Shown here: positions 1 to 54,286 of the stretch, one piece after another
How positions within the stretch are numbered: the first letter of the stretch is position 1
Layout of the letters: each line of letters opens with the position of its first letter
Origin: Prevotella sp.
Lineage (GTDB): Bacteria > Bacteroidota > Bacteroidia > Bacteroidales > Bacteroidaceae
NCBI GenBank assembly: GCA_017462915.1
Contig: JAFTQG010000020.1
Span: 1 to 54,286 of the forward strand
Direction of reading: 5' to 3'
DNA: 54,286 bases
Notes under the pieces: model-generated
Told to the model about the DNA's origin: nothing
Database searches by the model: none
Seen by the model: the letters and a program-made list of their open reading frames with translations, nothing else
Position numbers and translations under genes: made by a program

Positions 1-222
1 TCTCTTTACGAGTGTCATTCCCGGGCGCAGGCCGTCAAACGGGTTGATGGGGCGCGCCTTCACCTCGAATGTCTTGAGGTCATACTGTCCGTTGGACTTT
101 GTCGCTTTCCATGTGGCGTAGGAGCCTTGGTCCTTGATATAGTAGACCTTCATCTCGAGGTCTTTGCCAAGGAGGAGGCGGAGCATCACGTCAAGAAGTC
201 TAACCCAGAAATCTGTTGAGAA
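1..222 (-). pseudogene. HlyD-family membrane fusion protein, severed C-terminal part
   Basis: On the minus strand a frame is open from about 222 to the window edge. It encodes a stretch typical of the last beta-barrel part of HlyD/EmrA-type membrane fusion subunits of efflux pumps: a YYIKDQGSYATWKATK motif, then TFEVKARP, then GLRPGMTLVK. An in-frame TGA (complement of 223-225) cuts the frame, and the usual N-terminal membrane helix, coiled coil and lipoyl region (normally about 250 residues) are missing, because the CXXX operon starts there on the other strand. The homology fades around 186-200, so the breakpoint lies there. The C-terminal end runs out of the window. It is either a remnant left by a rearrangement or a contig-joining artefact; the family call itself is fairly safe. 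Confidence 0.6.
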
Positions 223-224
223 TC

Positions 225-1208
225 ATGTTGCAATATCTTATTATACAACTGGATGATACGAGCACTTCGTATTGCCATTACGAGAACGGAAAGACGGAAC
301 ATCGTTTGATTTCCCTTGATGATCTGAAGGCTGGCATCCTCTTTGCCATGAAAGAGAATCTGACGATTCAGTTCGTCTATCCTGATTACAGCCTTCCGCA
401 GGAATACAAGGATGTTATCAACAGCATCGACCATAGCGACATCGTCCCATCCTCATGCGAGGATACTGTCCTCAGAGAGAATGCGGATGTCATTGTGTTC
501 AACAGCTGGACGGCAATGGAACAATATGCCTTCAAAGACAATGCGGTTTGCGTATTGCGCACCTCCAAAGCTGACCTGCTGGACAAGTATCCGTTGTTAA
601 AACCTGTACTTTCCGCCGTGACCCGACTGAATGTTGTCATTACAGACATCGGCACGTTTACGGAACAGGACTTTGAGGACTACAAGCAGGTGCTCGCTTC
701 TCTGTCAGAAGAGCTGGAGAAACTCTATGCCGATGGCAAATCGCCACAGTTGAACCTGCTTACCGACCGCATGATGCTCGAAAAGATGAACAACTGCGGT
801 GCTGGCGACGCAAATGTCACGCTTGCTCCCGACGGATGGTTCTACGTCTGTCCCGCTTTCTATCTTGCAGGTGATGATGAAGACTATGGCTTAGGCAAGG
901 CAAAATCCTGCATCGGAGACTTGCAGAATGGGCTTGATATAAAGAACCCTCTGCTTTACAAACTCGACCATGCGCCTCTCTGCCGTAATTGCGATGCCTA
1001 CCAGTGCAAGCGCTGTGTATGGCAGAACCGCAATACAACATACGAGGTGAACACGCCGAGCCATGAACAGTGTGTCGTGGCCCATCTTGAACGCAATGCA
1101 AGCCGTGAATTGTTGACCGCAATCAGGAAGCACGGCGAGTTCCTGCCACATCAGGAGATAAAGGAGATAGATTACCTTGACCCGTTTGACAAAAAGGAAG
1201 AATGGTGA
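225..1208 (+). CDS. CXXX repeat peptide maturase (SPASM-like RiPP maturation protein)
   Basis: A protein of 327 residues resembling the CXXX repeat peptide maturase family, which occurs beside a radical SAM enzyme in Bacteroidetes RiPP clusters. No N-terminal radical SAM CxxxCxxC motif is present. The C-terminal half is cysteine rich in a SPASM-like way: Cys191, Cys209, then C253-x2-C256-x4-C261-x2-C264, then Cys283, which could hold auxiliary Fe-S clusters. I chose ATG 225 (MLQYLIIQLDD) over the in-frame TTG at 216. The next gene starts 42 bp downstream and Tat genes follow in the same direction. Neither a radical SAM partner nor a CXXX-repeat precursor peptide is visible; both may lie outside the window or be lost at the breakpoint at about 190. 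The family name is recalled from sequence resemblance, not from a search. Confidence 0.75.
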   Translation: MLQYLIIQLDDTSTSYCHYENGKTEHRLISLDDLKAGILFAMKENLTIQFVYPDYSLPQEYKDVINSIDHSDIVPSSCEDTVLRENADVIVFNSWTAMEQYAFKDNAVCVLRTSKADLLDKYPLLKPVLSAVTRLNVVITDIGTFTEQDFEDYKQVLASLSEELEKLYADGKSPQLNLLTDRMMLEKMNNCGAGDANVTLAPDGWFYVCPAFYLAGDDEDYGLGKAKSCIGDLQNGLDIKNPLLYKLDHAPLCRNCDAYQCKRCVWQNRNTTYEVNTPSHEQCVVAHLERNASRELLTAIRKHGEFLPHQEIKEIDYLDPFDKKEEW

Positions 1209-1250
1209 CTTACTTATCATGTATAATAACAGGAAATATATAGATTGAAT

Positions 1251-1529
1251 ATGGAAAAGAAACTTATCGGTCAAGTGACCGTGGAAGAGAAGAATGAGAT
1301 CCAGCGGCTCTTCGAGCGCCGCAACGGACTGAACGAGCTGGCAAGGATTGTCACGGCAGACAATACGGAACTGTATGAGAAGTTAGTAAAAGACCTTGGC
1401 GAGACCGGCACGAAGTTCCATGCATGGTGGGACAGGATGGCAGGCAAGTACCAGTGGGAGAGTGCCGCAGACGGCAGCTGGGAGATAAATTTCGACACAT
1501 GCGAGATATTTCTGGTCATCAATAAATAA
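1251..1529 (+). CDS. CXXX repeat peptide modification system protein
   Basis: A 92-residue soluble protein without signal peptide or membrane segment. Its sequence (IGQVTVEEKNEIQRLFERRNGL near the start, a middle KLVKDLGETGTKFHAWW segment, and NFDTCEIFLV at the end) matches the small accessory protein that accompanies CXXX-repeat peptide maturases in Bacteroidetes. Its biochemical role is not known to me; by position it probably helps recognise the precursor. ATG 1251 is preferred to an in-frame TTG at 1245. It lies between the maturase (42 bp upstream) and tatA (8 bp downstream), so all four genes are probably co-transcribed. Confidence 0.75.
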   Translation: MEKKLIGQVTVEEKNEIQRLFERRNGLNELARIVTADNTELYEKLVKDLGETGTKFHAWWDRMAGKYQWESAADGSWEINFDTCEIFLVINK

Positions 1530-1537
1530 CGGCAGCC

Positions 1538-1798
1538 ATGACAGATATACTGACAATCCTCCCGCTGTTTATCGGCACAACAGAGCTGTTGCTCATCGGT
1601 GGCATGGCGCTTCTTCTTTTCGGCGGCAAGAAGTTGCCAGAGATGATGCGCGGCCTCGGTCAGGGCGTAAAGGAGTTCAAGAAAGGCGTCAACGGCATGG
1701 AAGAGCCTTTGGGGCAAGCCCCTTCAGGCGAAGCGGAAGCATCCGTCCCGTCCTCCCGTGACAAGTCAGAGGAGAAACCGTCCGATGCCGGTGAGTGA
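1538..1798 (+). CDS. tatA: Twin-arginine translocase subunit TatA/E
   Basis: An 86-residue TatA-type protein. An N-terminal membrane helix (about residues 6-28, with a glutamate in GTTELLLI) is followed by the hallmark FGGKKLPE hinge and an amphipathic helix (MMRGLGQGVKEFKKGVNG), then a polar, Pro/Ser/Glu-rich tail. TatA multimers form the variable pore that moves folded proteins across the inner membrane. The gene begins 8 bp after the CXXX accessory gene and its 3' end overlaps tatC, so translation of the two Tat genes is probably coupled. Confidence 0.92.
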   Translation: MTDILTILPLFIGTTELLLIGGMALLLFGGKKLPEMMRGLGQGVKEFKKGVNGMEEPLGQAPSGEAEASVPSSRDKSEEKPSDAGE

Positions 1799-2573
1799 CG
1801 GTCATGAAGGTCTCATGACCTTCGGCGGGCATCTTGAGGAGCTCCGCCGCGTGCTGTTCCGCATCATCGGAGTGGCAGGCACGCTTGCCGCCATAGTGTT
1901 CAGCCTCAAGGACACAACGTGGCGCATCCTCCTTGCTCCGGGCGAGCACGGATTCGTGACCTACCGCCTGATAGAGCGTCTTGCGCACTCTGCCGGCATC
2001 CACGGCTTCCGCTTCACGGAGTACCATGTGGAACTCATAGCCACCGACCTTTCGAGCCAGTTCATGAGCCATGTCACGACCTCGGTATACCTCGGTCTTC
2101 TCGGAGCGTCGCCCTACATCCTGTACGAGCTGTTCCGCTTCGTGTCCCCTGCGCTTTACGCCAGCGAGCGTCGCCATGCCCTGCGTGCGCTGACGGTAAT
2201 CTACGCCCTTTTCCTTTTCGGCGTATTTATGAGCTACTACGTGCTGTTTCCCGTCTCGTTCCGCTTCCTCGGCACCTACAGCGTGTCCAGCCGCGTGCAC
2301 AGCATGATAACGCTCGACAGCTACGTCTCGACGTTCACGGCCCTGACCCTTGCCATGGGCCTTGTGTTCCAGTTGCCCGTTATAGCCTTTGTCCTGGGCA
2401 GGATGGGCATGGTGACTCCGTCTCTGCTGTCCCGTTACCGCCGTCACGCTTTCCTTCTGATAATGGTTGTCTCGGCGGTCATCACCCCTCCCGACCTGAT
2501 GACTCTTGTCCTTGTCGCGTTGCCCCTGTATCTGCTGTATGAGCTGAGCATAGTCGTGACAAGATGGGCGTAA
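1785..2573 (+). CDS. tatC: Sec-independent protein translocase TatC
   Basis: TatC is the multi-spanning receptor for twin-arginine signal peptides. The protein has the diagnostic N-terminal HLEELRRVLFR motif just before the first membrane helix and about six hydrophobic segments. The open frame extends upstream to 1758, but ATG 1785 gives 262 residues and a 14-bp overlap with the tatA end; ATG 1815 (MTFGGHLEELRR) is a second reasonable start and looks most like other TatC N-termini. It is the last gene of the CXXX-Tat operon and is followed at once by a strong hairpin terminator. Confidence 0.92.
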   Translation: MPVSDGHEGLMTFGGHLEELRRVLFRIIGVAGTLAAIVFSLKDTTWRILLAPGEHGFVTYRLIERLAHSAGIHGFRFTEYHVELIATDLSSQFMSHVTTSVYLGLLGASPYILYELFRFVSPALYASERRHALRALTVIYALFLFGVFMSYYVLFPVSFRFLGTYSVSSRVHSMITLDSYVSTFTALTLAMGLVFQLPVIAFVLGRMGMVTPSLLSRYRRHAFLLIMVVSAVITPPDLMTLVLVALPLYLLYELSIVVTRWA

Positions 2574-2576
2574 TAT

Positions 2577-2650
2577 AAGCAGGCAGTCACGCCTGATGTA
2601 TGTTGCTGATAATGCAATATCCATCGGGCTGGACTGCCTGCTTCTTTTTA
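2577..2650 (+). terminator. Terminator after tatC
   Basis: A 12-bp perfect inverted repeat (AAGCAGGCAGTC at 2577-2588, GACTGCCTGCTT at 2632-2643) is followed by CTTTTTAT. The loop is long (43 nt) and includes CGCCTGATG, a string also found in the loop of the hairpin at 10834-10876. Confidence 0.75.
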
Positions 2651-2909
2651 TATGTGTACTGTAGGTAATCCTTATTATATGTGTTGTATAAGGAAAAATC
2701 TTATAATCAAACAGTTATTGTGTAGAAAAGTCTGCGGCATAAATTCTTGGACGGTAAAACTGCTCTTGAAAAGATGGGCTTTCAGGGAGAATGGAACACT
2801 CTTGCATCTTTTTTGCACACTCTGTAAAAGTGTGCGCATCTTTATTGTATTTATGGTTAAAATATATTATAAAAGGGAGGGCAAACAAATGTTCTCCTGC
2901 TATAATATA
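2651..2909. other. AT-rich spacer before the oxidoreductase operon
   Basis: I see no convincing gene here. The only noteworthy structure is a small hairpin (GCACACT at 2815-2821 with AGTGTGC at 2829-2835), whose role is unclear. An 86-codon open frame starting at 2652 has no recognisable features. Confidence 0.4.
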
Positions 2910-2917
2910 TAAATTTG
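2910..2917 (+). promoter_or_regulatory. -7 box TAAATTTG for the 2-oxoacid oxidoreductase operon
   Basis: Matches the Bacteroidetes TAnnTTTG consensus and lies 47 bp before the TPR gene start at 2965. No clear -33 TTG is visible. Confidence 0.6.
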
Positions 2918-2964
2918 CAACATGTTTCACGGACGATGGAATCCGATGTAAAAACGTTAATGTC

Positions 2965-3144
2965 ATGAATGCAGAAGAATGGTATAAGGAAGGAAACCTC
3001 CACAGGCGACACCAGAACTGGCAAGGTGCACTGGACTGCTACAGGAAAGCCATAGAGCTTGACGAGGCTTCGCCAGCCGTGCATGCAAGGCAGATGCTGT
3101 TGGATATCCTTGAGTTCTACAATAAGGATATGTATAATCCGTAG
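2965..3144 (+). CDS. Small TPR-repeat protein
   Basis: A 59-residue soluble protein containing one tetratricopeptide repeat: the segment from about residue 3 to 36 has the classic spacing (A.EWYKEGN..R...W.GALDCYRKAIELD). A small TPR protein regularly precedes the ferredoxin-type subunit of the VorB-like oxidoreductase in Bacteroidales, so it probably assists assembly or interaction of that complex; this is inferred from context. The frame stays open upstream to 2791, but ATG 2965 fits both the homology and the promoter at 2910. The gene is 117 bp from the next. Confidence 0.75.
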   Translation: MNAEEWYKEGNLHRRHQNWQGALDCYRKAIELDEASPAVHARQMLLDILEFYNKDMYNP

Positions 3145-3261
3145 TAAGCAAATAATCAGATTGTTAACGAAGTCTTAGGTGAGTGCCAGAAGCAAGTATT
3201 TGCCATGAAGAAACTCATCAAATGCTGATACTTACCTAATTATGACGGCAATATAAACGAC

Positions 3262-3492
3262 ATGAAGAATAAGATAATAGGAGCCATAGAGGTGAACAGG
3301 GACAGATGTAAAGGCTGTGCGTTGTGTGTAGCCGCCTGTCCGAAAGGGGTGATAGCCCTTAGTGAGAAGGTCAATGCCAGTGGCTATCAGTATGCTGAGG
3401 CCATAAACGGCGGCTGCATAGGTTGCGCTTCGTGTGGCATTGTCTGTCCAGACGCTTGTATTACGGTTTACAGAAAGAAAATTGAGGATTGA
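3262..3492 (+). CDS. 2[4Fe-4S] ferredoxin-type delta subunit of 2-oxoacid:ferredoxin oxidoreductase
   Basis: A 76-residue protein with two CxxCxxCxxxCP clusters: CKGCALCVAACPKG (about residues 17-30) and CIGCASCGIVCPDA (about 51-64). Such subunits shuttle electrons from the thiamine-bound substrate to external ferredoxin. It is the first subunit of a delta-alpha-beta-gamma operon; its stop codon lies 3 bp before the ATG of the alpha subunit. Confidence 0.92.
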   Translation: MKNKIIGAIEVNRDRCKGCALCVAACPKGVIALSEKVNASGYQYAEAINGGCIGCASCGIVCPDACITVYRKKIED

Positions 3493-3494
3493 AT

Positions 3495-4628
3495 ATGACA
3501 AATGAAAAGCACACGAATGAAGGAGAAGTGATGTTCCTGAAAGGCAATGAGGCCATAGCCCATGCGGCAATACGCTGTGGTGTGGACGGCTTCTTCGGTT
3601 ACCCTATCACTCCGCAAAGCGAGATTATCGAGACCCTTTCCATGCTTAAACCATGGGAGACGACAGGCATGGCCGTCGTGCAGGCGGAGTCGGAAACGGC
3701 GTCAATCAATATGGTCTACGGTGCTGCCGGAGCAGGGAAGCGCGCTTTCACGTCATCATCGTCACCCGGCATAGCCCTTATGCAGGAAGGCATCTCCTAT
3801 ATGGCAGGATGCGAGATACCCGGTGTCGTGATCGATATCTCCCGTGGCGGTCCCGGTCTCGGCACAATACAGCCCTCGCAGGCAGACTATACGCAGATGA
3901 CACGTGGCGGCGGCAACGGCGACTACAACTGCATAGTGCTTGCGCCATCTACGGTTCAGGAGATGGCAGACTTCGTCCCGCTTATCTTCGAGCTTGCCTT
4001 CAAGTACCGCTGTGTTGGCATGTTGCTGTGCGACGGAGTCATAGGTCAGATGATGGAGAAGTGTGTCTTGCCGCCTTACCAGCCACGATGGACGGAAGAA
4101 TACATACGCGAACATTTTCCTTGGGCGGCGACAGGAAGGAGCAGTGGCAGGAAACCCAACATCATCACCTCGCTGGAGCTTACTGCCGAGGTGCTGGAGG
4201 AACGCAATATCAGGATGCAGGAGAAGTACAGGACCATACAGGAGCGCGAGACACGTTATGAGACATATATGACAGACGACGCCGAATACATCATCGTGGC
4301 TTTCGGCATCACTGCGCGACTTGCCGAGGCAGCCATTGCCGAGATGCGTAAAGAGGGCATACGGGCAGGTCTTTTCCGCCCGATAACCCTGTGGCCGTAT
4401 CCGTATAAGGAACTGGAAACGCTCTGCACAAGGAAGACATCCGAAGGCCGTAACATGGTAAAAGGCATACTGTGCGCAGAGATTAATGCCGGACAGATGA
4501 TAGAGGATGTGCGTCTTGCCGTCCATGATGCTCTGCCCGTGAGACATTTCGGACGCATGGGAGGAGTGATACCTGAGCCCGACGAGATATCAGAGGCGCT
4601 GAAGGAATTGATAGCTAATCCTGTGTAA
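3495..4628 (+). CDS. vorB: 2-oxoacid:ferredoxin oxidoreductase alpha subunit (VorB-like)
   Basis: A 377-residue alpha subunit of the pyruvate/2-oxoglutarate/branched-chain 2-oxoacid:ferredoxin oxidoreductase superfamily. It carries the pyrimidine-binding domain (GVDGFFGYPITPQSEI near residue 30, QAESETASINMVYGAAGAG near 65) and the C-terminal domain II. The family oxidatively decarboxylates 2-oxoacids to acyl-CoA and reduces ferredoxin, or runs in reverse for amino-acid synthesis in anaerobes. The best fit is the VorB (3-methyl-2-oxobutanoate) annotation used in Bacteroides, but sequence alone does not fix the substrate. ATG 3495 is preferred over TTG 3489; ATG 3531 (MFLKGNEAI) is an alternative. 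Confidence 0.85.
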   Translation: MTNEKHTNEGEVMFLKGNEAIAHAAIRCGVDGFFGYPITPQSEIIETLSMLKPWETTGMAVVQAESETASINMVYGAAGAGKRAFTSSSSPGIALMQEGISYMAGCEIPGVVIDISRGGPGLGTIQPSQADYTQMTRGGGNGDYNCIVLAPSTVQEMADFVPLIFELAFKYRCVGMLLCDGVIGQMMEKCVLPPYQPRWTEEYIREHFPWAATGRSSGRKPNIITSLELTAEVLEERNIRMQEKYRTIQERETRYETYMTDDAEYIIVAFGITARLAEAAIAEMRKEGIRAGLFRPITLWPYPYKELETLCTRKTSEGRNMVKGILCAEINAGQMIEDVRLAVHDALPVRHFGRMGGVIPEPDEISEALKELIANPV

Positions 4629-4685
4629 CATTATGTAATACATTGGGTTATGCAGGATGGTAAAATAAAACAGGAAAGGAAAAAC

Positions 4686-5441
4686 ATGAATACAGAAGAC
4701 ATAGTATATCAGAAGCCGGCATTGATGAATGACACTCCGATGCATTATTGCCCAGGATGCTCCCATGGGGTAGTGCATAAGCTGGTGGCGGAGGTCGTGG
4801 CAGAGATGCACATGGAGGAGAAGACCATCGGTGTCTGTCCTGTAGGGTGTGCAGTATTTGCATACAGATACCTCGACATCGACTGGCAGGAGGCTGCACA
4901 CGGACGTGCGCCGGCAGTAGCCACTGGGATAAAGCGTCTGTGGAAAGACCGTCTTGTATTCACCTATCAGGGTGACGGCGACCTGGCCTGCATAGGTACG
5001 GCAGAGACCATCCATGCCCTTAACCGTGGCGAGAATATAGCCATAATATTCATAAACAATGCCATCTACGGCATGACAGGAGGCCAGATGGCGCCTACGA
5101 CGCTTGTAGGCCAGAAGACCTCCACCTGTCCTTACGGCCGCGACCCTGAGATTCATGGCTATCCTCTGCGTATCACAGAGATAGCCGCGACGCTCGAAGG
5201 GACATGCTATGTCAGCCGGCAGTCAGTTGAGTCCGTCGCCTCCATACGCAAGGCGAAAGCCGCCATCCGTAAGGCCTTTGAAGCGTCCATGGCAGGCAAG
5301 GGCTCCTCTCTGGTAGAGATAGTGTCCACGTGCAGCAGCGGATGGAAGATGTCGCCTCTGAAAGCCAATGAATGGCTGAAGGAGAATATGTTCCCGTATT
5401 ATCCGAAAGGAGACTTGAAGGACACTTGTTCGGGTGGATAG
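4686..5441 (+). CDS. 2-oxoacid:ferredoxin oxidoreductase beta subunit (thiamine diphosphate binding)
   Basis: A 251-residue catalytic beta subunit. The thiamine diphosphate/Mg motif is visible as GDGDLACIG followed about 30 residues later by NNAIYGMTGGQ, and CPGCSHG near the start and CPVGCAVF are typical of the family. It works with the alpha subunit at 3495, the ferredoxin subunit at 3262 and the gamma subunit at 5528. The frame begins at 4650 but ATG 4686 (MNTEDIVYQKP) matches family N-termini. Confidence 0.9.
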   Translation: MNTEDIVYQKPALMNDTPMHYCPGCSHGVVHKLVAEVVAEMHMEEKTIGVCPVGCAVFAYRYLDIDWQEAAHGRAPAVATGIKRLWKDRLVFTYQGDGDLACIGTAETIHALNRGENIAIIFINNAIYGMTGGQMAPTTLVGQKTSTCPYGRDPEIHGYPLRITEIAATLEGTCYVSRQSVESVASIRKAKAAIRKAFEASMAGKGSSLVEIVSTCSSGWKMSPLKANEWLKENMFPYYPKGDLKDTCSGG

Positions 5442-5527
5442 CCGATATAGCCGGAATGGCCTAAATGGAAACTATCAACCAAACGAACCATCTGAACAAC
5501 CAAACCACTAAACAACTAAACCACCAA

Positions 5528-6085
5528 ATGAAGACAGGAATAATAATATCAGGTTTCGGCGGTCAGGGTGTCCTCTCCATGGGGAAGACGCTTGCCTACT
5601 CAGGACTGATGGAGGGCAAGGAGGTGACATGGATGCCTGCCTACGGTCCGGAGCAGCGCGGCGGCACGGCCAATGTCACCGTTGTCATATCCGATAAGCA
5701 TATCGCATCTCCGATATTGAGCAGTTACGACATAGCCATCGTGCTCAACCAGCCGTCGCTGGACAAGTTCCAGCCACGTGTGAAGCCCGGCGGCATAATC
5801 ATATACGACGGTTCGGGAGTATTCAATCCGCCGACAAGGACAGACATCTCTGTATACCGCATAGACGCCATGGACAAGGCTGCGGAGATGAAGAACTCCA
5901 AGGTCTTCAACATGATTGTGCTTGGAGGCTTGCTGAAAGTCGCTCCCGTCGTGACCGTTGAAGGTCTGGAGAAAGCACTTTACAAGACTCTTCCTGAACG
6001 CCATCACGGACTTATCCCGCTGAATATGCAGGCCGTAGACGAGGGCATGGGGATAATCGAGAGACAGGACGGCTTGTGCGGTTAG
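5528..6085 (+). CDS. 2-oxoacid:ferredoxin oxidoreductase gamma subunit
   Basis: A 185-residue gamma subunit of the pyruvate ferredoxin/flavodoxin oxidoreductase family: the start IIISGFGGQGVLSMGKTLA and the central MPAYGPEQRGGTANV motif are diagnostic. It completes the operon. The frame is open from 5465, but the extra 21 codons (rich in N, Q and T) are a translated period-8 AAACCACT-type intergenic repeat, so ATG 5528 is the real start. Confidence 0.9.
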   Translation: MKTGIIISGFGGQGVLSMGKTLAYSGLMEGKEVTWMPAYGPEQRGGTANVTVVISDKHIASPILSSYDIAIVLNQPSLDKFQPRVKPGGIIIYDGSGVFNPPTRTDISVYRIDAMDKAAEMKNSKVFNMIVLGGLLKVAPVVTVEGLEKALYKTLPERHHGLIPLNMQAVDEGMGIIERQDGLCG

Positions 6086-6167
6086 ACGCTCTGGCGGTGG
6101 TGCGGCCATCCGGTAGACGCATTCACCTGAGACCTGACATAGACAGCCAAGAGACATCACGGTTAAA

Positions 6168-6255
6168 AAGGTTACCTTTCACATTACGGAAGGTAACCTT
6201 TTGCTGTATAAAGGGTGACCTTTCTGTCGGTAAAGGGTCACCCCGTGCGAAGAGT
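6168..6255. repeat. Four-unit 22-bp periodic palindromic element, copy 1
   Basis: Four units begin at 6168, 6190, 6212 and 6234, exactly 22 bp apart. Each has a palindromic core (AAGGTTACCTT, AAGGTAACCTT, AGGGTGACCTT, AGGGTCACCCC) followed by an 11-bp variable spacer. The element lies between the gamma subunit gene and galE. The same architecture recurs at 29839 and 49946. Confidence 0.9.
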
Positions 6256-6674
6256 ACGGTATGCCATGATTCACGTTAAATATATTTTTGTGAAGATAAT
6301 TATTAATAGTTATACTTGAATTGTTTGTTGTATAATGCTGATATATAACCTGTAACATCTGCCGCTTGGATGGGTAAATTGTACGGGGTGTGGATGTTCT
6401 TGTAATTATTCGTATGGCATGAATATATGAAATTGCCAGCCTTGCTCGTTTGTGGACATATAGTGGGTACTGGATAAACTATGGGACGAATGGTTTCCAA
6501 ATGACTGTGAGAGTGTATGGTGGCAAATATTCGGAAACAACTTGCCATATATGTGTAAAGCAATTTCTGCTCTTATCCTTTCTGTCTATATTCATATCGT
6601 TATGGCATGAGCAAAAATTTCTTAATTTTTTGTAATTCTGTTATTCATGCCTATATATTATGCGAGGATTTTCT
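6256..6674. other. AT-rich intergenic region upstream of galE
   Basis: No recognisable gene, RNA or repeat beyond the 22-bp element before it and the galE promoter after it. Open frames of 86 codons (minus, 6303-6563) and 61 codons (plus, 6450-6635) show no family features. Confidence 0.4.
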
Positions 6675-6682
6675 TATCTTTG
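6675..6682 (+). promoter_or_regulatory. -7 box TATCTTTG for galE
   Basis: Fits TAnnTTTG and sits 40 bp upstream of the galE ATG in AT-rich DNA. Confidence 0.65.
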
Positions 6683-6722
6683 CATATATCTTTAATGTAT
6701 AATTAAATATAATTAAAATCAA

Positions 6723-7739
6723 ATGAAGATTCTTTTGTGCGGTGGTGCCGGATTCATAGGAACTCACACTATTGTAGAGCTTGACAAGGCCGGCCACGAT
6801 GTTGTTGTTGTGGATAATCTTGTAAATTCAAAAGAAGAGGCACTTCGTCGTGTTGAGAAAATCATAGGAAAAGAGATTTTGTTTCACAAAGTCGACTGCC
6901 GTGACCGCGAGGGACTTACGGAAGTTTTTGAGAAATACCGCTTTGATGCAGTCATCCATTTCGCAGGCCTGAAGGCCGTGGGAGAGTCTGTGGCAAAGCC
7001 TTTGGAGTATTACGAGAACAACATGAACGCGACCTTTGTCCTTATGGATGTGATGCGTCAGCATGGATGTAAGAATCTTATCTTCTCTTCTTCTGCCACA
7101 GTCTATGGCGACCCGGCTGTTATTCCTATCACGGAGGAGTGCCCGAAGGGACATTGCACGAATCCTTACGGCCAGACAAAGTCCATGCTTGAGGAGGTCA
7201 TGATGGACGTGCAGAAGGCGGATAACGAATGGAATATAGTCCTTCTGCGCTATTTCAATCCGATAGGTGCGCATAAGTCGGGCATGATAGGTGAGAATCC
7301 TAACGGTATACCGAACAACTTGATGCCGTATATCACGCAGACAGCCATCGGAATGCGTAAGGAGCTTGGCGTCTTCGGCAATGACTATGATACGCCGGAC
7401 GGTACAGGTGTCCGCGACTACATCCATGTCTGCGACTTGGCGGCAGGACATGTCGCCGCACTCTCGGCCATAGAGCGCAAGTGCGGACTTGCCATATACA
7501 ACCTCGGTACAGGTCACGGATATTCCGTGCTTGACGTCGTTAAGGCTTTCGAGGAGGCCAACGGACTGAAAGTTCCGTATGCCATCAAGCCGCGTCGTCC
7601 GGGAGACATCGCCACCTGCTACTGCAATCCTGCAAAGGCAAAGGCAGAGCTCGGATGGGAAGCGCAGTTCGGTATCGAGGATATGTGCCGTGACTCGTGG
7701 AATTTCCAGAAGAACAACCCTAACGGATACGAGGGCTGA
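6723..7739 (+). CDS. galE: UDP-glucose 4-epimerase
   Basis: A 338-residue short-chain dehydrogenase-type epimerase interconverting UDP-glucose and UDP-galactose with bound NAD. Visible features are the Rossmann GGAGFIGTH motif (residues 7-15), the serine-rich SSSATVYGDP segment, the catalytic NPYGQTK (YxxxK), and the RYFNPIGAH and GTGVRDYIHV signatures that separate GalE from other sugar epimerases. It has its own promoter and is followed by period-8 repeats before trmO. Confidence 0.95.
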   Translation: MKILLCGGAGFIGTHTIVELDKAGHDVVVVDNLVNSKEEALRRVEKIIGKEILFHKVDCRDREGLTEVFEKYRFDAVIHFAGLKAVGESVAKPLEYYENNMNATFVLMDVMRQHGCKNLIFSSSATVYGDPAVIPITEECPKGHCTNPYGQTKSMLEEVMMDVQKADNEWNIVLLRYFNPIGAHKSGMIGENPNGIPNNLMPYITQTAIGMRKELGVFGNDYDTPDGTGVRDYIHVCDLAAGHVAALSAIERKCGLAIYNLGTGHGYSVLDVVKAFEEANGLKVPYAIKPRRPGDIATCYCNPAKAKAELGWEAQFGIEDMCRDSWNFQKNNPNGYEG

Positions 7740-7941
7740 GGTTTACACCGGTTAGGCGGTTATGCGGTTGTACGGGGATAACTCTTCCTACCCTCCATAT
7801 ATATCCGTATAACCGTCCAATCGCAAGACTGTGCTAGAATCTCACTGTGAGTGTAGGGACGCACCACGGTACGTCCCTACAGTTTACGCAATACTCTCAC
7901 AGAAGCTCAACCAAAAACCGTATAACCGTCCAACCGTCCGC
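7740..7941. repeat. Period-8 AACCG-type arrays between galE and trmO
   Basis: The spacer holds degenerate 8-bp repeats: on the minus strand near 7745-7775 (ACCGCATA ACCGCCTA), and on the plus strand at 7917-7941 (ACCGTATA ACCGTCCA ACCGTCCG) directly before the trmO ATG. Other arrays of this family occur at 26550, 29412, 5485 and 42000. Confidence 0.75.
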
Positions 7942-8652
7942 ATGGAAATCAGTCCGATAGCATATTTCAGCTCTCCTTTTACTTCAAAGTTCGGCATACC
8001 TCGTCAGAGCGGTGTCGTCAAGGAAATTGAGGGAGAGGTGGTCTTCTGCAAGCCATACGACAATCCCGATGCTGTCCGCGGTATAGAGGATTTCGACTAT
8101 CTATGGCTGATATGGGGTTTCAGCGGTAACAGCGAACATAATGGAGATATAGCGGAAGACACCCGTGACAGTAAGAATCGGGAAGCGTCGGTATCATCGC
8201 GCCTTCTTGTCCGTCCGCCGCGTCTTGGCGGAAACGAGCGTATCGGCGTGTTTGCCTCGCGCTCGCCTTTCCGTCCCAATGGCCTCGGGCTCTCCTGTGT
8301 ACGCCTGAAGGAAGTCCGGCAGGGCAGGCTTATTGTGCTCGGTGCCGACCTTATGGACGGTACGCCGATATATGATGTGAAGCCGTATGTAGCCTATGCC
8401 GATGCCTATCCTGACGCACGCTCGGGATTTGTCGACGCGACAGCGTGGCAACCGCTTGACGTCGTGTTTCCCGAACGTCTGCGTGGAAGACTCACGGAGG
8501 CAGACATAAGGACAGTCTCCAGTGCCTTGAGCCAAGACCCGAGGCCACATTACCATAAAGATCCGTGCCGTATATACGGTATGCCATTCAGAGACAGGGA
8601 TATACGTTTCCGTATCTGTGGCAATAAAGTAGAAATAATAGACATAATCTGA
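7942..8652 (+). CDS. trmO: tRNA (N6-threonylcarbamoyladenosine37-N6)-methyltransferase TrmO
   Basis: A 236-residue TrmO/TsaA (UPF0066) protein that methylates t6A37 in certain tRNAs using SAM. Family signatures: the start PIAYFSSPFTSKFGIPRQSG, the DYLWLIWGF segment, RSPFRPNGLGLSCVRL and DLMDGTPIYDVKPY. The reading frame starts at 7831, but the first part is a translated repeat array, and ATG 7942 gives the standard N-terminus. Gene spacing (40 bp) would allow transcription into the glycosidase genes. Confidence 0.92.
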   Translation: MEISPIAYFSSPFTSKFGIPRQSGVVKEIEGEVVFCKPYDNPDAVRGIEDFDYLWLIWGFSGNSEHNGDIAEDTRDSKNREASVSSRLLVRPPRLGGNERIGVFASRSPFRPNGLGLSCVRLKEVRQGRLIVLGADLMDGTPIYDVKPYVAYADAYPDARSGFVDATAWQPLDVVFPERLRGRLTEADIRTVSSALSQDPRPHYHKDPCRIYGMPFRDRDIRFRICGNKVEIIDII

Positions 8653-8692
8653 GCCGTCACCGTAATGCGGGACGCCAAACTAACTTAACATA

Positions 8693-10813
8693 ATGAAAAG
8701 AATACTGACAACATTGACCTTTACGACTGCTCTCTCCATCCCTATGATGGCGCAGCAGAACGGACTTGTAGACATGCACATAGCCTCACACTCTGTCATG
8801 GTAAACACACCTCTCGGTGCGACACACTGGACAGGAGGCTTCTGGAAGGAACGCTTTGACGTCTTCCACCGCAACTCGATTCCTTCTATGTTTGAAACCT
8901 GGAAAAGCAAGGAGGGAAAAGGCTGGAACAACTTTCTCGTGGCATCTGGAAAGATTGAAGGTGAGCATCATGGCCCCGCTTTCCATGACGGCGACATGTA
9001 CAAGTGGTGTGAGTCACTTGCGGCAGTGTATGCTGTGACCAAGGACCCTGAGCTCGACAAGATAATGGACGAGTTCATTTCTCTTGTCGCTGCATCACAG
9101 CGCGAGGACGGCTATATCCATACTCAGGTGAATATTGCAGAGCTCAACGCAAAGAAGAAGCGCAAGGAAGCTGCGGACAATACTGTCGTGGGCACGGCGC
9201 AGGGTACGGGAGCAGACGGTGCTCTCGGCAACAAGCTCAATTTCGAGACCTACAATATCGGTCATCTTATCAATGCTGCCCTTATCCATAAGCGTGCTAC
9301 AGGAAAGACAAATTTCTATAATGTGGCTCTCAAGGCTGCTGATTTCCTTATCAATTTCGCGAAGACAAATCCCGACGAACTTGCTAAATGCGCTGTCTGC
9401 CCAAGCCATTATATGGCTGTGGCAGAGCTGTATCGCGAGACAGGAGACAAGAAATACCTTGACCTCGCACAGACACTCATAGACATACGCGGCAGCCAGC
9501 CTGACGGTACAGACGACAATCAGGACCGCGAGGCGTTCCGTGAGCAGTACAATGCCATAGGACATGCTGTCCGTGCCAATTATCTTTATGCCGGAGTGGC
9601 AGACCTTTACTCCCTCACAGGAGAGGCGCAGCTGATGAAGAACCTTACGTCTATCTGGGACGACCAGATAAACAGGAAGATGTATATTACTGGCGGCTGC
9701 GGCGCATTGTACAACGGTGTATCACCTGACGGTACAGACTACAAGCCGGCAAACTGGCAGCAGGTGCACCAGGCTTTCGGCAGACCGTATCAGTTGCCTC
9801 AGTCTACGGCTCATAACGAGACATGTGCCAATATAGGAAACATGCTCTTCAACTGGCGTATGCTTGAGACGACAGGCGACGCCAAGTATGCGGACATCGT
9901 AGAGACATGCCTCTACAACTCCGTACTTACCGGCATATCGCTCGATGGAATGAAGTATCTGTATACCAATCCTATGCGCCTCTCGAAGAAACTGCCTTAT
10001 CAGTTGCGCTGGAGCCGTGAACGCCAGAAACTCATATCTTGCTTCTGCTGTCCTCCGAATACATTGCGTACCGTATGTGAAGCACAGGAATATGCCTATA
10101 CCGTATCCTCTGACGCCCTGTTTGTACAGCTTTACGGCGAGAACGACCTTGCCACTACACTTGGCAAGAAGGCACTGAAAGTGTCGCAGAAGACCGACTA
10201 TCCGTTTGACGGACGTGTGGAACTCACTATCGATGCTGTGAGCAAAGGCTGTCTGAATACTGTCAATCTGCGTGTGCCGGGATGGTGTGACAATGCCGTC
10301 GTCACTGTCAACGGTGAGGCACAGCAGGTAGAAGTCGCTCCAAACTCATACATCGCCCTCAGCCGAAAGTGGAAGAAAGGTGACAAGATTGTCCTTGATA
10401 TGGAGATGAAGGCAAAGCTCATAGAGAGCAATCCTCTTGTAGAGGAGTCACGTGGCGAGGTTGCCGTGAAGCGCGGTCCGCTGGTCTACTGCCTTGAGGA
10501 GATGGATATCGACGGCAATCAGAATATGACACCTGGCTCCGGCAAGACACCGAGCGTATCGAGTGTGGATATAGACAATATCGTGCTCCCTATGGACATA
10601 AAGTTTGATGTTGTCGACATGGAGATAGCCGGGTCAAGGATGAAAGCTCTTGAAGGCACGGCAAGATATGTGGACGAACCGGACTGGAAGGGTACTCTGT
10701 ATCGTGAGGTGAGCCGAAAGGAGCGCGATATAAAGATTCGCCTCATTCCTCATTATGCTTACGGTAACCGTGGTCTTCAGGATTTCACGATATTCATGCC
10801 GTTGGCACGCTGA
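8693..10813 (+). CDS. GH127-family glycoside hydrolase (beta-L-arabinofuranosidase type, DUF1680)
   Basis: A 706-residue secreted enzyme. A signal peptide is visible (MKRILTTLTFTTALSIPMMA), so it acts in the periplasm or at the surface. The catalytic centre of GH127 enzymes is a zinc site made of one Glu and three Cys, one of which is the nucleophile. The matching pieces are ETCANIGN and SCFCCPPNTLR, with the adjacent Cys pair. The family (an alpha/alpha barrel plus beta-sandwich domains) removes beta-L-arabinofuranose from pectin and glycoproteins, and some members remove aceric acid from rhamnogalacturonan II; substrate cannot be decided here. It is followed by a GH141-like gene and a GH78 gene. 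Confidence 0.88.
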   Translation: MKRILTTLTFTTALSIPMMAQQNGLVDMHIASHSVMVNTPLGATHWTGGFWKERFDVFHRNSIPSMFETWKSKEGKGWNNFLVASGKIEGEHHGPAFHDGDMYKWCESLAAVYAVTKDPELDKIMDEFISLVAASQREDGYIHTQVNIAELNAKKKRKEAADNTVVGTAQGTGADGALGNKLNFETYNIGHLINAALIHKRATGKTNFYNVALKAADFLINFAKTNPDELAKCAVCPSHYMAVAELYRETGDKKYLDLAQTLIDIRGSQPDGTDDNQDREAFREQYNAIGHAVRANYLYAGVADLYSLTGEAQLMKNLTSIWDDQINRKMYITGGCGALYNGVSPDGTDYKPANWQQVHQAFGRPYQLPQSTAHNETCANIGNMLFNWRMLETTGDAKYADIVETCLYNSVLTGISLDGMKYLYTNPMRLSKKLPYQLRWSRERQKLISCFCCPPNTLRTVCEAQEYAYTVSSDALFVQLYGENDLATTLGKKALKVSQKTDYPFDGRVELTIDAVSKGCLNTVNLRVPGWCDNAVVTVNGEAQQVEVAPNSYIALSRKWKKGDKIVLDMEMKAKLIESNPLVEESRGEVAVKRGPLVYCLEEMDIDGNQNMTPGSGKTPSVSSVDIDNIVLPMDIKFDVVDMEIAGSRMKALEGTARYVDEPDWKGTLYREVSRKERDIKIRLIPHYAYGNRGLQDFTIFMPLAR

Positions 10814-10833
10814 TTATTAGATGAAAACTATTT

Positions 10834-10876
10834 ACAGGCAAGTGATCGGGTAGTGACGCCTGATGCTTGCCTGTTA
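10834..10876 (+). terminator. Intergenic hairpin between the GH127 and GH141-like genes
   Basis: An inverted repeat ACAGGCAAG ... CTTGCCTGT encloses about 24 nt. There is no T-run after it, so it may act as a partial terminator or an mRNA-stabilising hairpin within the glycosidase operon. Confidence 0.45.
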
Positions 10877-10891
10877 TGAAGAATATATATA

Positions 10892-12841
10892 ATGATGATG
10901 TTTATGAGAAAGATACTGCTGTCTGTGTTTGCTTTTGCGGCAATTTCCGCTTCAGCAGCAGATATATATGTAGCTACAAACGGAGCAGATACCAATGACG
11001 GTACAATAGGAAAACCGCTGAAAAGTCTTCGTATCGCTTTGCGTCAGGCACGTAATCTGCGCCGTCTGAATGACCCGTCTGTGAAAGGTGGCGTGACAAT
11101 CCATGTGGCAAAGGGAACGTATAACCTGTATGAACCGCTGTATGTCCGTCCGGAGGACAGTGGCACTCCTGAATCTCCGACATTGATAAAAGGTGACGGG
11201 GCTGTCATCTCAGGAGGTGTGGCTGTCACAGGATGGCGTAAGGAGGGCAAGCTGCTCGTTGCTGATACTCCTGAGTTTAACGGCAATCTGATAGATTTCC
11301 GCCAGTTGTATGTCAACGGCAAGAAGGCCGTCCGCGCACGTGATGTAGCGGATTTTGCGGATATGGCACATATACGCTCTCTTGACAAGCCTAATCAGAT
11401 AATGTATGTCCCTGCGACAGCTGCCGTCAAGGCCTTGGCGCGCCAGTATGCAGGGAAGGCCGGACAGTATGTGCAGCCTACGGAGATGGTGCTTCATGAG
11501 ATGTGGTGTGTGGCAAACCTGCGTATAAAGGACATACGTATACAGGGCGACAGTGCGGCGATACGCTTCCATCAGCCGGAGTCTACAATACAGTTTGAAC
11601 ATCCTTGGCCGTCGCCGATGGTCAATACAAAGCCTTTCACGCGTGAGGATGGAAAGGTGCTTAACTTGAACTCTGCATTCTATCTCACAGGAGCGAAGGC
11701 TCTGCTTGATACTCCTGGAGAGTGGTATCATGATGTCCGCAGCCATAAGCTGTACTACTATCCGCGTAGCGGTGAGACAGCAGCAATGCTTAATGGCGGT
11801 GCGCAGGCTATAGTGCCTGCACTCGAGACCCTCGTGGAGGTAGAAGGAACTCTTGAGCGTCCTGTCCATGACGTACGTTTTGAGGGTATCACATTCTCTT
11901 ACAGTACATGGATGCGTCCTACAACAGACGGCCATGTCCCATTACAGGCGGGAATGTACATGTATGAAGGATACAAGTTGAGGCCTCAGACACGTCGCCC
12001 TGACCGTAATAACGGACTGGACAATCAGGGCTTCCTCGGACGTCCGGCATCTGCTGTTACAGTCAGTGGCTCCAACGACATAGTCTTTGATGGCTGTACA
12101 TTCACACATCTCGCTTCTTCCGGTGTCGACTATGAAGAGGGTACGCATGGTGGCGTGATAAGCAACTGCATCTTTACGGACATTGCCGGCAGCGGCATAG
12201 TAGCCGGCTCTTTCTCTCCGTCAGCATTCGAGACACATCTCCCTTATGACCCGCTTGACAGGCGCGTGGTAGTGGATGGACTTGTGATAGCCAATAACTA
12301 TATCAGTGATGTAACCAACGAGGATTGGGGAACGCTCGGCATAAACTGCGGATATGTGGCAAATACCATCATTGCCCACAATGAGATATGCGAGGTATCA
12401 TATTCTGGTATAAATCTCGGTTGGGGATGGACGCAGAGCGTGAACTGCATGCGTGGCAATGAGGTGTACCGCAATTATATACATCATTATGCAAAGCACA
12501 TGTATGACTGTGCCGGCATATATACCTTGAGTTCACAGATCAAGACTTATATCACGGAAAACGTCGTGGATGAGATTTATCATCCTGTCTATGCACATGA
12601 CCCTAACCATTGGTTCTATCTCTATTGTGACGAGGGTTCTTCGGGCATCACTGTACAGGACAACTGGACTCCGGCGGAGAAATATCTGCAGAACTCCAAT
12701 GGCCCTTGCAACACGTGGGAGAATAATGGCCCTGCGGTGAATGATTCCGTAAAGGCTAATGCTGGCGTGAAGAAAGGGCTTGATATAGCTGGATTGCGGG
12801 CTAAGATACAGACAAAGAAGCCGAAGAAGGCAAAGCAATAG
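10892..12841 (+). CDS. Secreted right-handed beta-helix protein, GH141-like glycosidase
   Basis: A protein of up to 649 residues with a signal peptide (RKILLSVFAFAAISASAA) followed by ADIYVATNGADTNDGT, the usual start of secreted beta-helix carbohydrate enzymes. The region from about residue 320 to 560 is rich in short beta-helix turns (NDIVFDGCTFTHL, GGVISNCIFTDIAGSG, NTIIAHNEICEVSYSGI). The overall layout and the ending with CDEGSSGITVQDNW recall GH141 (fucosidase/xylanase family, including the rhamnogalacturonan II enzyme of B. thetaiotaomicron). The family is a moderately confident recall; a polysaccharide lyase-like or inactive beta-helix protein is possible. The start could be ATG 10892 or ATG 10904. 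Confidence 0.7.
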   Translation: MMMFMRKILLSVFAFAAISASAADIYVATNGADTNDGTIGKPLKSLRIALRQARNLRRLNDPSVKGGVTIHVAKGTYNLYEPLYVRPEDSGTPESPTLIKGDGAVISGGVAVTGWRKEGKLLVADTPEFNGNLIDFRQLYVNGKKAVRARDVADFADMAHIRSLDKPNQIMYVPATAAVKALARQYAGKAGQYVQPTEMVLHEMWCVANLRIKDIRIQGDSAAIRFHQPESTIQFEHPWPSPMVNTKPFTREDGKVLNLNSAFYLTGAKALLDTPGEWYHDVRSHKLYYYPRSGETAAMLNGGAQAIVPALETLVEVEGTLERPVHDVRFEGITFSYSTWMRPTTDGHVPLQAGMYMYEGYKLRPQTRRPDRNNGLDNQGFLGRPASAVTVSGSNDIVFDGCTFTHLASSGVDYEEGTHGGVISNCIFTDIAGSGIVAGSFSPSAFETHLPYDPLDRRVVVDGLVIANNYISDVTNEDWGTLGINCGYVANTIIAHNEICEVSYSGINLGWGWTQSVNCMRGNEVYRNYIHHYAKHMYDCAGIYTLSSQIKTYITENVVDEIYHPVYAHDPNHWFYLYCDEGSSGITVQDNWTPAEKYLQNSNGPCNTWENNGPAVNDSVKANAGVKKGLDIAGLRAKIQTKKPKKAKQ

Positions 12842-12884
12842 TCTTCTCGGTGTATAATGTTCATGAATTTATAAAACTGATATT

Positions 12885-14912
12885 ATGTGGATAACATATC
12901 CAGGTGATTTTGAAATATGGCTTGGCAACAAGTTCAATAATCGACGTACAGAGCGTGGCGCGATGTTCCCTCCATTCTGGAAGCAGGACTCGCACTATGT
13001 TACGGTGGAGTTCTCGACAACAGTCAATATAGATGAGGCAGAGGAAGTGGAAATACTCTGCGAGGGACAGTTTAATCTAATGCTTGACGGCAAGTTGCAG
13101 TTTGGTATGCCCGAGGTATTTACTGTTCCGGCAGGTGAGCACAAGCTCAATCTGAAGGTCTGGAATCAGGCCACTCCTCCGGCGTTGTACATAAAGGGAA
13201 AGACCATCACGACGGATTCCTCTTGGCTCGCGACATACGAAGACAAGATTTGGATAGACGAGAACGGCATAGCACATGGCTCTGGAATATATGTTCCGGC
13301 AGCGACAAGCAAGTATTTCCAGATGAAGGAACAGAAGCCTTCGCAGTTTGCGTTAGCGACAGAACCCATGATGCCTGTGTGCAAGGAAAGGGTAGGCGAG
13401 GGTATCCTTTACGATTTCGGCAAGGAGACAATGGGATTCCTGTCTGTTGCCAATGCCAAGGATTTGGGACTTGTCGAGGTATATTATGGCGAGAGTCGTG
13501 AGGAAGCACTTGACAAGGATTTCTGTGAGACACTTGATAAGTTCGAGACCCACGATTTCACTCCAGTCATCCTTGACAGCAAGGCTTTCCGCTATGTATA
13601 TGTCGAGTGTGCAGGAGAGGTCGAGAAACTGGACATCTATGCATTCTACGAGTATCTTGAGCAGGATTTGGAACAGAGCGGAGCATTTGAATGCTCGGAT
13701 TCCGAGTTGAACAGGATATGGGAGGTGGGAGCTTACACCATGGACTTGACTACCCGTGAGTTCATGATGGACGGTATCAAGCGCGACAGGTGGACTTGGT
13801 CGGGCGATGCCATACAGTCTTATCTGATGAACTATTATCTCCGTTTTGATTCGGAGTGTGTCAAGCGCACTATACGCCAGTTGCGCGGAAAAGACCCTGT
13901 TACAGCCCATGTCAACACGATTATGGACTATACTTTCTACTGGTTCAAGTCGGTGCTCGATTACTATGAATATACAGCCGATGTGGATTTCGTGCGTGAG
14001 ATGTGGCCCCGCATGAAGACACTTATGGATTATGTCCTTGGCAGGCTTGATGATGAAGGACTGGCAGAAGGACAGCCTGATGACTGGATTTTCGTGGATT
14101 GGGTAGATTTCCCTATGCACAAGCGCGGTGTGATGTCTTTTGAACAGATACTTCTTGCCAAGGCTCTGGAGACAATGAAAGTGTGTGCAGAGTTGCTTGG
14201 TGATGAGGATGCAGGGAAATATGCTACATTATATAACGATGTACGCAAGAAAACCGACGGGCATTTCTGGGATGACGACAGAAAGGCTTACCTCCATAGT
14301 ATAGAGGACGGTCAGCTGAACGAGATGGTGACAAAGTTCCCGAACATGTTTGCCATACTCTTCGGATATGCTGACGTGCAGCGTTGTAAGGATATTATGG
14401 AGCATGTGATGCTCAATCCTGACGTAGAGGCGATAACGACCCCTTATATGCGCTTTTATGAGCTGGAGGCATTGTGTCAGATGGGAATGTATGATTATGT
14501 CATGGGAGAGATGAAATCCTATTGGGGTGGTATGCTGAAGGAAGGCGCTACATCATTCTGGGAAAAATATGTCCCGACGGAGAAGGGCACACAGCATCTT
14601 CAGATGTATGGGCGTCCTTACGGCAAGAGCCTCTGCCATGCGTGGGGAGCGTCACCTGTCTATCTCCTCGGCAAATATTATCTTGGCATAAAGCCAGTCA
14701 AGCCGGGATATAAGGAATGGGAGTGTCGTCCGCATCTTGGCGGACTGGAGTGGATGAAGGGACGTGTGCCGACACCATTCGGTCCTATCTATGTGGAGAT
14801 GAATCAGAAAGAGGTTATTGTACAGAGCCCTGTCACAGGAGGAAAACTTTACGTCGGTGACAAGTGCGTGGACATAAATACAACAGAGAAGATAAGAATT
14901 GGACTTTCCTAA
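12885..14912 (+). CDS. GH78-family alpha-L-rhamnosidase
   Basis: A 675-residue protein with N-terminal beta-sandwich domains and a C-terminal (alpha/alpha)6 barrel. The FMMDGIKRDRWTWSGDAIQSY segment (about residue 298 on) is the GH78 catalytic loop carrying the acidic residues, and TSFWEKYVPT and SLCHAWGASPVYLL mark the second half of the barrel. No signal peptide is present, suggesting a cytoplasmic enzyme that acts on imported oligosaccharides after the two secreted enzymes upstream. Its 3' end overlaps the start of the rRNA methyltransferase by 14 bp. Confidence 0.85.
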   Translation: MWITYPGDFEIWLGNKFNNRRTERGAMFPPFWKQDSHYVTVEFSTTVNIDEAEEVEILCEGQFNLMLDGKLQFGMPEVFTVPAGEHKLNLKVWNQATPPALYIKGKTITTDSSWLATYEDKIWIDENGIAHGSGIYVPAATSKYFQMKEQKPSQFALATEPMMPVCKERVGEGILYDFGKETMGFLSVANAKDLGLVEVYYGESREEALDKDFCETLDKFETHDFTPVILDSKAFRYVYVECAGEVEKLDIYAFYEYLEQDLEQSGAFECSDSELNRIWEVGAYTMDLTTREFMMDGIKRDRWTWSGDAIQSYLMNYYLRFDSECVKRTIRQLRGKDPVTAHVNTIMDYTFYWFKSVLDYYEYTADVDFVREMWPRMKTLMDYVLGRLDDEGLAEGQPDDWIFVDWVDFPMHKRGVMSFEQILLAKALETMKVCAELLGDEDAGKYATLYNDVRKKTDGHFWDDDRKAYLHSIEDGQLNEMVTKFPNMFAILFGYADVQRCKDIMEHVMLNPDVEAITTPYMRFYELEALCQMGMYDYVMGEMKSYWGGMLKEGATSFWEKYVPTEKGTQHLQMYGRPYGKSLCHAWGASPVYLLGKYYLGIKPVKPGYKEWECRPHLGGLEWMKGRVPTPFGPIYVEMNQKEVIVQSPVTGGKLYVGDKCVDINTTEKIRIGLS

Positions 14913-16134
14913 GGAATTTATAGAATATACATCCCGTCTTTTCGGCGAGGAACGCTGGCAGAAGTTTCTTGACTCGTTTGGTCAGGAGACTCCTGTCAGT
15001 GTGCGTTATAATCCTTTCAAGCCTGTGTCGGATATGTTTGACGGGGAGAGAGTACCATGGTGTAAGGATGCTTATTGGCTGAAGGATCGTCCGAAATTCA
15101 CGCTTGACCCGTTGCTTCATGCCGGTGCTTATTATGTGCAGGAGGCTGGTTCGATGTTTCTTGACCAAGTGTTGCGACAGTATGTCTCTACACCAGTGTG
15201 TATGCTTGACCTCTGTGCTGCCCCGGGAGGAAAATCTACTTTGGCGCGTGCAGCACTTTCTGAGGGCTCGTTGCTTATAAGTAATGAGCCAGATCGTCGC
15301 CGTGCCAACATTCTCATGGAGAATATGCAGAAGCAGGGACACCGTGATGTCTATGTCACGAATAACTATGCTAAGGACTTTCGGGCTTCAAAGATAATGC
15401 TGGATGTCATATTAACCGATGTCCCGTGTTCTGGGGAAGGAATGTTCCGTCGTGATGAGGGAGCTATAAAGGAATGGAGTGTGCAGAATGTACGTAAGTG
15501 TGCTGAACTTCAGCGTAGTATAGTCGAGGAAATATGGCATTGTCTGCGTCCGGGCGGATTGCTTATTTACAGTACCTGTACATTCAATCTTCAGGAGGAC
15601 GAGGAAAATGTCCGATGGATAATAGAAGAGCTTGGAGCGGACATTCTCCCAGTAGAGACACGTCAGGAATGGGGCATAACGGGCTCACTCCTTGATGGCT
15701 TTGAGGTTCCTGTGTACCGTTTCATCCCGGGCATCACACGCAGTGAGGGACTTTTTATGTGTGTGTTGCGTAAACATGGAGAGTCACAGATCTGTCATAG
15801 ACCTGTGGAGAAACAACTGAAGCGTCTTCGTATTCTTTACGATGGAGCTCCTAAGGGTGAACGGAAAGGCAAGGATATCATTCCGTCTCATGCTGAGGCT
15901 TTGCTTGCACCGTTACATATCGGTGGAATGGACAATGCTTATCCTTGTGTAGGATTGTCACTTGAAGATGCATTGAGGTATCTCCATCGTGAAGCAATCA
16001 TATTGCCGGACGATACGCCCAAAGGCTATGTCGCTGTGACTTATAATGGGCTAAGACTGGGATTCGTAAAGAATCTCGGTAATCGTGCAAACAATCTTTA
16101 CCCAAAGGAATGGGCGATACGCAACCTCAATTGA
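14899..16134 (+). CDS. RsmF-like rRNA (cytosine-C5-)-methyltransferase
   Basis: A 411-residue NSUN/RsmB-family RNA m5C methyltransferase. Motifs: SAM binding LDLCAAPGGKST (about residue 110), catalytic TDVPCSGEGMF (motif IV, PC) and STCTFNLQEDEENV (motif VI, TC, with the nucleophilic Cys), and a C-terminal PUA-like domain (VAVTYNGLRLGFVKNLGNRANNLYP). The start is TTG 14899, the only codon giving the family N-terminus (DFPKEFIEYTSRLFG); it overlaps the rhamnosidase stop, so translation may be coupled. Confidence 0.88.
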   Translation: MDFPKEFIEYTSRLFGEERWQKFLDSFGQETPVSVRYNPFKPVSDMFDGERVPWCKDAYWLKDRPKFTLDPLLHAGAYYVQEAGSMFLDQVLRQYVSTPVCMLDLCAAPGGKSTLARAALSEGSLLISNEPDRRRANILMENMQKQGHRDVYVTNNYAKDFRASKIMLDVILTDVPCSGEGMFRRDEGAIKEWSVQNVRKCAELQRSIVEEIWHCLRPGGLLIYSTCTFNLQEDEENVRWIIEELGADILPVETRQEWGITGSLLDGFEVPVYRFIPGITRSEGLFMCVLRKHGESQICHRPVEKQLKRLRILYDGAPKGERKGKDIIPSHAEALLAPLHIGGMDNAYPCVGLSLEDALRYLHREAIILPDDTPKGYVAVTYNGLRLGFVKNLGNRANNLYPKEWAIRNLN

Positions 16135-16173
16135 CAGGAGTTTGTTTCAAACATTATATGTTTGCTTTGTTGC

Positions 16174-16689
16174 TTAAATAACTCCTTCCAACTTCAATAA
16201 TGTTCGTTTTGCATCCAGTCCGCCACCGTATCCTGTCAGTGAATGGTCGCTGCCGATGACGCGATGGCAGGGAGCGAAGATGGACATTGAGTTTGCACCA
16301 TTTGCATTAGCTACAGCACGGACAGCCTTGGGCATCCCGATGCGTCGTGCCATCTCACCGTAGGAAACAGTCTTGCCGAATGGAATTTTCAGTAATTCAT
16401 TCCAGACTGTTTTCTGAAAGTCTGTGCCGACGAACAGCAATGGTATATCAAATATCTTGCGCTGTCTGGCAAAGAACTCGTCAAGCTGCTTAATGGCTTT
16501 GTCTATCACTTCCGATGTCCCTTCCTCAAACTCGGCATTAAGCATCCTTTTCAGTCGTCTGTCTATATGGTCGCGGTGTTGCTCTATTTGCCAGTCGCAT
16601 AGGCATAGTTTATCGCCGTATGAACCGAGCATCAACATTCCGCATGGTGATTCATAATGTCTTATTTTGATAATGTTTTTCTTTTTCAT
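16174..16689 (-). CDS. ogt: Methylated-DNA--protein-cysteine methyltransferase
   Basis: A 171-residue Ogt/MGMT suicide repair protein that takes the O6-methyl group from guanine onto its own cysteine. The active site is seen as SIFAPCHRVIGSDHSLTGYGGG (PCHRV with the acceptor Cys), preceded by the DNA-binding segment FGKTVSYGEMARRIGMPKAVRAVANANG. It belongs with the glycosylase alkA and the acetyltransferase upstream on the same strand, but a miniature element (16775-17173) now separates it from them. Confidence 0.93.
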   Translation of the reverse strand: MKKKNIIKIRHYESPCGMLMLGSYGDKLCLCDWQIEQHRDHIDRRLKRMLNAEFEEGTSEVIDKAIKQLDEFFARQRKIFDIPLLFVGTDFQKTVWNELLKIPFGKTVSYGEMARRIGMPKAVRAVANANGANSMSIFAPCHRVIGSDHSLTGYGGGLDAKRTLLKLEGVI

Positions 16690-16774
16690 GATCTTTTATA
16701 TTTATGCGCATAGAATGCAAGACCTTCTTTTAAGCGTTCTCCAAAAACAGTTTTTAGGCTTCAGTCATTTCAAA

Positions 16775-17173
16775 ATAAGTAAGTCAACAAAATTAAACCC
16801 GAATCGTCCATTAGACCGACATAAGGTAATATTCTGTTATAGTTATACGGTCTTTTCATCCGTTTCGTTTTTCTCTTCGCTGTCTTGCTTCCCATTCCGT
16901 CTCGACATAGCCCGCTATGCCTTCGCCGAAATGGTTGCAATACAACAAAGATAAAAACGAAACGAAATGAAATCTAATGGCCGATTTGGGTTAAACGATA
17001 CTATCCATGATAAAGTACGTATTTAAATCTTGTATGTATAAATCTTGTTCTTTTCGGCTGTTTCCGCCCTGTCACTCAGTCACATAGCCCGCTATGCTCC
17101 TTCGTTCCAAGACTAAAACATCTCAAAAACAACTACACTTTATACTATACATTAATTTTGTTGACTTACTTAA
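16775..17173 (-). mobile_element. Miniature inverted-repeat element (family 1), copy A, with a nested element
   Basis: Terminal inverted repeats of 22 bp (16775-16796 and 17152-17173; one mismatch) share the core AAGTAAGTCAACAAAATTAA. Read on the minus strand, the interior matches copies B (30041) and C (41845): GAACGAAGGAGCATAGCGGG, then GACTGAGTGACA, then TTTATACATACAAGATTT. No transposase is encoded. The extra length over copy B comes from a second element at 16797-16991. Confidence 0.85.
16797..16991. mobile_element. Second miniature element (family 2) nested in copy A
   Basis: A 195-bp element with imperfect terminal inverted repeats ACCCGAATCGTCCATTAGA (left) and TCTAATGGCCGATTTGGGT (right), flanked by TAA on both sides (16794-16796, 16992-16994). 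Copy C of family 1 shows the undisturbed site (AAAATTAAACGAT on the matching strand), so the TAA is a genuine 3-bp target duplication. It carries the same near-palindrome CATAGCCCGCTATG found in family 1. Confidence 0.8.
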
Positions 17174-17176
17174 TAG

Positions 17177-17674
17177 TTATAGCTGCAATTGGAAATCAAC
17201 AACATCCAACCAGCGGTTGAATTTCATGCCAACTTGATAGAAATGCGATACCTGCAGAAATCCAAGTCGCTGGTGCAGCATGATACTTTTTTCATTGCCG
17301 TCTGTAATACACGCTATCAATACGTGTACATCTGCTTTTCTGCACTCTGCAATTAAATGTCTCATTAGGTTTTCACCGATACCTCTGCCGTGGGCTGTTA
17401 CATCTACATAGACAGTAGTTTCCAAAGTATGCCTGTATGCTGTCCGTGCTTTCCATTTGTGTGCGTAGCAATATCCCAACACCTTCCCGTTCTCTTCATA
17501 TACCAAATACGGATATTGGGAAGATATTTCTTCTATACGTCGACACATTTCATGTAGTAACACAGGTTCTGTTTCAAAAGTGGCAACACTGTTTTGTACG
17601 TATTCGTTATAAATGTCAGCGATAGCTTTTGCATCTTGTATTGTAATCTTTCGTATCATATCTTGAATAGCCAT
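17177..17674 (-). CDS. GNAT-family N-acetyltransferase (phosphinothricin acetyltransferase-like)
   Basis: A 165-residue acetyl-CoA-dependent acetyltransferase. The GNAT core is clear: TTVYVDVTAHGRGIGENLM (motif A, acetyl-CoA loop GRGIG) and ACITDGNEKSIMLHQRLGFLQVSHFYQVGMKFNRWLD split as in Pat/MnaT proteins, whose substrates include phosphinothricin and methionine derivatives. Its ATG overlaps the TAA of alkA by one base, so the two are translationally coupled. MIRKITIQDAK (ATG 17659) is an alternative start. The true substrate is unknown. Confidence 0.85.
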   Translation of the reverse strand: MAIQDMIRKITIQDAKAIADIYNEYVQNSVATFETEPVLLHEMCRRIEEISSQYPYLVYEENGKVLGYCYAHKWKARTAYRHTLETTVYVDVTAHGRGIGENLMRHLIAECRKADVHVLIACITDGNEKSIMLHQRLGFLQVSHFYQVGMKFNRWLDVVDFQLQL

Positions 17675-18351
17675 TAACGGCTTTTATTCATATTTCTCTT
17701 TGTCTGTTTTGCTTTTTGTGGTGCGTAATCTTTCATTTCTTTTATGGCTCCACCTGCTACTGCCCATAGATACAGGCTGGCAACGCTACAATAGGGAGAA
17801 AACCTTCGTCTGTACTTTTCAAATAGTGTATGATCTATCTTACGGTGGTGATACACCATCCGCAAGCCTCTATGGATAGCGAGGTCTCCAAAGCTAAAGA
17901 TATTCGGGCGTTGCATAGAAAAAAGCATCAGCATTTCCGCACTCCAAACACCAATCCCATCCAATCCTGAAAGTTTACGGCAAACGTCTTCGTCCTCGAT
18001 ATCATGCAGTGCTTCTATATCAAACTCGCCATCAAGTATCTTGCGTGCGACATTTTGTATATATCCTGCTTTTCTGAATGTAATCCCGAATCCTTGTAAA
18101 TCTTCAATCGAGAGTTTGCTTATCGTTGAAGGAGATACTTCCCCAAGTTCGGCTGTTATCCTTTTCCAGATCGTTTCATGTGCTTTCGTCGAAATCTGTT
18201 GCCCGACAATCGAGTGGACGAGTGCAACAAAAAGGTCGGGTATCACCCGTCTTTTCACCATTCCTATCTTATCTATCACCTCGGCAAGCCTTTTGTCTTT
18301 GTTTTTCAGATATGAGATTTCTTTTTCTCCATACAAGAAGTACTGTTCCAT
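17674..18351 (-). CDS. DNA-3-methyladenine glycosylase II (AlkA type)
   Basis: A 225-residue HhH-GPD DNA glycosylase that removes alkylated purines. It shows the helix-hairpin-helix (LSGLDGIGVWSAEMLMLF) followed by the catalytic aspartate in FGDLAIHRGLRMVY; the N-terminal TATA-like AlkA domain of E. coli is absent, as in short Bacteroidetes homologues. First gene of an alkylation-repair group with the acetyltransferase (1-bp overlap) and ogt. Confidence 0.88.
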   Translation of the reverse strand: MEQYFLYGEKEISYLKNKDKRLAEVIDKIGMVKRRVIPDLFVALVHSIVGQQISTKAHETIWKRITAELGEVSPSTISKLSIEDLQGFGITFRKAGYIQNVARKILDGEFDIEALHDIEDEDVCRKLSGLDGIGVWSAEMLMLFSMQRPNIFSFGDLAIHRGLRMVYHHRKIDHTLFEKYRRRFSPYCSVASLYLWAVAGGAIKEMKDYAPQKAKQTKRNMNKSR

Positions 18352-18464
18352 ATATGTTATAAACCTGATTTCCTGTGCGAAAAGAAAAACAACATTTTCT
18401 ACTCTTGAAACTAATATTGTTTTTAGAGAGGAAAATGTTGTTATATGATTTAGATAATGTGTTT

Positions 18465-20162
18465 TTAGTGTTTCTGTGGATCTTCCACATTAGCTTCTGC
18501 CTCTATGACATTGATGACGTAGTCTCCGATTTTCTCACATTCACCAATGAAGTCATTATAGAATGTGCCGAGATGGTAACTGTATTTGCCAGAGTTGACG
18601 GCTTCGACATTTGCAGTGCGACACTCGTTACGGAGAGTGTTGATTCTTTCCTCAATGTGTCTGCTTCTTGACATATCCAGTCTTATATGCTCAGGGCCTG
18701 TGAGTATACCATACATCTCCCCGAGAGCCATATCGGTGAGGTCAAGCATTTGTGTGATTTTTGACATCTGTGACTCAGTAAAGTCTGTGTCGCTATATTT
18801 ATGCTTGCGTCTGATGGCACGTCCGAGATGGTACATGGAGTCTCCGATACTTTCAAGTTCGTCAACCTCGCGAAGCATCTGCACTATGTGGTTCTTGGAA
18901 TAAGCAGAGAGTCTGCCTTCGCTAACCTTACGGAGATATTCAGCAATCTCGACCTCCATATTGTCAGTAATCTGTTCATAATGCTCTATGCGCTTGAATT
19001 CTTTCTGGAATGCCTCTTCATTTGCCGCTGCGAAAGCGTTGCGGACCATGCCAAGCATCATGTGGCATCTTTCTGCCATGACACCTATCTCGTTACGTGC
19101 TTGCCAGATAGAGAGCTCGGAAGTTGAGAGCAGACCGCCTGATATATATCGTAGACCAGGCTCTTTTGTCTCGTTGTTCTTATCGGGAAGGGCATAGCAT
19201 ACGAACTTCTCTATCTGCTTGACAAAGCCGATGAGGAGCAGCGTATTGAATATATTGAATGTTGTATGGAATGCTGACAGCTGTATGAGCTCATCTGTAC
19301 CATAATGCATGACATGTGCTACAATCCAGCGAATCATGTCGCAGAAAGGATAAAAGATTATGAGTACGACAACGACACCAAAGACATTGAAAAACATGTG
19401 GGCAAGGGCCGCACGACGGGCTTGTATGCCGGCAGTGAGTGACGCCATTACGGCGGTGATGGTTGTGCCGATATTCTGTCCCATAGCAAGAGCCGCTGCC
19501 AGTTCAAGACTGAATCCTGGGATGTGCATATCAAAGAGCATCAATGTGATGGCCATAGTTGCCGCAGAGGCCTGCACGAGCATTGTCACGAGTGCTCCGA
19601 CAAGTACAAAGAGCAGTACCGTAAAGAATCCTCCATCGGCAAGCCCTGCAAGCATAGTGGCGACAAGTCCTCCGATGTTGAGGTCTGTTGCGGACTGTTG
19701 CAGGAATGACAGTCCCATGAACAGGAATGCGAAACCGAAGATGAATTCTCCTATGCTTTTTCTTTTCTCATTGCCGCTGAAGAATAGTGGAATGCCTATC
19801 GCTACAAGTGGGAGGGCAAGGGCCGCGATATTCACTTTGAAACCGATGAGGGATATAATCCAGGCTGTAACGGTTGTGCCGACATTCGCACCCATGATTA
19901 CTCCGATGGATTGGCTTAGCGTCATGAGTCCGGCATTGACAAAGCTGACGACCATGACTGTTGTCGCACTTGAAGACTGTATGAGTGCTGTGACAAGGAT
20001 TCCGGTCAGTACGCCCATGACTCTATTCTTTGTCATTGCGGCGAGAATGGAACGAAGGCGGTCACCAGCAAATTTCTCGAGACCTTCACTCATGGTCTTC
20101 ATTCCAAACAGGAACAGACCGAGTGAGCCTATCAGTGATAGTAGGTTAAGTAATGTTTCCAT
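18465..20162 (-). CDS. Na+/phosphate cotransporter family protein with C-terminal PhoU-like domain
   Basis: A 565-residue inner-membrane protein. Two inverted PNaS repeats carry the signature QSSSATTVMVVSFVNAG (about residue 62) and the degenerate second QASAATMAITLM (about residue 197), each after a hydrophobic pair. After about eight membrane helices, residues 345-560 form a helical PhoU-like domain. The family moves phosphate with sodium or exports it for phosphate homeostasis; direction is not decidable. It stands alone between alkA and pgk, both on the same strand. Confidence 0.88.
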   Translation of the reverse strand: METLLNLLSLIGSLGLFLFGMKTMSEGLEKFAGDRLRSILAAMTKNRVMGVLTGILVTALIQSSSATTVMVVSFVNAGLMTLSQSIGVIMGANVGTTVTAWIISLIGFKVNIAALALPLVAIGIPLFFSGNEKRKSIGEFIFGFAFLFMGLSFLQQSATDLNIGGLVATMLAGLADGGFFTVLLFVLVGALVTMLVQASAATMAITLMLFDMHIPGFSLELAAALAMGQNIGTTITAVMASLTAGIQARRAALAHMFFNVFGVVVVLIIFYPFCDMIRWIVAHVMHYGTDELIQLSAFHTTFNIFNTLLLIGFVKQIEKFVCYALPDKNNETKEPGLRYISGGLLSTSELSIWQARNEIGVMAERCHMMLGMVRNAFAAANEEAFQKEFKRIEHYEQITDNMEVEIAEYLRKVSEGRLSAYSKNHIVQMLREVDELESIGDSMYHLGRAIRRKHKYSDTDFTESQMSKITQMLDLTDMALGEMYGILTGPEHIRLDMSRSRHIEERINTLRNECRTANVEAVNSGKYSYHLGTFYNDFIGECEKIGDYVINVIEAEANVEDPQKH

Positions 20163-20378
20163 GTATAAGGTATTTTACTGTATGGATTGTCTGCGAGGCG
20201 TGCCTCCCATTAATGTTCTTGACTATATGGGAATGTGCCTAATATCATCCTCTTCTTCTTTTTTGGGGTAGATAACTGTGATAGTATATTCCTGATCTGC
20301 ACTGGAAAATATTTGTCTTTATTTGGCAGTGTATCCACTTTGCTTGGATATTGTTGTTGATGGTGTGGAATAAATAAT

Positions 20379-20416
20379 AAAAGGTGTGCCAAGTAGTTAT
20401 ACCTGGTACACCTTTT
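20379..20416 (-). terminator. Terminator of pgk
   Basis: The inverted repeat AAAAGGTGTGCC / GGTACACCTTTT lies 25 bp past the pgk stop and is followed on the minus strand by an AT-rich run. Confidence 0.7.
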
Positions 20417-20440
20417 ATTTATATTATTATGCGGTAATTA

Positions 20441-21688
20441 TTACTCACCTTTGATAGCTGCAACTCCTGGGAGCACCTTGCCCTCGATAGCCTCGAGAAG
20501 TGCACCGCCACCAGTGGAAATGTAAGATACCTTGTCTGCAAGACCGAACTTGTTGACGCAAGCAACAGAGTCACCGCCGCCGATAAGCGAGAATGCACCT
20601 TCTGCTGTTGCCTCTGCTATAGCATTGCCGATAGCACGGGAACCGTCGCAGAAATTGTCAAACTCGAAGACTCCGGCAGGACCGTTCCACAGAATAGTCT
20701 TGCAGCCCTTGATTGCGTCAGCAAACTTCTTCTGTGCTTCAGGACCGGCATCCATACCTTCCAGATCAGCAGGGATTGCATCTACTGGACATACAGTGCG
20801 GTTTGCATCATTAGAGAAAGCATCTCCTGTTACGCAGTCTGGGGCGAGCACAAGCTCCACACCATTCTTCTTTGCAAGTTCCTCAACACCGAGAGCAACG
20901 TCCAGCTTGTCCATCTCAACGATAGATTTGCCAATCTCGCCACCGTGTGCCTTAGAGAAAGTATATGTCATGCCGCCACAGAGGATAATCTTGTCGACCT
21001 TGCCAAGAAGATTCTCGATGATACCGATCTTAGATGATACCTTAGAACCGCCCATAATGGCGATGAATGGGCGCTTGATGTTGCCAAGGACATTGTCTAC
21101 AGCCTGAACCTCTTTCTCCATGAGGAGACCGAGCATCTTGTTGTCTGCATCAAAGTAGTCGGCAATGACAGCTGTTGATGCGTGTCTGCGGTGTGCTGTA
21201 CCGAAAGCATCCATTACATAGCAGTCTGCGTAAGAAGCGAGCTTCTTTGCGAAATCCTTCTGCTTTGCCTTCATTTCTTCCTTTGCAGCCTTGTATGCTG
21301 GGTCTTCTTTATCTATGCCGACTGGCTTGCCTTCTTCCTCTGGGTAGTAGCGGAGATTCTCGAGCAGGAGCACCTCGCCCTGCTTGAGGGCTGCAGCTTC
21401 TGCCTCTGCATTGGCACAGTCCTTTGCAAACTTTACAGGAGTTCCGAGAGCAGCAGATACTGCATCGACAATCTGGCTGAGTGAAAGCTCAGGCTTCACC
21501 TTTCCCTTTGGCTTGCCCATATGTGACATGATGATAAGTGAACCGCCCTTCTCAAGGATGAGCTTGAGAGTAGGGAGTGCTCCCTTTATACGTGTGTCGT
21601 CTGTGATTTTGCCATCCTGAAGAGGCACGTTGAAATCAACGCGTACAATGGCCTTCTTGCCATTGAAATCATACTGGTTAATTGTCAT
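20441..21688 (-). CDS. pgk: Phosphoglycerate kinase
   Basis: A 415-residue glycolytic kinase transferring phosphate between 1,3-bisphosphoglycerate and ADP. Family signatures: [20 protein letters not shown] at the N-terminus (substrate arginines), [11 protein letters not shown], the [11 protein letters not shown] segment, [12 protein letters not shown], and the nucleotide-binding end [13 protein letters not shown]...STGGGALLE. Length is normal. It is a single-gene unit with promoter and terminator. Confidence 0.97.
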
Positions 21689-21747
21689 GATGATAAATAC
21701 TTAATTATGTTTATACTTTTATCGTCTTCTTATCGGGTTTTGCTTTG

Positions 21748-21755
21748 CAAAATTA
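21748..21755 (-). promoter_or_regulatory. -7 box TAATTTTG for pgk
   Basis: Complement of CAAAATTA at 21748-21755, 60 bp upstream of the pgk start, matching TAnnTTTG. Confidence 0.65.
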
Positions 21756-21867
21756 CAATTTTATTTTGTATGTAAAGACTTTCCGACATTGTTTTTTCAC
21801 CTAAACTTTATGAAATTGATATATATTATTGTGTACAGTTATTATTGTCAGTTCTTATGTGATGATG

Positions 21868-22722
21868 TTATCCTTGGTCTGTATCAACTCCAACTCCGAA
21901 TAAGGCGAAGTCGCCTTTCAGCGGGTCCTCAGGGAATATATCCCGAAGCCTGTTGCTGAGTTTCATGGCATTGGACATTGATGTCGACTTTGATTTCAAT
22001 AGACCGAGACGCATGGCTTCCTGCACGACATGTGTGTCCATTGGGATAATCAGAGTTCTCTTGTCTATGATATCGTTCCATAGACCGAGGTCTACAGGAG
22101 AGTTGTCCCTTACCATCCATCGTAGAAACATACAGATGCGTTTGCAGCTTGACGTGGTGTCTTTAGGTATCACACCTGTAGAACCGTGTTCTCTGAACCA
22201 TGTCGTTATGGCTTCAATGGCTTTGATGGTCGTTGTCTTATTTGTCGGCTCGTTTGCAGCTCTTGGTGTTTGGTTTAATGCCTTTTGGCAAATTGAAATA
22301 TCATTATGGACATAAGCCTTGATATAGTCTTTTATTGTACCATGCATCTGTACCATTTCTGCAAGCGCATTCAGGAAATTGTTGAATGTCTGACATGTAT
22401 ACAAGCGGTAGAAACATTCCGGTGTAGCCGGTACAGTCCGTTCGTATATATGTCTTGTCAACCATTTGCTGACATCTCCGTCTGCATCGTTCGTTATGGA
22501 GTCAAGCAACATCTGTATTTTAGGAAGGAACTGTTTCCTTGAGCCGTAACTCAATGCTGAGGCGATAAATGCAAGGAGTTCCTTGTTGGTATCTCCTTCA
22601 ATCTGGTGCATGAACCAGCTGGGATCGCCGACAAGGAACTCTTTGTTCTCATATTGAAAAGCCAAAGACTTAAGATGAAGGTTCAACTCAGTTTCTGTTG
22701 GCATTTCTTTCATGGATTTCAT
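21868..22722 (-). CDS. TIGR02757 family protein (DUF2400)
   Basis: A 284-residue conserved Bacteroidetes/Proteobacteria protein of unknown function, recognised by FIASALSYGSRKQFLPKI, the CKRICMFLRWMVRDNSPVDLG core and the C-terminal end FALFGVGVDTD. The CKR..MFLRWM..R pattern resembles helix-hairpin-helix DNA glycosylases, so a nucleic-acid role is possible but unproven. The frame opens at 22770 inside uxaB; I prefer the internal ATG 22722 (MKSMKEM), with 22713 and 22704 as alternatives. It lies directly behind uxaB. Confidence 0.85.
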   Translation of the reverse strand: MKSMKEMPTETELNLHLKSLAFQYENKEFLVGDPSWFMHQIEGDTNKELLAFIASALSYGSRKQFLPKIQMLLDSITNDADGDVSKWLTRHIYERTVPATPECFYRLYTCQTFNNFLNALAEMVQMHGTIKDYIKAYVHNDISICQKALNQTPRAANEPTNKTTTIKAIEAITTWFREHGSTGVIPKDTTSSCKRICMFLRWMVRDNSPVDLGLWNDIIDKRTLIIPMDTHVVQEAMRLGLLKSKSTSMSNAMKLSNRLRDIFPEDPLKGDFALFGVGVDTDQG

Positions 22723-22744
22723 TCTTGTTTTACTGTGTTGGTGA

Positions 22745-24229
22745 TTACAGGATAGACTTGACTGTCTCAAGCATTCCCTTGGACTGGATGTCGTTCAGGA
22801 AGCCTGTAACCATGTCTGTAAGACCAGGGATAGTGTTGAGATCTCCGTGCTCGCCCCAGATCCAGTCTGCTGCGAGAACGCCCTCTGCAACCTTACGTGT
22901 GTCGTTTGTTGCCCAGAGCTCTGTGAGAAGATCCATAATCTTCTGGTCATCATTAGGCTGAATAGGAGCACCGTCTGCGCGTGTGCCGCCCTTGTAGTAA
23001 GTGATGATGGCTGCAAGACCGAGTACAAGACCCTTTGGCAGTTCACCCTTGCGCTCGAGATAAACCTTGATTCCCGGAAGGTCACGTGCCTGGAACTTAG
23101 GGAAGGAGTTGAGCATGATGGATGTAACCTGATGGTCTACGTATGGATTGTCGAAGCGCTCGAGTACATCGGCTGCAAACTGCTGAAGCTCATCCATAGG
23201 GAGGTTGAGGGTCTGCATCAGCTCGTCATACTGTACCTTCTTGATGTATGGGCCGACAACTTCGTGATGGAGTGCGTCACGTACGATGTTTATGCCTGAG
23301 AGGTATGCTACAGGAGAGAGAACAGTGTGAGGGCCATTGAGGAGAGTAACCTTACGCTCGTGGTAAGGAGCCTCAGACTCTGCGATGAGCACATGGAGAC
23401 CAGCCTGGTCAGCAGGGAACTCTGCACGAAGCTCCTCGCATGTCATGTTCTCCGCCTTCTCGATAACCCAGAGGTGGAAAATCTCAGCCTGTACGACGAG
23501 GTTGTCCTTGTATCCGATCTTGTTCTGAATCTCTACGATATCTTTGCGTGGGAATCCTGGCACGATACGGTCAACGAGAGTTGCACATACATAGTTGTAT
23601 TTCTCAAACCACTCCTTGAATCCTTCGTAGTCAGCGCCGAAGTCCTCTTTCCACAGCTCGATGTACTTGCGGATGCAGTCCTTAAGGTGATGGCCGTTGA
23701 GGAAGATAAGCTCACAAGGCATGATGATAAGTCCCTTTGTAGGATCTCCCTGGAATGTCTGGTAGCGACGATAGAGGAGCTGCACGAGTTTGCCAGGGTA
23801 GGATGATGCCGGTGCGTCAGAGAGCTTACATGCAGGGTCAAAGGCGATACCAGCCTCTGTTGTGTTGGAGATTACGAAACGAATCTCAGGCTGCTCTGCG
23901 AGTGCCATGTAAGCCCAGTTCTGAGCGTAAGGGTCGATGCCGCGTGAGATGACGTCGATGCGGTCGAGCTGGTTGACAGGCTCACCGTTCTGGCGTCCCT
24001 GAAGATTGACATGGTAGAGACAGTCCTGACCATTGAGCCACTGGACCATACCGCGGTCGATAGGCTGAACGACAACTACAGAACCGTTGAAGTTTGTCTT
24101 GGCGTTCATGTTCCAAACGATCCAGTCTACGAATGCGCGAAGGAAGTTGCCTTCACCGAACTGGATAATCTTCTCAGGAGCAACACTCTTAGGTGCTGTC
24201 TGCTTGTTAAGTGATTTAAGCTGTGACAT
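22745..24229 (-). CDS. uxaB: Tagaturonate reductase
   Basis: A 494-residue member of the mannitol dehydrogenase/altronate oxidoreductase family, NADH dependent, converting D-tagaturonate to D-altronate in galacturonate breakdown. Seen: IIQFGEGNFLRAFVDWI near the start (nucleotide-binding region), CELIFLNGHHLKDCI, and VTLLNGPHTVLSPVAYLSG with the conserved Lys-Asn-His environment. No uxaA, uxaC or kdg genes are adjacent; the pectin glycosidases at 8.7-14.9 kb give a plausible source of galacturonate. Confidence 0.9.
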   Translation of the reverse strand: MSQLKSLNKQTAPKSVAPEKIIQFGEGNFLRAFVDWIVWNMNAKTNFNGSVVVVQPIDRGMVQWLNGQDCLYHVNLQGRQNGEPVNQLDRIDVISRGIDPYAQNWAYMALAEQPEIRFVISNTTEAGIAFDPACKLSDAPASSYPGKLVQLLYRRYQTFQGDPTKGLIIMPCELIFLNGHHLKDCIRKYIELWKEDFGADYEGFKEWFEKYNYVCATLVDRIVPGFPRKDIVEIQNKIGYKDNLVVQAEIFHLWVIEKAENMTCEELRAEFPADQAGLHVLIAESEAPYHERKVTLLNGPHTVLSPVAYLSGINIVRDALHHEVVGPYIKKVQYDELMQTLNLPMDELQQFAADVLERFDNPYVDHQVTSIMLNSFPKFQARDLPGIKVYLERKGELPKGLVLGLAAIITYYKGGTRADGAPIQPNDDQKIMDLLTELWATNDTRKVAEGVLAADWIWGEHGDLNTIPGLTDMVTGFLNDIQSKGMLETVKSIL

Positions 24230-24284
24230 AAATATATGTAAAATTGTTAATTGATAAATGCTTTTCGTAGGCTTTTATTTCCTG

Positions 24285-24292
24285 CAAAGTTA
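24285..24292 (-). promoter_or_regulatory. -7 box TAACTTTG for uxaB
   Basis: Complement of CAAAGTTA; a TTTG lies about 18 bp further upstream on the minus strand as a possible -33 box. About 60 bp to the ATG. Confidence 0.7.
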
Positions 24293-24410
24293 ATAAAAAA
24301 GATTAACAAACTAAAAAATGGCAAATACAAATATACTTGATTTATGATAATTTAACGCAAGATGATGCATTGGCAACTATTCGCAAAATATATTTTCATT
24401 CAATGAAAAA

Positions 24411-24436
24411 TCCCACCTGCCGTATGACAGGTGGGA
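24411..24436 (-). terminator. Terminator of rpsA
   Basis: Perfect stem CCCACCTG / CAGGTGGG around an 8-nt loop, followed on the minus strand by a TTTTT run; 80 bp past the rpsA stop. Confidence 0.85.
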
Positions 24437-24515
24437 TAGGATGTTTTTATAGGTATGTTGTTATACTCCATTTGCCGTGGAATGGCGGCATGGCATATAA
24501 CAGGGGAAAGCTTGA

Positions 24516-26288
24516 TTACTTGCCCTCCATCTGTGCCTTGAGCTGTGCGAGAGCGTCAAGGTCACCGAGAGTTGTAGAAGCTGCCACGTTGTTGATGGCA
24601 ACGCTCTCCTCCTTCTTTGCGCGTGGAGCGCGTGGAGCACGCTTCTTAGGCTCCTCTGCACCCTCCTCGAATGTACGTGAGTGGCTGAGGATGATACGCT
24701 TAGACTCCTTGACGAACTCGATAACCTTGAATTCGAGCTCTTCGCCCTTCTGTGCCTGAGTTCCGTCCTGCTTCTGGAGATGCTTAGGAGTAGCGAAGCC
24801 TTCACCGCCCTCGTTGAGAGTGATGACAGCGCCCTTGTCCATCATTTCAGTGATCTTGCCCTGATGAACGCTTCCAGGAGTGTAGATTGTCTCGTATGTA
24901 TCCCAAGGGTTGTCCTCAAGCTGCTTGTGGCCGAGAGACAGACGACGGTTCTCCTTGTCTATCTCGAGAACTACAACCTCGATAGGCTCGCCTACCTTTG
25001 TGAACTCAGATGGGTGCTTAACCTTCTTTGTCCAAGAGAGGTCTGAGATGTGGATAAGTCCGTCAACACCTTCCTCGAGCTCAACGAAGATGCCGAAGTT
25101 AGTGAAGTTGCGAACCTTAGCTGTGTGCTTAGAGCCTTCTGGATACTTTGTTGTGATAGCCTCCCATGGGTCTTCCTTGAGCTGCTTTGTGCCGAGAGAC
25201 ATCTTGCGCTCGTTGCGGTCGAGTGTGAGGATGACTGCCTCTACCTCGTCGCCGACCTTCATGAAGTCCTGAGCTGAGCGGAGGTGCTGGCTCCAAGACA
25301 TCTCTGAAACGTGGATAAGTCCCTCTACGCCAGGAGCGATCTCAACGAATGCGCCGTAGTCAGCGAGAACGACAACCTTACCCTTAACGTGGTCACCAAC
25401 CTTGAGGTTCTCGTCGAGAGCGTCCCATGGATGTGGTGTGAGCTGCTTGAGACCGAGAGCGATACGCTTCTTCTCGTTGTCGAAGTCGATGATAACGACG
25501 TTGATCTTCTGGTCAAGCTCTACAACCTCGTGTGGGTTGCTTACGCGGCCCCAAGAGAGGTCTGTGATATGGATGAGTCCGTCTACACCGCCGAGGTCCA
25601 CGAATACACCATAAGATGTGATGTTCTTGACAGTACCCTCGAGCACCTGACCCTTCTCGAGCTTGGAGATGATCTCCTGCTTCTGCTGCTCGAGCTCTGC
25701 CTCGATGAGAGCCTTGTGTGAAACGACAACATTCTTGAATTCCTGATTGATCTTGATGACCTTGAACTCCATTGTCTTGCCGACGAATACATCGTAGTCG
25801 CGGATAGGATTAACGTCGATCTGTGAACCTGGGAGGAATGCCTCGATGCCGAATACATCGACAATCATACCGCCCTTAGTGCGGCACTTGACATAACCGT
25901 TGACAACCTCCTCAGACTCGAGAGCTGCATTGACGCGGTCCCAAGACTTTGTGAGACGTGCCTTCTTGTGTGAAAGGATAAGCTGTCCCTTCTTGTCTTC
26001 CTGATTCTCAACGTATACCTCTACGGTATCGCCTACTTTCAGGTCTGGGTTGTAACGGAACTCGGAAGCCGGGATGATACCGTCGCTCTTGTAGCCGATG
26101 TTCACGATAACCTCTTTCTTGTCTGCAGAGATTACTGTTCCCTCTACAACCTGATGCTCAGAGACTTTGTTCAGAGTCTCGTCATAAGCCTTAGCAAGGT
26201 CTTCCTTGCTTACTTCTACACTGCTGCCGTTCTCGAACTCGTCCCAGTTGAAGTCGTCGAGTGGCTGCACATTTTTAAAGTTAGACAT
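24516..26288 (-). CDS. rpsA: 30S ribosomal protein S1
   Basis: A 590-residue S1 protein with six S1/OB repeats, four of them marked by GLIHITDLSW, GLIHVSEMSW, GLIHISDLSW and the final GEGFATPKHL. It binds mRNA on the small subunit. The C-terminal tail (about residues 545-575) is a basic, Pro/Ala-rich linker (KKRAPRAPRAKKEE) typical of Bacteroidales S1. In this phylum S1 is thought to matter for mRNA recruitment because Shine-Dalgarno sites are rare. Single gene with its own promoter and terminator. Confidence 0.96.
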   Translation of the reverse strand: MSNFKNVQPLDDFNWDEFENGSSVEVSKEDLAKAYDETLNKVSEHQVVEGTVISADKKEVIVNIGYKSDGIIPASEFRYNPDLKVGDTVEVYVENQEDKKGQLILSHKKARLTKSWDRVNAALESEEVVNGYVKCRTKGGMIVDVFGIEAFLPGSQIDVNPIRDYDVFVGKTMEFKVIKINQEFKNVVVSHKALIEAELEQQKQEIISKLEKGQVLEGTVKNITSYGVFVDLGGVDGLIHITDLSWGRVSNPHEVVELDQKINVVIIDFDNEKKRIALGLKQLTPHPWDALDENLKVGDHVKGKVVVLADYGAFVEIAPGVEGLIHVSEMSWSQHLRSAQDFMKVGDEVEAVILTLDRNERKMSLGTKQLKEDPWEAITTKYPEGSKHTAKVRNFTNFGIFVELEEGVDGLIHISDLSWTKKVKHPSEFTKVGEPIEVVVLEIDKENRRLSLGHKQLEDNPWDTYETIYTPGSVHQGKITEMMDKGAVITLNEGGEGFATPKHLQKQDGTQAQKGEELEFKVIEFVKESKRIILSHSRTFEEGAEEPKKRAPRAPRAKKEESVAINNVAASTTLGDLDALAQLKAQMEGK

Positions 26289-26392
26289 GTTAATTGAAAA
26301 TATAAATTAAATGGTTAAAAATCGGGACTTTTGCTCCTGCCTCTTCGGCGGTCTCCGCTTCTGGAGCGGGCACAGTATCCCCTATCAGTGTG

Positions 26393-26400
26393 CAAAGGTA
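26393..26400 (-). promoter_or_regulatory. -7 box TACCTTTG for rpsA
   Basis: Complement of CAAAGGTA, 105 bp upstream of rpsA. The region that would hold the -33 element lies inside one arm of a large inverted repeat (26406-26471). Confidence 0.65.
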
Positions 26401-26405
26401 CAAAG

Positions 26406-26471
26406 AAAATCCGACATAAGCAAGTGTTTTTGCAATAAATTGCTGTTTTCCTTGCATTTATGTCGGATTTT
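26406..26471. repeat. Inverted repeat between cydB and rpsA
   Basis: Arms AAAATCCGACATAA (26406-26419) and TTATGTCGGATTTT (26458-26471) are perfect complements. It could end cydB transcription or, since it overlaps the rpsA promoter, serve as an operator or attenuator. Confidence 0.6.
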
Positions 26472-26547
26472 ATCTTGGTTTATGTCTGTTTCAATCCATA
26501 TCCATGCCAGTGGTGGTCTGTTTATGCCGGTTTTGTCTCACAACTGT

Positions 26548-26592
26548 AAAACCGTATAACCTCATAACCGCCCAACCGTATAACCGCTCTAA
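26548..26592. repeat. Period-8 AACCG-type array after cydB
   Basis: Five consecutive octamers: ACCGTATA ACCTCATA ACCGCCCA ACCGTATA ACCGCTCT. Same family as the arrays at 7917 and 29412. Confidence 0.8.
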
Positions 26593-27735
26593 TCAGTATG
26601 ATTCTTCCGTCTCTATCTCCTCGTGTGTTATCTCTTTGCTGTCCATCTTGCGCCACGCATAGATGATGTATGCGAGGACAAACGGCACGAGAAGGCTCAC
26701 GACGGCCATTGTCCGCAGTGTGAACTCGCTGCTGCAACTGTTGGCTATGGTCAGCGAGCTCTGTATGTCTGCTGTGGAAGGATAGTATGCCGTATCGTTC
26801 CATCCTGCGGAGAGGAGAAGGGCGAGCACGGCGAGCACGGTGCCTATGCCGGCAGGCCATATCCCGTGAATATAGCTGTTGCTGATGATTGTGCGGCCTA
26901 TGCCGTAGAGCACGAGTGCCACACCGATGACGAGCATTATGGCGAGATACCACATTTCCGTGAGATTGTGCAGGTATTTCATCGGTTCCATGAAGACCGT
27001 ATTGCTTACAGGGTCGACAGCATATCCGTCTTTCAGCAGTACATGTATGAGGAAAGCGACAAACAGCACGACAAACAGGGCGGAAGTCCCGACGAGCCTT
27101 ACGCTGGCACGGCATCGTATATCCTCGTCAGAGATGTTGTTCATGAGATAAAGCAGCCCGAGGCTCTGTGCAAGCAGTGCCACTGCCGCGCCGAGCACAA
27201 GATTCCAGATGTCGAGGAGAGCGTCGAGTCCATGGCTGGCGTTTGCCCACGAACTGATGACAGGGGAGAAGTCGCTGATGATGTTGTTCTTCTCCACGAT
27301 GAAGTTTGAACCGTTGAAGAATGTCGCCACAGCGCCTCCGATGAGTAGCGGACCGACTATGCCGTTGATTACGAGGCATGTCTGGAAAGTCCGTGCACCG
27401 AGGAAGTTGCCGAGCTTGTTCTGGAACTCATAGCTCACGGCCTGTACCACAAACGTGAAGAGGATAATCATCCACAGCCAGTATGCGCCGCCGAAACTGG
27501 TGCTGTAGAAGAGCGGGAAAGAGGCGAAAAACGCGCCGCCGAAGACGACAAGTGTAGTGAATGTGAACTCCCATTTGCGTCCTGTGGAGTTGAGTATCAG
27601 ACGTCTCTCCCTCTCGTTGCGTCCGATGGAGAACAGCAGGGCGTTGGCACCTTGTACGAACATGAGGAACACGAGCAGTGCACCGAGCAGTGACACGATG
27701 AACCACCAGTAGTGTTGTAAGAAGCTGTATGTCAT
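26593..27735 (-). CDS. cydB: Cytochrome bd ubiquinol/menaquinol oxidase subunit II
   Basis: A 380-residue polytopic membrane protein with about eight to nine helices, CydB type (YWWFIVSLLGALLVFLMFVQGANALLF at the N-terminus is split here only by position). With CydA it forms the high-affinity quinol oxidase that lets anaerobes respire nanomolar oxygen and scavenges it. The long upstream extension of the frame runs inside cydA in another frame; ATG 27735 is correct, overlapping the cydA TGA by 4 bp (ATGA), which implies translational coupling. Confidence 0.93.
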   Translation of the reverse strand: MTYSFLQHYWWFIVSLLGALLVFLMFVQGANALLFSIGRNERERRLILNSTGRKWEFTFTTLVVFGGAFFASFPLFYSTSFGGAYWLWMIILFTFVVQAVSYEFQNKLGNFLGARTFQTCLVINGIVGPLLIGGAVATFFNGSNFIVEKNNIISDFSPVISSWANASHGLDALLDIWNLVLGAAVALLAQSLGLLYLMNNISDEDIRCRASVRLVGTSALFVVLFVAFLIHVLLKDGYAVDPVSNTVFMEPMKYLHNLTEMWYLAIMLVIGVALVLYGIGRTIISNSYIHGIWPAGIGTVLAVLALLLSAGWNDTAYYPSTADIQSSLTIANSCSSEFTLRTMAVVSLLVPFVLAYIIYAWRKMDSKEITHEEIETEESY

Positions 27736-29282
27736 AGTTCTGGCCCTTTCTTTATTTGTTTCAGCATAATGTTTACCTCTACCGCCAGCAGGGTAGTGAA
27801 CAGTGCGAGGAAGATGAAGAACGTCAGCATGACGCTTCCGCTTCCCACGGCGCTGACACCTGTCCATGTAGGCAGCATATCCTGTATGGTCCATGGCTGT
27901 CTGCCCAGTTCGGCGACTATCCATCCTGCCTCGCTCGCTATATAGCCGAGCGGCAAAAGCATCACTGCACCCCACAGCAGCCAGCGGTGTTGCTGGAGAG
28001 TCTTGCGGTATGCGAGGAACAGTGTCACGGCAAAGAACAGCAGGAACAGTGTGCCGAGGCCTACCATCACACGGAAGGCGTAGAAGCATACGGGGATGAA
28101 CGGCACGAGCTGTGCGCGGTCCTTTACAAATCCGTAGCCGAAATACGGCATGTTGTCTTTCAGCGACTTGCGCAGAGTCTCCGCTCTCTGGCCGCCGTCA
28201 GTGCCTTTTGCCATGAGAGTCCTGTATTCTTTCAGGGCGGCTATTGCCTGTCTGCCGAGTTCCATCTTCTGTTCAGCACTGAGGGCTGTCGTCCCGTCGG
28301 GCAGGGCATATCCGCCGTCCAGTATGTCATTGACTCCCGGGACGTATCCGTCGATATTGTGGGTGGCGAGCAGCGACAGCATATTGGGTACGGAAATCTT
28401 CATGTCAGGTTCACCGCCCTTCGCATAGTCGGGTTGTGTGAAAGGGTCTATGAGTGCCACAACAGTAAGCGGTTGCGATGTTCCGCCGTCATAGAGAGCT
28501 TCCATGGCCGCAAGTTTCATGGGCTGTACCTGCGAGACGAGGTATGCCGAGGTGTCTCCTGTATGTATGGCAAGCGCCGTCGCGACAAGTCCTACGGCAG
28601 AGGAAATCTTTATGCTGGAGACGGCAAGCCTCTCATGACGCTTCCTCAGCAGATACCATCCGCTCACGGCAGTGACGAACAGTGCGCCGATAATCCATGA
28701 GGAGGTGACGGTATGCATGAACTTGTCTACTCCTACAGGCGACAGTGCGACGCTGAGGAATGAGGTCATCTCGTTGCGCATCGTGTCGGGATTGAACTCG
28801 CAGCCTGTAGGATACTGCATCCAGGCGTTGGCGACGAGTATCCACCATGCGGAGATTGTCGCTCCGAGTCCTGTGAGCCATGTCGAGGCAAGGTGGAAGC
28901 CGCGGCTTACTTTGGTCCATCCGAAGAACATCACCGCCACGAAAGTGCTCTCCATGAAGAAGGCAACGATGCCCTCAATGGCAAGCGGCGCGCCGAAGAT
29001 GTCTCCTACAAACCATGAGTAGTTGCTCCAGTTGGTGCCGAACTGGAACTCGAGGATGATGCCTGTCGCCACACCTATGGCGAAGTTGACGCCGAAAAGA
29101 CGTTGCCAGAACTTTGCGGTCTCTTTCCAGAACGCTTCTTTCTTGATGTAGTAGATTGTCTCCGCTATGCCCATGATGACTGCGAGACCGAGGGTCAGCG
29201 GTACAAACAGCCAGTGGTAGATGGCGGTGAGCGCGAATTGCGCCCGTGCCCAGTCTACGGCGGCGAGGTCGATGTTTGTCAA
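27732..29282 (-). CDS. cydA: Cytochrome bd oxidase subunit I
   Basis: A 516-residue heme-carrying subunit. Visible: the N-terminal heme-ligand region FALTAIYHWLFVPLTLGLAVIMG, the Q-loop between helices, and the diagnostic GRQPW sequence (AELGRQPWTIQ) near residue 465. It oxidises menaquinol and reduces oxygen to water with cydB. Upstream sits the small DUF4492 gene, separated by a spacer of AT-rich and period-8 repeats. Confidence 0.95.
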   Translation of the reverse strand: MTNIDLAAVDWARAQFALTAIYHWLFVPLTLGLAVIMGIAETIYYIKKEAFWKETAKFWQRLFGVNFAIGVATGIILEFQFGTNWSNYSWFVGDIFGAPLAIEGIVAFFMESTFVAVMFFGWTKVSRGFHLASTWLTGLGATISAWWILVANAWMQYPTGCEFNPDTMRNEMTSFLSVALSPVGVDKFMHTVTSSWIIGALFVTAVSGWYLLRKRHERLAVSSIKISSAVGLVATALAIHTGDTSAYLVSQVQPMKLAAMEALYDGGTSQPLTVVALIDPFTQPDYAKGGEPDMKISVPNMLSLLATHNIDGYVPGVNDILDGGYALPDGTTALSAEQKMELGRQAIAALKEYRTLMAKGTDGGQRAETLRKSLKDNMPYFGYGFVKDRAQLVPFIPVCFYAFRVMVGLGTLFLLFFAVTLFLAYRKTLQQHRWLLWGAVMLLPLGYIASEAGWIVAELGRQPWTIQDMLPTWTGVSAVGSGSVMLTFFIFLALFTTLLAVEVNIMLKQIKKGPEL

Positions 29283-29450
29283 TGTGTATGGTTTTTGGTT
29301 TTAGGTTTTTGGTTTTAGGTTTTCAGTTGTGCGGTTATACGGATTTTGGTTTTTAGGTTTTAGGTTCTGTTTTTTTGTGTTTTTAGTTGGGGCTTAGGGG
29401 AAAGCAATTACCGTAAAACCGTCCAACCGTCTAACCGCAAAACCGCATTT
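29283..29450. repeat. Low-complexity GGTTTTA and AACCG arrays between the DUF4492 gene and cydA
   Basis: Close to cydA (29289-29330) a period-7 run alternates GGTTTTT and GGTTTTA. At 29410-29450 octamers ACCGTAAA ACCGTCCA ACCGTCTA ACCGCAAA ACCGCATT form a period-8 array. Both are inside the presumed cyd transcript. Confidence 0.75.
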
Positions 29451-29669
29451 CTATCCGCCCTTCAGCATCTCCGTCGCCACGAAATCGGCTTCCTTTCCTT
29501 CCTGTGAATGTTCCTTGATGAAGTTCGGGAAGAAGAGCCATTTCAGTATGGCGAAGATGATAACGAGCTTTACGGCGATAAGCATCCACAATGTCCTGCC
29601 GACGGTCATCTGCCTGAATCCGTCGGCGTAGAGCGACCATATCCTGTATATGAAGTTACGGCTTTTCAT
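29451..29669 (-). CDS. DUF4492 small membrane protein of the cytochrome bd operon
   Basis: A 72-residue protein with one membrane helix (about residues 26-46, LWMLIAVKLVIIFAILKWLFF) after a basic amphipathic start (SRNFIYRIWSLYADGFRQM). DUF4492 proteins are found in Bacteroidetes directly upstream of cydA. By analogy with CydX of proteobacteria it may be an accessory subunit of the oxidase, although it is longer and unrelated in sequence; this role is inferred. Confidence 0.8.
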   Translation of the reverse strand: MKSRNFIYRIWSLYADGFRQMTVGRTLWMLIAVKLVIIFAILKWLFFPNFIKEHSQEGKEADFVATEMLKGG

Positions 29670-29692
29670 AGAATATCATGGTTCTTGTGTTG

Positions 29693-29700
29693 CAAATTTA
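29693..29700 (-). promoter_or_regulatory. -7 box TAAATTTG for the DUF4492-cydAB operon
   Basis: Complement of CAAATTTA, 24 bp upstream of the DUF4492 ATG. Confidence 0.65.
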
Positions 29701-29838
29701 TGGAAAATAATCGGTTCTTGCAAGAAAAAATGCAAGAAAAACTGTCTATCAGGTATTTTGAAAGGCAGGGGAGGGTGACATGTAGAGTGCGTAGAGGCAG
29801 CTCTCGAGATGTTTGTGTATGATGATAAGTAAAAACAG

Positions 29839-29926
29839 AAGGTGACCTTTTGTCATGTCAAGGGTCACCTTTCGTTGGATAAAAGGTCACCCTTGACAAG
29901 GTGAAAGGTCACCTTTTGAGGCACAG
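29839..29926. repeat. Four-unit 22-bp periodic palindromic element, copy 2
   Basis: Units begin at 29839, 29861, 29883 and 29905. Cores: AAGGTGACCTT, AGGGTCACCTT, AAGGTCACCCT, AAGGTCACCTT, each followed by an 11-bp spacer. It lies in the divergent region between the cyd operon and sdaA. Confidence 0.9.
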
Positions 29927-30040
29927 ATTTTTATCTTTGTAGAGGTCATTATGATGGCAACGGAAATCTGGCAGTGACGAGTGGTTTTACAAAATCAGAG
30001 CCTATATATAATAATGTGTATGTAGTCTGATAGTGCAAAG

Positions 30041-30241
30041 TAAAGTAAGTGAATAAAATTAATGTATGATATAAAGCGCAGTTATTTTTGAGATGTTTTT
30101 GTTTCGGAACGAAGGAGCATAGCGGGCTATATGACTGAGTGACAAGACGGAAACAGCCCAAAAGAACCAACTTTATACATACAAGATTTTGACTTTTACT
30201 TTATTACAGATAGTATCGTTTGATTTTGTTTGCTTACTTAT
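30041..30241 (+). mobile_element. Miniature inverted-repeat element (family 1), copy B
   Basis: The shortest, probably basic form (about 201 bp). Terminal repeats at 30041-30062 and 30220-30241 share AAGTAAGT.AA.AAAATTAA with copies A and C at a few mismatches. Interior landmarks: TGTATGATATAAAGCGCAGT, GAACGAAGGAGCATAGCGGG, TTTATACATACAAGATTTT and TAGTATCGTTT. No open frame of note. Confidence 0.85.
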
Positions 30242-30546
30242 GAATAAAATTTCGTTTTCATGCGAAACGGCATGGATATTTTCATGATTATGCAGGAAAA
30301 TCGTGTGGCGGATTGTCTTTTTTCTTTGATTGTCATCCTCTTTTATGTGTTATTCAAGATGCAAGATTTGTAATGGCAGTCGATAAATATGTATGGGTTT
30401 CAGACGGGAAATACTGATGCGTAGATTTAGGCGTTTATGGTAATATGCCCGTAATCAGCATGATATTGCGATATTTCTCTAAGACAAAGTGAAGTGATGA
30501 AATATGAAAAACATGTCTGTTATTTGCCGTTTCGGAAGAAATGTTG
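30242..30546. other. Spacer upstream of sdaA
   Basis: I see no gene, repeat or RNA signal here besides the promoter at its right end. Confidence 0.4.
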
Positions 30547-30554
30547 TAATTTTG
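30547..30554 (+). promoter_or_regulatory. -7 box TAATTTTG for sdaA
   Basis: A TTTG about 20-23 bp upstream can act as -33 element. The box is 28 bp before the chosen ATG at 30582, which argues against the longer reading frame starting at 30504. Confidence 0.75.
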
Positions 30555-30581
30555 CATCCGACAAACGACAGACACACAATC

Positions 30582-31778
30582 ATGAAGACAATCAAGGAAC
30601 TTTACCGTATAGGGCTTGGCCCTTCAAGCAGTCATACCATGGGGCCGCACAAGGCGGCAGGGATATTCGCCTCGCGCCATCCCGATGCCTCGCGTACCGA
30701 GGTGACTCTCTATGGCAGTCTTGCCGCTACGGGCAGAGGACACTTGACCGACAGGGCTATAGAGGATGTCCTGCCCGGGATAAAGATAGTCTGGGAACCG
30801 CGGATTTTCCCTCCTTTCCATCCTAACGGCATGGAGTTCCGTGCGTATTCCGAAGACGGCAGCCTTACGGACACGTGGCGTGTATACAGTGTAGGCGGCG
30901 GAGAACTGAAGGAGGAGGATGCTCGGCATATTGACACACGTGAGGTCTACGACAAGAATACCATGACTGAGATACTCAAATACTGTGAGTGGTCGGGCAA
31001 AGGCTACTGGGAGTATGTCGAGGAGAGTGAGGGGAAAGACATCTGGGACTATCTCCGCGAGGTGTGGCGTGTCATGAAGGCTGCTGTCGAGCGGGGCATA
31101 GATGCCGAGGGAGTGCTACCCGGTCCGTTGCATCTCAGGAGGAAAGCTCCGCAGTATTACATCAAGGCCACAGGCTACCGCGACAGCCTGAAATCCCGCG
31201 GACTGGTATTTGCATACGCCCTTGCCGTCAGTGAGGAGAACGCCTCGGGCAGTCAGATTGTCACAGCTCCCACATGCGGCTCTTGCGGAGTGTTGCCCGG
31301 CGTGCTCTATCATCTGTGGAAGAGCAAGGGCTTCAGTGAGGCGCGCATACTCCGTGCCCTTGCCACGGCAGGACTTTTCGGCAATGTCGTGAAGCACAAC
31401 GCCTCCATCAGCGGTGCCGAGGTAGGCTGTCAGGGTGAGGTAGGAGTGGCGTGTGCCATGGCTTCCGCCGCCGTCAGCCAGCTCTTCGGCGGTTCTCCTG
31501 CACAGATAGAGTATTCTGCGGAGATGGGACTGGAGCATCATCTCGGCATGACCTGTGACCCTGTCTGCGGTCTGGTGCAGATACCTTGCATAGAGCGCAA
31601 CGCCTTTGCCGCGGCGAGAGCCCTTGACTCCAATGTCTTCTCGGCATTCTCCGACGGCACGCACAGGGTGTCTTTCGACAAGGTAGTGGACGTGATGAAG
31701 CAGACTGGGCATGACTTGCCGTCGCTTTACAAGGAGACGGCGGAGGGCGGTCTTGCCAAGGATTTCCGTCAGATGTAA
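30582..31778 (+). CDS. sdaA: L-serine ammonia-lyase (iron-sulfur type)
   Basis: A 398-residue single-chain L-serine dehydratase converting serine to pyruvate and ammonia. The family start IGLGPSSSHTMGPHKAA is clear; the cluster-binding and active-site cysteines lie in APTCGSCGVLPGVLY, HNASISGAEVGCQGEVG and CDPVCGLVQIPCIERNAFA. The beta and alpha domains are fused as in most Gram-negatives. The next genes downstream on this strand are the micro-peptide loci. Confidence 0.94.
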   Translation: MKTIKELYRIGLGPSSSHTMGPHKAAGIFASRHPDASRTEVTLYGSLAATGRGHLTDRAIEDVLPGIKIVWEPRIFPPFHPNGMEFRAYSEDGSLTDTWRVYSVGGGELKEEDARHIDTREVYDKNTMTEILKYCEWSGKGYWEYVEESEGKDIWDYLREVWRVMKAAVERGIDAEGVLPGPLHLRRKAPQYYIKATGYRDSLKSRGLVFAYALAVSEENASGSQIVTAPTCGSCGVLPGVLYHLWKSKGFSEARILRALATAGLFGNVVKHNASISGAEVGCQGEVGVACAMASAAVSQLFGGSPAQIEYSAEMGLEHHLGMTCDPVCGLVQIPCIERNAFAAARALDSNVFSAFSDGTHRVSFDKVVDVMKQTGHDLPSLYKETAEGGLAKDFRQM

Positions 31779-31970
31779 GGGCTTTTCACGCTTCTTCACA
31801 GGGCGAAATGCCTTTTAATCCTTCGGCAATGTCCTGCCTCGCCGCCTGTTACATGGAAAATGTCACGGTTTTGCCTCTTTCTGTAGCCTGATGAGTGATT
31901 TATGTTAAGAGATGGGCATCATTTGTGATATTTTTCATGAAAATATTTGCATTGATACCGAAAATGTATG

Positions 31971-31978
31971 TACATTTG
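31971..31978 (+). promoter_or_regulatory. -7 box TACATTTG of micro-peptide locus 1
   Basis: Fits TAnnTTTG. The region from about 31903 (GTTAAGAGAT, then a GATATTTTTCAT string) to the box is conserved in the second locus, whose box is at 32786. Confidence 0.7.
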
Positions 31979-32013
31979 CACCGAGAAAAAAAATAAAAGG
32001 ATAACAAACAATG

Positions 32014-32027
32014 TCGGCGTGAGCCGA
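32014..32027 (+). promoter_or_regulatory. Leader hairpin with GTGA loop, locus 1
   Basis: TCGGC-GTGA-GCCGA: a 5-bp stem closed by a GNRA-type tetraloop, 50 nt before the peptide start. In locus 2 it recurs as CGGC-GTGA-GCCG at 32828-32839. After it both leaders share GTAATAGGTATTAACATTTA-type sequence up to the ATG. Confidence 0.6.
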
Positions 32028-32076
32028 GAAATAATAGGTATTAACATTTAGGATAACAATTTAAATTATTACGACT

Positions 32077-32175
32077 ATGACAACATTTATGGTAGCAACA
32101 TTTGCAGTCTATGCAGTTGCAATTTTCAACATCTACAAAGTAGTGAAGACAATCAACGGTATGCACAGGAACTGA
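32077..32175 (+). CDS. Micro-peptide P1, 32-residue membrane peptide (locus 1)
   Basis: I do not recognise this family. The peptide begins MTTFMVATFAVYAVAIFNIY, a single hydrophobic segment (about residues 3-20), and ends with a basic tail (KVVKTINGMHRN). Support for coding: 26 of its 32 residues recur in a second copy at 32890 (the first 16 unbroken), the leader and promoter are conserved between the copies, and a terminator follows each locus. It is probably an inner-membrane peptide with its tail in the cytoplasm. It could be a type I toxin-like peptide or a small regulator of a membrane complex; neither is shown. Confidence 0.7.
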   Translation: MTTFMVATFAVYAVAIFNIYKVVKTINGMHRN

Positions 32176-32304
32176 TTCCTGGCAGCCAAGTGTTTAATGT
32201 AAACATACAAGAAGAAGTCATATAGCAATCACATCATTTGTTTTTGGTATACATTCAGATTTCTGTTTTGATATAAAATAGGTATTAACTAAATATTTTC
32301 GATT

Positions 32305-32403
32305 ATGCTTAGATTGATGAAGAAAACCGTTAGATGGTATTTCAATACCTACTCAAATATGTATTCTGACAATTATTATAGTTATTATAATTCCATGGCA
32401 TGA
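32305..32403 (+). CDS. Micro-peptide P2, 32-residue basic Tyr/Asn-rich peptide
   Basis: Unknown family. N-terminal basic part (MLRLMKKTVRWYF) and a C-terminal half rich in Tyr, Asn and Ser (SNMYSDNYYSYYNS). The upstream string AATAGGTATTAAC is the same as in the leaders of both P1 copies, suggesting a shared translation or control signal. Its stop codon overlaps the start of P3 (ATGA), the arrangement of a coupled pair, which is the main argument that it is translated. Confidence 0.5.
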   Translation: MLRLMKKTVRWYFNTYSNMYSDNYYSYYNSMA

Positions 32404-32501
32404 TACAGATAGCGTCTATTGGAATACTTCTGGCCGGACTCGGCCTCGGTATTTATGCCACATACATTGGGCATAAACTGGGAATAAACAGATTTATGTA
32501 A
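32400..32501 (+). CDS. Micro-peptide P3, 33-residue glycine-rich membrane peptide
   Basis: Unknown family. One hydrophobic helix from residue 2 to about 23 with small residues at regular spacing (GILLAGLGLGIYATYIG), a pattern that favours helix packing in membranes, and a short basic end (HKLGINRFM). ATG 32400 overlaps the P2 stop by 4 bp. The terminator at 32594 follows. Not duplicated in locus 2. Confidence 0.5.
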   Translation: MIQIASIGILLAGLGLGIYATYIGHKLGINRFM

Positions 32502-32593
32502 GGATATTCTCCGACGGAGAATCAGACTTCCTGCCGGCATGAAGGACTGTTCCGTACATGTTCTTATGGCAGAAGCGATATAATATGATATGA

Positions 32594-32630
32594 AAATGTC
32601 CGCACATCGTTCGGTGATGTGCGGACATTT
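32594..32630 (+). terminator. Terminator of micro-peptide locus 1
   Basis: Stem AAATGTCCGCACATC / GATGTGCGGACATTT with a 7-nt loop. A nearly identical hairpin ends locus 2. Confidence 0.85.
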
Positions 32631-32785
32631 GCTTTGTTTGCATGCTTGACATTGCCTGATGGGCACTGGTACGGAATAAGCCGATTGTGTCATGTCATGA
32701 CGGTCTCGTGGATGATATAGGTTAAGAGATAGCCTCAGTTAAGATATTTTTCATATAAATATTGCATGGTTATGGGGATTGTACG

Positions 32786-32793
32786 TACCTTTG
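32786..32793 (+). promoter_or_regulatory. -7 box TACCTTTG of micro-peptide locus 2
   Basis: Same position relative to the leader as the locus 1 box at 31971. Confidence 0.7.
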
Positions 32794-32889
32794 CATCAAG
32801 GTAAAAAAGAACAGGATAAACAACAACCGGCGTGAGCCGAGAAGTAATAGGTATTAACATTTAGGATAACAAATTAAATTATTACGACT

Positions 32890-32988
32890 ATGACAACATT
32901 TATGGTAGCAACATTTGCAGTCTATGCAGTTGCAATTTACAACATCTACAAAGTAGTGAAAACAGTTAACGACCTTCGCAGGAACTAA
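32890..32988 (+). CDS. Micro-peptide P1', 32-residue membrane peptide (locus 2)
   Basis: A paralogue of the peptide at 32077: the first 16 residues are identical, F17 is Y, and the tail reads KVVKTVNDLRRN. Most of the 99 bases match, and differences are concentrated in the last third, as expected for a coding duplicate under selection at the protein level. It stands alone between its own promoter (32786) and terminator (33016). Confidence 0.7.
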   Translation: MTTFMVATFAVYAVAIYNIYKVVKTVNDLRRN

Positions 32989-33015
32989 TATCCGCATGGT
33001 CAAGTTTTAATATGA

Positions 33016-33052
33016 AAATGTCCGCACACCGTTCTTTGATGTGCGGACATTT
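33016..33052 (+). terminator. Terminator of micro-peptide locus 2
   Basis: Stem AAATGTCCGCACA / TGTGCGGACATTT followed by CTTTTTT; near-copy of the hairpin at 32594. Confidence 0.88.
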
Positions 33053-33153
33053 CTTTTTTGTGCGCCCTTGGTCTCGTGGCAATAATGTTTCGTGACGGCC
33101 GACTGTTCTTATGGTTGCCAAACGGCATGACAGCTGTCACCCTCAGAAAGGTC

Positions 33154-35841
33154 TTACACTCCACACATCTGCTTGAACGGACAGTAATTGCACCGTGAAG
33201 TGTCGGGCGTGGGCTGGTATTCCCTTTCGGGCTCCATTATCTCTCCTATGAGCTGGGCGAGTTGGTCTATATATTCCGCCTCTATGTCTTTGATGTCTTT
33301 TATCGGGCTCTCTGCTATCTTGAGTATGGGAGAGTAACCCTCGCGCCGTGTCTTCTGCACGAACAGCAGTGCCGGCGATACGGGAAGACCGTTTGGATTG
33401 ATGTCTGTGGAGTTGCGCACGATGATGCTGTAGAGCATCGTCTGCAGGTAGTAGTCGGAATGTTTTGATATGTTGGCCGGGTCGAAGATGTCCTCCACAC
33501 AGTCCATGTCGCCCTGTTCGTTGAATCCGGTCTTGTAGTCCACAGAGCGGATAGTGTATCCGCTCTGCTCGTTGCCTACTATATCGAGGCGGTCTATATA
33601 TCCTCCTATCTTGACTTGTCTGTCTCCTATGGTGAGCGGTGCCGACACTTTCAGCTCCAGTCCGGCAATGCGGAACGGAGCGTTCTGCAGGTCATGGCGC
33701 AGCAGGTCCTTCAGCAGACGTATGATGACACGGCGGTTGATAATCTGTATGCCGGTATATCGCTCCACGTCTCCACCTTGCTGCTTCAGGAACAGTTCCT
33801 CGCGGAATGCCGTATCGACATATCTTGCTATCTTCCCCTCATCCTCGAGCGTGCGTTTCAGTATGGCGGCATGTATGTATCCGTCCTTGTCCATGATGTC
33901 TTTGTATGCAAGTTCGGAGGCATGATGGAAGATATTTCCGAAGATTCTGTTGTCCAGTTCGTCGATGTCGTCCTCCTCCGGCTCGCGGAGTTTCTGCACT
34001 TGCTCATAGTAGTATCTTACTTGACAGCGGAGATATGTAGACAAGGAGGACGGCGAGATGTAGGACATTGCTCCCGGAAGTCTGTCTTGCGGATTCTTTA
34101 CGATGGCTTTCGGCGTTATGATGCTGTTGTCCTGTCCTGCCTGCAGTGATACTCGCCGTATAGGGATGTCGGTTTCGGCCATCAGTTGCAGCATGAATCT
34201 TGACATCTCTCCTGTATTGATGCCTTCCGTAGAGGAGTTATAGGTCAGCGTGACATCCGTTGCCCGTTGCAGCAGGCGATGGAAATAGTATTCGTAGATG
34301 CCTACCTTGTTCTCCACGGTCGTCATGCCGTATGCCTTGCGCACTGTATGCGGTATGAACGAAGAGTCGTCCACGCCTTTAGGCATATTGCCCTCGTTGC
34401 ATGACAGCAGCAGTACATGGTCGAAATCAAGGCAACGGGTCTCGAGCACTCCCATTATCTGTATGCCCTCGATAGGTTCGCCGTGGTAAGGCACTGTCGT
34501 ACTGTTTATTATCTGTGTCAACAGGCGTCGGTATGTCACTATGTCCACTATGAGCGTGCCGTCGGTGATGAGTGTCAGCAGACGTTGCAGTATCTGGTAT
34601 ATGCGGAAGAGGCTTTCCTGGTCGAGAGCGTCGGCCGATATGCCGGCTTGCGCCGTCAGTCTGACGATGTCTTGCAGGTATACGGTCAGTTGTGCATTGA
34701 CATTGGGACAGTCTTGGCCTTCTATCCTTATGTCGTCGATGTCACGGAATATCTGCGGCAGATGTTCCTTGCTGATATATCTCATGAACGGATGACCTTC
34801 CACTCTTCGTGTATACCGCTTGTTGAAGCCTTTATTGCCAGACAGTCTGCCTACGGTCTGCAGCTCGATGAGCATCTGCAGGAGCGATACGGCAGGTGAC
34901 TGGGAGAGCGGATAGCCGGTAGTGATGTTCACTTTCTCTACCTTGTCGGGCAGGGAGCGTATCACTGTCTGGAGCAGATGCTCGTCGGCCATGACGATGG
35001 CGGTCTTCGCACCGTCCTTGTAACGCTTGTTTTCCAGCAGCCAGTCGTGTACATAGCGTGCCTGCATGGTCTCTGTCGGGGCAGACATATATGTCACATG
35101 GCTTGGCGGACACTCCTTGTCGTCCCATTTGAATGTCGCCTTACCGGCAATGTTTATGCGCTCGAAAAGACGCTGCTCCACCTTCTGTGTCCAGTTGAAA
35201 CCACAGAAATAGTATGCGTCATAGTCAAATGTCAGTTCCTTCTCCTCGGCGACATCGCGGTAGAGCATCCCCTCGTATGCCAGTCCGTCGTTACGGAGCT
35301 CCTCACGGAAGATGGTGTATATATCGTGAAGCCTGCTCCAAAGATGCATGAATTTCTCTCGCATCTTCGAGGTACTGTCATCTGTGAAGTTCTTGAAGAA
35401 CGCTTTAAGTGCATCACGCTGTGTATCTGAGAGATACTCATCGTTGTCGAGCTGATGTAAATCCGTGACAACCTGGAACACTTTCTCTGCATCGGCCATG
35501 TTCTTGTCAAGGTCATCAAAATCGGCAAGGAGCAGCTGTCCCCATCCGTAGAATCGGTCAAGGGTCTCCGTGTCATAACCTGTCACCTGCTGAAACACGC
35601 TGTATAGTCGGCATACGAGCAGTATCTGGTCGGCTACCTCAAGGTCGCTGTATCTGCGGAAGAGTTCGGATATGGTGATATGTGCCGGTGACCAGACAGG
35701 TGTCCCGTTGCTGAGCCGTGCCAGAGCTTCGTTGAGAAACAGTGACGCGCGTTTGTTTGGGAATACTACGGCTACTCTCGACAAGTCGTTGCCGAAGCGG
35801 TTGTACAGTTCCTGTGCCAGTTCTTCGATGTATGTCTGCAT
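33154..35841 (-). CDS. addB: AddB-type PD-(D/E)XK nuclease/helicase-like subunit
   Basis: An 895-residue protein of the AddB/PD-(D/E)XK family, partner of the UvrD-like protein encoded upstream. The N-terminal helicase-like half starts VAVVFPNKRASLFLNEAL, without a canonical Walker A lysine loop, as in inactivated AddB helicase domains. The C-terminal nuclease is visible as GGYIDRLDIV...IRSVDYKTGF (D, then DYK). An Fe-S staple is likely, formed by Cys in YLRCQVRYYYE (about 630) and the final CNYCPFKQMC. The complex resects double-strand ends for recombination. It is 106 bp downstream of addA. Confidence 0.85.
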   Translation of the reverse strand: MQTYIEELAQELYNRFGNDLSRVAVVFPNKRASLFLNEALARLSNGTPVWSPAHITISELFRRYSDLEVADQILLVCRLYSVFQQVTGYDTETLDRFYGWGQLLLADFDDLDKNMADAEKVFQVVTDLHQLDNDEYLSDTQRDALKAFFKNFTDDSTSKMREKFMHLWSRLHDIYTIFREELRNDGLAYEGMLYRDVAEEKELTFDYDAYYFCGFNWTQKVEQRLFERINIAGKATFKWDDKECPPSHVTYMSAPTETMQARYVHDWLLENKRYKDGAKTAIVMADEHLLQTVIRSLPDKVEKVNITTGYPLSQSPAVSLLQMLIELQTVGRLSGNKGFNKRYTRRVEGHPFMRYISKEHLPQIFRDIDDIRIEGQDCPNVNAQLTVYLQDIVRLTAQAGISADALDQESLFRIYQILQRLLTLITDGTLIVDIVTYRRLLTQIINSTTVPYHGEPIEGIQIMGVLETRCLDFDHVLLLSCNEGNMPKGVDDSSFIPHTVRKAYGMTTVENKVGIYEYYFHRLLQRATDVTLTYNSSTEGINTGEMSRFMLQLMAETDIPIRRVSLQAGQDNSIITPKAIVKNPQDRLPGAMSYISPSSLSTYLRCQVRYYYEQVQKLREPEEDDIDELDNRIFGNIFHHASELAYKDIMDKDGYIHAAILKRTLEDEGKIARYVDTAFREELFLKQQGGDVERYTGIQIINRRVIIRLLKDLLRHDLQNAPFRIAGLELKVSAPLTIGDRQVKIGGYIDRLDIVGNEQSGYTIRSVDYKTGFNEQGDMDCVEDIFDPANISKHSDYYLQTMLYSIIVRNSTDINPNGLPVSPALLFVQKTRREGYSPILKIAESPIKDIKDIEAEYIDQLAQLIGEIMEPEREYQPTPDTSRCNYCPFKQMCGV

Positions 35842-35947
35842 ATATATAATAAGGTGTTTTGTCCTGGAGTTGTGTCCAAAGGAGTCTGTCCTGTAATGTC
35901 TTGGCTGTATGGCGTTTTATCTACCGTGCAAGGTATGTGTGGGGATG

Positions 35948-38900
35948 TTACTCTGTTACCTCGATGATCTTGTTTGAGAAAACGAGCCAGAGGTATCCGC
36001 GTACATTCCGATGACCCATTTTTCTCAGCAGGTTCATGTACTGTCGCACTTGAGTCTTGTAGCTTTCCTTGAAAGAATGGAGCTTGAAATCGACGACTAT
36101 TGTGTCGTTCCCGTCTGTCATGACACGGTCGGGACGCTGTTCATGGTATGTGCCTGATGCTTTGTCATAGGTCAGGATGGAGCATTCATTATAGACTTTC
36201 CATCTTCCAGAGAACCAATCCGCTATCTGTTTGTCGGCAAGTGCCGCCTCTATGTGTTGTCTTAGAGCGTCAGCCGTGATGTCCTGACCATAGAGCAGTC
36301 CTTCCATCTCAAGTCTCAGCAGTGCCGATGGTATCTCGTCGGCAGTACGGATGTTGGCAAACAGGGCGTGCATGACATTGCCCATCTTAATGTATTGTGA
36401 CCGCAACTGCTCTGTCTCCTGTTCGTCTGTTAGGACAAAGTCACGGCTTCTGTTGCTCTCGCGGAACTCCGGTTGGCTTGTATTAGTCTTTATCTTTATG
36501 GCTAAAGGCGTGAAAGGTTGCATGAATACATTCCTTGTCTCTTTAGGTGAATCAGCTGAAAGGCCTTCCCATGGTGTCCCGTATGAGAATATTCCGTCCT
36601 CATATATGCCGATGCCGTTCCGCGATATTGTGTCCAAGACGTTTTCAACCAGTTTGCCGCGGTAGCTCTTTGACTGGTTTGTCATGGTGGAAACGAAGAG
36701 GCTCTCTACGGCTCTGGTGAAGGCAACATAAAGGAGATTGAGATTGTCCACTTCATTTTGCAGATGCTCTTCACGGTAATATGGCTCGTATATGGTATTG
36801 CTCATCTGCTTCTCGCTGCTGTATATCGGTATGACTTTCAGTCTGTTGAATGGTTCTATAGAAGGCTTGCACCAAAGGAGGCTTGACAACTCCAGTTTCC
36901 AGTCGCAGAAGGGGATGATGACATGCTTATACTCTAGTCCCTTACTCTTGTGTATTGTAAGGATGCGTATGCCGTTGTCTGAGTCGTTTTCTACCTTTTT
37001 CTTATACATCGTCTCATCCCAGTAGTCTATGAAGGATTGCAGATCGCCTATGGACTTCTGCAGGAATTCCGTCACACAGTCAAGGAAATAGCATACGAAT
37101 GCACTTTGGTTGTCCATCGTTTCCAATGAGAAGATGGAATAAAGTTCCTCGCATAACTGATATAATGGCATGGAAGCGAGTGCCTCAAACTGCTCAGTGT
37201 ATCTCTGTGGCAGTATCTTGTCGGCAAGCATCTCCGGCTGTCCGGCTGTGCTCTCCAGTACATAACGCTGGTAATACAGAGACAGTCTCGCACGTATTAT
37301 GTCGTTCTGCGGATTCAGAAGGAGCCTTATGGCATCGATGATGATGATGGCGGCAGGGGAGGCATTGAGCAGGAAAGCCTCGTTAGATACCAGTTTGAGA
37401 CTGTTGACAGCAGGGGACGGATGCTGTCGGAAGACCTCCATGCAGTAGTTTACGATGTCAGGTATATGGCCGTTTGTCCTTACAAGGATGGCTATATCGC
37501 GCTGTATTGCACCATTTTCGATGAGTGTTATTACGGTGTCAGCGACATATTGCATGGTGTCACTCTCGTAATTTTCCTTCCCGAAGGTTCTGAACTCGAC
37601 ATATCCGCTCTCTTCCTTGTCGTCGGGAAACTCCTGGTTTACATCCTCATAGGCACGTTTCATGCTTTGTACGTCCTGAGGGTCGCAACTGTCATTTAGT
37701 GAGGCATGGACTTCCGTGGCGGCTTCGGTGAAGAAAGCATTGTTGAACTTGATGATTCCTGTTGCTGAGCGGCGGTTGGTTTGCAGGTGCTTTATGTCGA
37801 TGTCGCCTTGTATGTTAGGGCTGAACTCCTCCTTTATGTTATTGAGAAGCCGCCAGTCTCCTGAACGCCAGCGGTATATGCTTTGCTTCACGTCACCTAC
37901 AATAAGGTTGTCATGTCCCTTTGACATGCAGTCATTGAGCAGTACCTTGAAGTTGCGCCACTGTATCCGTGACGTGTCCTGAAACTCATCTATCATGATG
38001 CTTTGCAGGAGTGCCCCTATCTTCTCGAAGATAAAAGGAGAGTCAGAGTCTTCAATCATCTTCGCGAGTAGTGTCTGGGTGTCGGACAGCAGGAATCTGT
38101 CCTGCTCTCTGTTGTCGGCATCTATCTCTTCCTTTATGGCACGCAGCAGACGTAGTTTGGACAGATGCTTCAGTGTTATGGCCGCGCTGCGTGCCTGTAT
38201 CTGCAAGGTGAAGAAAGATTCCATAGCCTTCATGAACATCGGGCGTAGGGTTTCACGGCAGAATTCCTGCAGATGTGACGGACTGTTCTTCTTTAACCAT
38301 TTGCTGGCATCGGTATCTTCAGCGTCCAGACATCGGCTTACATAGGAGTTCACGCTGAGTTCGGCAACGGGTCTCGTGGCCATGTTCTTGATGAATGTGC
38401 CAACACCTTTAGCTCCTTGATAAAAGACAGACTCATCATATCCGCGGCTTTCTATCTCTTTCCACATCTCCTGCCCTTGACTGTTGACGGTCCTGTTGCT
38501 GTTCTGGATTATGGAGTGGAGCAGGGTGGAGTATTCCGTATAGAAATCATTGTCACGCTCGGAGTTCCCGAACTTATCCATGAACTCGTCGGCATACTCC
38601 TTATATTCATCACTGATGAGTGTTTCGCCGAACGATTTTATCTGCCCTATGATGTTCCAAGCCTTGTTCTCATCCATAGACGAGCGTACATAGTCGAGTA
38701 TCCAGACCAGTTCACGGTCGTTTTCCTGCAGGCTGTCTATCCATCGGTCTACCGCCTCATGCTCTATCTCCTTGTCGTTCAGCTCTATGCGGAGGTTAGG
38801 CGTGAGGTCAAGCTCCCGTGCAAGATTACGCAGGACAGTCTGGAAGAATCTGTCGATGGTCTCAACACGGAAGTAGTTGTAGTGGTGTAACAGCAGTCGG

Positions 38901-39226
38901 ATGGCCTCTGCGGCACGCTTCCTCACGAAACTCTCCCTGACAGCCTCGGCAGTGAAAGGCTGTTCTGAGTTCTGCTTTTGCAGTTCGGGAAGCATCACCT
39001 TCATGTATATCTCCGAGTCTTCCAGTCCATGGGCTATGCCGTAGAGCTGCGACAGTATGCGCATCTTCATCTCTTCCGTAGCCTTGTTTGTGAAGGTCAC
39101 GGCAAGGATATGTCTGTAGCTCTTGGGATTGACTATGAGACGCTTGATATATTCTACTGCCAGGCGGAATGTCTTTCCCGAGCCGGCACTTGCTTTGTAT
39201 ATTGTCAGCACAGCTTTGTTTTTCAA
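35948..39226 (-). CDS. addA: AddA-type UvrD/Rep helicase-nuclease
   Basis: A 1092-residue superfamily 1 helicase with nuclease tail. Motifs in order: ASAGSGKTF (Walker A, residues 12-20), AVTFTNKATEEM (Ia), IDEFQDTSRIQW (II), VGDVKQSIYRWR (III), LTIHKSKGLEYKHVI (V) and LYVAFTRAVE (VI). The end has DRVMTDGNDTIVVDFK followed by QVRQYMNLL, the PD-(D/E)XK nuclease. It unwinds and degrades double-strand ends with AddB. Its promoter TAACTTTG lies 55 bp upstream. Confidence 0.9.
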   Translation of the reverse strand: MKNKAVLTIYKASAGSGKTFRLAVEYIKRLIVNPKSYRHILAVTFTNKATEEMKMRILSQLYGIAHGLEDSEIYMKVMLPELQKQNSEQPFTAEAVRESFVRKRAAEAIRLLLHHYNYFRVETIDRFFQTVLRNLARELDLTPNLRIELNDKEIEHEAVDRWIDSLQENDRELVWILDYVRSSMDENKAWNIIGQIKSFGETLISDEYKEYADEFMDKFGNSERDNDFYTEYSTLLHSIIQNSNRTVNSQGQEMWKEIESRGYDESVFYQGAKGVGTFIKNMATRPVAELSVNSYVSRCLDAEDTDASKWLKKNSPSHLQEFCRETLRPMFMKAMESFFTLQIQARSAAITLKHLSKLRLLRAIKEEIDADNREQDRFLLSDTQTLLAKMIEDSDSPFIFEKIGALLQSIMIDEFQDTSRIQWRNFKVLLNDCMSKGHDNLIVGDVKQSIYRWRSGDWRLLNNIKEEFSPNIQGDIDIKHLQTNRRSATGIIKFNNAFFTEAATEVHASLNDSCDPQDVQSMKRAYEDVNQEFPDDKEESGYVEFRTFGKENYESDTMQYVADTVITLIENGAIQRDIAILVRTNGHIPDIVNYCMEVFRQHPSPAVNSLKLVSNEAFLLNASPAAIIIIDAIRLLLNPQNDIIRARLSLYYQRYVLESTAGQPEMLADKILPQRYTEQFEALASMPLYQLCEELYSIFSLETMDNQSAFVCYFLDCVTEFLQKSIGDLQSFIDYWDETMYKKKVENDSDNGIRILTIHKSKGLEYKHVIIPFCDWKLELSSLLWCKPSIEPFNRLKVIPIYSSEKQMSNTIYEPYYREEHLQNEVDNLNLLYVAFTRAVESLFVSTMTNQSKSYRGKLVENVLDTISRNGIGIYEDGIFSYGTPWEGLSADSPKETRNVFMQPFTPLAIKIKTNTSQPEFRESNRSRDFVLTDEQETEQLRSQYIKMGNVMHALFANIRTADEIPSALLRLEMEGLLYGQDITADALRQHIEAALADKQIADWFSGRWKVYNECSILTYDKASGTYHEQRPDRVMTDGNDTIVVDFKLHSFKESYKTQVRQYMNLLRKMGHRNVRGYLWLVFSNKIIEVTE

Positions 39227-39281
39227 TAATTTATGTTTCCCAATATCTCCTCTGTATTGGCTTGTGATATTCTTTCTGACG

Positions 39282-39289
39282 CAAAGTTA
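39282..39289 (-). promoter_or_regulatory. -7 box TAACTTTG for addAB
   Basis: Complement of CAAAGTTA, 56 bp upstream of the addA ATG. Confidence 0.65.
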
Positions 39290-39392
39290 CAAATAAAATG
39301 TTGAAAAAGCAGGCTATTGCCCCTGATTTTTCACTTACATGACGATATAATGTATCTTCGCCACGGTGTATCCATATGTAAATAAAGCAAGA

Positions 39393-39420
39393 AGCCTGCT
39401 TTCCGTAAGAAAAGCAGGCT
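39393..39420 (-). terminator. Terminator of rplU-rpmA
   Basis: Stem AGCCTGCTTT / AAAGCAGGCT with an 8-nt loop, just past the rpmA stop on the minus strand. Confidence 0.8.
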
Positions 39421-39477
39421 CTTGTGTTTGTTTGGAATAAGTGTATTTTTTATAAATACTATTTGTCTGGAGTTGGT

Positions 39478-39741
39478 TTATGCTTCTGCAGCAGGTATAA
39501 CAGACACAACGGACTTGTCATACTTTCCTTTGTGGAAGTTTACAGTACCGTCTACGAGAGCGTAGAGAGTATCGTCCTTGCCCTGTGCTACATTGTTGCC
39601 TGGGAAGTGCTTGTTACCGCGCTGGCGTACGATGATGTTGCCTGCTACACACTTCTGACCACCCCAAATCTTGACACCGAGTCGCTGTGAAGCTGACTCG
39701 CGACCGTTCTTGGAACTACCGACACCTTTTTTATGAGCCAT
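39478..39741 (-). CDS. rpmA: 50S ribosomal protein L27
   Basis: An 87-residue L27 with the standard start [20 protein letters not shown] and the GNIIVRQRG core. Its N-terminal tail reaches the peptidyl transferase centre. There is no cleavable N-terminal extension of the Firmicutes type. Second gene of the rplU-rpmA operon, 20 bp after rplU. Confidence 0.97.
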
Positions 39742-39761
39742 TTCTTAGTCCTCCTCTGATT

Positions 39762-40079
39762 TTAAGCGATTACTGACTTGATAACAATCTCTGTGTACTG
39801 CTGACGATGACCGTTGCGCTTGCGATAGTCCTTGCGGCGCTTCATCTTGAACACGATAACCTTGTCACCCTTTACGAGTGGGTTAACGACCTCAGCTGTA
39901 ACTTTTGCACCCTCTACGGTTGGTGCACCTACCTTGACTGCGCCGTCAGCATCTACGAGCAGTACTTTCTCAAACTCAACAGCCTGGCCTTCTTCAGCCT
40001 CCTTGATGTGCTGGACGAAGAGCTTCTTGCCCTCCTCTGCCTTGAACTGCTGACCGTTGATTTCTACAATTGCGTACAT
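39762..40079 (-). CDS. rplU: 50S ribosomal protein L21
   Basis: A 105-residue L21 ([20 protein letters not shown] at the start, [20 protein letters not shown] near the end), which binds 23S rRNA. Paired with rpmA as in nearly all bacteria. Confidence 0.97.
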
Positions 40080-40224
40080 TGTTTAAATTGTATTGTGAAA
40101 TTATCGGATTTTCTCCGTCAGGCGTTCCGCCTCGTGCGGACACTTCCTTGAGCCTCAACGGATATAATCATGTGCTTGCATTGATGATGGCGTGAAGTTG
40201 AGCCTCAAAAACACAAAGCGGATG

Positions 40225-40232
40225 CAAAGTTA
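40225..40232 (-). promoter_or_regulatory. -7 box TAACTTTG for rplU-rpmA
   Basis: Complement of CAAAGTTA, giving a long leader of about 140 nt before rplU, room for regulation by a ribosomal protein. Confidence 0.65.
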
Positions 40233-40362
40233 CTAAATATTCTTCGAATATCTATCGTGTCGGATTTTCGGCCGTGCGATATTTAGTAAAGTTTAACATG
40301 AATGGCCGATACAACGGATTTTATGACCGGTTTCAAGGGTATTTATCTATGTATCTGTGCTC

Positions 40363-41721
40363 TTACTCTGTATGGAACACCTCTTCCATATCAGCCCACC
40401 ATTCTCCTTCTGCCCGTGTGGCGAGAGGTTCCTGACATGGCATGCATACATCCCACCAGCGTTGTGTCTCCGGGTCTGCGGCCATCTTTGCCATGTCTGC
40501 GGCATAGTCGTCGCCGATGTATTCGTAATAGCTGAAAAGGAAGCCGTCCTTGTAGTATATACTGTAATTGCGCAGGTTGCATTCATGTATCATCTTCAGC
40601 ACCGACGGCCATACCGCAGCGTGCAGTTGCTTGTACTCTTCCAGTTTTCCAGGTGCCACCTTTATGACACTGCCGTAGCGTTCTGCCTTTCCTTTCACGG
40701 TGCGGAAGAGGGCTTCTACGTTCTCCATCCTTGTGTCTGCCAGGATGGCCTCGTGGCTTGGAGATATTATGAGTCCTGTAGGGAACAGCTCTTTCAGTTC
40801 TATTATCTTGTCCGTCACCTCCTTTGTCGTGCCGTTGACCATCAGATGCTGTGCGTCAACGCCTCCGCAGAACGATATGCGCGAGCCGAAGTCCTTGTTA
40901 AGGCGTTCCGGTTCCATGCGGCTGGCAAGTGCCTGGATAGGGTGGATGGCGTCAACTCCCATCTCGATAAGGTCGGGTATTATGTCATAGATAGAGCCGC
41001 AGGAGTGGTGTATCACCTTCAGACCGTATCGCTTGGCCTGCTCAATCAGCTTGCGGGTGCCAGGGAATACGAACTCACGCAACTGCTCAGGACCTACCAT
41101 GAGATTCTGCTGGCTGCCGAAGTCGTTGCCTATCAGTACGGCGTGCAGCTTTCCCTGTGTCGCCTTGTAGAATATCTCGTTGGCGCGCAGGTAGAAGTCT
41201 GTGATTCTGTCTATCACAGCCTTGAACAAGTCTGGCGCGATGAACATCTTCACAAGAGCGTCTTCCATGCCGAATGCCGCGCACGCATCTTGGAAATGGG
41301 CAGACCAGACAACGCCAAGTACGGCATATCCTTCGGGGATATCCTCTACCACTCTGCGACATTCCTCAGGGTCTATGTACTTTTCCGGCTCTGGCCAGTC
41401 GAACAGGTCTACGGCAGAAGCATCTGTGTAGTCTTCGAAAAAGCCCGGTGCGGTGAGTGTGCGTTCCTCGTTTGAACCGTCCGACTTGCGTTTTGCAAAA
41501 TCGAAAGCCGCATATATGGCATTGCTTGTAGGCGAGTGGTAAGGCATCTCTACCGGATAGATGTCATCGTCTATGCGTGCTTTGAGAGCTTTCATGTCGC
41601 TCACTCCAAAGTGCTTGTACAGCAGCGGTATCGCCTTTGCATCGGGTATCCCGAGCCACGAGGCAGGGCGGTCTGTCGGTCTGCGCTCTATCGTGGCATA
41701 AAATCGTTCGATATGGTTCAT
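40363..41721 (-). CDS. Uroporphyrinogen decarboxylase-like methyltransferase domain fused to L-rhamnose mutarotase
   Basis: A 452-residue two-domain protein. Residues 1 to about 345 are a UroD/MtaA/CmuA-superfamily barrel (MNHIERFYATIERRPTDRPA, then HHSCGSIYDIIPDLIEMGVDAI, SFCGGVDAQHLM, ISPSHEAILADT). The CmuA/MtaA branch contains corrinoid-dependent methyltransferases, where a His and Cys near HHSCGS hold zinc. Residues about 347-452 are an L-rhamnose mutarotase (RYGSVIKVAPGKLEEYKQLH, HECNLRNYSIYY, PETQRWWDVCMPCQ), which interconverts rhamnose anomers. The domains share one frame without a gap. The substrate of the first domain is unknown. Proximity of a rhamnosidase 25 kb away is only suggestive. 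Confidence 0.85.
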   Translation of the reverse strand: MNHIERFYATIERRPTDRPASWLGIPDAKAIPLLYKHFGVSDMKALKARIDDDIYPVEMPYHSPTSNAIYAAFDFAKRKSDGSNEERTLTAPGFFEDYTDASAVDLFDWPEPEKYIDPEECRRVVEDIPEGYAVLGVVWSAHFQDACAAFGMEDALVKMFIAPDLFKAVIDRITDFYLRANEIFYKATQGKLHAVLIGNDFGSQQNLMVGPEQLREFVFPGTRKLIEQAKRYGLKVIHHSCGSIYDIIPDLIEMGVDAIHPIQALASRMEPERLNKDFGSRISFCGGVDAQHLMVNGTTKEVTDKIIELKELFPTGLIISPSHEAILADTRMENVEALFRTVKGKAERYGSVIKVAPGKLEEYKQLHAAVWPSVLKMIHECNLRNYSIYYKDGFLFSYYEYIGDDYAADMAKMAADPETQRWWDVCMPCQEPLATRAEGEWWADMEEVFHTE

Positions 41722-41763
41722 GATATGTCAGGTTTTTAGTTGGTTATGTAACAAATGTGGCTA

Positions 41764-41771
41764 CAAATATA
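41764..41771 (-). promoter_or_regulatory. -7 box TATATTTG for the UroD-like/mutarotase fusion gene
   Basis: Complement of CAAATATA, 43 bp upstream of the ATG. Confidence 0.6.
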
Positions 41772-41844
41772 CGGATTTTTTGTGTAAAACAAGAATAAAA
41801 TACATGAAAATGTTGTCTTTGCAGTTGAATTAGATTTGTTTCTG

Positions 41845-42134
41845 ATAAGTAAGTGAACAAAATTAATGTATGATATAAAGCGCAGTTATTTTTGAGATGT
41901 TTTCCGTCTTGGAACGAAGGAGCATAGCGGGCTATGTGACTGAGTGACAAGGCGAAAACAGCCGAAAAGAACAAACTGATGTCGTTTGGTGGTTTAGTCG
42001 TTTAGTGGTTTAGTGTTGTTGCTGACAACAAAATAACCAAACAACAAATATCCAAACAACCAAATTTATACATACAAGATTTTACTACTCATTTCGTTAT
42101 AGATTGGATCGTTTAATTTTGTTTACTTACTTAT
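41845..42134 (+). mobile_element. Miniature inverted-repeat element (family 1), copy C
   Basis: Terminal repeats at 41845-41866 and 42113-42134 differ at one of 22 positions (core AAGTAAGTGAACAAAATTAA). The interior matches copy B except that about 85 bp of period-8 GTTTAGTG / CCAAACAA repeats (about 41978-42062) sit between the AACAAACT and TTTATACATACAAGATTTT landmarks. No coding capacity. Confidence 0.88.
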
Positions 42135-42247
42135 GTATAGAATTAAATGTGATATCGCTTAGATTATGGAGACATGAATGCTTTATGAAGATTTTAAAAA
42201 CCATGTGATTAATGTTTAAATAATTACGCAGTATACTTTTTTATGCT

Positions 42248-42255
42248 TATCTTTG
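42248..42255 (+). promoter_or_regulatory. -7 box TATCTTTG for the rubredoxin gene
   Basis: Matches TAnnTTTG; the leader to the ATG is about 95 nt and ends with GGTATTAATCAATTAAAAGC, resembling the pre-start sequence of the micro-peptide genes. Confidence 0.65.
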
Positions 42256-42358
42256 CACCCGTAAAAACAGTGATGGCGCAGTGTCAGAGGGCAATCCTTC
42301 AGCAGCTGACGCACATGCTGTGAGAACAATGGTATTAATCAATTAAAAGCACAAGACT

Positions 42359-42520
42359 ATGAAAAAGTATGTTTGTGATGTATGTGGCTGGGTTTACGAC
42401 CCGGAAGTTGGAGTTCCTGAGGCAGGTATAGCTCCTGGTGTACCATTTGAAGATTTGCCTGAGGACTTCGAGTGCCCGGTATGTAGTGTAGGAAAGTCAG
42501 AATTCTCACCTGAGGATTAA
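42359..42520 (+). CDS. Rubredoxin
   Basis: A 53-residue rubredoxin. Two CxxC pairs hold one iron: [10 protein letters not shown] (residues 6-15) and [11 protein letters not shown] (39-49). It is a small soluble electron carrier, used in anaerobes mainly for oxygen and peroxide reduction. Single gene with its own promoter. Confidence 0.96.
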
Positions 42521-42623
42521 CCTGAAACCAAATGAATATGCCATGCAAAAGATTGTATGGCATATTCTTTTTTTATCTTTTTTACTCATATTGAAGTCAT
42601 TGTATTTCACATTCATTTCTTGT

Positions 42624-42700
42624 TCTGTACGCGGATTTGTACGTTTCTGTACGTTGGCTCTAAAAAATGTGTGTACACTTTTGTACGTTTTCCAGTTCAG
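42624..42700. repeat. GTAC iteron block A
   Basis: Five GTAC motifs spaced mostly 10-11 bp apart around an A-run: TGTACGCGG, TTGTACGTTTC, TGTACGTTGG, then GTGTGTACACTT and TTGTACGTTTTCC. Block B at 44505-44582 is a diverged direct copy in the same orientation. Confidence 0.7.
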
Positions 42701-42790
42701 TTTACGGTATAAAGTATATTCTTTTTGCGTTTTTTCTAATGTTTTGATTGATTTTCTATTGCTGCGCAAAAAGATTTCGTTATATTTTAG

Positions 42791-42798
42791 TACCTTTG
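42791..42798 (+). promoter_or_regulatory. -7 box TACCTTTG for the structured RNA
   Basis: Matches TAnnTTTG in an AT-rich context. No start codon of a sizeable frame follows closely; instead a large hairpin and then a terminator. Confidence 0.65.
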
Positions 42799-42804
42799 CA
42801 GCAG

Positions 42805-43073
42805 ATTACAATATCAAAATATTACCAAGAGAAAATCCTATACGGATATGAAACTTAATATGTACATAATATTTCATACATTTGCTCAGAGTTATCGATG
42901 CTTTGAGCAGAATAATTATGTACATACATTTAGTACATCATATACAAACGGCATAGGATTCTCACATCATCAATCGCATAGTTATTTCCATCGGGCTTTT
43001 TAAAGCCTACAAAGAAGTAAGACAATATTGGATAGTTGGAGTTTCCTTGCCGGGAGATTCCAACTATTTTTTT
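42805..43073 (+). ncRNA. Candidate structured RNA (rod-like hairpin) ahead of the regulator gene
   Basis: Between the promoter at 42791 and a terminator-like stem (ATAGTTGGA at 43032-43040, TCCAACTAT at 43058-43066, then seven T) lies a 135-nt hairpin, 42829-42963. From outside in: GAGAA/TTCTC, TCCTAT/ATAGGA, ATATG/CATAT, a perfect 12-bp TATGTACATAAT/ATTATGTACATA, and GCTCA/TGAGC near the loop. The rod with central bulges recalls 6S RNA, but I cannot assign it. It may instead be a long attenuating leader of the gene at 43094. Confidence 0.5.
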
Positions 43074-43093
43074 ACATTACAAATGAAAGAACT

Positions 43094-43507
43094 ATGCCAG
43101 CAAATAAAAATGCCTTGATAAGGTACAAGACAATAGACAACTGTTTGAGAAACAGATATAGAAGATGGACGCTCGACGATCTTGTTGAAGCATGTAGCGA
43201 TGCGCTCTATGATATGGAAGGAATAACCAAAGGGGTATGTGCCAGAACTGTCCAGATGGACATACAGATTATGAGATCAGACAAACTTGGTTACAACGCC
43301 CCGATAGAGGTTTACGATAGAATCTACTACAGATATGCAGACCCTAATTACTCTATCACTGGCATGCCTTTATCTATAGAGGATTTCAAATTGATTAAGG
43401 AGGCCATAATTCTCCTTGAAAACAAGAAAGACAAGGATAGTGAATACACTATCAAAGTGCTTGACAAAGTGCAGAATAGACTTAAATCCATACTAAATTT
43501 TGTATAA
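43094..43507 (+). CDS. Short WYL-type regulator, N-terminal HTH part only
   Basis: A 137-residue protein. It matches the N-terminus of Bacteroidetes WYL-domain regulators (NKNALIRYKTIDNCLRNRYR, then the WTLDDLVEACSDAL helix-turn-helix, then RTVQMDIQIMRSDKLGYNAP), a DNA-binding module. The sensor WYL domain that normally gives 300 or more residues is missing: the frame ends 70 residues after the HTH with a helical tail (IKVLDKVQNRLKSILNFV). Either a truncation or a natural short form. ATG 43094 lies 21 bp after the terminator of the structured RNA, so expression may depend on read-through. Confidence 0.65.
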   Translation: MPANKNALIRYKTIDNCLRNRYRRWTLDDLVEACSDALYDMEGITKGVCARTVQMDIQIMRSDKLGYNAPIEVYDRIYYRYADPNYSITGMPLSIEDFKLIKEAIILLENKKDKDSEYTIKVLDKVQNRLKSILNFV

Positions 43508-43558
43508 TAAAAATAGTATGAATGGATTTCAACAGCGTTTAGCATTATAAAGATAACG

Positions 43559-43598
43559 AAGGCTTCTTTTCAAGCAGTATTGCAAGAAAAGAAGCCTT
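43559..43598. terminator. Bidirectional terminator between the regulator gene and the tRNA array
   Basis: Perfect 13-bp stem AAGGCTTCTTTTC / GAAAAGAAGCCTT. It can end both the plus-strand regulator transcript and the minus-strand tRNA transcript. Confidence 0.8.
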
Positions 43599-43664
43599 TC
43601 CCATGAAGTTTCAGGGGTAAAACAAAAGAGAAGCTTCACAGCCACCGTGCTTTGAAACATAAAG

Positions 43665-43738
43665 GGAGTTTGATGGGAATCGAACCCACGACCACCAGAG
43701 CCACAACCTGGCACTCTACCAACTGAGCTACAAACTCC
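43665..43738 (-). tRNA. tRNA-His (GTG)
   Basis: Complete cloverleaf of 74 nt. The 8-bp acceptor GGAGTTTG/CAAACTCC includes the His-specific extra G-1 paired with C73. Anticodon stem CCAGG/TCTGG closes the loop TTGTGGC with anticodon GTG; T-loop GTTCGATTC is canonical. No encoded CCA. This is the last tRNA of the array. Confidence 0.93.
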
Positions 43739-43824
43739 ATGTTGTTGTCCTTGAAAGAATTGAATCTTCTAAACACATAGCCAAAACCTGTTGTTATACC
43801 GTTATATTATTGGGCAATCTATTG

Positions 43825-43927
43825 TTCGGGAGGTAGGCCTCGAATCTACGAAAGTAATAAGACAATGGATTTTCTCGCAAGCTCAAGGAACTCCAGTCTA
43901 CCCTCGTTGCCGCTGTAGCACTCCCGA
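43825..43927 (-). tRNA. tRNA-like element with expanded anticodon domain
   Basis: A 103-nt element with a perfect 7-bp acceptor (TCGGGAG/CTCCCGA), discriminator A followed by CA, a 4-bp D-stem CTAC/GTAG, and a T-arm GTAG/CTAC with loop TTCGAGG but an A:C mismatch at the closing pair. The expected anticodon stem TGGA/TCCA exists, but 22 nt instead of 7 lie inside it, and these form a sub-hairpin CTTG/CGAG. No normal anticodon can be read. It may be a pseudogene, a tRNA interrupted by an insertion or intron, or a novel tRNA-like RNA. Confidence 0.4.
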
Positions 43928-43938
43928 ATAGTTTTGTG

Positions 43939-44011
43939 CGGAGCCTCATGGAGTTGAACCATGTTCTCAGGATTTTCAGTCCTGCGCATACACCAAGTCT
44001 GCCAAGGCTCC
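43939..44011 (-). tRNA. tRNA-Phe (GAA), divergent
   Basis: 73 nt. Acceptor GGAGCCT/AGGCTCC, anticodon stem CAGGA/TCCTG with loop CTGAAAA (anticodon GAA), T-stem CATGG/CCATG with loop TTCAACT, all perfectly paired. The D-stem has only three pairs. The discriminator is G, whereas bacterial tRNA-Phe normally has A, and the body is unlike the usual Bacteroidetes tRNA-Phe. Confidence 0.75.
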
Positions 44012-44018
44012 AATGCTG

Positions 44019-44093
44019 TGACGAGGATGGGACTCGACCCCATAACCTGATGCTTCGTAGACAACTGCTCTGTTCCAATTGAGCTACCTCGCC
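44019..44093 (-). tRNA. tRNA-Arg (ACG)-like, divergent
   Basis: 75 nt. Acceptor GGCGAGG/CCTCGTC (one G:T), D-stem GCTC/GAGC, T-stem ATGGG/CCCAT with loop GTCGAGT (G at the usual T54). The anticodon loop CTACGAA gives ACG, but its stem GTTGT/GCATC has a T:T mismatch. Identity Arg(ACG) follows from the loop only. Confidence 0.55.
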
Positions 44094-44098
44094 ATTTG

Positions 44099-44183
44099 CG
44101 GAAGCAGAAGGATTCGAACCTTCGGAACCATATGGTTCGGCACGTTAGCAGTGTGTCGGTTTAAGCCACTCACCCATGCTTCC
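44099..44183 (-). tRNA. tRNA-Ser (GCT), divergent
   Basis: 85 nt, type II with long variable arm. Acceptor GGAAGCA/TGCTTCC, discriminator G (correct for Ser), T-arm GAAGG/CCTTC with TTCGAAT. The anticodon loop CTGCTAA gives GCT. The anticodon stem ACACA/CGTGC has two A:C mismatches (first and last pair), unusual for a working tRNA. It is the first gene of the minus-strand array. Confidence 0.7.
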
Positions 44184-44198
44184 TTTGTTTTGACGATG

Positions 44199-44206
44199 CA
44201 AAGTTA
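44199..44206 (-). promoter_or_regulatory. -7 box TAACTTTG of the tRNA array
   Basis: Complement of CAAAGTTA, 16 bp upstream of tRNA-Ser; transcription from here would run through all five tRNA units to the terminator at 43559. Confidence 0.7.
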
Positions 44207-44291
44207 GAAATGGTGAATGAAGCCTTTTTTCGTAGCAAGAAAAAAAGAATCAAAATTATCGATTATTTTATGATTTTCCTCGAAATAAGGC

Positions 44292-44429
44292 TTAAAAGGT
44301 AGCTTTTGCAGTACAAAAATTAAAGAGCGGCTTCATTGATAGCAGAAACGTGGATGTAATGTTTCCTAAGAAAAAACGGTCAAATCCGTCTTTACGTATG
44401 TCGCACACAGTCGTTTTGGATGTTGCCAT
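44292..44429 (-). pseudogene. Possible remnant of a tyrosine-recombinase N-terminus
   Basis: The minus-strand frame from ATG 44429 reads MATSKTTVCDIRKDGF and then loses any family resemblance. The first residues recall the Arm-binding start of Bacteroidetes phage-type integrases (MATFK...RKDGFYRV). The iteron block B lies about 75 bp upstream. With so few residues this is a weak call; chance resemblance is quite possible. Confidence 0.22.
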
Positions 44430-44504
44430 TTCTTCCGTCTTCCTATTTTTTTGTTGATAAATTCTATGTCGTTTCCGTATCTCGCACAGTTGCCGATAGT
44501 TATA

Positions 44505-44582
44505 CTTGTACGTGGACTTGTACGTTGCTGTACGTAGGCCCCCAAAAAAAGTGTGTACGTTTCTGTACGTTTTTCCGTTCAT
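44505..44582. repeat. GTAC iteron block B
   Basis: Five GTAC motifs (CTTGTACGTGG, CTTGTACGTTG, CTGTACGTAGG, GTGTGTACGTTT, CTGTACGTTTTTCC) with 10-11 bp spacing on either side of a C/A run. Direct diverged copy of block A at 42624. Confidence 0.7.
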
Positions 44583-44754
44583 TTGTACACACAAAGTGAA
44601 GCCAAGTGCACGAACCTACTAAGTTGTCGGATTATGTTCGTTATGCTGTGTTATTCCACTGAACTTGTGCCACGATAATTTGTGCCATCATATCAGTCTG
44701 TTGTGATTTGCTGGCCAGCAGTCGCTCAACGAAAGTGCAAAAGATACAGATGTT

Positions 44755-45234
44755 TTATAAATGTGCACTTTCATACAGTCTCGACATCTTTGCAATCTTT
44801 AGGTCTATATTATTGTCAACATTATAATGAGTGCGCACTGGTTTATCTGTCATAATGCAAATATCTACAGTGTATTTAAATGCAATTATAGGGGCATTGA
44901 AAATGATTTTTATTTCTGGCGAGTTCTCTCTTCTCATTAAAATGCCAGGATGTGCACTGCCAAGATTTATATATTCAATTTGTTGATACCCCTTATCTCT
45001 AAAGAAAGCCATTTCTGATTCTAAATACATTACATAATCATCAAATAGGAGTTTATTCCGAAATCCGAGTCCAAACAGTGCTCCAACGAAAACGATAACT
45101 CCAAAGAAAATCAGAACTATACCTAATATGAAATAGAATACAATCCAAAGTTGAGAATAAATGAAAAAGGTTATTATTGCCAATAGAATCAGAATCGAAG
45201 GCATTAAAGACAGTAACTCCCGAAATATCTTCAT
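44755..45234 (-). CDS. Hypothetical membrane protein with two N-terminal helices
   Basis: A 159-residue protein I do not recognise. Residues about 10-28 and 31-58 are strongly hydrophobic (two membrane helices, or one hairpin), followed by a soluble C-terminal domain of about 95 residues with alternating charged and beta-prone segments (GYQQIEYINLG, PEIKIIFNAPIIAFKYTVDICI). No signal peptide cleavage site is evident. The gene lies alone between the iteron island and ppdK; AT-rich codon use contrasts with its GC-richer neighbours, which may point to transfer. Confidence 0.6.
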   Translation of the reverse strand: MKIFRELLSLMPSILILLAIITFFIYSQLWIVFYFILGIVLIFFGVIVFVGALFGLGFRNKLLFDDYVMYLESEMAFFRDKGYQQIEYINLGSAHPGILMRRENSPEIKIIFNAPIIAFKYTVDICIMTDKPVRTHYNVDNNIDLKIAKMSRLYESAHL

Positions 45235-45308
45235 AATCTTATTTGATTAGAAATGTAAAAAAAACATTGGACCCGGCAATTATAATCAGTTCCGACTTAT
45301 GATGAAAC

Positions 45309-45344
45309 AAGGTGGGGATTCCGAAGTTCCGAAATCCCCACCTT
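45309..45344 (-). terminator. Terminator of ppdK
   Basis: Long stem AAGGTGGGGATT / AATCCCCACCTT, 30 bp past the ppdK stop. Confidence 0.85.
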
Positions 45345-45374
45345 ATTATAGAATTATTTATTCAGACGAAGGGG

Positions 45375-48095
45375 TTATTCCTCAACTGCTGCCTGCGCCG
45401 CTGCGAGGCGTGCGATAGGCACGCGGAATGGTGAGCAGGAAGCGTAGTTCATGCCGACCTTAGCGCAGAACTTGACAGATGAAGGCTCTCCACCGTGCTC
45501 ACCACATATACCTGTACGGAGGTCTGGACGTACGGCGCGGCCGTTCTTTACAGCCATGTCGATGAGCTGGCCTACACCCTCCTGGTCAAGAACCTGGAAT
45601 GGGTCAACCTTCAGAATCTTCTTCTCCATGTATGCAGGGAGGAAAGAGGCGATGTCATCACGAGAGTAGCCGTAGGTCATCTGTGTGAGGTCGTTTGTAC
45701 CGAATAAGAAGTACTGTGCCTCCTCTGCTATCTGGCTTGCTGTGAGGGCGGCACGTGGTATCTCGATCATTGTACCGATTTCAAACTCGACTTCGATGCC
45801 CTGCTCCTCGAACACTTCCTTCGCAGTCTTCACGATGATGGCCTTCTGCTGCTTGAGCTCAAGCACAGTACCAATCAGCGGAACCATAATTTCCGGACAA
45901 GGGTTCTTGCCCTCCTTCTTCAGTTCGCAGGCTGCTGTGAGGATAGCGCGTGTCTGCATAGCTGTAATCTCAGGGAATGTGATGCCGAGACGGCAGCCAC
46001 GGTGACCGAGCATAGGATTGTTCTCGGCAAGAGAGTTGACGCGCTTCTGTATTTCTGCTACGCTTACGCCCATCTCACGTGCCATAGTCTCCTGACCTTC
46101 AAGGTCATGTGGCACGAACTCGTGGAGCGGTGGGTCAAGGAGACGGATATTGACGTGCAGTCCGTCCATAGCCTCGAGGATGCCCTTGAAGTCTGCCTTC
46201 TGGTAAGGGAGGAGCTTGGCAAGTGCCTTCTCGCGTCCTGCCACGTTGTCTGCAAGAATCATTTCGCGCATCGCGATAATCTTCTGTCCCTCGAAGAACA
46301 TGTGCTCTGTACGTGTGAGACCGATACCCTTTGCGCCGAACTCGCGTCCCATGCGTGCATCGTGTGGAGTATCAGCGTTGGTACGTACCTGCAGCTTTGT
46401 ATATTTGTCGCACAGTTCCATGAGCTCCTTGAAGTCTCCAGAGAGCTCTGCGGCCTTTGTCTTCACCTCGCCGGCATAAACCTGACCTGTCGTACCGTTG
46501 AGGGAGATATAGTCACCTTCCTTGTATACAGTACCGTCGATCTCTACAGTCTTGGTCTTGTAGTCTACGTTGATGGCACCTGCACCAGATACGCAGCACT
46601 TGCCCATACCGCGTGCAACGACGGCTGCGTGTGATGTCATGCCGCCACGTGCTGTGAGGATACCCTCTGCGGCAGACATGCCTGCGAGGTCTTCAGGTGA
46701 AGTCTCGATACGTACCATGATGACCTTGTGGCCGTCGGCGTGCCAAGTCTCTGCGTCGTCGGCGTGGAACACGATCTGACCGCAGGCGGCACCTGGAGAT
46801 GCAGGGAGACCCTGTGTGATGACCTTAGCCTTAGAGAGGGCGAGCTTGTCGAATACAGGGTGGAGAAGTTCGTCGAGCTTCTGTGGCTCACAGCGGAGGA
46901 TAGCTGTCTTCTCGTCTATCATGCCTTCGTGGAGAAGGTCCATGGCAATCTTCACCATGGCTGTACCTGTACGCTTGCCGTTACGTGTCTGAAGGAACCA
47001 GAGCTTGCCTTCCTGCACAGTGAACTCCATATCCTGCATGTCGTGATAGTGGTGCTCCAGCTTGTCCTGAAGGGTATTCAGCTCTGCATAGAGCTCAGGC
47101 ATAGCCTCTTCCATGGAAGGATACTTTGCCAGACGCTCCTCTTCAGGGATGCCTGCGCGCTCAGCCCAGCGCTGAGAACCAATCTTCGTGATCTGCTGTG
47201 GTGTGCGGATTCCGGCAACAACATCCTCGCCCTGTGCGTTGATGAGATACTCGCCGTTGAAAAGGTTCTCGCCGTTGCCTGCATCGCGTGAGAAGCAGAC
47301 GCCTGTAGCGGATGTGTCGCCCATGTTTCCGAATACCATCGCCATGACGGATACCGCTGTTCCCCATTCGTCAGGAATACCCTCCATCTTGCGGTAGAGG
47401 ATGGCACGCTCGTTCATCCAAGAGCGGAATACGGCGCAGATAGCGCCCCAAAGCTGCTCGATAGGGTCGTTAGGGAAGTCGGAACCTGTCTGCTCCTTGA
47501 TGGCAGTCTTGAAGAGTGTGACGAGTTTCTTCAAAGAGTCTACAGAGAGGTCCTTGTCAAGCTCCACGCCCTGCTCCTTCTTCACCTGCTCGATAATTCT
47601 CTCGAACGGGTCGATATCCTCCTTGTTCTCAGGCTTCATGCCGAGGACTACATCGCCGTACATCTGTACGAAACGGCGGTAGGAGTCGTATACGAAATGA
47701 GGGTTGCCGGTCTTCTTGCACATGCCCTCTGCCACTTCGTCATTGAGACCGAGGTTGAGGATGGTGTCCATCATGCCCGGCATGGAAGCGCGCGCACCGG
47801 AACGTACCGATACGAGGAGAGGGTTGTCGACATCGCCGAACTTGGATCTCATCAATTCCTCAACGTGCTTCACAGCTGCGTTGACCTCATCCTTGAGGAG
47901 TTCCACGATTTTTTCCTGTCCGATCTCATAATATTCGTTACAGGTATCTGTAGTGATAGTGAATCCAGGAGGAACTGGTACGCCGATGAGGTTCATCTCA
48001 GCCAGGTTGGCACCTTTGCCACCAAGCTTCTCACGCATCTGCGCATTGCCTTCAGCCTTGCCGTTGCCGAAGGTATAAACTCTTTTTTCGCTCAT
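45375..48095 (-). CDS. ppdK: Pyruvate, phosphate dikinase
   Basis: A 906-residue PPDK interconverting pyruvate + ATP + Pi with phosphoenolpyruvate + AMP + PPi. In order: ATP-grasp domain (LGGKGANLAEMNLIGVPVPPGF; SVRSGARASMPGMMDTILNLG), swivelling phosphohistidine domain (GGMTSHAAVVARGMGKCCVSG) and TIM barrel (VNIRLLDPPLHEF, FLFGTNDLTQMTYGYSRDD, GICGEHGG). In Bacteroidales it links glycolysis and PEP-dependent steps using pyrophosphate. Full length. Confidence 0.97.
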   Translation of the reverse strand: MSEKRVYTFGNGKAEGNAQMREKLGGKGANLAEMNLIGVPVPPGFTITTDTCNEYYEIGQEKIVELLKDEVNAAVKHVEELMRSKFGDVDNPLLVSVRSGARASMPGMMDTILNLGLNDEVAEGMCKKTGNPHFVYDSYRRFVQMYGDVVLGMKPENKEDIDPFERIIEQVKKEQGVELDKDLSVDSLKKLVTLFKTAIKEQTGSDFPNDPIEQLWGAICAVFRSWMNERAILYRKMEGIPDEWGTAVSVMAMVFGNMGDTSATGVCFSRDAGNGENLFNGEYLINAQGEDVVAGIRTPQQITKIGSQRWAERAGIPEEERLAKYPSMEEAMPELYAELNTLQDKLEHHYHDMQDMEFTVQEGKLWFLQTRNGKRTGTAMVKIAMDLLHEGMIDEKTAILRCEPQKLDELLHPVFDKLALSKAKVITQGLPASPGAACGQIVFHADDAETWHADGHKVIMVRIETSPEDLAGMSAAEGILTARGGMTSHAAVVARGMGKCCVSGAGAINVDYKTKTVEIDGTVYKEGDYISLNGTTGQVYAGEVKTKAAELSGDFKELMELCDKYTKLQVRTNADTPHDARMGREFGAKGIGLTRTEHMFFEGQKIIAMREMILADNVAGREKALAKLLPYQKADFKGILEAMDGLHVNIRLLDPPLHEFVPHDLEGQETMAREMGVSVAEIQKRVNSLAENNPMLGHRGCRLGITFPEITAMQTRAILTAACELKKEGKNPCPEIMVPLIGTVLELKQQKAIIVKTAKEVFEEQGIEVEFEIGTMIEIPRAALTASQIAEEAQYFLFGTNDLTQMTYGYSRDDIASFLPAYMEKKILKVDPFQVLDQEGVGQLIDMAVKNGRAVRPDLRTGICGEHGGEPSSVKFCAKVGMNYASCSPFRVPIARLAAAQAAVEE

Positions 48096-48147
48096 TGTGC
48101 TTGTAGGTTTTTGTTTGAATAAAATTATGTTAATTCATCTTATGATG

Positions 48148-48155
48148 CAAATATA
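48148..48155 (-). promoter_or_regulatory. -7 box TATATTTG for ppdK
   Basis: Complement of CAAATATA, 53 bp upstream of the ATG. Confidence 0.65.
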
Positions 48156-48259
48156 CTAAGATTTAACGATATAGCCAAACTTTTGGAGGATTTATTTTAC
48201 ATATTTTTACCCTTAATATTTATTTGCCATATATTTTTGCTGATTTGATGAAAAATTCG

Positions 48260-48267
48260 TAATTTTG
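48260..48267 (+). promoter_or_regulatory. -7 box TAATTTTG for rlmD
   Basis: A TTTTG about 20 bp upstream may be the -33 element; the leader to ATG 48376 is about 100 nt. Confidence 0.65.
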
Positions 48268-48375
48268 TACCAAATTCGATTTTCACTTTACGGCATGTCA
48301 TGCGGAGAGCAGACAGGAACGGTCGCTCTGCCGTAGACATACGTGTAAAAGCAAATTCTGTATATCACAATCTGT

Positions 48376-49833
48376 ATGGCAAGAAAGAAGAAAGCATTAC
48401 CGATACTTGAGAATGTAACGATAGAGGATATCGCGGCGGAGGGCAAGAGCATCGTCCGCTGGAATGACATGGTGGTCTTTGTGCCGTTCTGCGTCCCGGG
48501 AGACATCGTGGACTTGCAGATAAAGCGCAAGAAGCACTCCTATGCCGAGGCGGAGGTCATAAGGTTCCACAAATACAGCGATGTGCGCATAGAACCCAAA
48601 TGCCAGCATTTCGGTCTGTGTGGCGGATGCAAATGGCAGCAGCTGCCTTACGAGGAACAGTTGAAGGCGAAGCAGAACCAGGTGATGCAGCAGCTGCGCC
48701 GCATCGGACATGTAGAGCTTCCGGAATGCAGCCCTATCCTCGGCAGTGCAAAGACTTTCGAGTACAGGAACAAACTCGAGTTCGGATGCTCATGCAAGCG
48801 TTGGCTCACACGCGAGCAGATGTCTGCCGGCATACCTTTCGAACCGGCGATAGGTTTCCATATCACAGGAGCCTTCGACAAGATTCTCCCTATAGAGAAG
48901 TGCTGGCTCATGGACGACCTGAACAACGAGATACGCAATTACATATATAGGTACGCGTGTGAGAACAGCCTCACCTTTTTCAATCTTCGCGAACAGCACG
49001 GACTCCTACGCGACATGATGATACGCAACTCCAATACAGGGGAATGGATGTTCCTGATGCAGTTCGGTCCGCAGGAGAAGGTCGCCAATGCCGACGCATA
49101 CAGCGAGGCGGAGGCGCAGACATTCTTCGACAAGGAGAAGGCCATGGCCCTGCTTGGCAGTCTGGCAGAGAGATTCCCGCAGATAACGTCTCTCCTCTGG
49201 GTGTATAATCCTAAGTGTAATGATACGTTCGGAGACCTGAATTTCAATGTCTTCAAGGGAAACGACCATATCTTTGAGGTGATGGAAGACCTGCGTTTCA
49301 AGGTCGGTCCGAAATCATTCTATCAGACAAATACCGACCAGGCGTATCATCTCTACGATGTCGCGCGCAGTTTCGCCCGTCTGACAGGCAGCGAGACCGT
49401 CTATGACCTATATACCGGCACCGGCACAATAGCCAATTTCGTAGCCAACAGAGCGCGCAAGGTGGTGGGAATAGAGTATGTCCCGGAGGCTATTGAAGAC
49501 GCAAAGGTGAACTCGAAGATAAACAATATCGGCAATACCGAGTTCTTTGCCGGCGACATGAAAGACATCCTCACAGCAGACTTTATCGCAGAGCACGGCC
49601 AGCCAGATGTCATCATCACCGACCCTCCGCGTGCCGGAATGCATCCCGATGTCGTCAATGTCATCATCGGTGCGGCTCCCGAGCGTATAGTCTATGTCAG
49701 CTGCAATCCTGCCACCCAGGCCCGCGACCTCCAGCTTCTTGATACGCACTATAAGGTCATGGCAGTACAGCCGGTAGACATGTTCCCGCATACGCCGCAC
49801 GTGGAGAATGTCGTGCTTCTTGAGAAACGGTGA
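48376..49833 (+). CDS. rlmD: 23S rRNA (uracil-C5-)-methyltransferase RlmD-like
   Basis: A 485-residue TrmA/RlmD-family RNA m5U methyltransferase. An N-terminal TRAM domain (residues 10-65) is followed by the Fe-S cysteines C-x5-C-x2-C (CQHFGLCGGCKWQ, with a fourth Cys near residue 172), the SAM motif YDLYTGTGTIANFVA, the ITDPPRAGMHPDV segment and the nucleophile in IVYVSCNPATQARDL. The family has paralogues (RlmC, RlmCD); RlmD is the usual label in Bacteroidetes. Confidence 0.92.
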   Translation: MARKKKALPILENVTIEDIAAEGKSIVRWNDMVVFVPFCVPGDIVDLQIKRKKHSYAEAEVIRFHKYSDVRIEPKCQHFGLCGGCKWQQLPYEEQLKAKQNQVMQQLRRIGHVELPECSPILGSAKTFEYRNKLEFGCSCKRWLTREQMSAGIPFEPAIGFHITGAFDKILPIEKCWLMDDLNNEIRNYIYRYACENSLTFFNLREQHGLLRDMMIRNSNTGEWMFLMQFGPQEKVANADAYSEAEAQTFFDKEKAMALLGSLAERFPQITSLLWVYNPKCNDTFGDLNFNVFKGNDHIFEVMEDLRFKVGPKSFYQTNTDQAYHLYDVARSFARLTGSETVYDLYTGTGTIANFVANRARKVVGIEYVPEAIEDAKVNSKINNIGNTEFFAGDMKDILTADFIAEHGQPDVIITDPPRAGMHPDVVNVIIGAAPERIVYVSCNPATQARDLQLLDTHYKVMAVQPVDMFPHTPHVENVVLLEKR

Positions 49834-49945
49834 TAAATATCCTCCTGCAAAGATTTTGTATTATTGCATATTGTTTTGATATACAGTAATATAACTGTTT
49901 GGTTGTAAGGGGTGTAACCGTGAAAGCCGACCACGAAGCTTGCAA

Positions 49946-50033
49946 AGGGTGACACTTCGCGCTACAGACGGTGACGCTTCGCCGTGTCAAATGTGACACT
50001 TTGCCTGTCAAAAGGTCACCCCGGAATTTCCAG
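49946..50033. repeat. Four-unit 22-bp periodic palindromic element, copy 3
   Basis: Units begin at 49946, 49968, 49990 and 50012 with cores AGGGTGACACTT, ACGGTGACGCTT, AATGTGACACTT and AAGGTCACCCC. More diverged than copies at 6168 and 29839 but with the same 22-bp register and unit number. Downstream of rlmD. Confidence 0.88.
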
Positions 50034-50045
50034 ACATAAATGATT

Positions 50046-50104
50046 AAACATGCTCAGGGCTTCTGTCTAATGTTTCCATATAGACAGAAGCCCTGAGCAT
50101 GTTT
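50046..50104. terminator. Perfect 24-bp stem after rlmD
   Basis: A perfect inverted repeat with 24-bp arms (CTCAGGGCTTCTGTCTA on the left, TAGACAGAAGCCCTGAG on the right, extended by AAACATG/CATGTTT) and an 11-nt loop. It is bidirectional and ends with TTTATAAT. Longer and more perfect than the other terminators here. Confidence 0.75.
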
Positions 50105-50184
50105 ATAATATGCCGGAGAGAGCGGCCGCCAAAATATTTTTTCAAAAAACAAATCTAATCCTTGCACGAATGAATATATTTTTA

Positions 50185-50192
50185 TAACTTTG
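50185..50192 (+). promoter_or_regulatory. Promoter of the candidate RNA: -33 TTG and -7 TAACTTTG
   Basis: TTG at 50162-50164 and TAACTTTG at 50185-50192 match Bacteroidetes consensus and spacing well. No open reading frame of note follows. Confidence 0.75.
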
Positions 50193-50198
50193 TGGCAG

Positions 50199-50430
50199 AC
50201 TTCCATCAAGGTTGTCAGACATAAGAACGAAGAGCGTTATTGAAACTCGCCTTACAATCAAATTCTCGCAAAATTTGAATACGCAAAGGTCGGGTGACAA
50301 CGATGCTCACGCTACGGATATATACTATCCCGAAAGGGAGAACTATATACCTCGCAAGCGTGAGTGACTGTTGTTTACTCATTTGCGTAGGCAATGCGAG
50401 AAGCCTGATTGTAGAGTAAGCATAAATACA
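50199..50430 (+). ncRNA. Candidate long rod-shaped non-coding RNA
   Basis: Downstream of a good promoter a 161-nt nested hairpin spans 50253-50413. Perfect 8-bp stems stack in order: TACAATCA/TGATTGTA, TTCTCGCA/TGCGAGAA, TACGCAAA/TTTGCGTA, then ACAAC/GTTGT, then CTCACGCT/AGCGTGAG, then TATATA/TATATA, ending in TCCC-GAAA-GGGA, a GNRA tetraloop. Internal loops are small. The form resembles 6S-type RNAs, but I see no match to tmRNA, RNase P or SRP RNA signatures. The 3' end is uncertain because no T-run follows. Next gene is the disrupted TOTE gene on the other strand. Confidence 0.5.
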
Positions 50431-50612
50431 GTCCTCACGCCTGAACCATTACTTATTTTGTAAGTATCTGTAAATCAAATGGTATTTTGCTATACTAAGC
50501 ATAAATGATACCAATAAGTTCCCAATTATAATCAAGAGAGTATTCTTGTCGTTTATGAATTTAGAGTGACTAAAATTTCAAGTATTCCTTCATAATTCAC
50601 GATTTACATTTA

Positions 50613-51263
50613 TTAACGCTGCGAACATATAATATTCAGCAATTCATTGGCTATGGATGCGTCGTTTATTCTCATGACATTATTGTCCTCTGTATTGTAT
50701 CCAAAGAAATTGATGTTGCCATACCAGACTATGGATTTATCTATTATGGCGCATTGTAAGGATAAGTCTTCATTACACAGAACTTCTATACCATAGTTCT
50801 GCAATTCGTTCTCGTTATATCCTTGCTCCTTGATGTGAATTACCACTTCAATACCATTAGTCATAAGGTCTCTTAACAGAGATATTAAGCGAGGAGTATA
50901 TTTGTATTTTATCCTTTTGCATGAGATAACTATGCTATGCTTGGTTGCAAACAGGTCTTTGCGGAATGGTTCTGAAAATGTGTGACCGTCATAAATCAAC
51001 TCTTGCTTTGATGCTTCATCTTTATCTGATGATTGTGGAACACCATAACCTACGGAAGCATAACCTTTCAATCGCTTGCGATACATGGAATCGCAAAGGG
51101 GAACTCGTATGTCAACATAATCATAGATGCACACATCTTTCTTATTGTCATAGTCACGGTGCAATCGACCAGCATATTGTGCGATATTTCCTTTCCATGA
51201 GATAGGCAATGCAAGAAACAATGTGTCAAGCCGGGGATAATCAAATCCTTCACCGATGTATTT
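50613..51263 (-). pseudogene. TOTE-type helicase-nuclease gene, C-terminal part after the IS
   Basis: This is the 3' part of the gene continued from 52303. Directly after the IS the frame reads KYIGEGFDYPRLDTLFLALP and then QYAGRLHRDYDNKKD, helicase motifs V-VI with the arginine finger, followed by a phospholipase D-like nuclease domain (HSIVISCKRIK ... AIIDKSIVWYGNINFFGYN). In the usual HxKxxxxD motif the His and Lys positions read Ser and Gln (SLQCAIID), so the nuclease may have been inactive before the insertion. The first in-frame ATG (51221) has no evident promoter. Confidence 0.75.
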
Positions 51264-51286
51264 AACGTGAGTTCGATGAATATACT

Positions 51287-52201
51287 TTAGAATAAAGTAA
51301 GCTGTCTGTCATTTGAACTGTCCACGGTCTGTACTCTTATTGTCGGTTTCTTTGGGAAGTAGCAGTAGGCAGTTATGCCTCCCAGAAGGTTGACTACGAA
51401 ATTATCAAAGCTTCTATGTCTTGAATGCTCAACTTGCGTAATATTCTTCAGCTCGTCATTCACAGTCTCAATGATAGCCCTCTTCCTGAGAAGCAGTTTG
51501 TCGGACACGGACATCAAAGCCCCCTTCATGTTGCTTTTGAGTTTCGTGATAAGTTGTATGCCATCCACAAAAAGTCTTTCGAAAAGGTGCTTGCCAATGT
51601 ACCCTTTGTCACCGACGAGCTTTCCATATATGAATTCGACAAAAGCTTTATATTCAAGAGGTTTCCGTTCATCCACATCACCTGGTGTTATCATAAAATT
51701 GAGCAATTCTCCCTTCTCGTTGCATATCAGGTGGAGTTTGAATCCAAAGAACCAGCCCATGGAGCATTTGCCTCTTTGTGCGATTCCCTTGAAAGTCTTG
51801 TGAATATGAATCCTCTGATTCTTGCATACTCGCAGAGGGGTACTGTCCACAAAGCTGATACCTGTACACTTGCCAAGAAGAACCTTCTTGATGAACAGTA
51901 TCAATGGGATGGCAATCTCACGTTCCAGTTCAACGAAACGGTTATATGATACCACCTCAGGAAATAGATGGCGCATGTGCTTACATACCTTTTCGAGATA
52001 GAAATGCTTCAAGCAGCGATACCCTGATGAATGAAAGAGAATCATTATCACCATGATTTCCGCCTTTGACATGCGGCTTTCACGGTGGTATTTACGCTTT
52101 CTTTCTGCCTTAAACGAATATTTTGCCATCTGTGCATCAAAAACTTTGCAGAAATCATCTGCAATACAAAAAATTTCAGTAACTTTGTCCTCGGTAATCA
52201 T
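51287..52201 (-). CDS. IS982-family transposase
   Basis: A 304-residue DDE transposase. It has the family core SFVDSTPLRVCKNQRIHIHKTF (first Asp), MGWFFGFKLHLICNEKGELL, the second acidic region (VGDKGYIGKHLFERL) and the final part IIETVNDELKNITQVEHSRHRSFDNF (Glu). It appears complete, with its own promoter at 52238. Confidence 0.93.
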   Translation of the reverse strand: MITEDKVTEIFCIADDFCKVFDAQMAKYSFKAERKRKYHRESRMSKAEIMVIMILFHSSGYRCLKHFYLEKVCKHMRHLFPEVVSYNRFVELEREIAIPLILFIKKVLLGKCTGISFVDSTPLRVCKNQRIHIHKTFKGIAQRGKCSMGWFFGFKLHLICNEKGELLNFMITPGDVDERKPLEYKAFVEFIYGKLVGDKGYIGKHLFERLFVDGIQLITKLKSNMKGALMSVSDKLLLRKRAIIETVNDELKNITQVEHSRHRSFDNFVVNLLGGITAYCYFPKKPTIRVQTVDSSNDRQLTLF

Positions 52202-52237
52202 AGCGGAATCCTTTAGTTTCGTTGTTTTTATCCACTA

Positions 52238-52245
52238 CAAAGTTA
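52238..52245 (-). promoter_or_regulatory. -7 box TAACTTTG of the transposase gene
   Basis: Complement of CAAAGTTA, 37 bp upstream of the transposase ATG, inside the IS. Confidence 0.6.
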
Positions 52246-52302
52246 CTAAAAATTCCGCTAATTACCAAATTTTCAACGAGTTATTTTCATCGAACTCACG
52301 TT

Positions 52303-54286
52303 ATTTACCTGTGGCAACTATTATCAAGGAGTCAGATGCTGGTATGTTCTCCAGTTTCTCGATAGCCAGCCTTTTCTCCTTTACAGAATCTGCTCCTATG
52401 AGAGATACCACATGATTAGCGTATGGTGATAGCATTTCTGCCAATACTCTTACATGGGATGTTAAGTTCGTGAGTATAATTGGAGTCCTGCCATCATTGA
52501 TAGCTTTTCTCACATCATCAACAATTAGCTTGTTCCTTATTTCGTCTGTTGCCAATGCTTCTACGATTTGAGTGTAGGTCTTTGTTTCTGACGAAACATT
52601 ACGGAATGATGTAAAGCGTGGTATGAGTGTGCGGACAAAATTCTGCCGATTCATTTGGCTTTTGGCATCAGCAGTATATCTGATTTTTCCGCACTGCATA
52701 AATATAATCGGTTGGTGACCGTCTTTGCGTATAGGAGTTGCCGTAAGTCCATAAACAAAGTGTGCTCTCACCTGCTTTAGAACCTGTTCAAAACTTACGG
52801 AAGACACATGATGACATTCATCAACAATCACCATTCCATAATCTCGTACAAAAGGCTTGATTTCATTTTCCTCCAGGCAAGACTGAATCAATGCTATATC
52901 TATTATCCCATGAATAGTATTCTTGCCAGAACAAAGAACTCCTATAGGAGATTTGTCTATCTTTCTCTTACTTTTGGTAGTGTTGTCATCGATTTCTTCG
53001 TTTATCTTCAGGAACTCTTCCAATTGTTTCTTCCACTGGTCAAGCAAAGATTTCCGATGAACAAGAATCAGCGTGTTTACCTTGCGTTGAGCAATCATAG
53101 CAATAGCAAACACGGTCTTGCCGAAAGCGGTTGTTGCAGAAAGTGTTCCAATATTATGTGGCAGCATACACTCCATGGCTTTCTGCTGCACTTCACGAAG
53201 TTCGCCTTTGAACGAAACATTTACCTTGAGTCCCTGATAGGTCTTGTCCACTATGTTGTACTTAACATCATGATCTTTGAGAATGTTAATCACGTCATCT
53301 GCACAGCCACGAGGAATGGCAAGGTAGTCATCGTGTAATTCCGAACAGGATATGATACGTGAAATATCATAAGTTGACAGTCTCATTCCTTGTTTGGCAT
53401 AAAACTCTGGATTGTGGAAAGCAGCCATTCTCTTGAAATAATTGATAGTCTTTGCAGACAAACCCAATAATGGGATATAAAGCATATTTGCTTTTGTCAA
53501 GGTAATACTTGATGGAAAATCTGATTTGGCAATAGCTTCAGTTGCTGGAACATCCCACGGTTTACTCTCACTACTCTTTGTCAATTCACCCAATGATGAA
53601 GCGCGTTTTTGGAGAATATCATCTATGGTCGATTCTGATATTTTCTGAATGTTGAGAAGAAAGTTCCATTGGTCTGGATATGCTTGGAACTGTTCATCAA
53701 CAAATACACTATTTCCATTTCTTCGTGCGTTTCCTTGAAGTGGTAGTGCCACAAGGTTTCCCATTCCACCTTCAGGTAGAGTGTCCTGATTGGGGAAGAA
53801 TCTGTCGTATGACTTGAAAGAAAGATGCACATCTTTATTCATTGCTTCTGCCAAAATCGATTTTCCCAATCTTCTTGTTTTAGTTGCTGTTATTGCACCA
53901 TCAAAGAACATCCATACATGCGCTCCATTCCCAGAACGTGAGCGTTCTATGTAGCAAGGAACATCCCACTCTTTGCATACCCCAACAAAGGCAAGCACAT
54001 CATTTTGATATCCATGCTCGCAACTTTTATCATCGAAATCTGTACAAAGGAAAAAGCATGTGTTGTCATTCAGCATCGGGTATAAGCCAATGACATCACG
54101 TCCGTAGTTATCTTTACCAGCAAGATGGTTGTAGAAGTGCTGATATGATAGTGGTGCGAATTGTCGGTTAGGACATTCTGCACATTTATATTTTCTTTTG
54201 TCGCAGAATTCCCTGTTCCATTCACGTTCACATACAGGCTGATAACCAGACTTTTTCGTCGTGTCACTATACCATCTCTTGGCAAA
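52303..54286 (-). pseudogene. TOTE-type conflict-system gene: primase and helicase part, interrupted by the IS
   Basis: The frame is open from the window edge (54286) to a stop created by the IS end; 5' part lies outside. Order: cysteine-rich segment (CERE, CDKRKYKCAECPNR), then an archaeo-eukaryotic primase-like domain (GRDVIGLYPMLNDNTCFFLCTDFDD with the metal-binding DFDD; SRSGNGAHVWMFF), then a superfamily 2 helicase (SATTAFGKTVFAIAM Walker A, IVDECHHVSS motif II, YGLTATPIRKDG motif III). This architecture with a terminal nuclease is that of TOTE conflict systems, thought to act against invading DNA. The insertion separates the helicase C-terminal motifs and the nuclease, so function is probably lost. 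Confidence 0.85.

Follow-up and report, generated by a model that had tools for sequence, protein, structure and literature searches.

Small single-span proteins of the CydX, KdpF and AcrZ type have about 30–50 residues, one trans-membrane helix and no enzymatic domain. CydX and KdpF are encoded together with their partner complex; AcrZ is not. Type I toxins, of the Hok, Ldr, Ibs, TisB, DinQ and TimP kinds, form a second point of reference. Here, we describe a tandem locus in Prevotella that encodes a 32-residue peptide, P1, and a paralogue, P1'. Like CydX, KdpF and AcrZ, P1 is small, conserved, predicted to span the membrane once and free of any enzymatic domain; unlike them, it has no match in Pfam or PDB and does not lie in an operon with a membrane complex. 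With type I toxins it shares small size, hydrophobicity, a leader hairpin, tandem copies and a predicted insertion into the membrane. It differs from them in that its family has no antisense promoter in common, exceeds the cut-off of no Pfam model and, in one of its two clades (clade B), is constrained at synonymous sites much as ribosomal genes are. Unnamed small protein families in microbiome catalogues, for example that of the GMSC paper, are likewise unannotated, lineage-restricted and of membrane type; for P1, the anatomy, synteny and evolutionary rate have been worked out.

Anatomy of the tandem locus

The window, meaning the whole 54,286-nt stretch analysed, corresponds to contig C51; the genome measures 2.93 Mb. 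Two micropeptide units sit in it between a serine dehydratase gene (sdaA) and a PD-(D/E)XK nuclease gene (Table 1). Each consists of a promoter, a leader hairpin, a 32-codon ORF and a terminator, with P2 and P3 additionally present in unit 1. Every feature named in the original prediction of a tandem locus with its own leader and terminator per unit was found, including the ATGA overlap between P2 and a membrane-type, Gly-rich P3. The high identity predicted for P1 and P1' also stands, corrected from 26 to 27 of 32 residues (84%). Leader and ORF together form a direct repeat of 162 nt (32015–32176 and 32828–32989, 93% identity), and the terminators form another (32588–32648 and 33010–33070, 84% identity over 61 nt), with perfect stems of 15 bp and 13 bp. 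Within this genome, P1 and P1' are the only matches to P1 up to E 10. Three ATG ORFs of 28–40 aa with a hydrophobic 18-mer lie on the + strand, whereas 1000 first-order Markov copies averaged 0.17 such ORFs and never had three. Because two of the three are repeat copies, they are not independent, and conservation across species is the stronger evidence.

Table 1. Features of the P1 locus and its flanking genes, in window positions
Feature	Position	Strand	Basis
Serine dehydratase gene (sdaA)	30504–31778	+	Pfam
Unit 1 upstream element TGATTTATGTTAAGAGATG	31896–31914	+	core matched across clade A; putative function
Unit 1 -7 box TACATTTG (TAnnTTTG)	31971–31978	+	box scan
Unit 1 leader hairpin, GTGA loop	32014–32027	+	2 of 6 pairs with two-sided change in clade A
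AATAGGTATTAAC, unit 1	32033–32045	+	repeat; string scan of own genome
P1, 32-aa peptide, single membrane span (predicted)	32077–32175	+	conservation, selection, composition, AlphaFold
Third AATAGGTATTAAC, ahead of P2	32277–32289	+	repeat; string scan of own genome
P2, 32-aa Tyr-rich peptide	32305–32403	+	substitution pattern against G060
P3, 33-aa Gly-rich membrane-type peptide; ATGA overlap with P2	32400–32501	+	comparison with G060
Unit 1 terminator	32594–32630	+	terminator repeat, hairpin
Unit 2 upstream element	32713–32731	+	motif comparison; putative function
Unit 2 -7 box TACCTTTG	32786–32793	+	box scan
Unit 2 leader hairpin, GTGA loop	32827–32840	+	hairpin inspection, fold
AATAGGTATTAAC, unit 2	32846–32858	+	repeat; string scan of own genome
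P1', paralogue of P1, 27 of 32 residues the same	32890–32988	+	alignment, selection
Unit 2 terminator	33016–33052	+	terminator repeat
PD-(D/E)XK nuclease gene ("addB-like"), convergent to units	33154–35841	-	Pfam

AlphaFold models P1 as a single helix (residues 2–31; mean pLDDT 88.6, pTM 0.42). Five P1 variants have KD18 values of 1.5–2.0 on commonly used hydropathy scales, no K or R in the first 12 residues, and two to three of K, R and H in the last 10. P1 is predicted to form one trans-membrane helix in its N-terminal two thirds; by the positive-inside rule, the N terminus would be outside and the basic C terminus in the cytoplasm.

The sequence TAnnTTTG corresponds to the -7 consensus of Bacteroides, as given in the consulted part of PMC7366714. 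It occurs once per unit on the + strand and nowhere on the - strand over 31851–33060, in agreement with the original remark that no antisense promoter was obvious. Farther upstream, both clades have a ATTTATGT[T/C]AAGA-like element at a fixed distance from the -7 box, with the orientation inverted in clade B. In all eight clade A units the core A(T/G)(G/A)TTAAGA lies 67–69 nt upstream of the box; all eight clade B loci have the inverted TCTTGACAT instead, 76 nt ahead of a -7 box (the outer one in L081 and L085). These two loci carry extra copies of about 80 nt between promoter and leader; in L081 two degenerate copies of the box, TGCACGTTGCA, stand at -192 and -114 relative to the ATG, downstream of a TACCTTTG box at -270. 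By eye, a TTGTGTG-CC-CACACAA inverted repeat, which may be an operator, is seen just upstream of the clade B -7 box, for example in L086. A scan of the window's own genome for the upstream element returned 19 sites at one mismatch or fewer (control, 6). Apart from the two P1 units, two of the 17 sites have TAnnTTTG 71–74 nt downstream; about 0.3% of window positions have the box 70–75 nt downstream, and the P1 sites and L177 themselves contributed to the definition of the motif. A regulon sharing this element is suggestive only. Those two sites (G000:C3:8135, that is L177/L179, and L187) precede a secreted-looking 434-aa ORF, for which Pfam gave no match, and a transporter identified by eye as MATE-like.

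In the leaders, two of the six pairs of the clade A hairpin have changed on both strands of the stem, and 87.5% of cells pair (10–40% in slid controls). Its covariation score was reached by 1 of 500 shuffles, but the count of double-change pairs does not exceed that of the shuffles (357/500), and the eight rows are related. In clade B, the 38 nt ahead of the ATG are identical in all eight loci; by eye, the leader at the start of rplU is also fairly constant and A/T-rich in four genomes of this clade. A AGGATAACA block followed by TTAAA recurs ahead of the ORF in both clades, as judged by eye. The string AATAGGTATTAAC, which the original prediction had placed in the leaders, is indeed present in both units, and an ATG follows it within 60 nt at three places in the genome, all at the P1 locus; within the family it is found at the P1 locus of the window's genome (G000) and its nearest relative (G060) only and is not a general feature. 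As a wider motif it was rejected, since 29 of 398 genomes have an exact match before an ATG and the other contexts share nothing by eye. The terminator directly follows P1 in 13 of the 16 units of the family; it stands behind P3 in unit 1 of the window and in its SC0317 counterpart, and one further contig ends too early.

A family of two clades

A search with P1 among 150 genomes of the genus found clear relatives in six (E 1.3e-8 or better, own genome included) and weak matches only in eight more. A seven-row profile was positive in 10 of 398 genus genomes, all at E 2.5e-18 or below and again counting the window's own; another 13 gave nothing beyond weak matches. Of the 398, 176 reach 90% completeness with no more than 5% contamination, and by their listed values four of the 10 carriers belong to this set. 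Among 301 genomes of the taxonomic family, many of them of the same genus, a nine-row profile matched the window's genome only. The weak profile matches L059–L063 were judged to be chance on inspection (weak set L059–L071 and L074–L076, E 0.002–0.05). Scanning the named collection with a degenerate P1 pattern gave 13 stretches in 12 assemblies: Palleniella muris NM73_A23, P. intestinalis PINT, Prevotella sp. SC0317_S2_2, and MAGs that include rumen-style RUG records and one from horse feces. As this pattern demands the N-terminal motif, distant relatives would be missed by it. Together with the window, there are 16 P1 units in 13 genomes, with ORFs of 31–32 codons.

No significant match to the family was found in Pfam, NCBIfam, PHROGs, PADLOC or PDB, which bears out, for these libraries, the earlier statement that no described family fits. 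The best library matches were to DUF7248, at 13–14 bits against a cut-off of 27, and to a PHROG without assigned function (E 0.12). Phage, plasmid and PDB searches also returned no P1 match. The family is not described in the consulted parts of papers on small proteins of Prevotella and B. thetaiotaomicron, microbiome families, type I toxins, CydX/KdpF/AcrZ and Palleniella; a catalogue entry may exist. Judged by its conservation, P1 is a real protein family without a name, in a small group of gut and rumen relatives of Prevotella.

The family falls into two subfamilies, with 17 of 32 columns invariant over nine rows that span both. Clade A comprises eight units (two in the window, two in SC0317, two in P. 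intestinalis, one in P. muris, and L089), has the motif KVVKT(I/V)N, and adjoins sdaA and/or the addB-like gene. The two P. intestinalis copies (L079 and L084) are separated by 8.4 kb that contain other ORFs. Clade B, also of eight units, has the consensus MTTFMVMTSAVY.AALFS.YMVVKTLNGMRG and sits behind a phosphorylase-family gene ("udp"). Comparable flanks elsewhere showed no P1-like ORF by eye, either at addB in 23 relatives (drawn from 32 genomes, other than the window's, in which addB was matched; two flanks fell short of 300 nt) or at udp in 22 readable non-carriers (25 of 30 loci read, three clade A carriers being among the 30 and not read; in the carrier L146, P1 lies outside the 700 nt flank looked at). 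In a tree of 34 udp-like proteins, whose rows are mostly best matches to a clade B query, clade A (three rows) and clade B (seven rows) each form one group, and a 99/94 branch splits both clades and one long non-carrier row from 23 non-carriers. A single origin of P1 is compatible with this tree.

Constraint and inferred expression

The pattern of substitution is that of a protein-coding gene. In clade A, P1 has a pN of 0.00–0.08 and a pS of 0.05–0.47 (29 codons, paralogue pairs included), far from the equal rates of synonymous and non-synonymous change that would have spoken against coding; between the clades, pN is 0.14–0.24 and pS 0.40–0.68. Between the window and G060, four spacers differ by 12–21% and the P1–P2 gap by 5%, while P1 has four changes (three synonymous), P1' a single synonymous one, P2 one synonymous and no non-synonymous, and P3 six (four synonymous, two non-synonymous). 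Substitutions and layout together mark P1 as a true gene for a small protein, under purifying selection and in a transcription unit of its own. P2 and P3 look to be coding as well, from this one genome pair. P3 was found clearly only in G000 and G060 among 150 genomes, with 10 more weak matches, and the other P1 loci compared contained nothing beyond weak matches to P2 or P3. Within genomes, the paralogous units differ by 1% in leader and ORF against 29% in the promoter in P. intestinalis, and by 7% against 25% in the window, a contrast that fits gene conversion of the transcribed part. Strong selection on both copies is a possible alternative.

In clade B, P1 shows only 0–1 synonymous difference per about 20 sites in all 28 pairs. 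For udp, the closely related L077 and L082 give a pS of 0.11 and the other 27 pairs 0.33–0.73. For bL27, pS is 0.00–0.10 (six pairs from the four clade B genomes with a comparable bL27), a range that leaves out L140 (genome of L082) and L141 (genome of L086), of which one is very divergent and one a 16-residue fragment; with both included, values reach 0.63. The bL27 of L140, from the horse-feces MAG, is far from the others and may be a contamination. For bL12, which had no match in four of the 10 carrier genomes, the only clade B pair available gives 0.07, and partial stretches of the same pair give 0.16 for rplJ, 0.14 for rplA and 0.27 for rpoB. By this yardstick, clade B P1 evolves like a ribosomal protein gene, although "like" and "slower than" cannot be distinguished on about 20 sites, where zero differences stand against one or two expected at the bL27 rate.

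Codon usage points in the same direction for clade B, with a CAI for P1 of 0.59–0.64 against a background expectation of 0.36–0.38 from mechanically picked ORFs (P 0.007–0.012) and a ribosomal expectation of 0.72–0.73. In the window genome, the CAI of P1 and P1' (0.625 and 0.576) is not distinct from background (P 0.34 and 0.66) and lies below the ribosomal expectation (P 0.029 and 0.004). Between clade A species, P1 has a pS of 0.23–0.47 (without the window/SC0317 and muris/intestinalis pairs), which falls between bL12 (0.16–0.23) and rplJ (0.25–0.30) on one side and rpoB, sdaA and addB (0.53–0.68) on the other. We infer, with moderate support, very high expression of P1 in clade B only, because the codon test was negative in the window and clade A pS exceeds that of bL12.

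What P1 may do

The reading that we favor, at a probability of roughly 45%, is that P1 is an abundant accessory or regulatory peptide of the inner membrane, with a single span and a partner encoded elsewhere. By analogy with small proteins of the CydX, KdpF and AcrZ type, it would sit beside a larger inner-membrane complex and tune or stabilize it; the P2–P3 pair would be a later addition to unit 1, found only in the window's lineage. The original prediction had offered a membrane-complex regulator as an alternative, and this candidate is now the preferred one; the neighbors checked by Pfam (serine dehydratase, PD-(D/E)XK nuclease, helicase, phosphorylase) are, however, not membrane complexes. 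The window does encode cytochrome bd subunit I, about 2.7 kb upstream of the two units, on the opposite strand and separated from them by sdaA; the ORFs listed for L018 and L019 include no such gene. The lack of a clear P1 match in 388 of 398 genus genomes, many of them incomplete, would be odd for a core subunit.

Tandem copies of a stand-alone gene with a leader hairpin, for a P1-sized peptide with a hydrophobic helix and a basic C terminus, would fit type I membrane toxins, in which P1 and P1' would be restrained by antisense or trans-acting RNA. The consulted part of PMC7366714 reports seven type I-like pairs in B. thetaiotaomicron, and a mechanical list contains two ORFs, 41 and 49 codons long and starting with GTG/TTG, that overlap P1 and P1' in antisense. 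The toxin hint of the original prediction is not supported: an antisense TAnnTTTG is absent from 12 of 16 units, and the other four have it at different places relative to the ATG (-64 in two near-identical loci, -72 in one and +218 in one), so no antisense promoter position is common to the family. The longest exact complement to the leaders within the window is 12 nt, occurring twice; clade B codons lean toward ribosomal usage, with synonymous constraint to match; and P1 matches no known toxin family in the profile libraries searched. We regard restrained toxins as unlikely. Quite unlikely, in our estimate, is a dual-function or regulatory RNA, where the transcript would act and the ORF would be secondary or coupled. 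The invariant clade B leader continues into an ORF that, stop codon included, varies at 3 of 96 columns (one synonymous) and into 12 nt past the stop that vary at one position (eight loci). The transcripts also fold more stably than shuffled copies: with the terminator included, z is -4.97 for G111 and -2.96 for unit 2, and without it -2.37 for unit 1. The near-perfect synonymous conservation indeed resembled RNA function until ribosomal genes served as a control, a caution in itself. bL27 and bL12 have an equally low synonymous rate, so high expression accounts for the clade B constraint without an RNA function; with rplJ and rplA slow too, RNA-level ultraconservation in clade B was set aside. 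Clade A, moreover, has many synonymous changes.

It is also conceivable, if very unlikely, that P1 is a secreted or membrane-active peptide, similar to a modulin or a leaderless bacteriocin, rather than a subunit. Small, cationic, hydrophobic helices in tandem variants, with P2 and P3 in addition, would be in line with this, as would the EamA-type permease-like gene seen by eye a few genes upstream of clade B units (L020, L021, L077, L081 and L087). By eye, the ORF lists of clade A loci L017–L019 contain no gene of this kind, and the clade B helix is not amphipathic (moment 0.19). P1 as the attenuator leader peptide of a downstream gene is hardly credible: a terminator does stand close behind the small ORF in the 13 units noted above, and in L020 and L087 the ORF listed next runs in the same direction, but it is convergent behind unit 2 of the window and in seven of the nine other loci that have one listed (L017, L018, L019, L021, L081, L084 and L085; the contigs of L077 and L079 end too early to be counted).

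Our preference thus stays with the inner-membrane accessory peptide. A more far-reaching version, which we consider doubtful as a whole, is that P1 is a lineage-specific membrane micropeptide that its hosts make in amounts reached by few of their other proteins, with constraint like that of ribosomal proteins extending to synonymous sites and leader, copies kept alike by gene conversion, and an extension to a P1–P2–P3 operon in one lineage; it would then be an abundant and unrecognized part of the inner membrane of Prevotellaceae, with a structural or regulatory role. Genes of this size are often skipped by annotation. Two strain-named carriers, Palleniella muris NM73_A23 and P. intestinalis PINT, make P1 testable. 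Should the peptide prove as plentiful as the pace of its evolution in clade B implies, a major component of the membrane in gut and rumen Prevotellaceae would have been overlooked.
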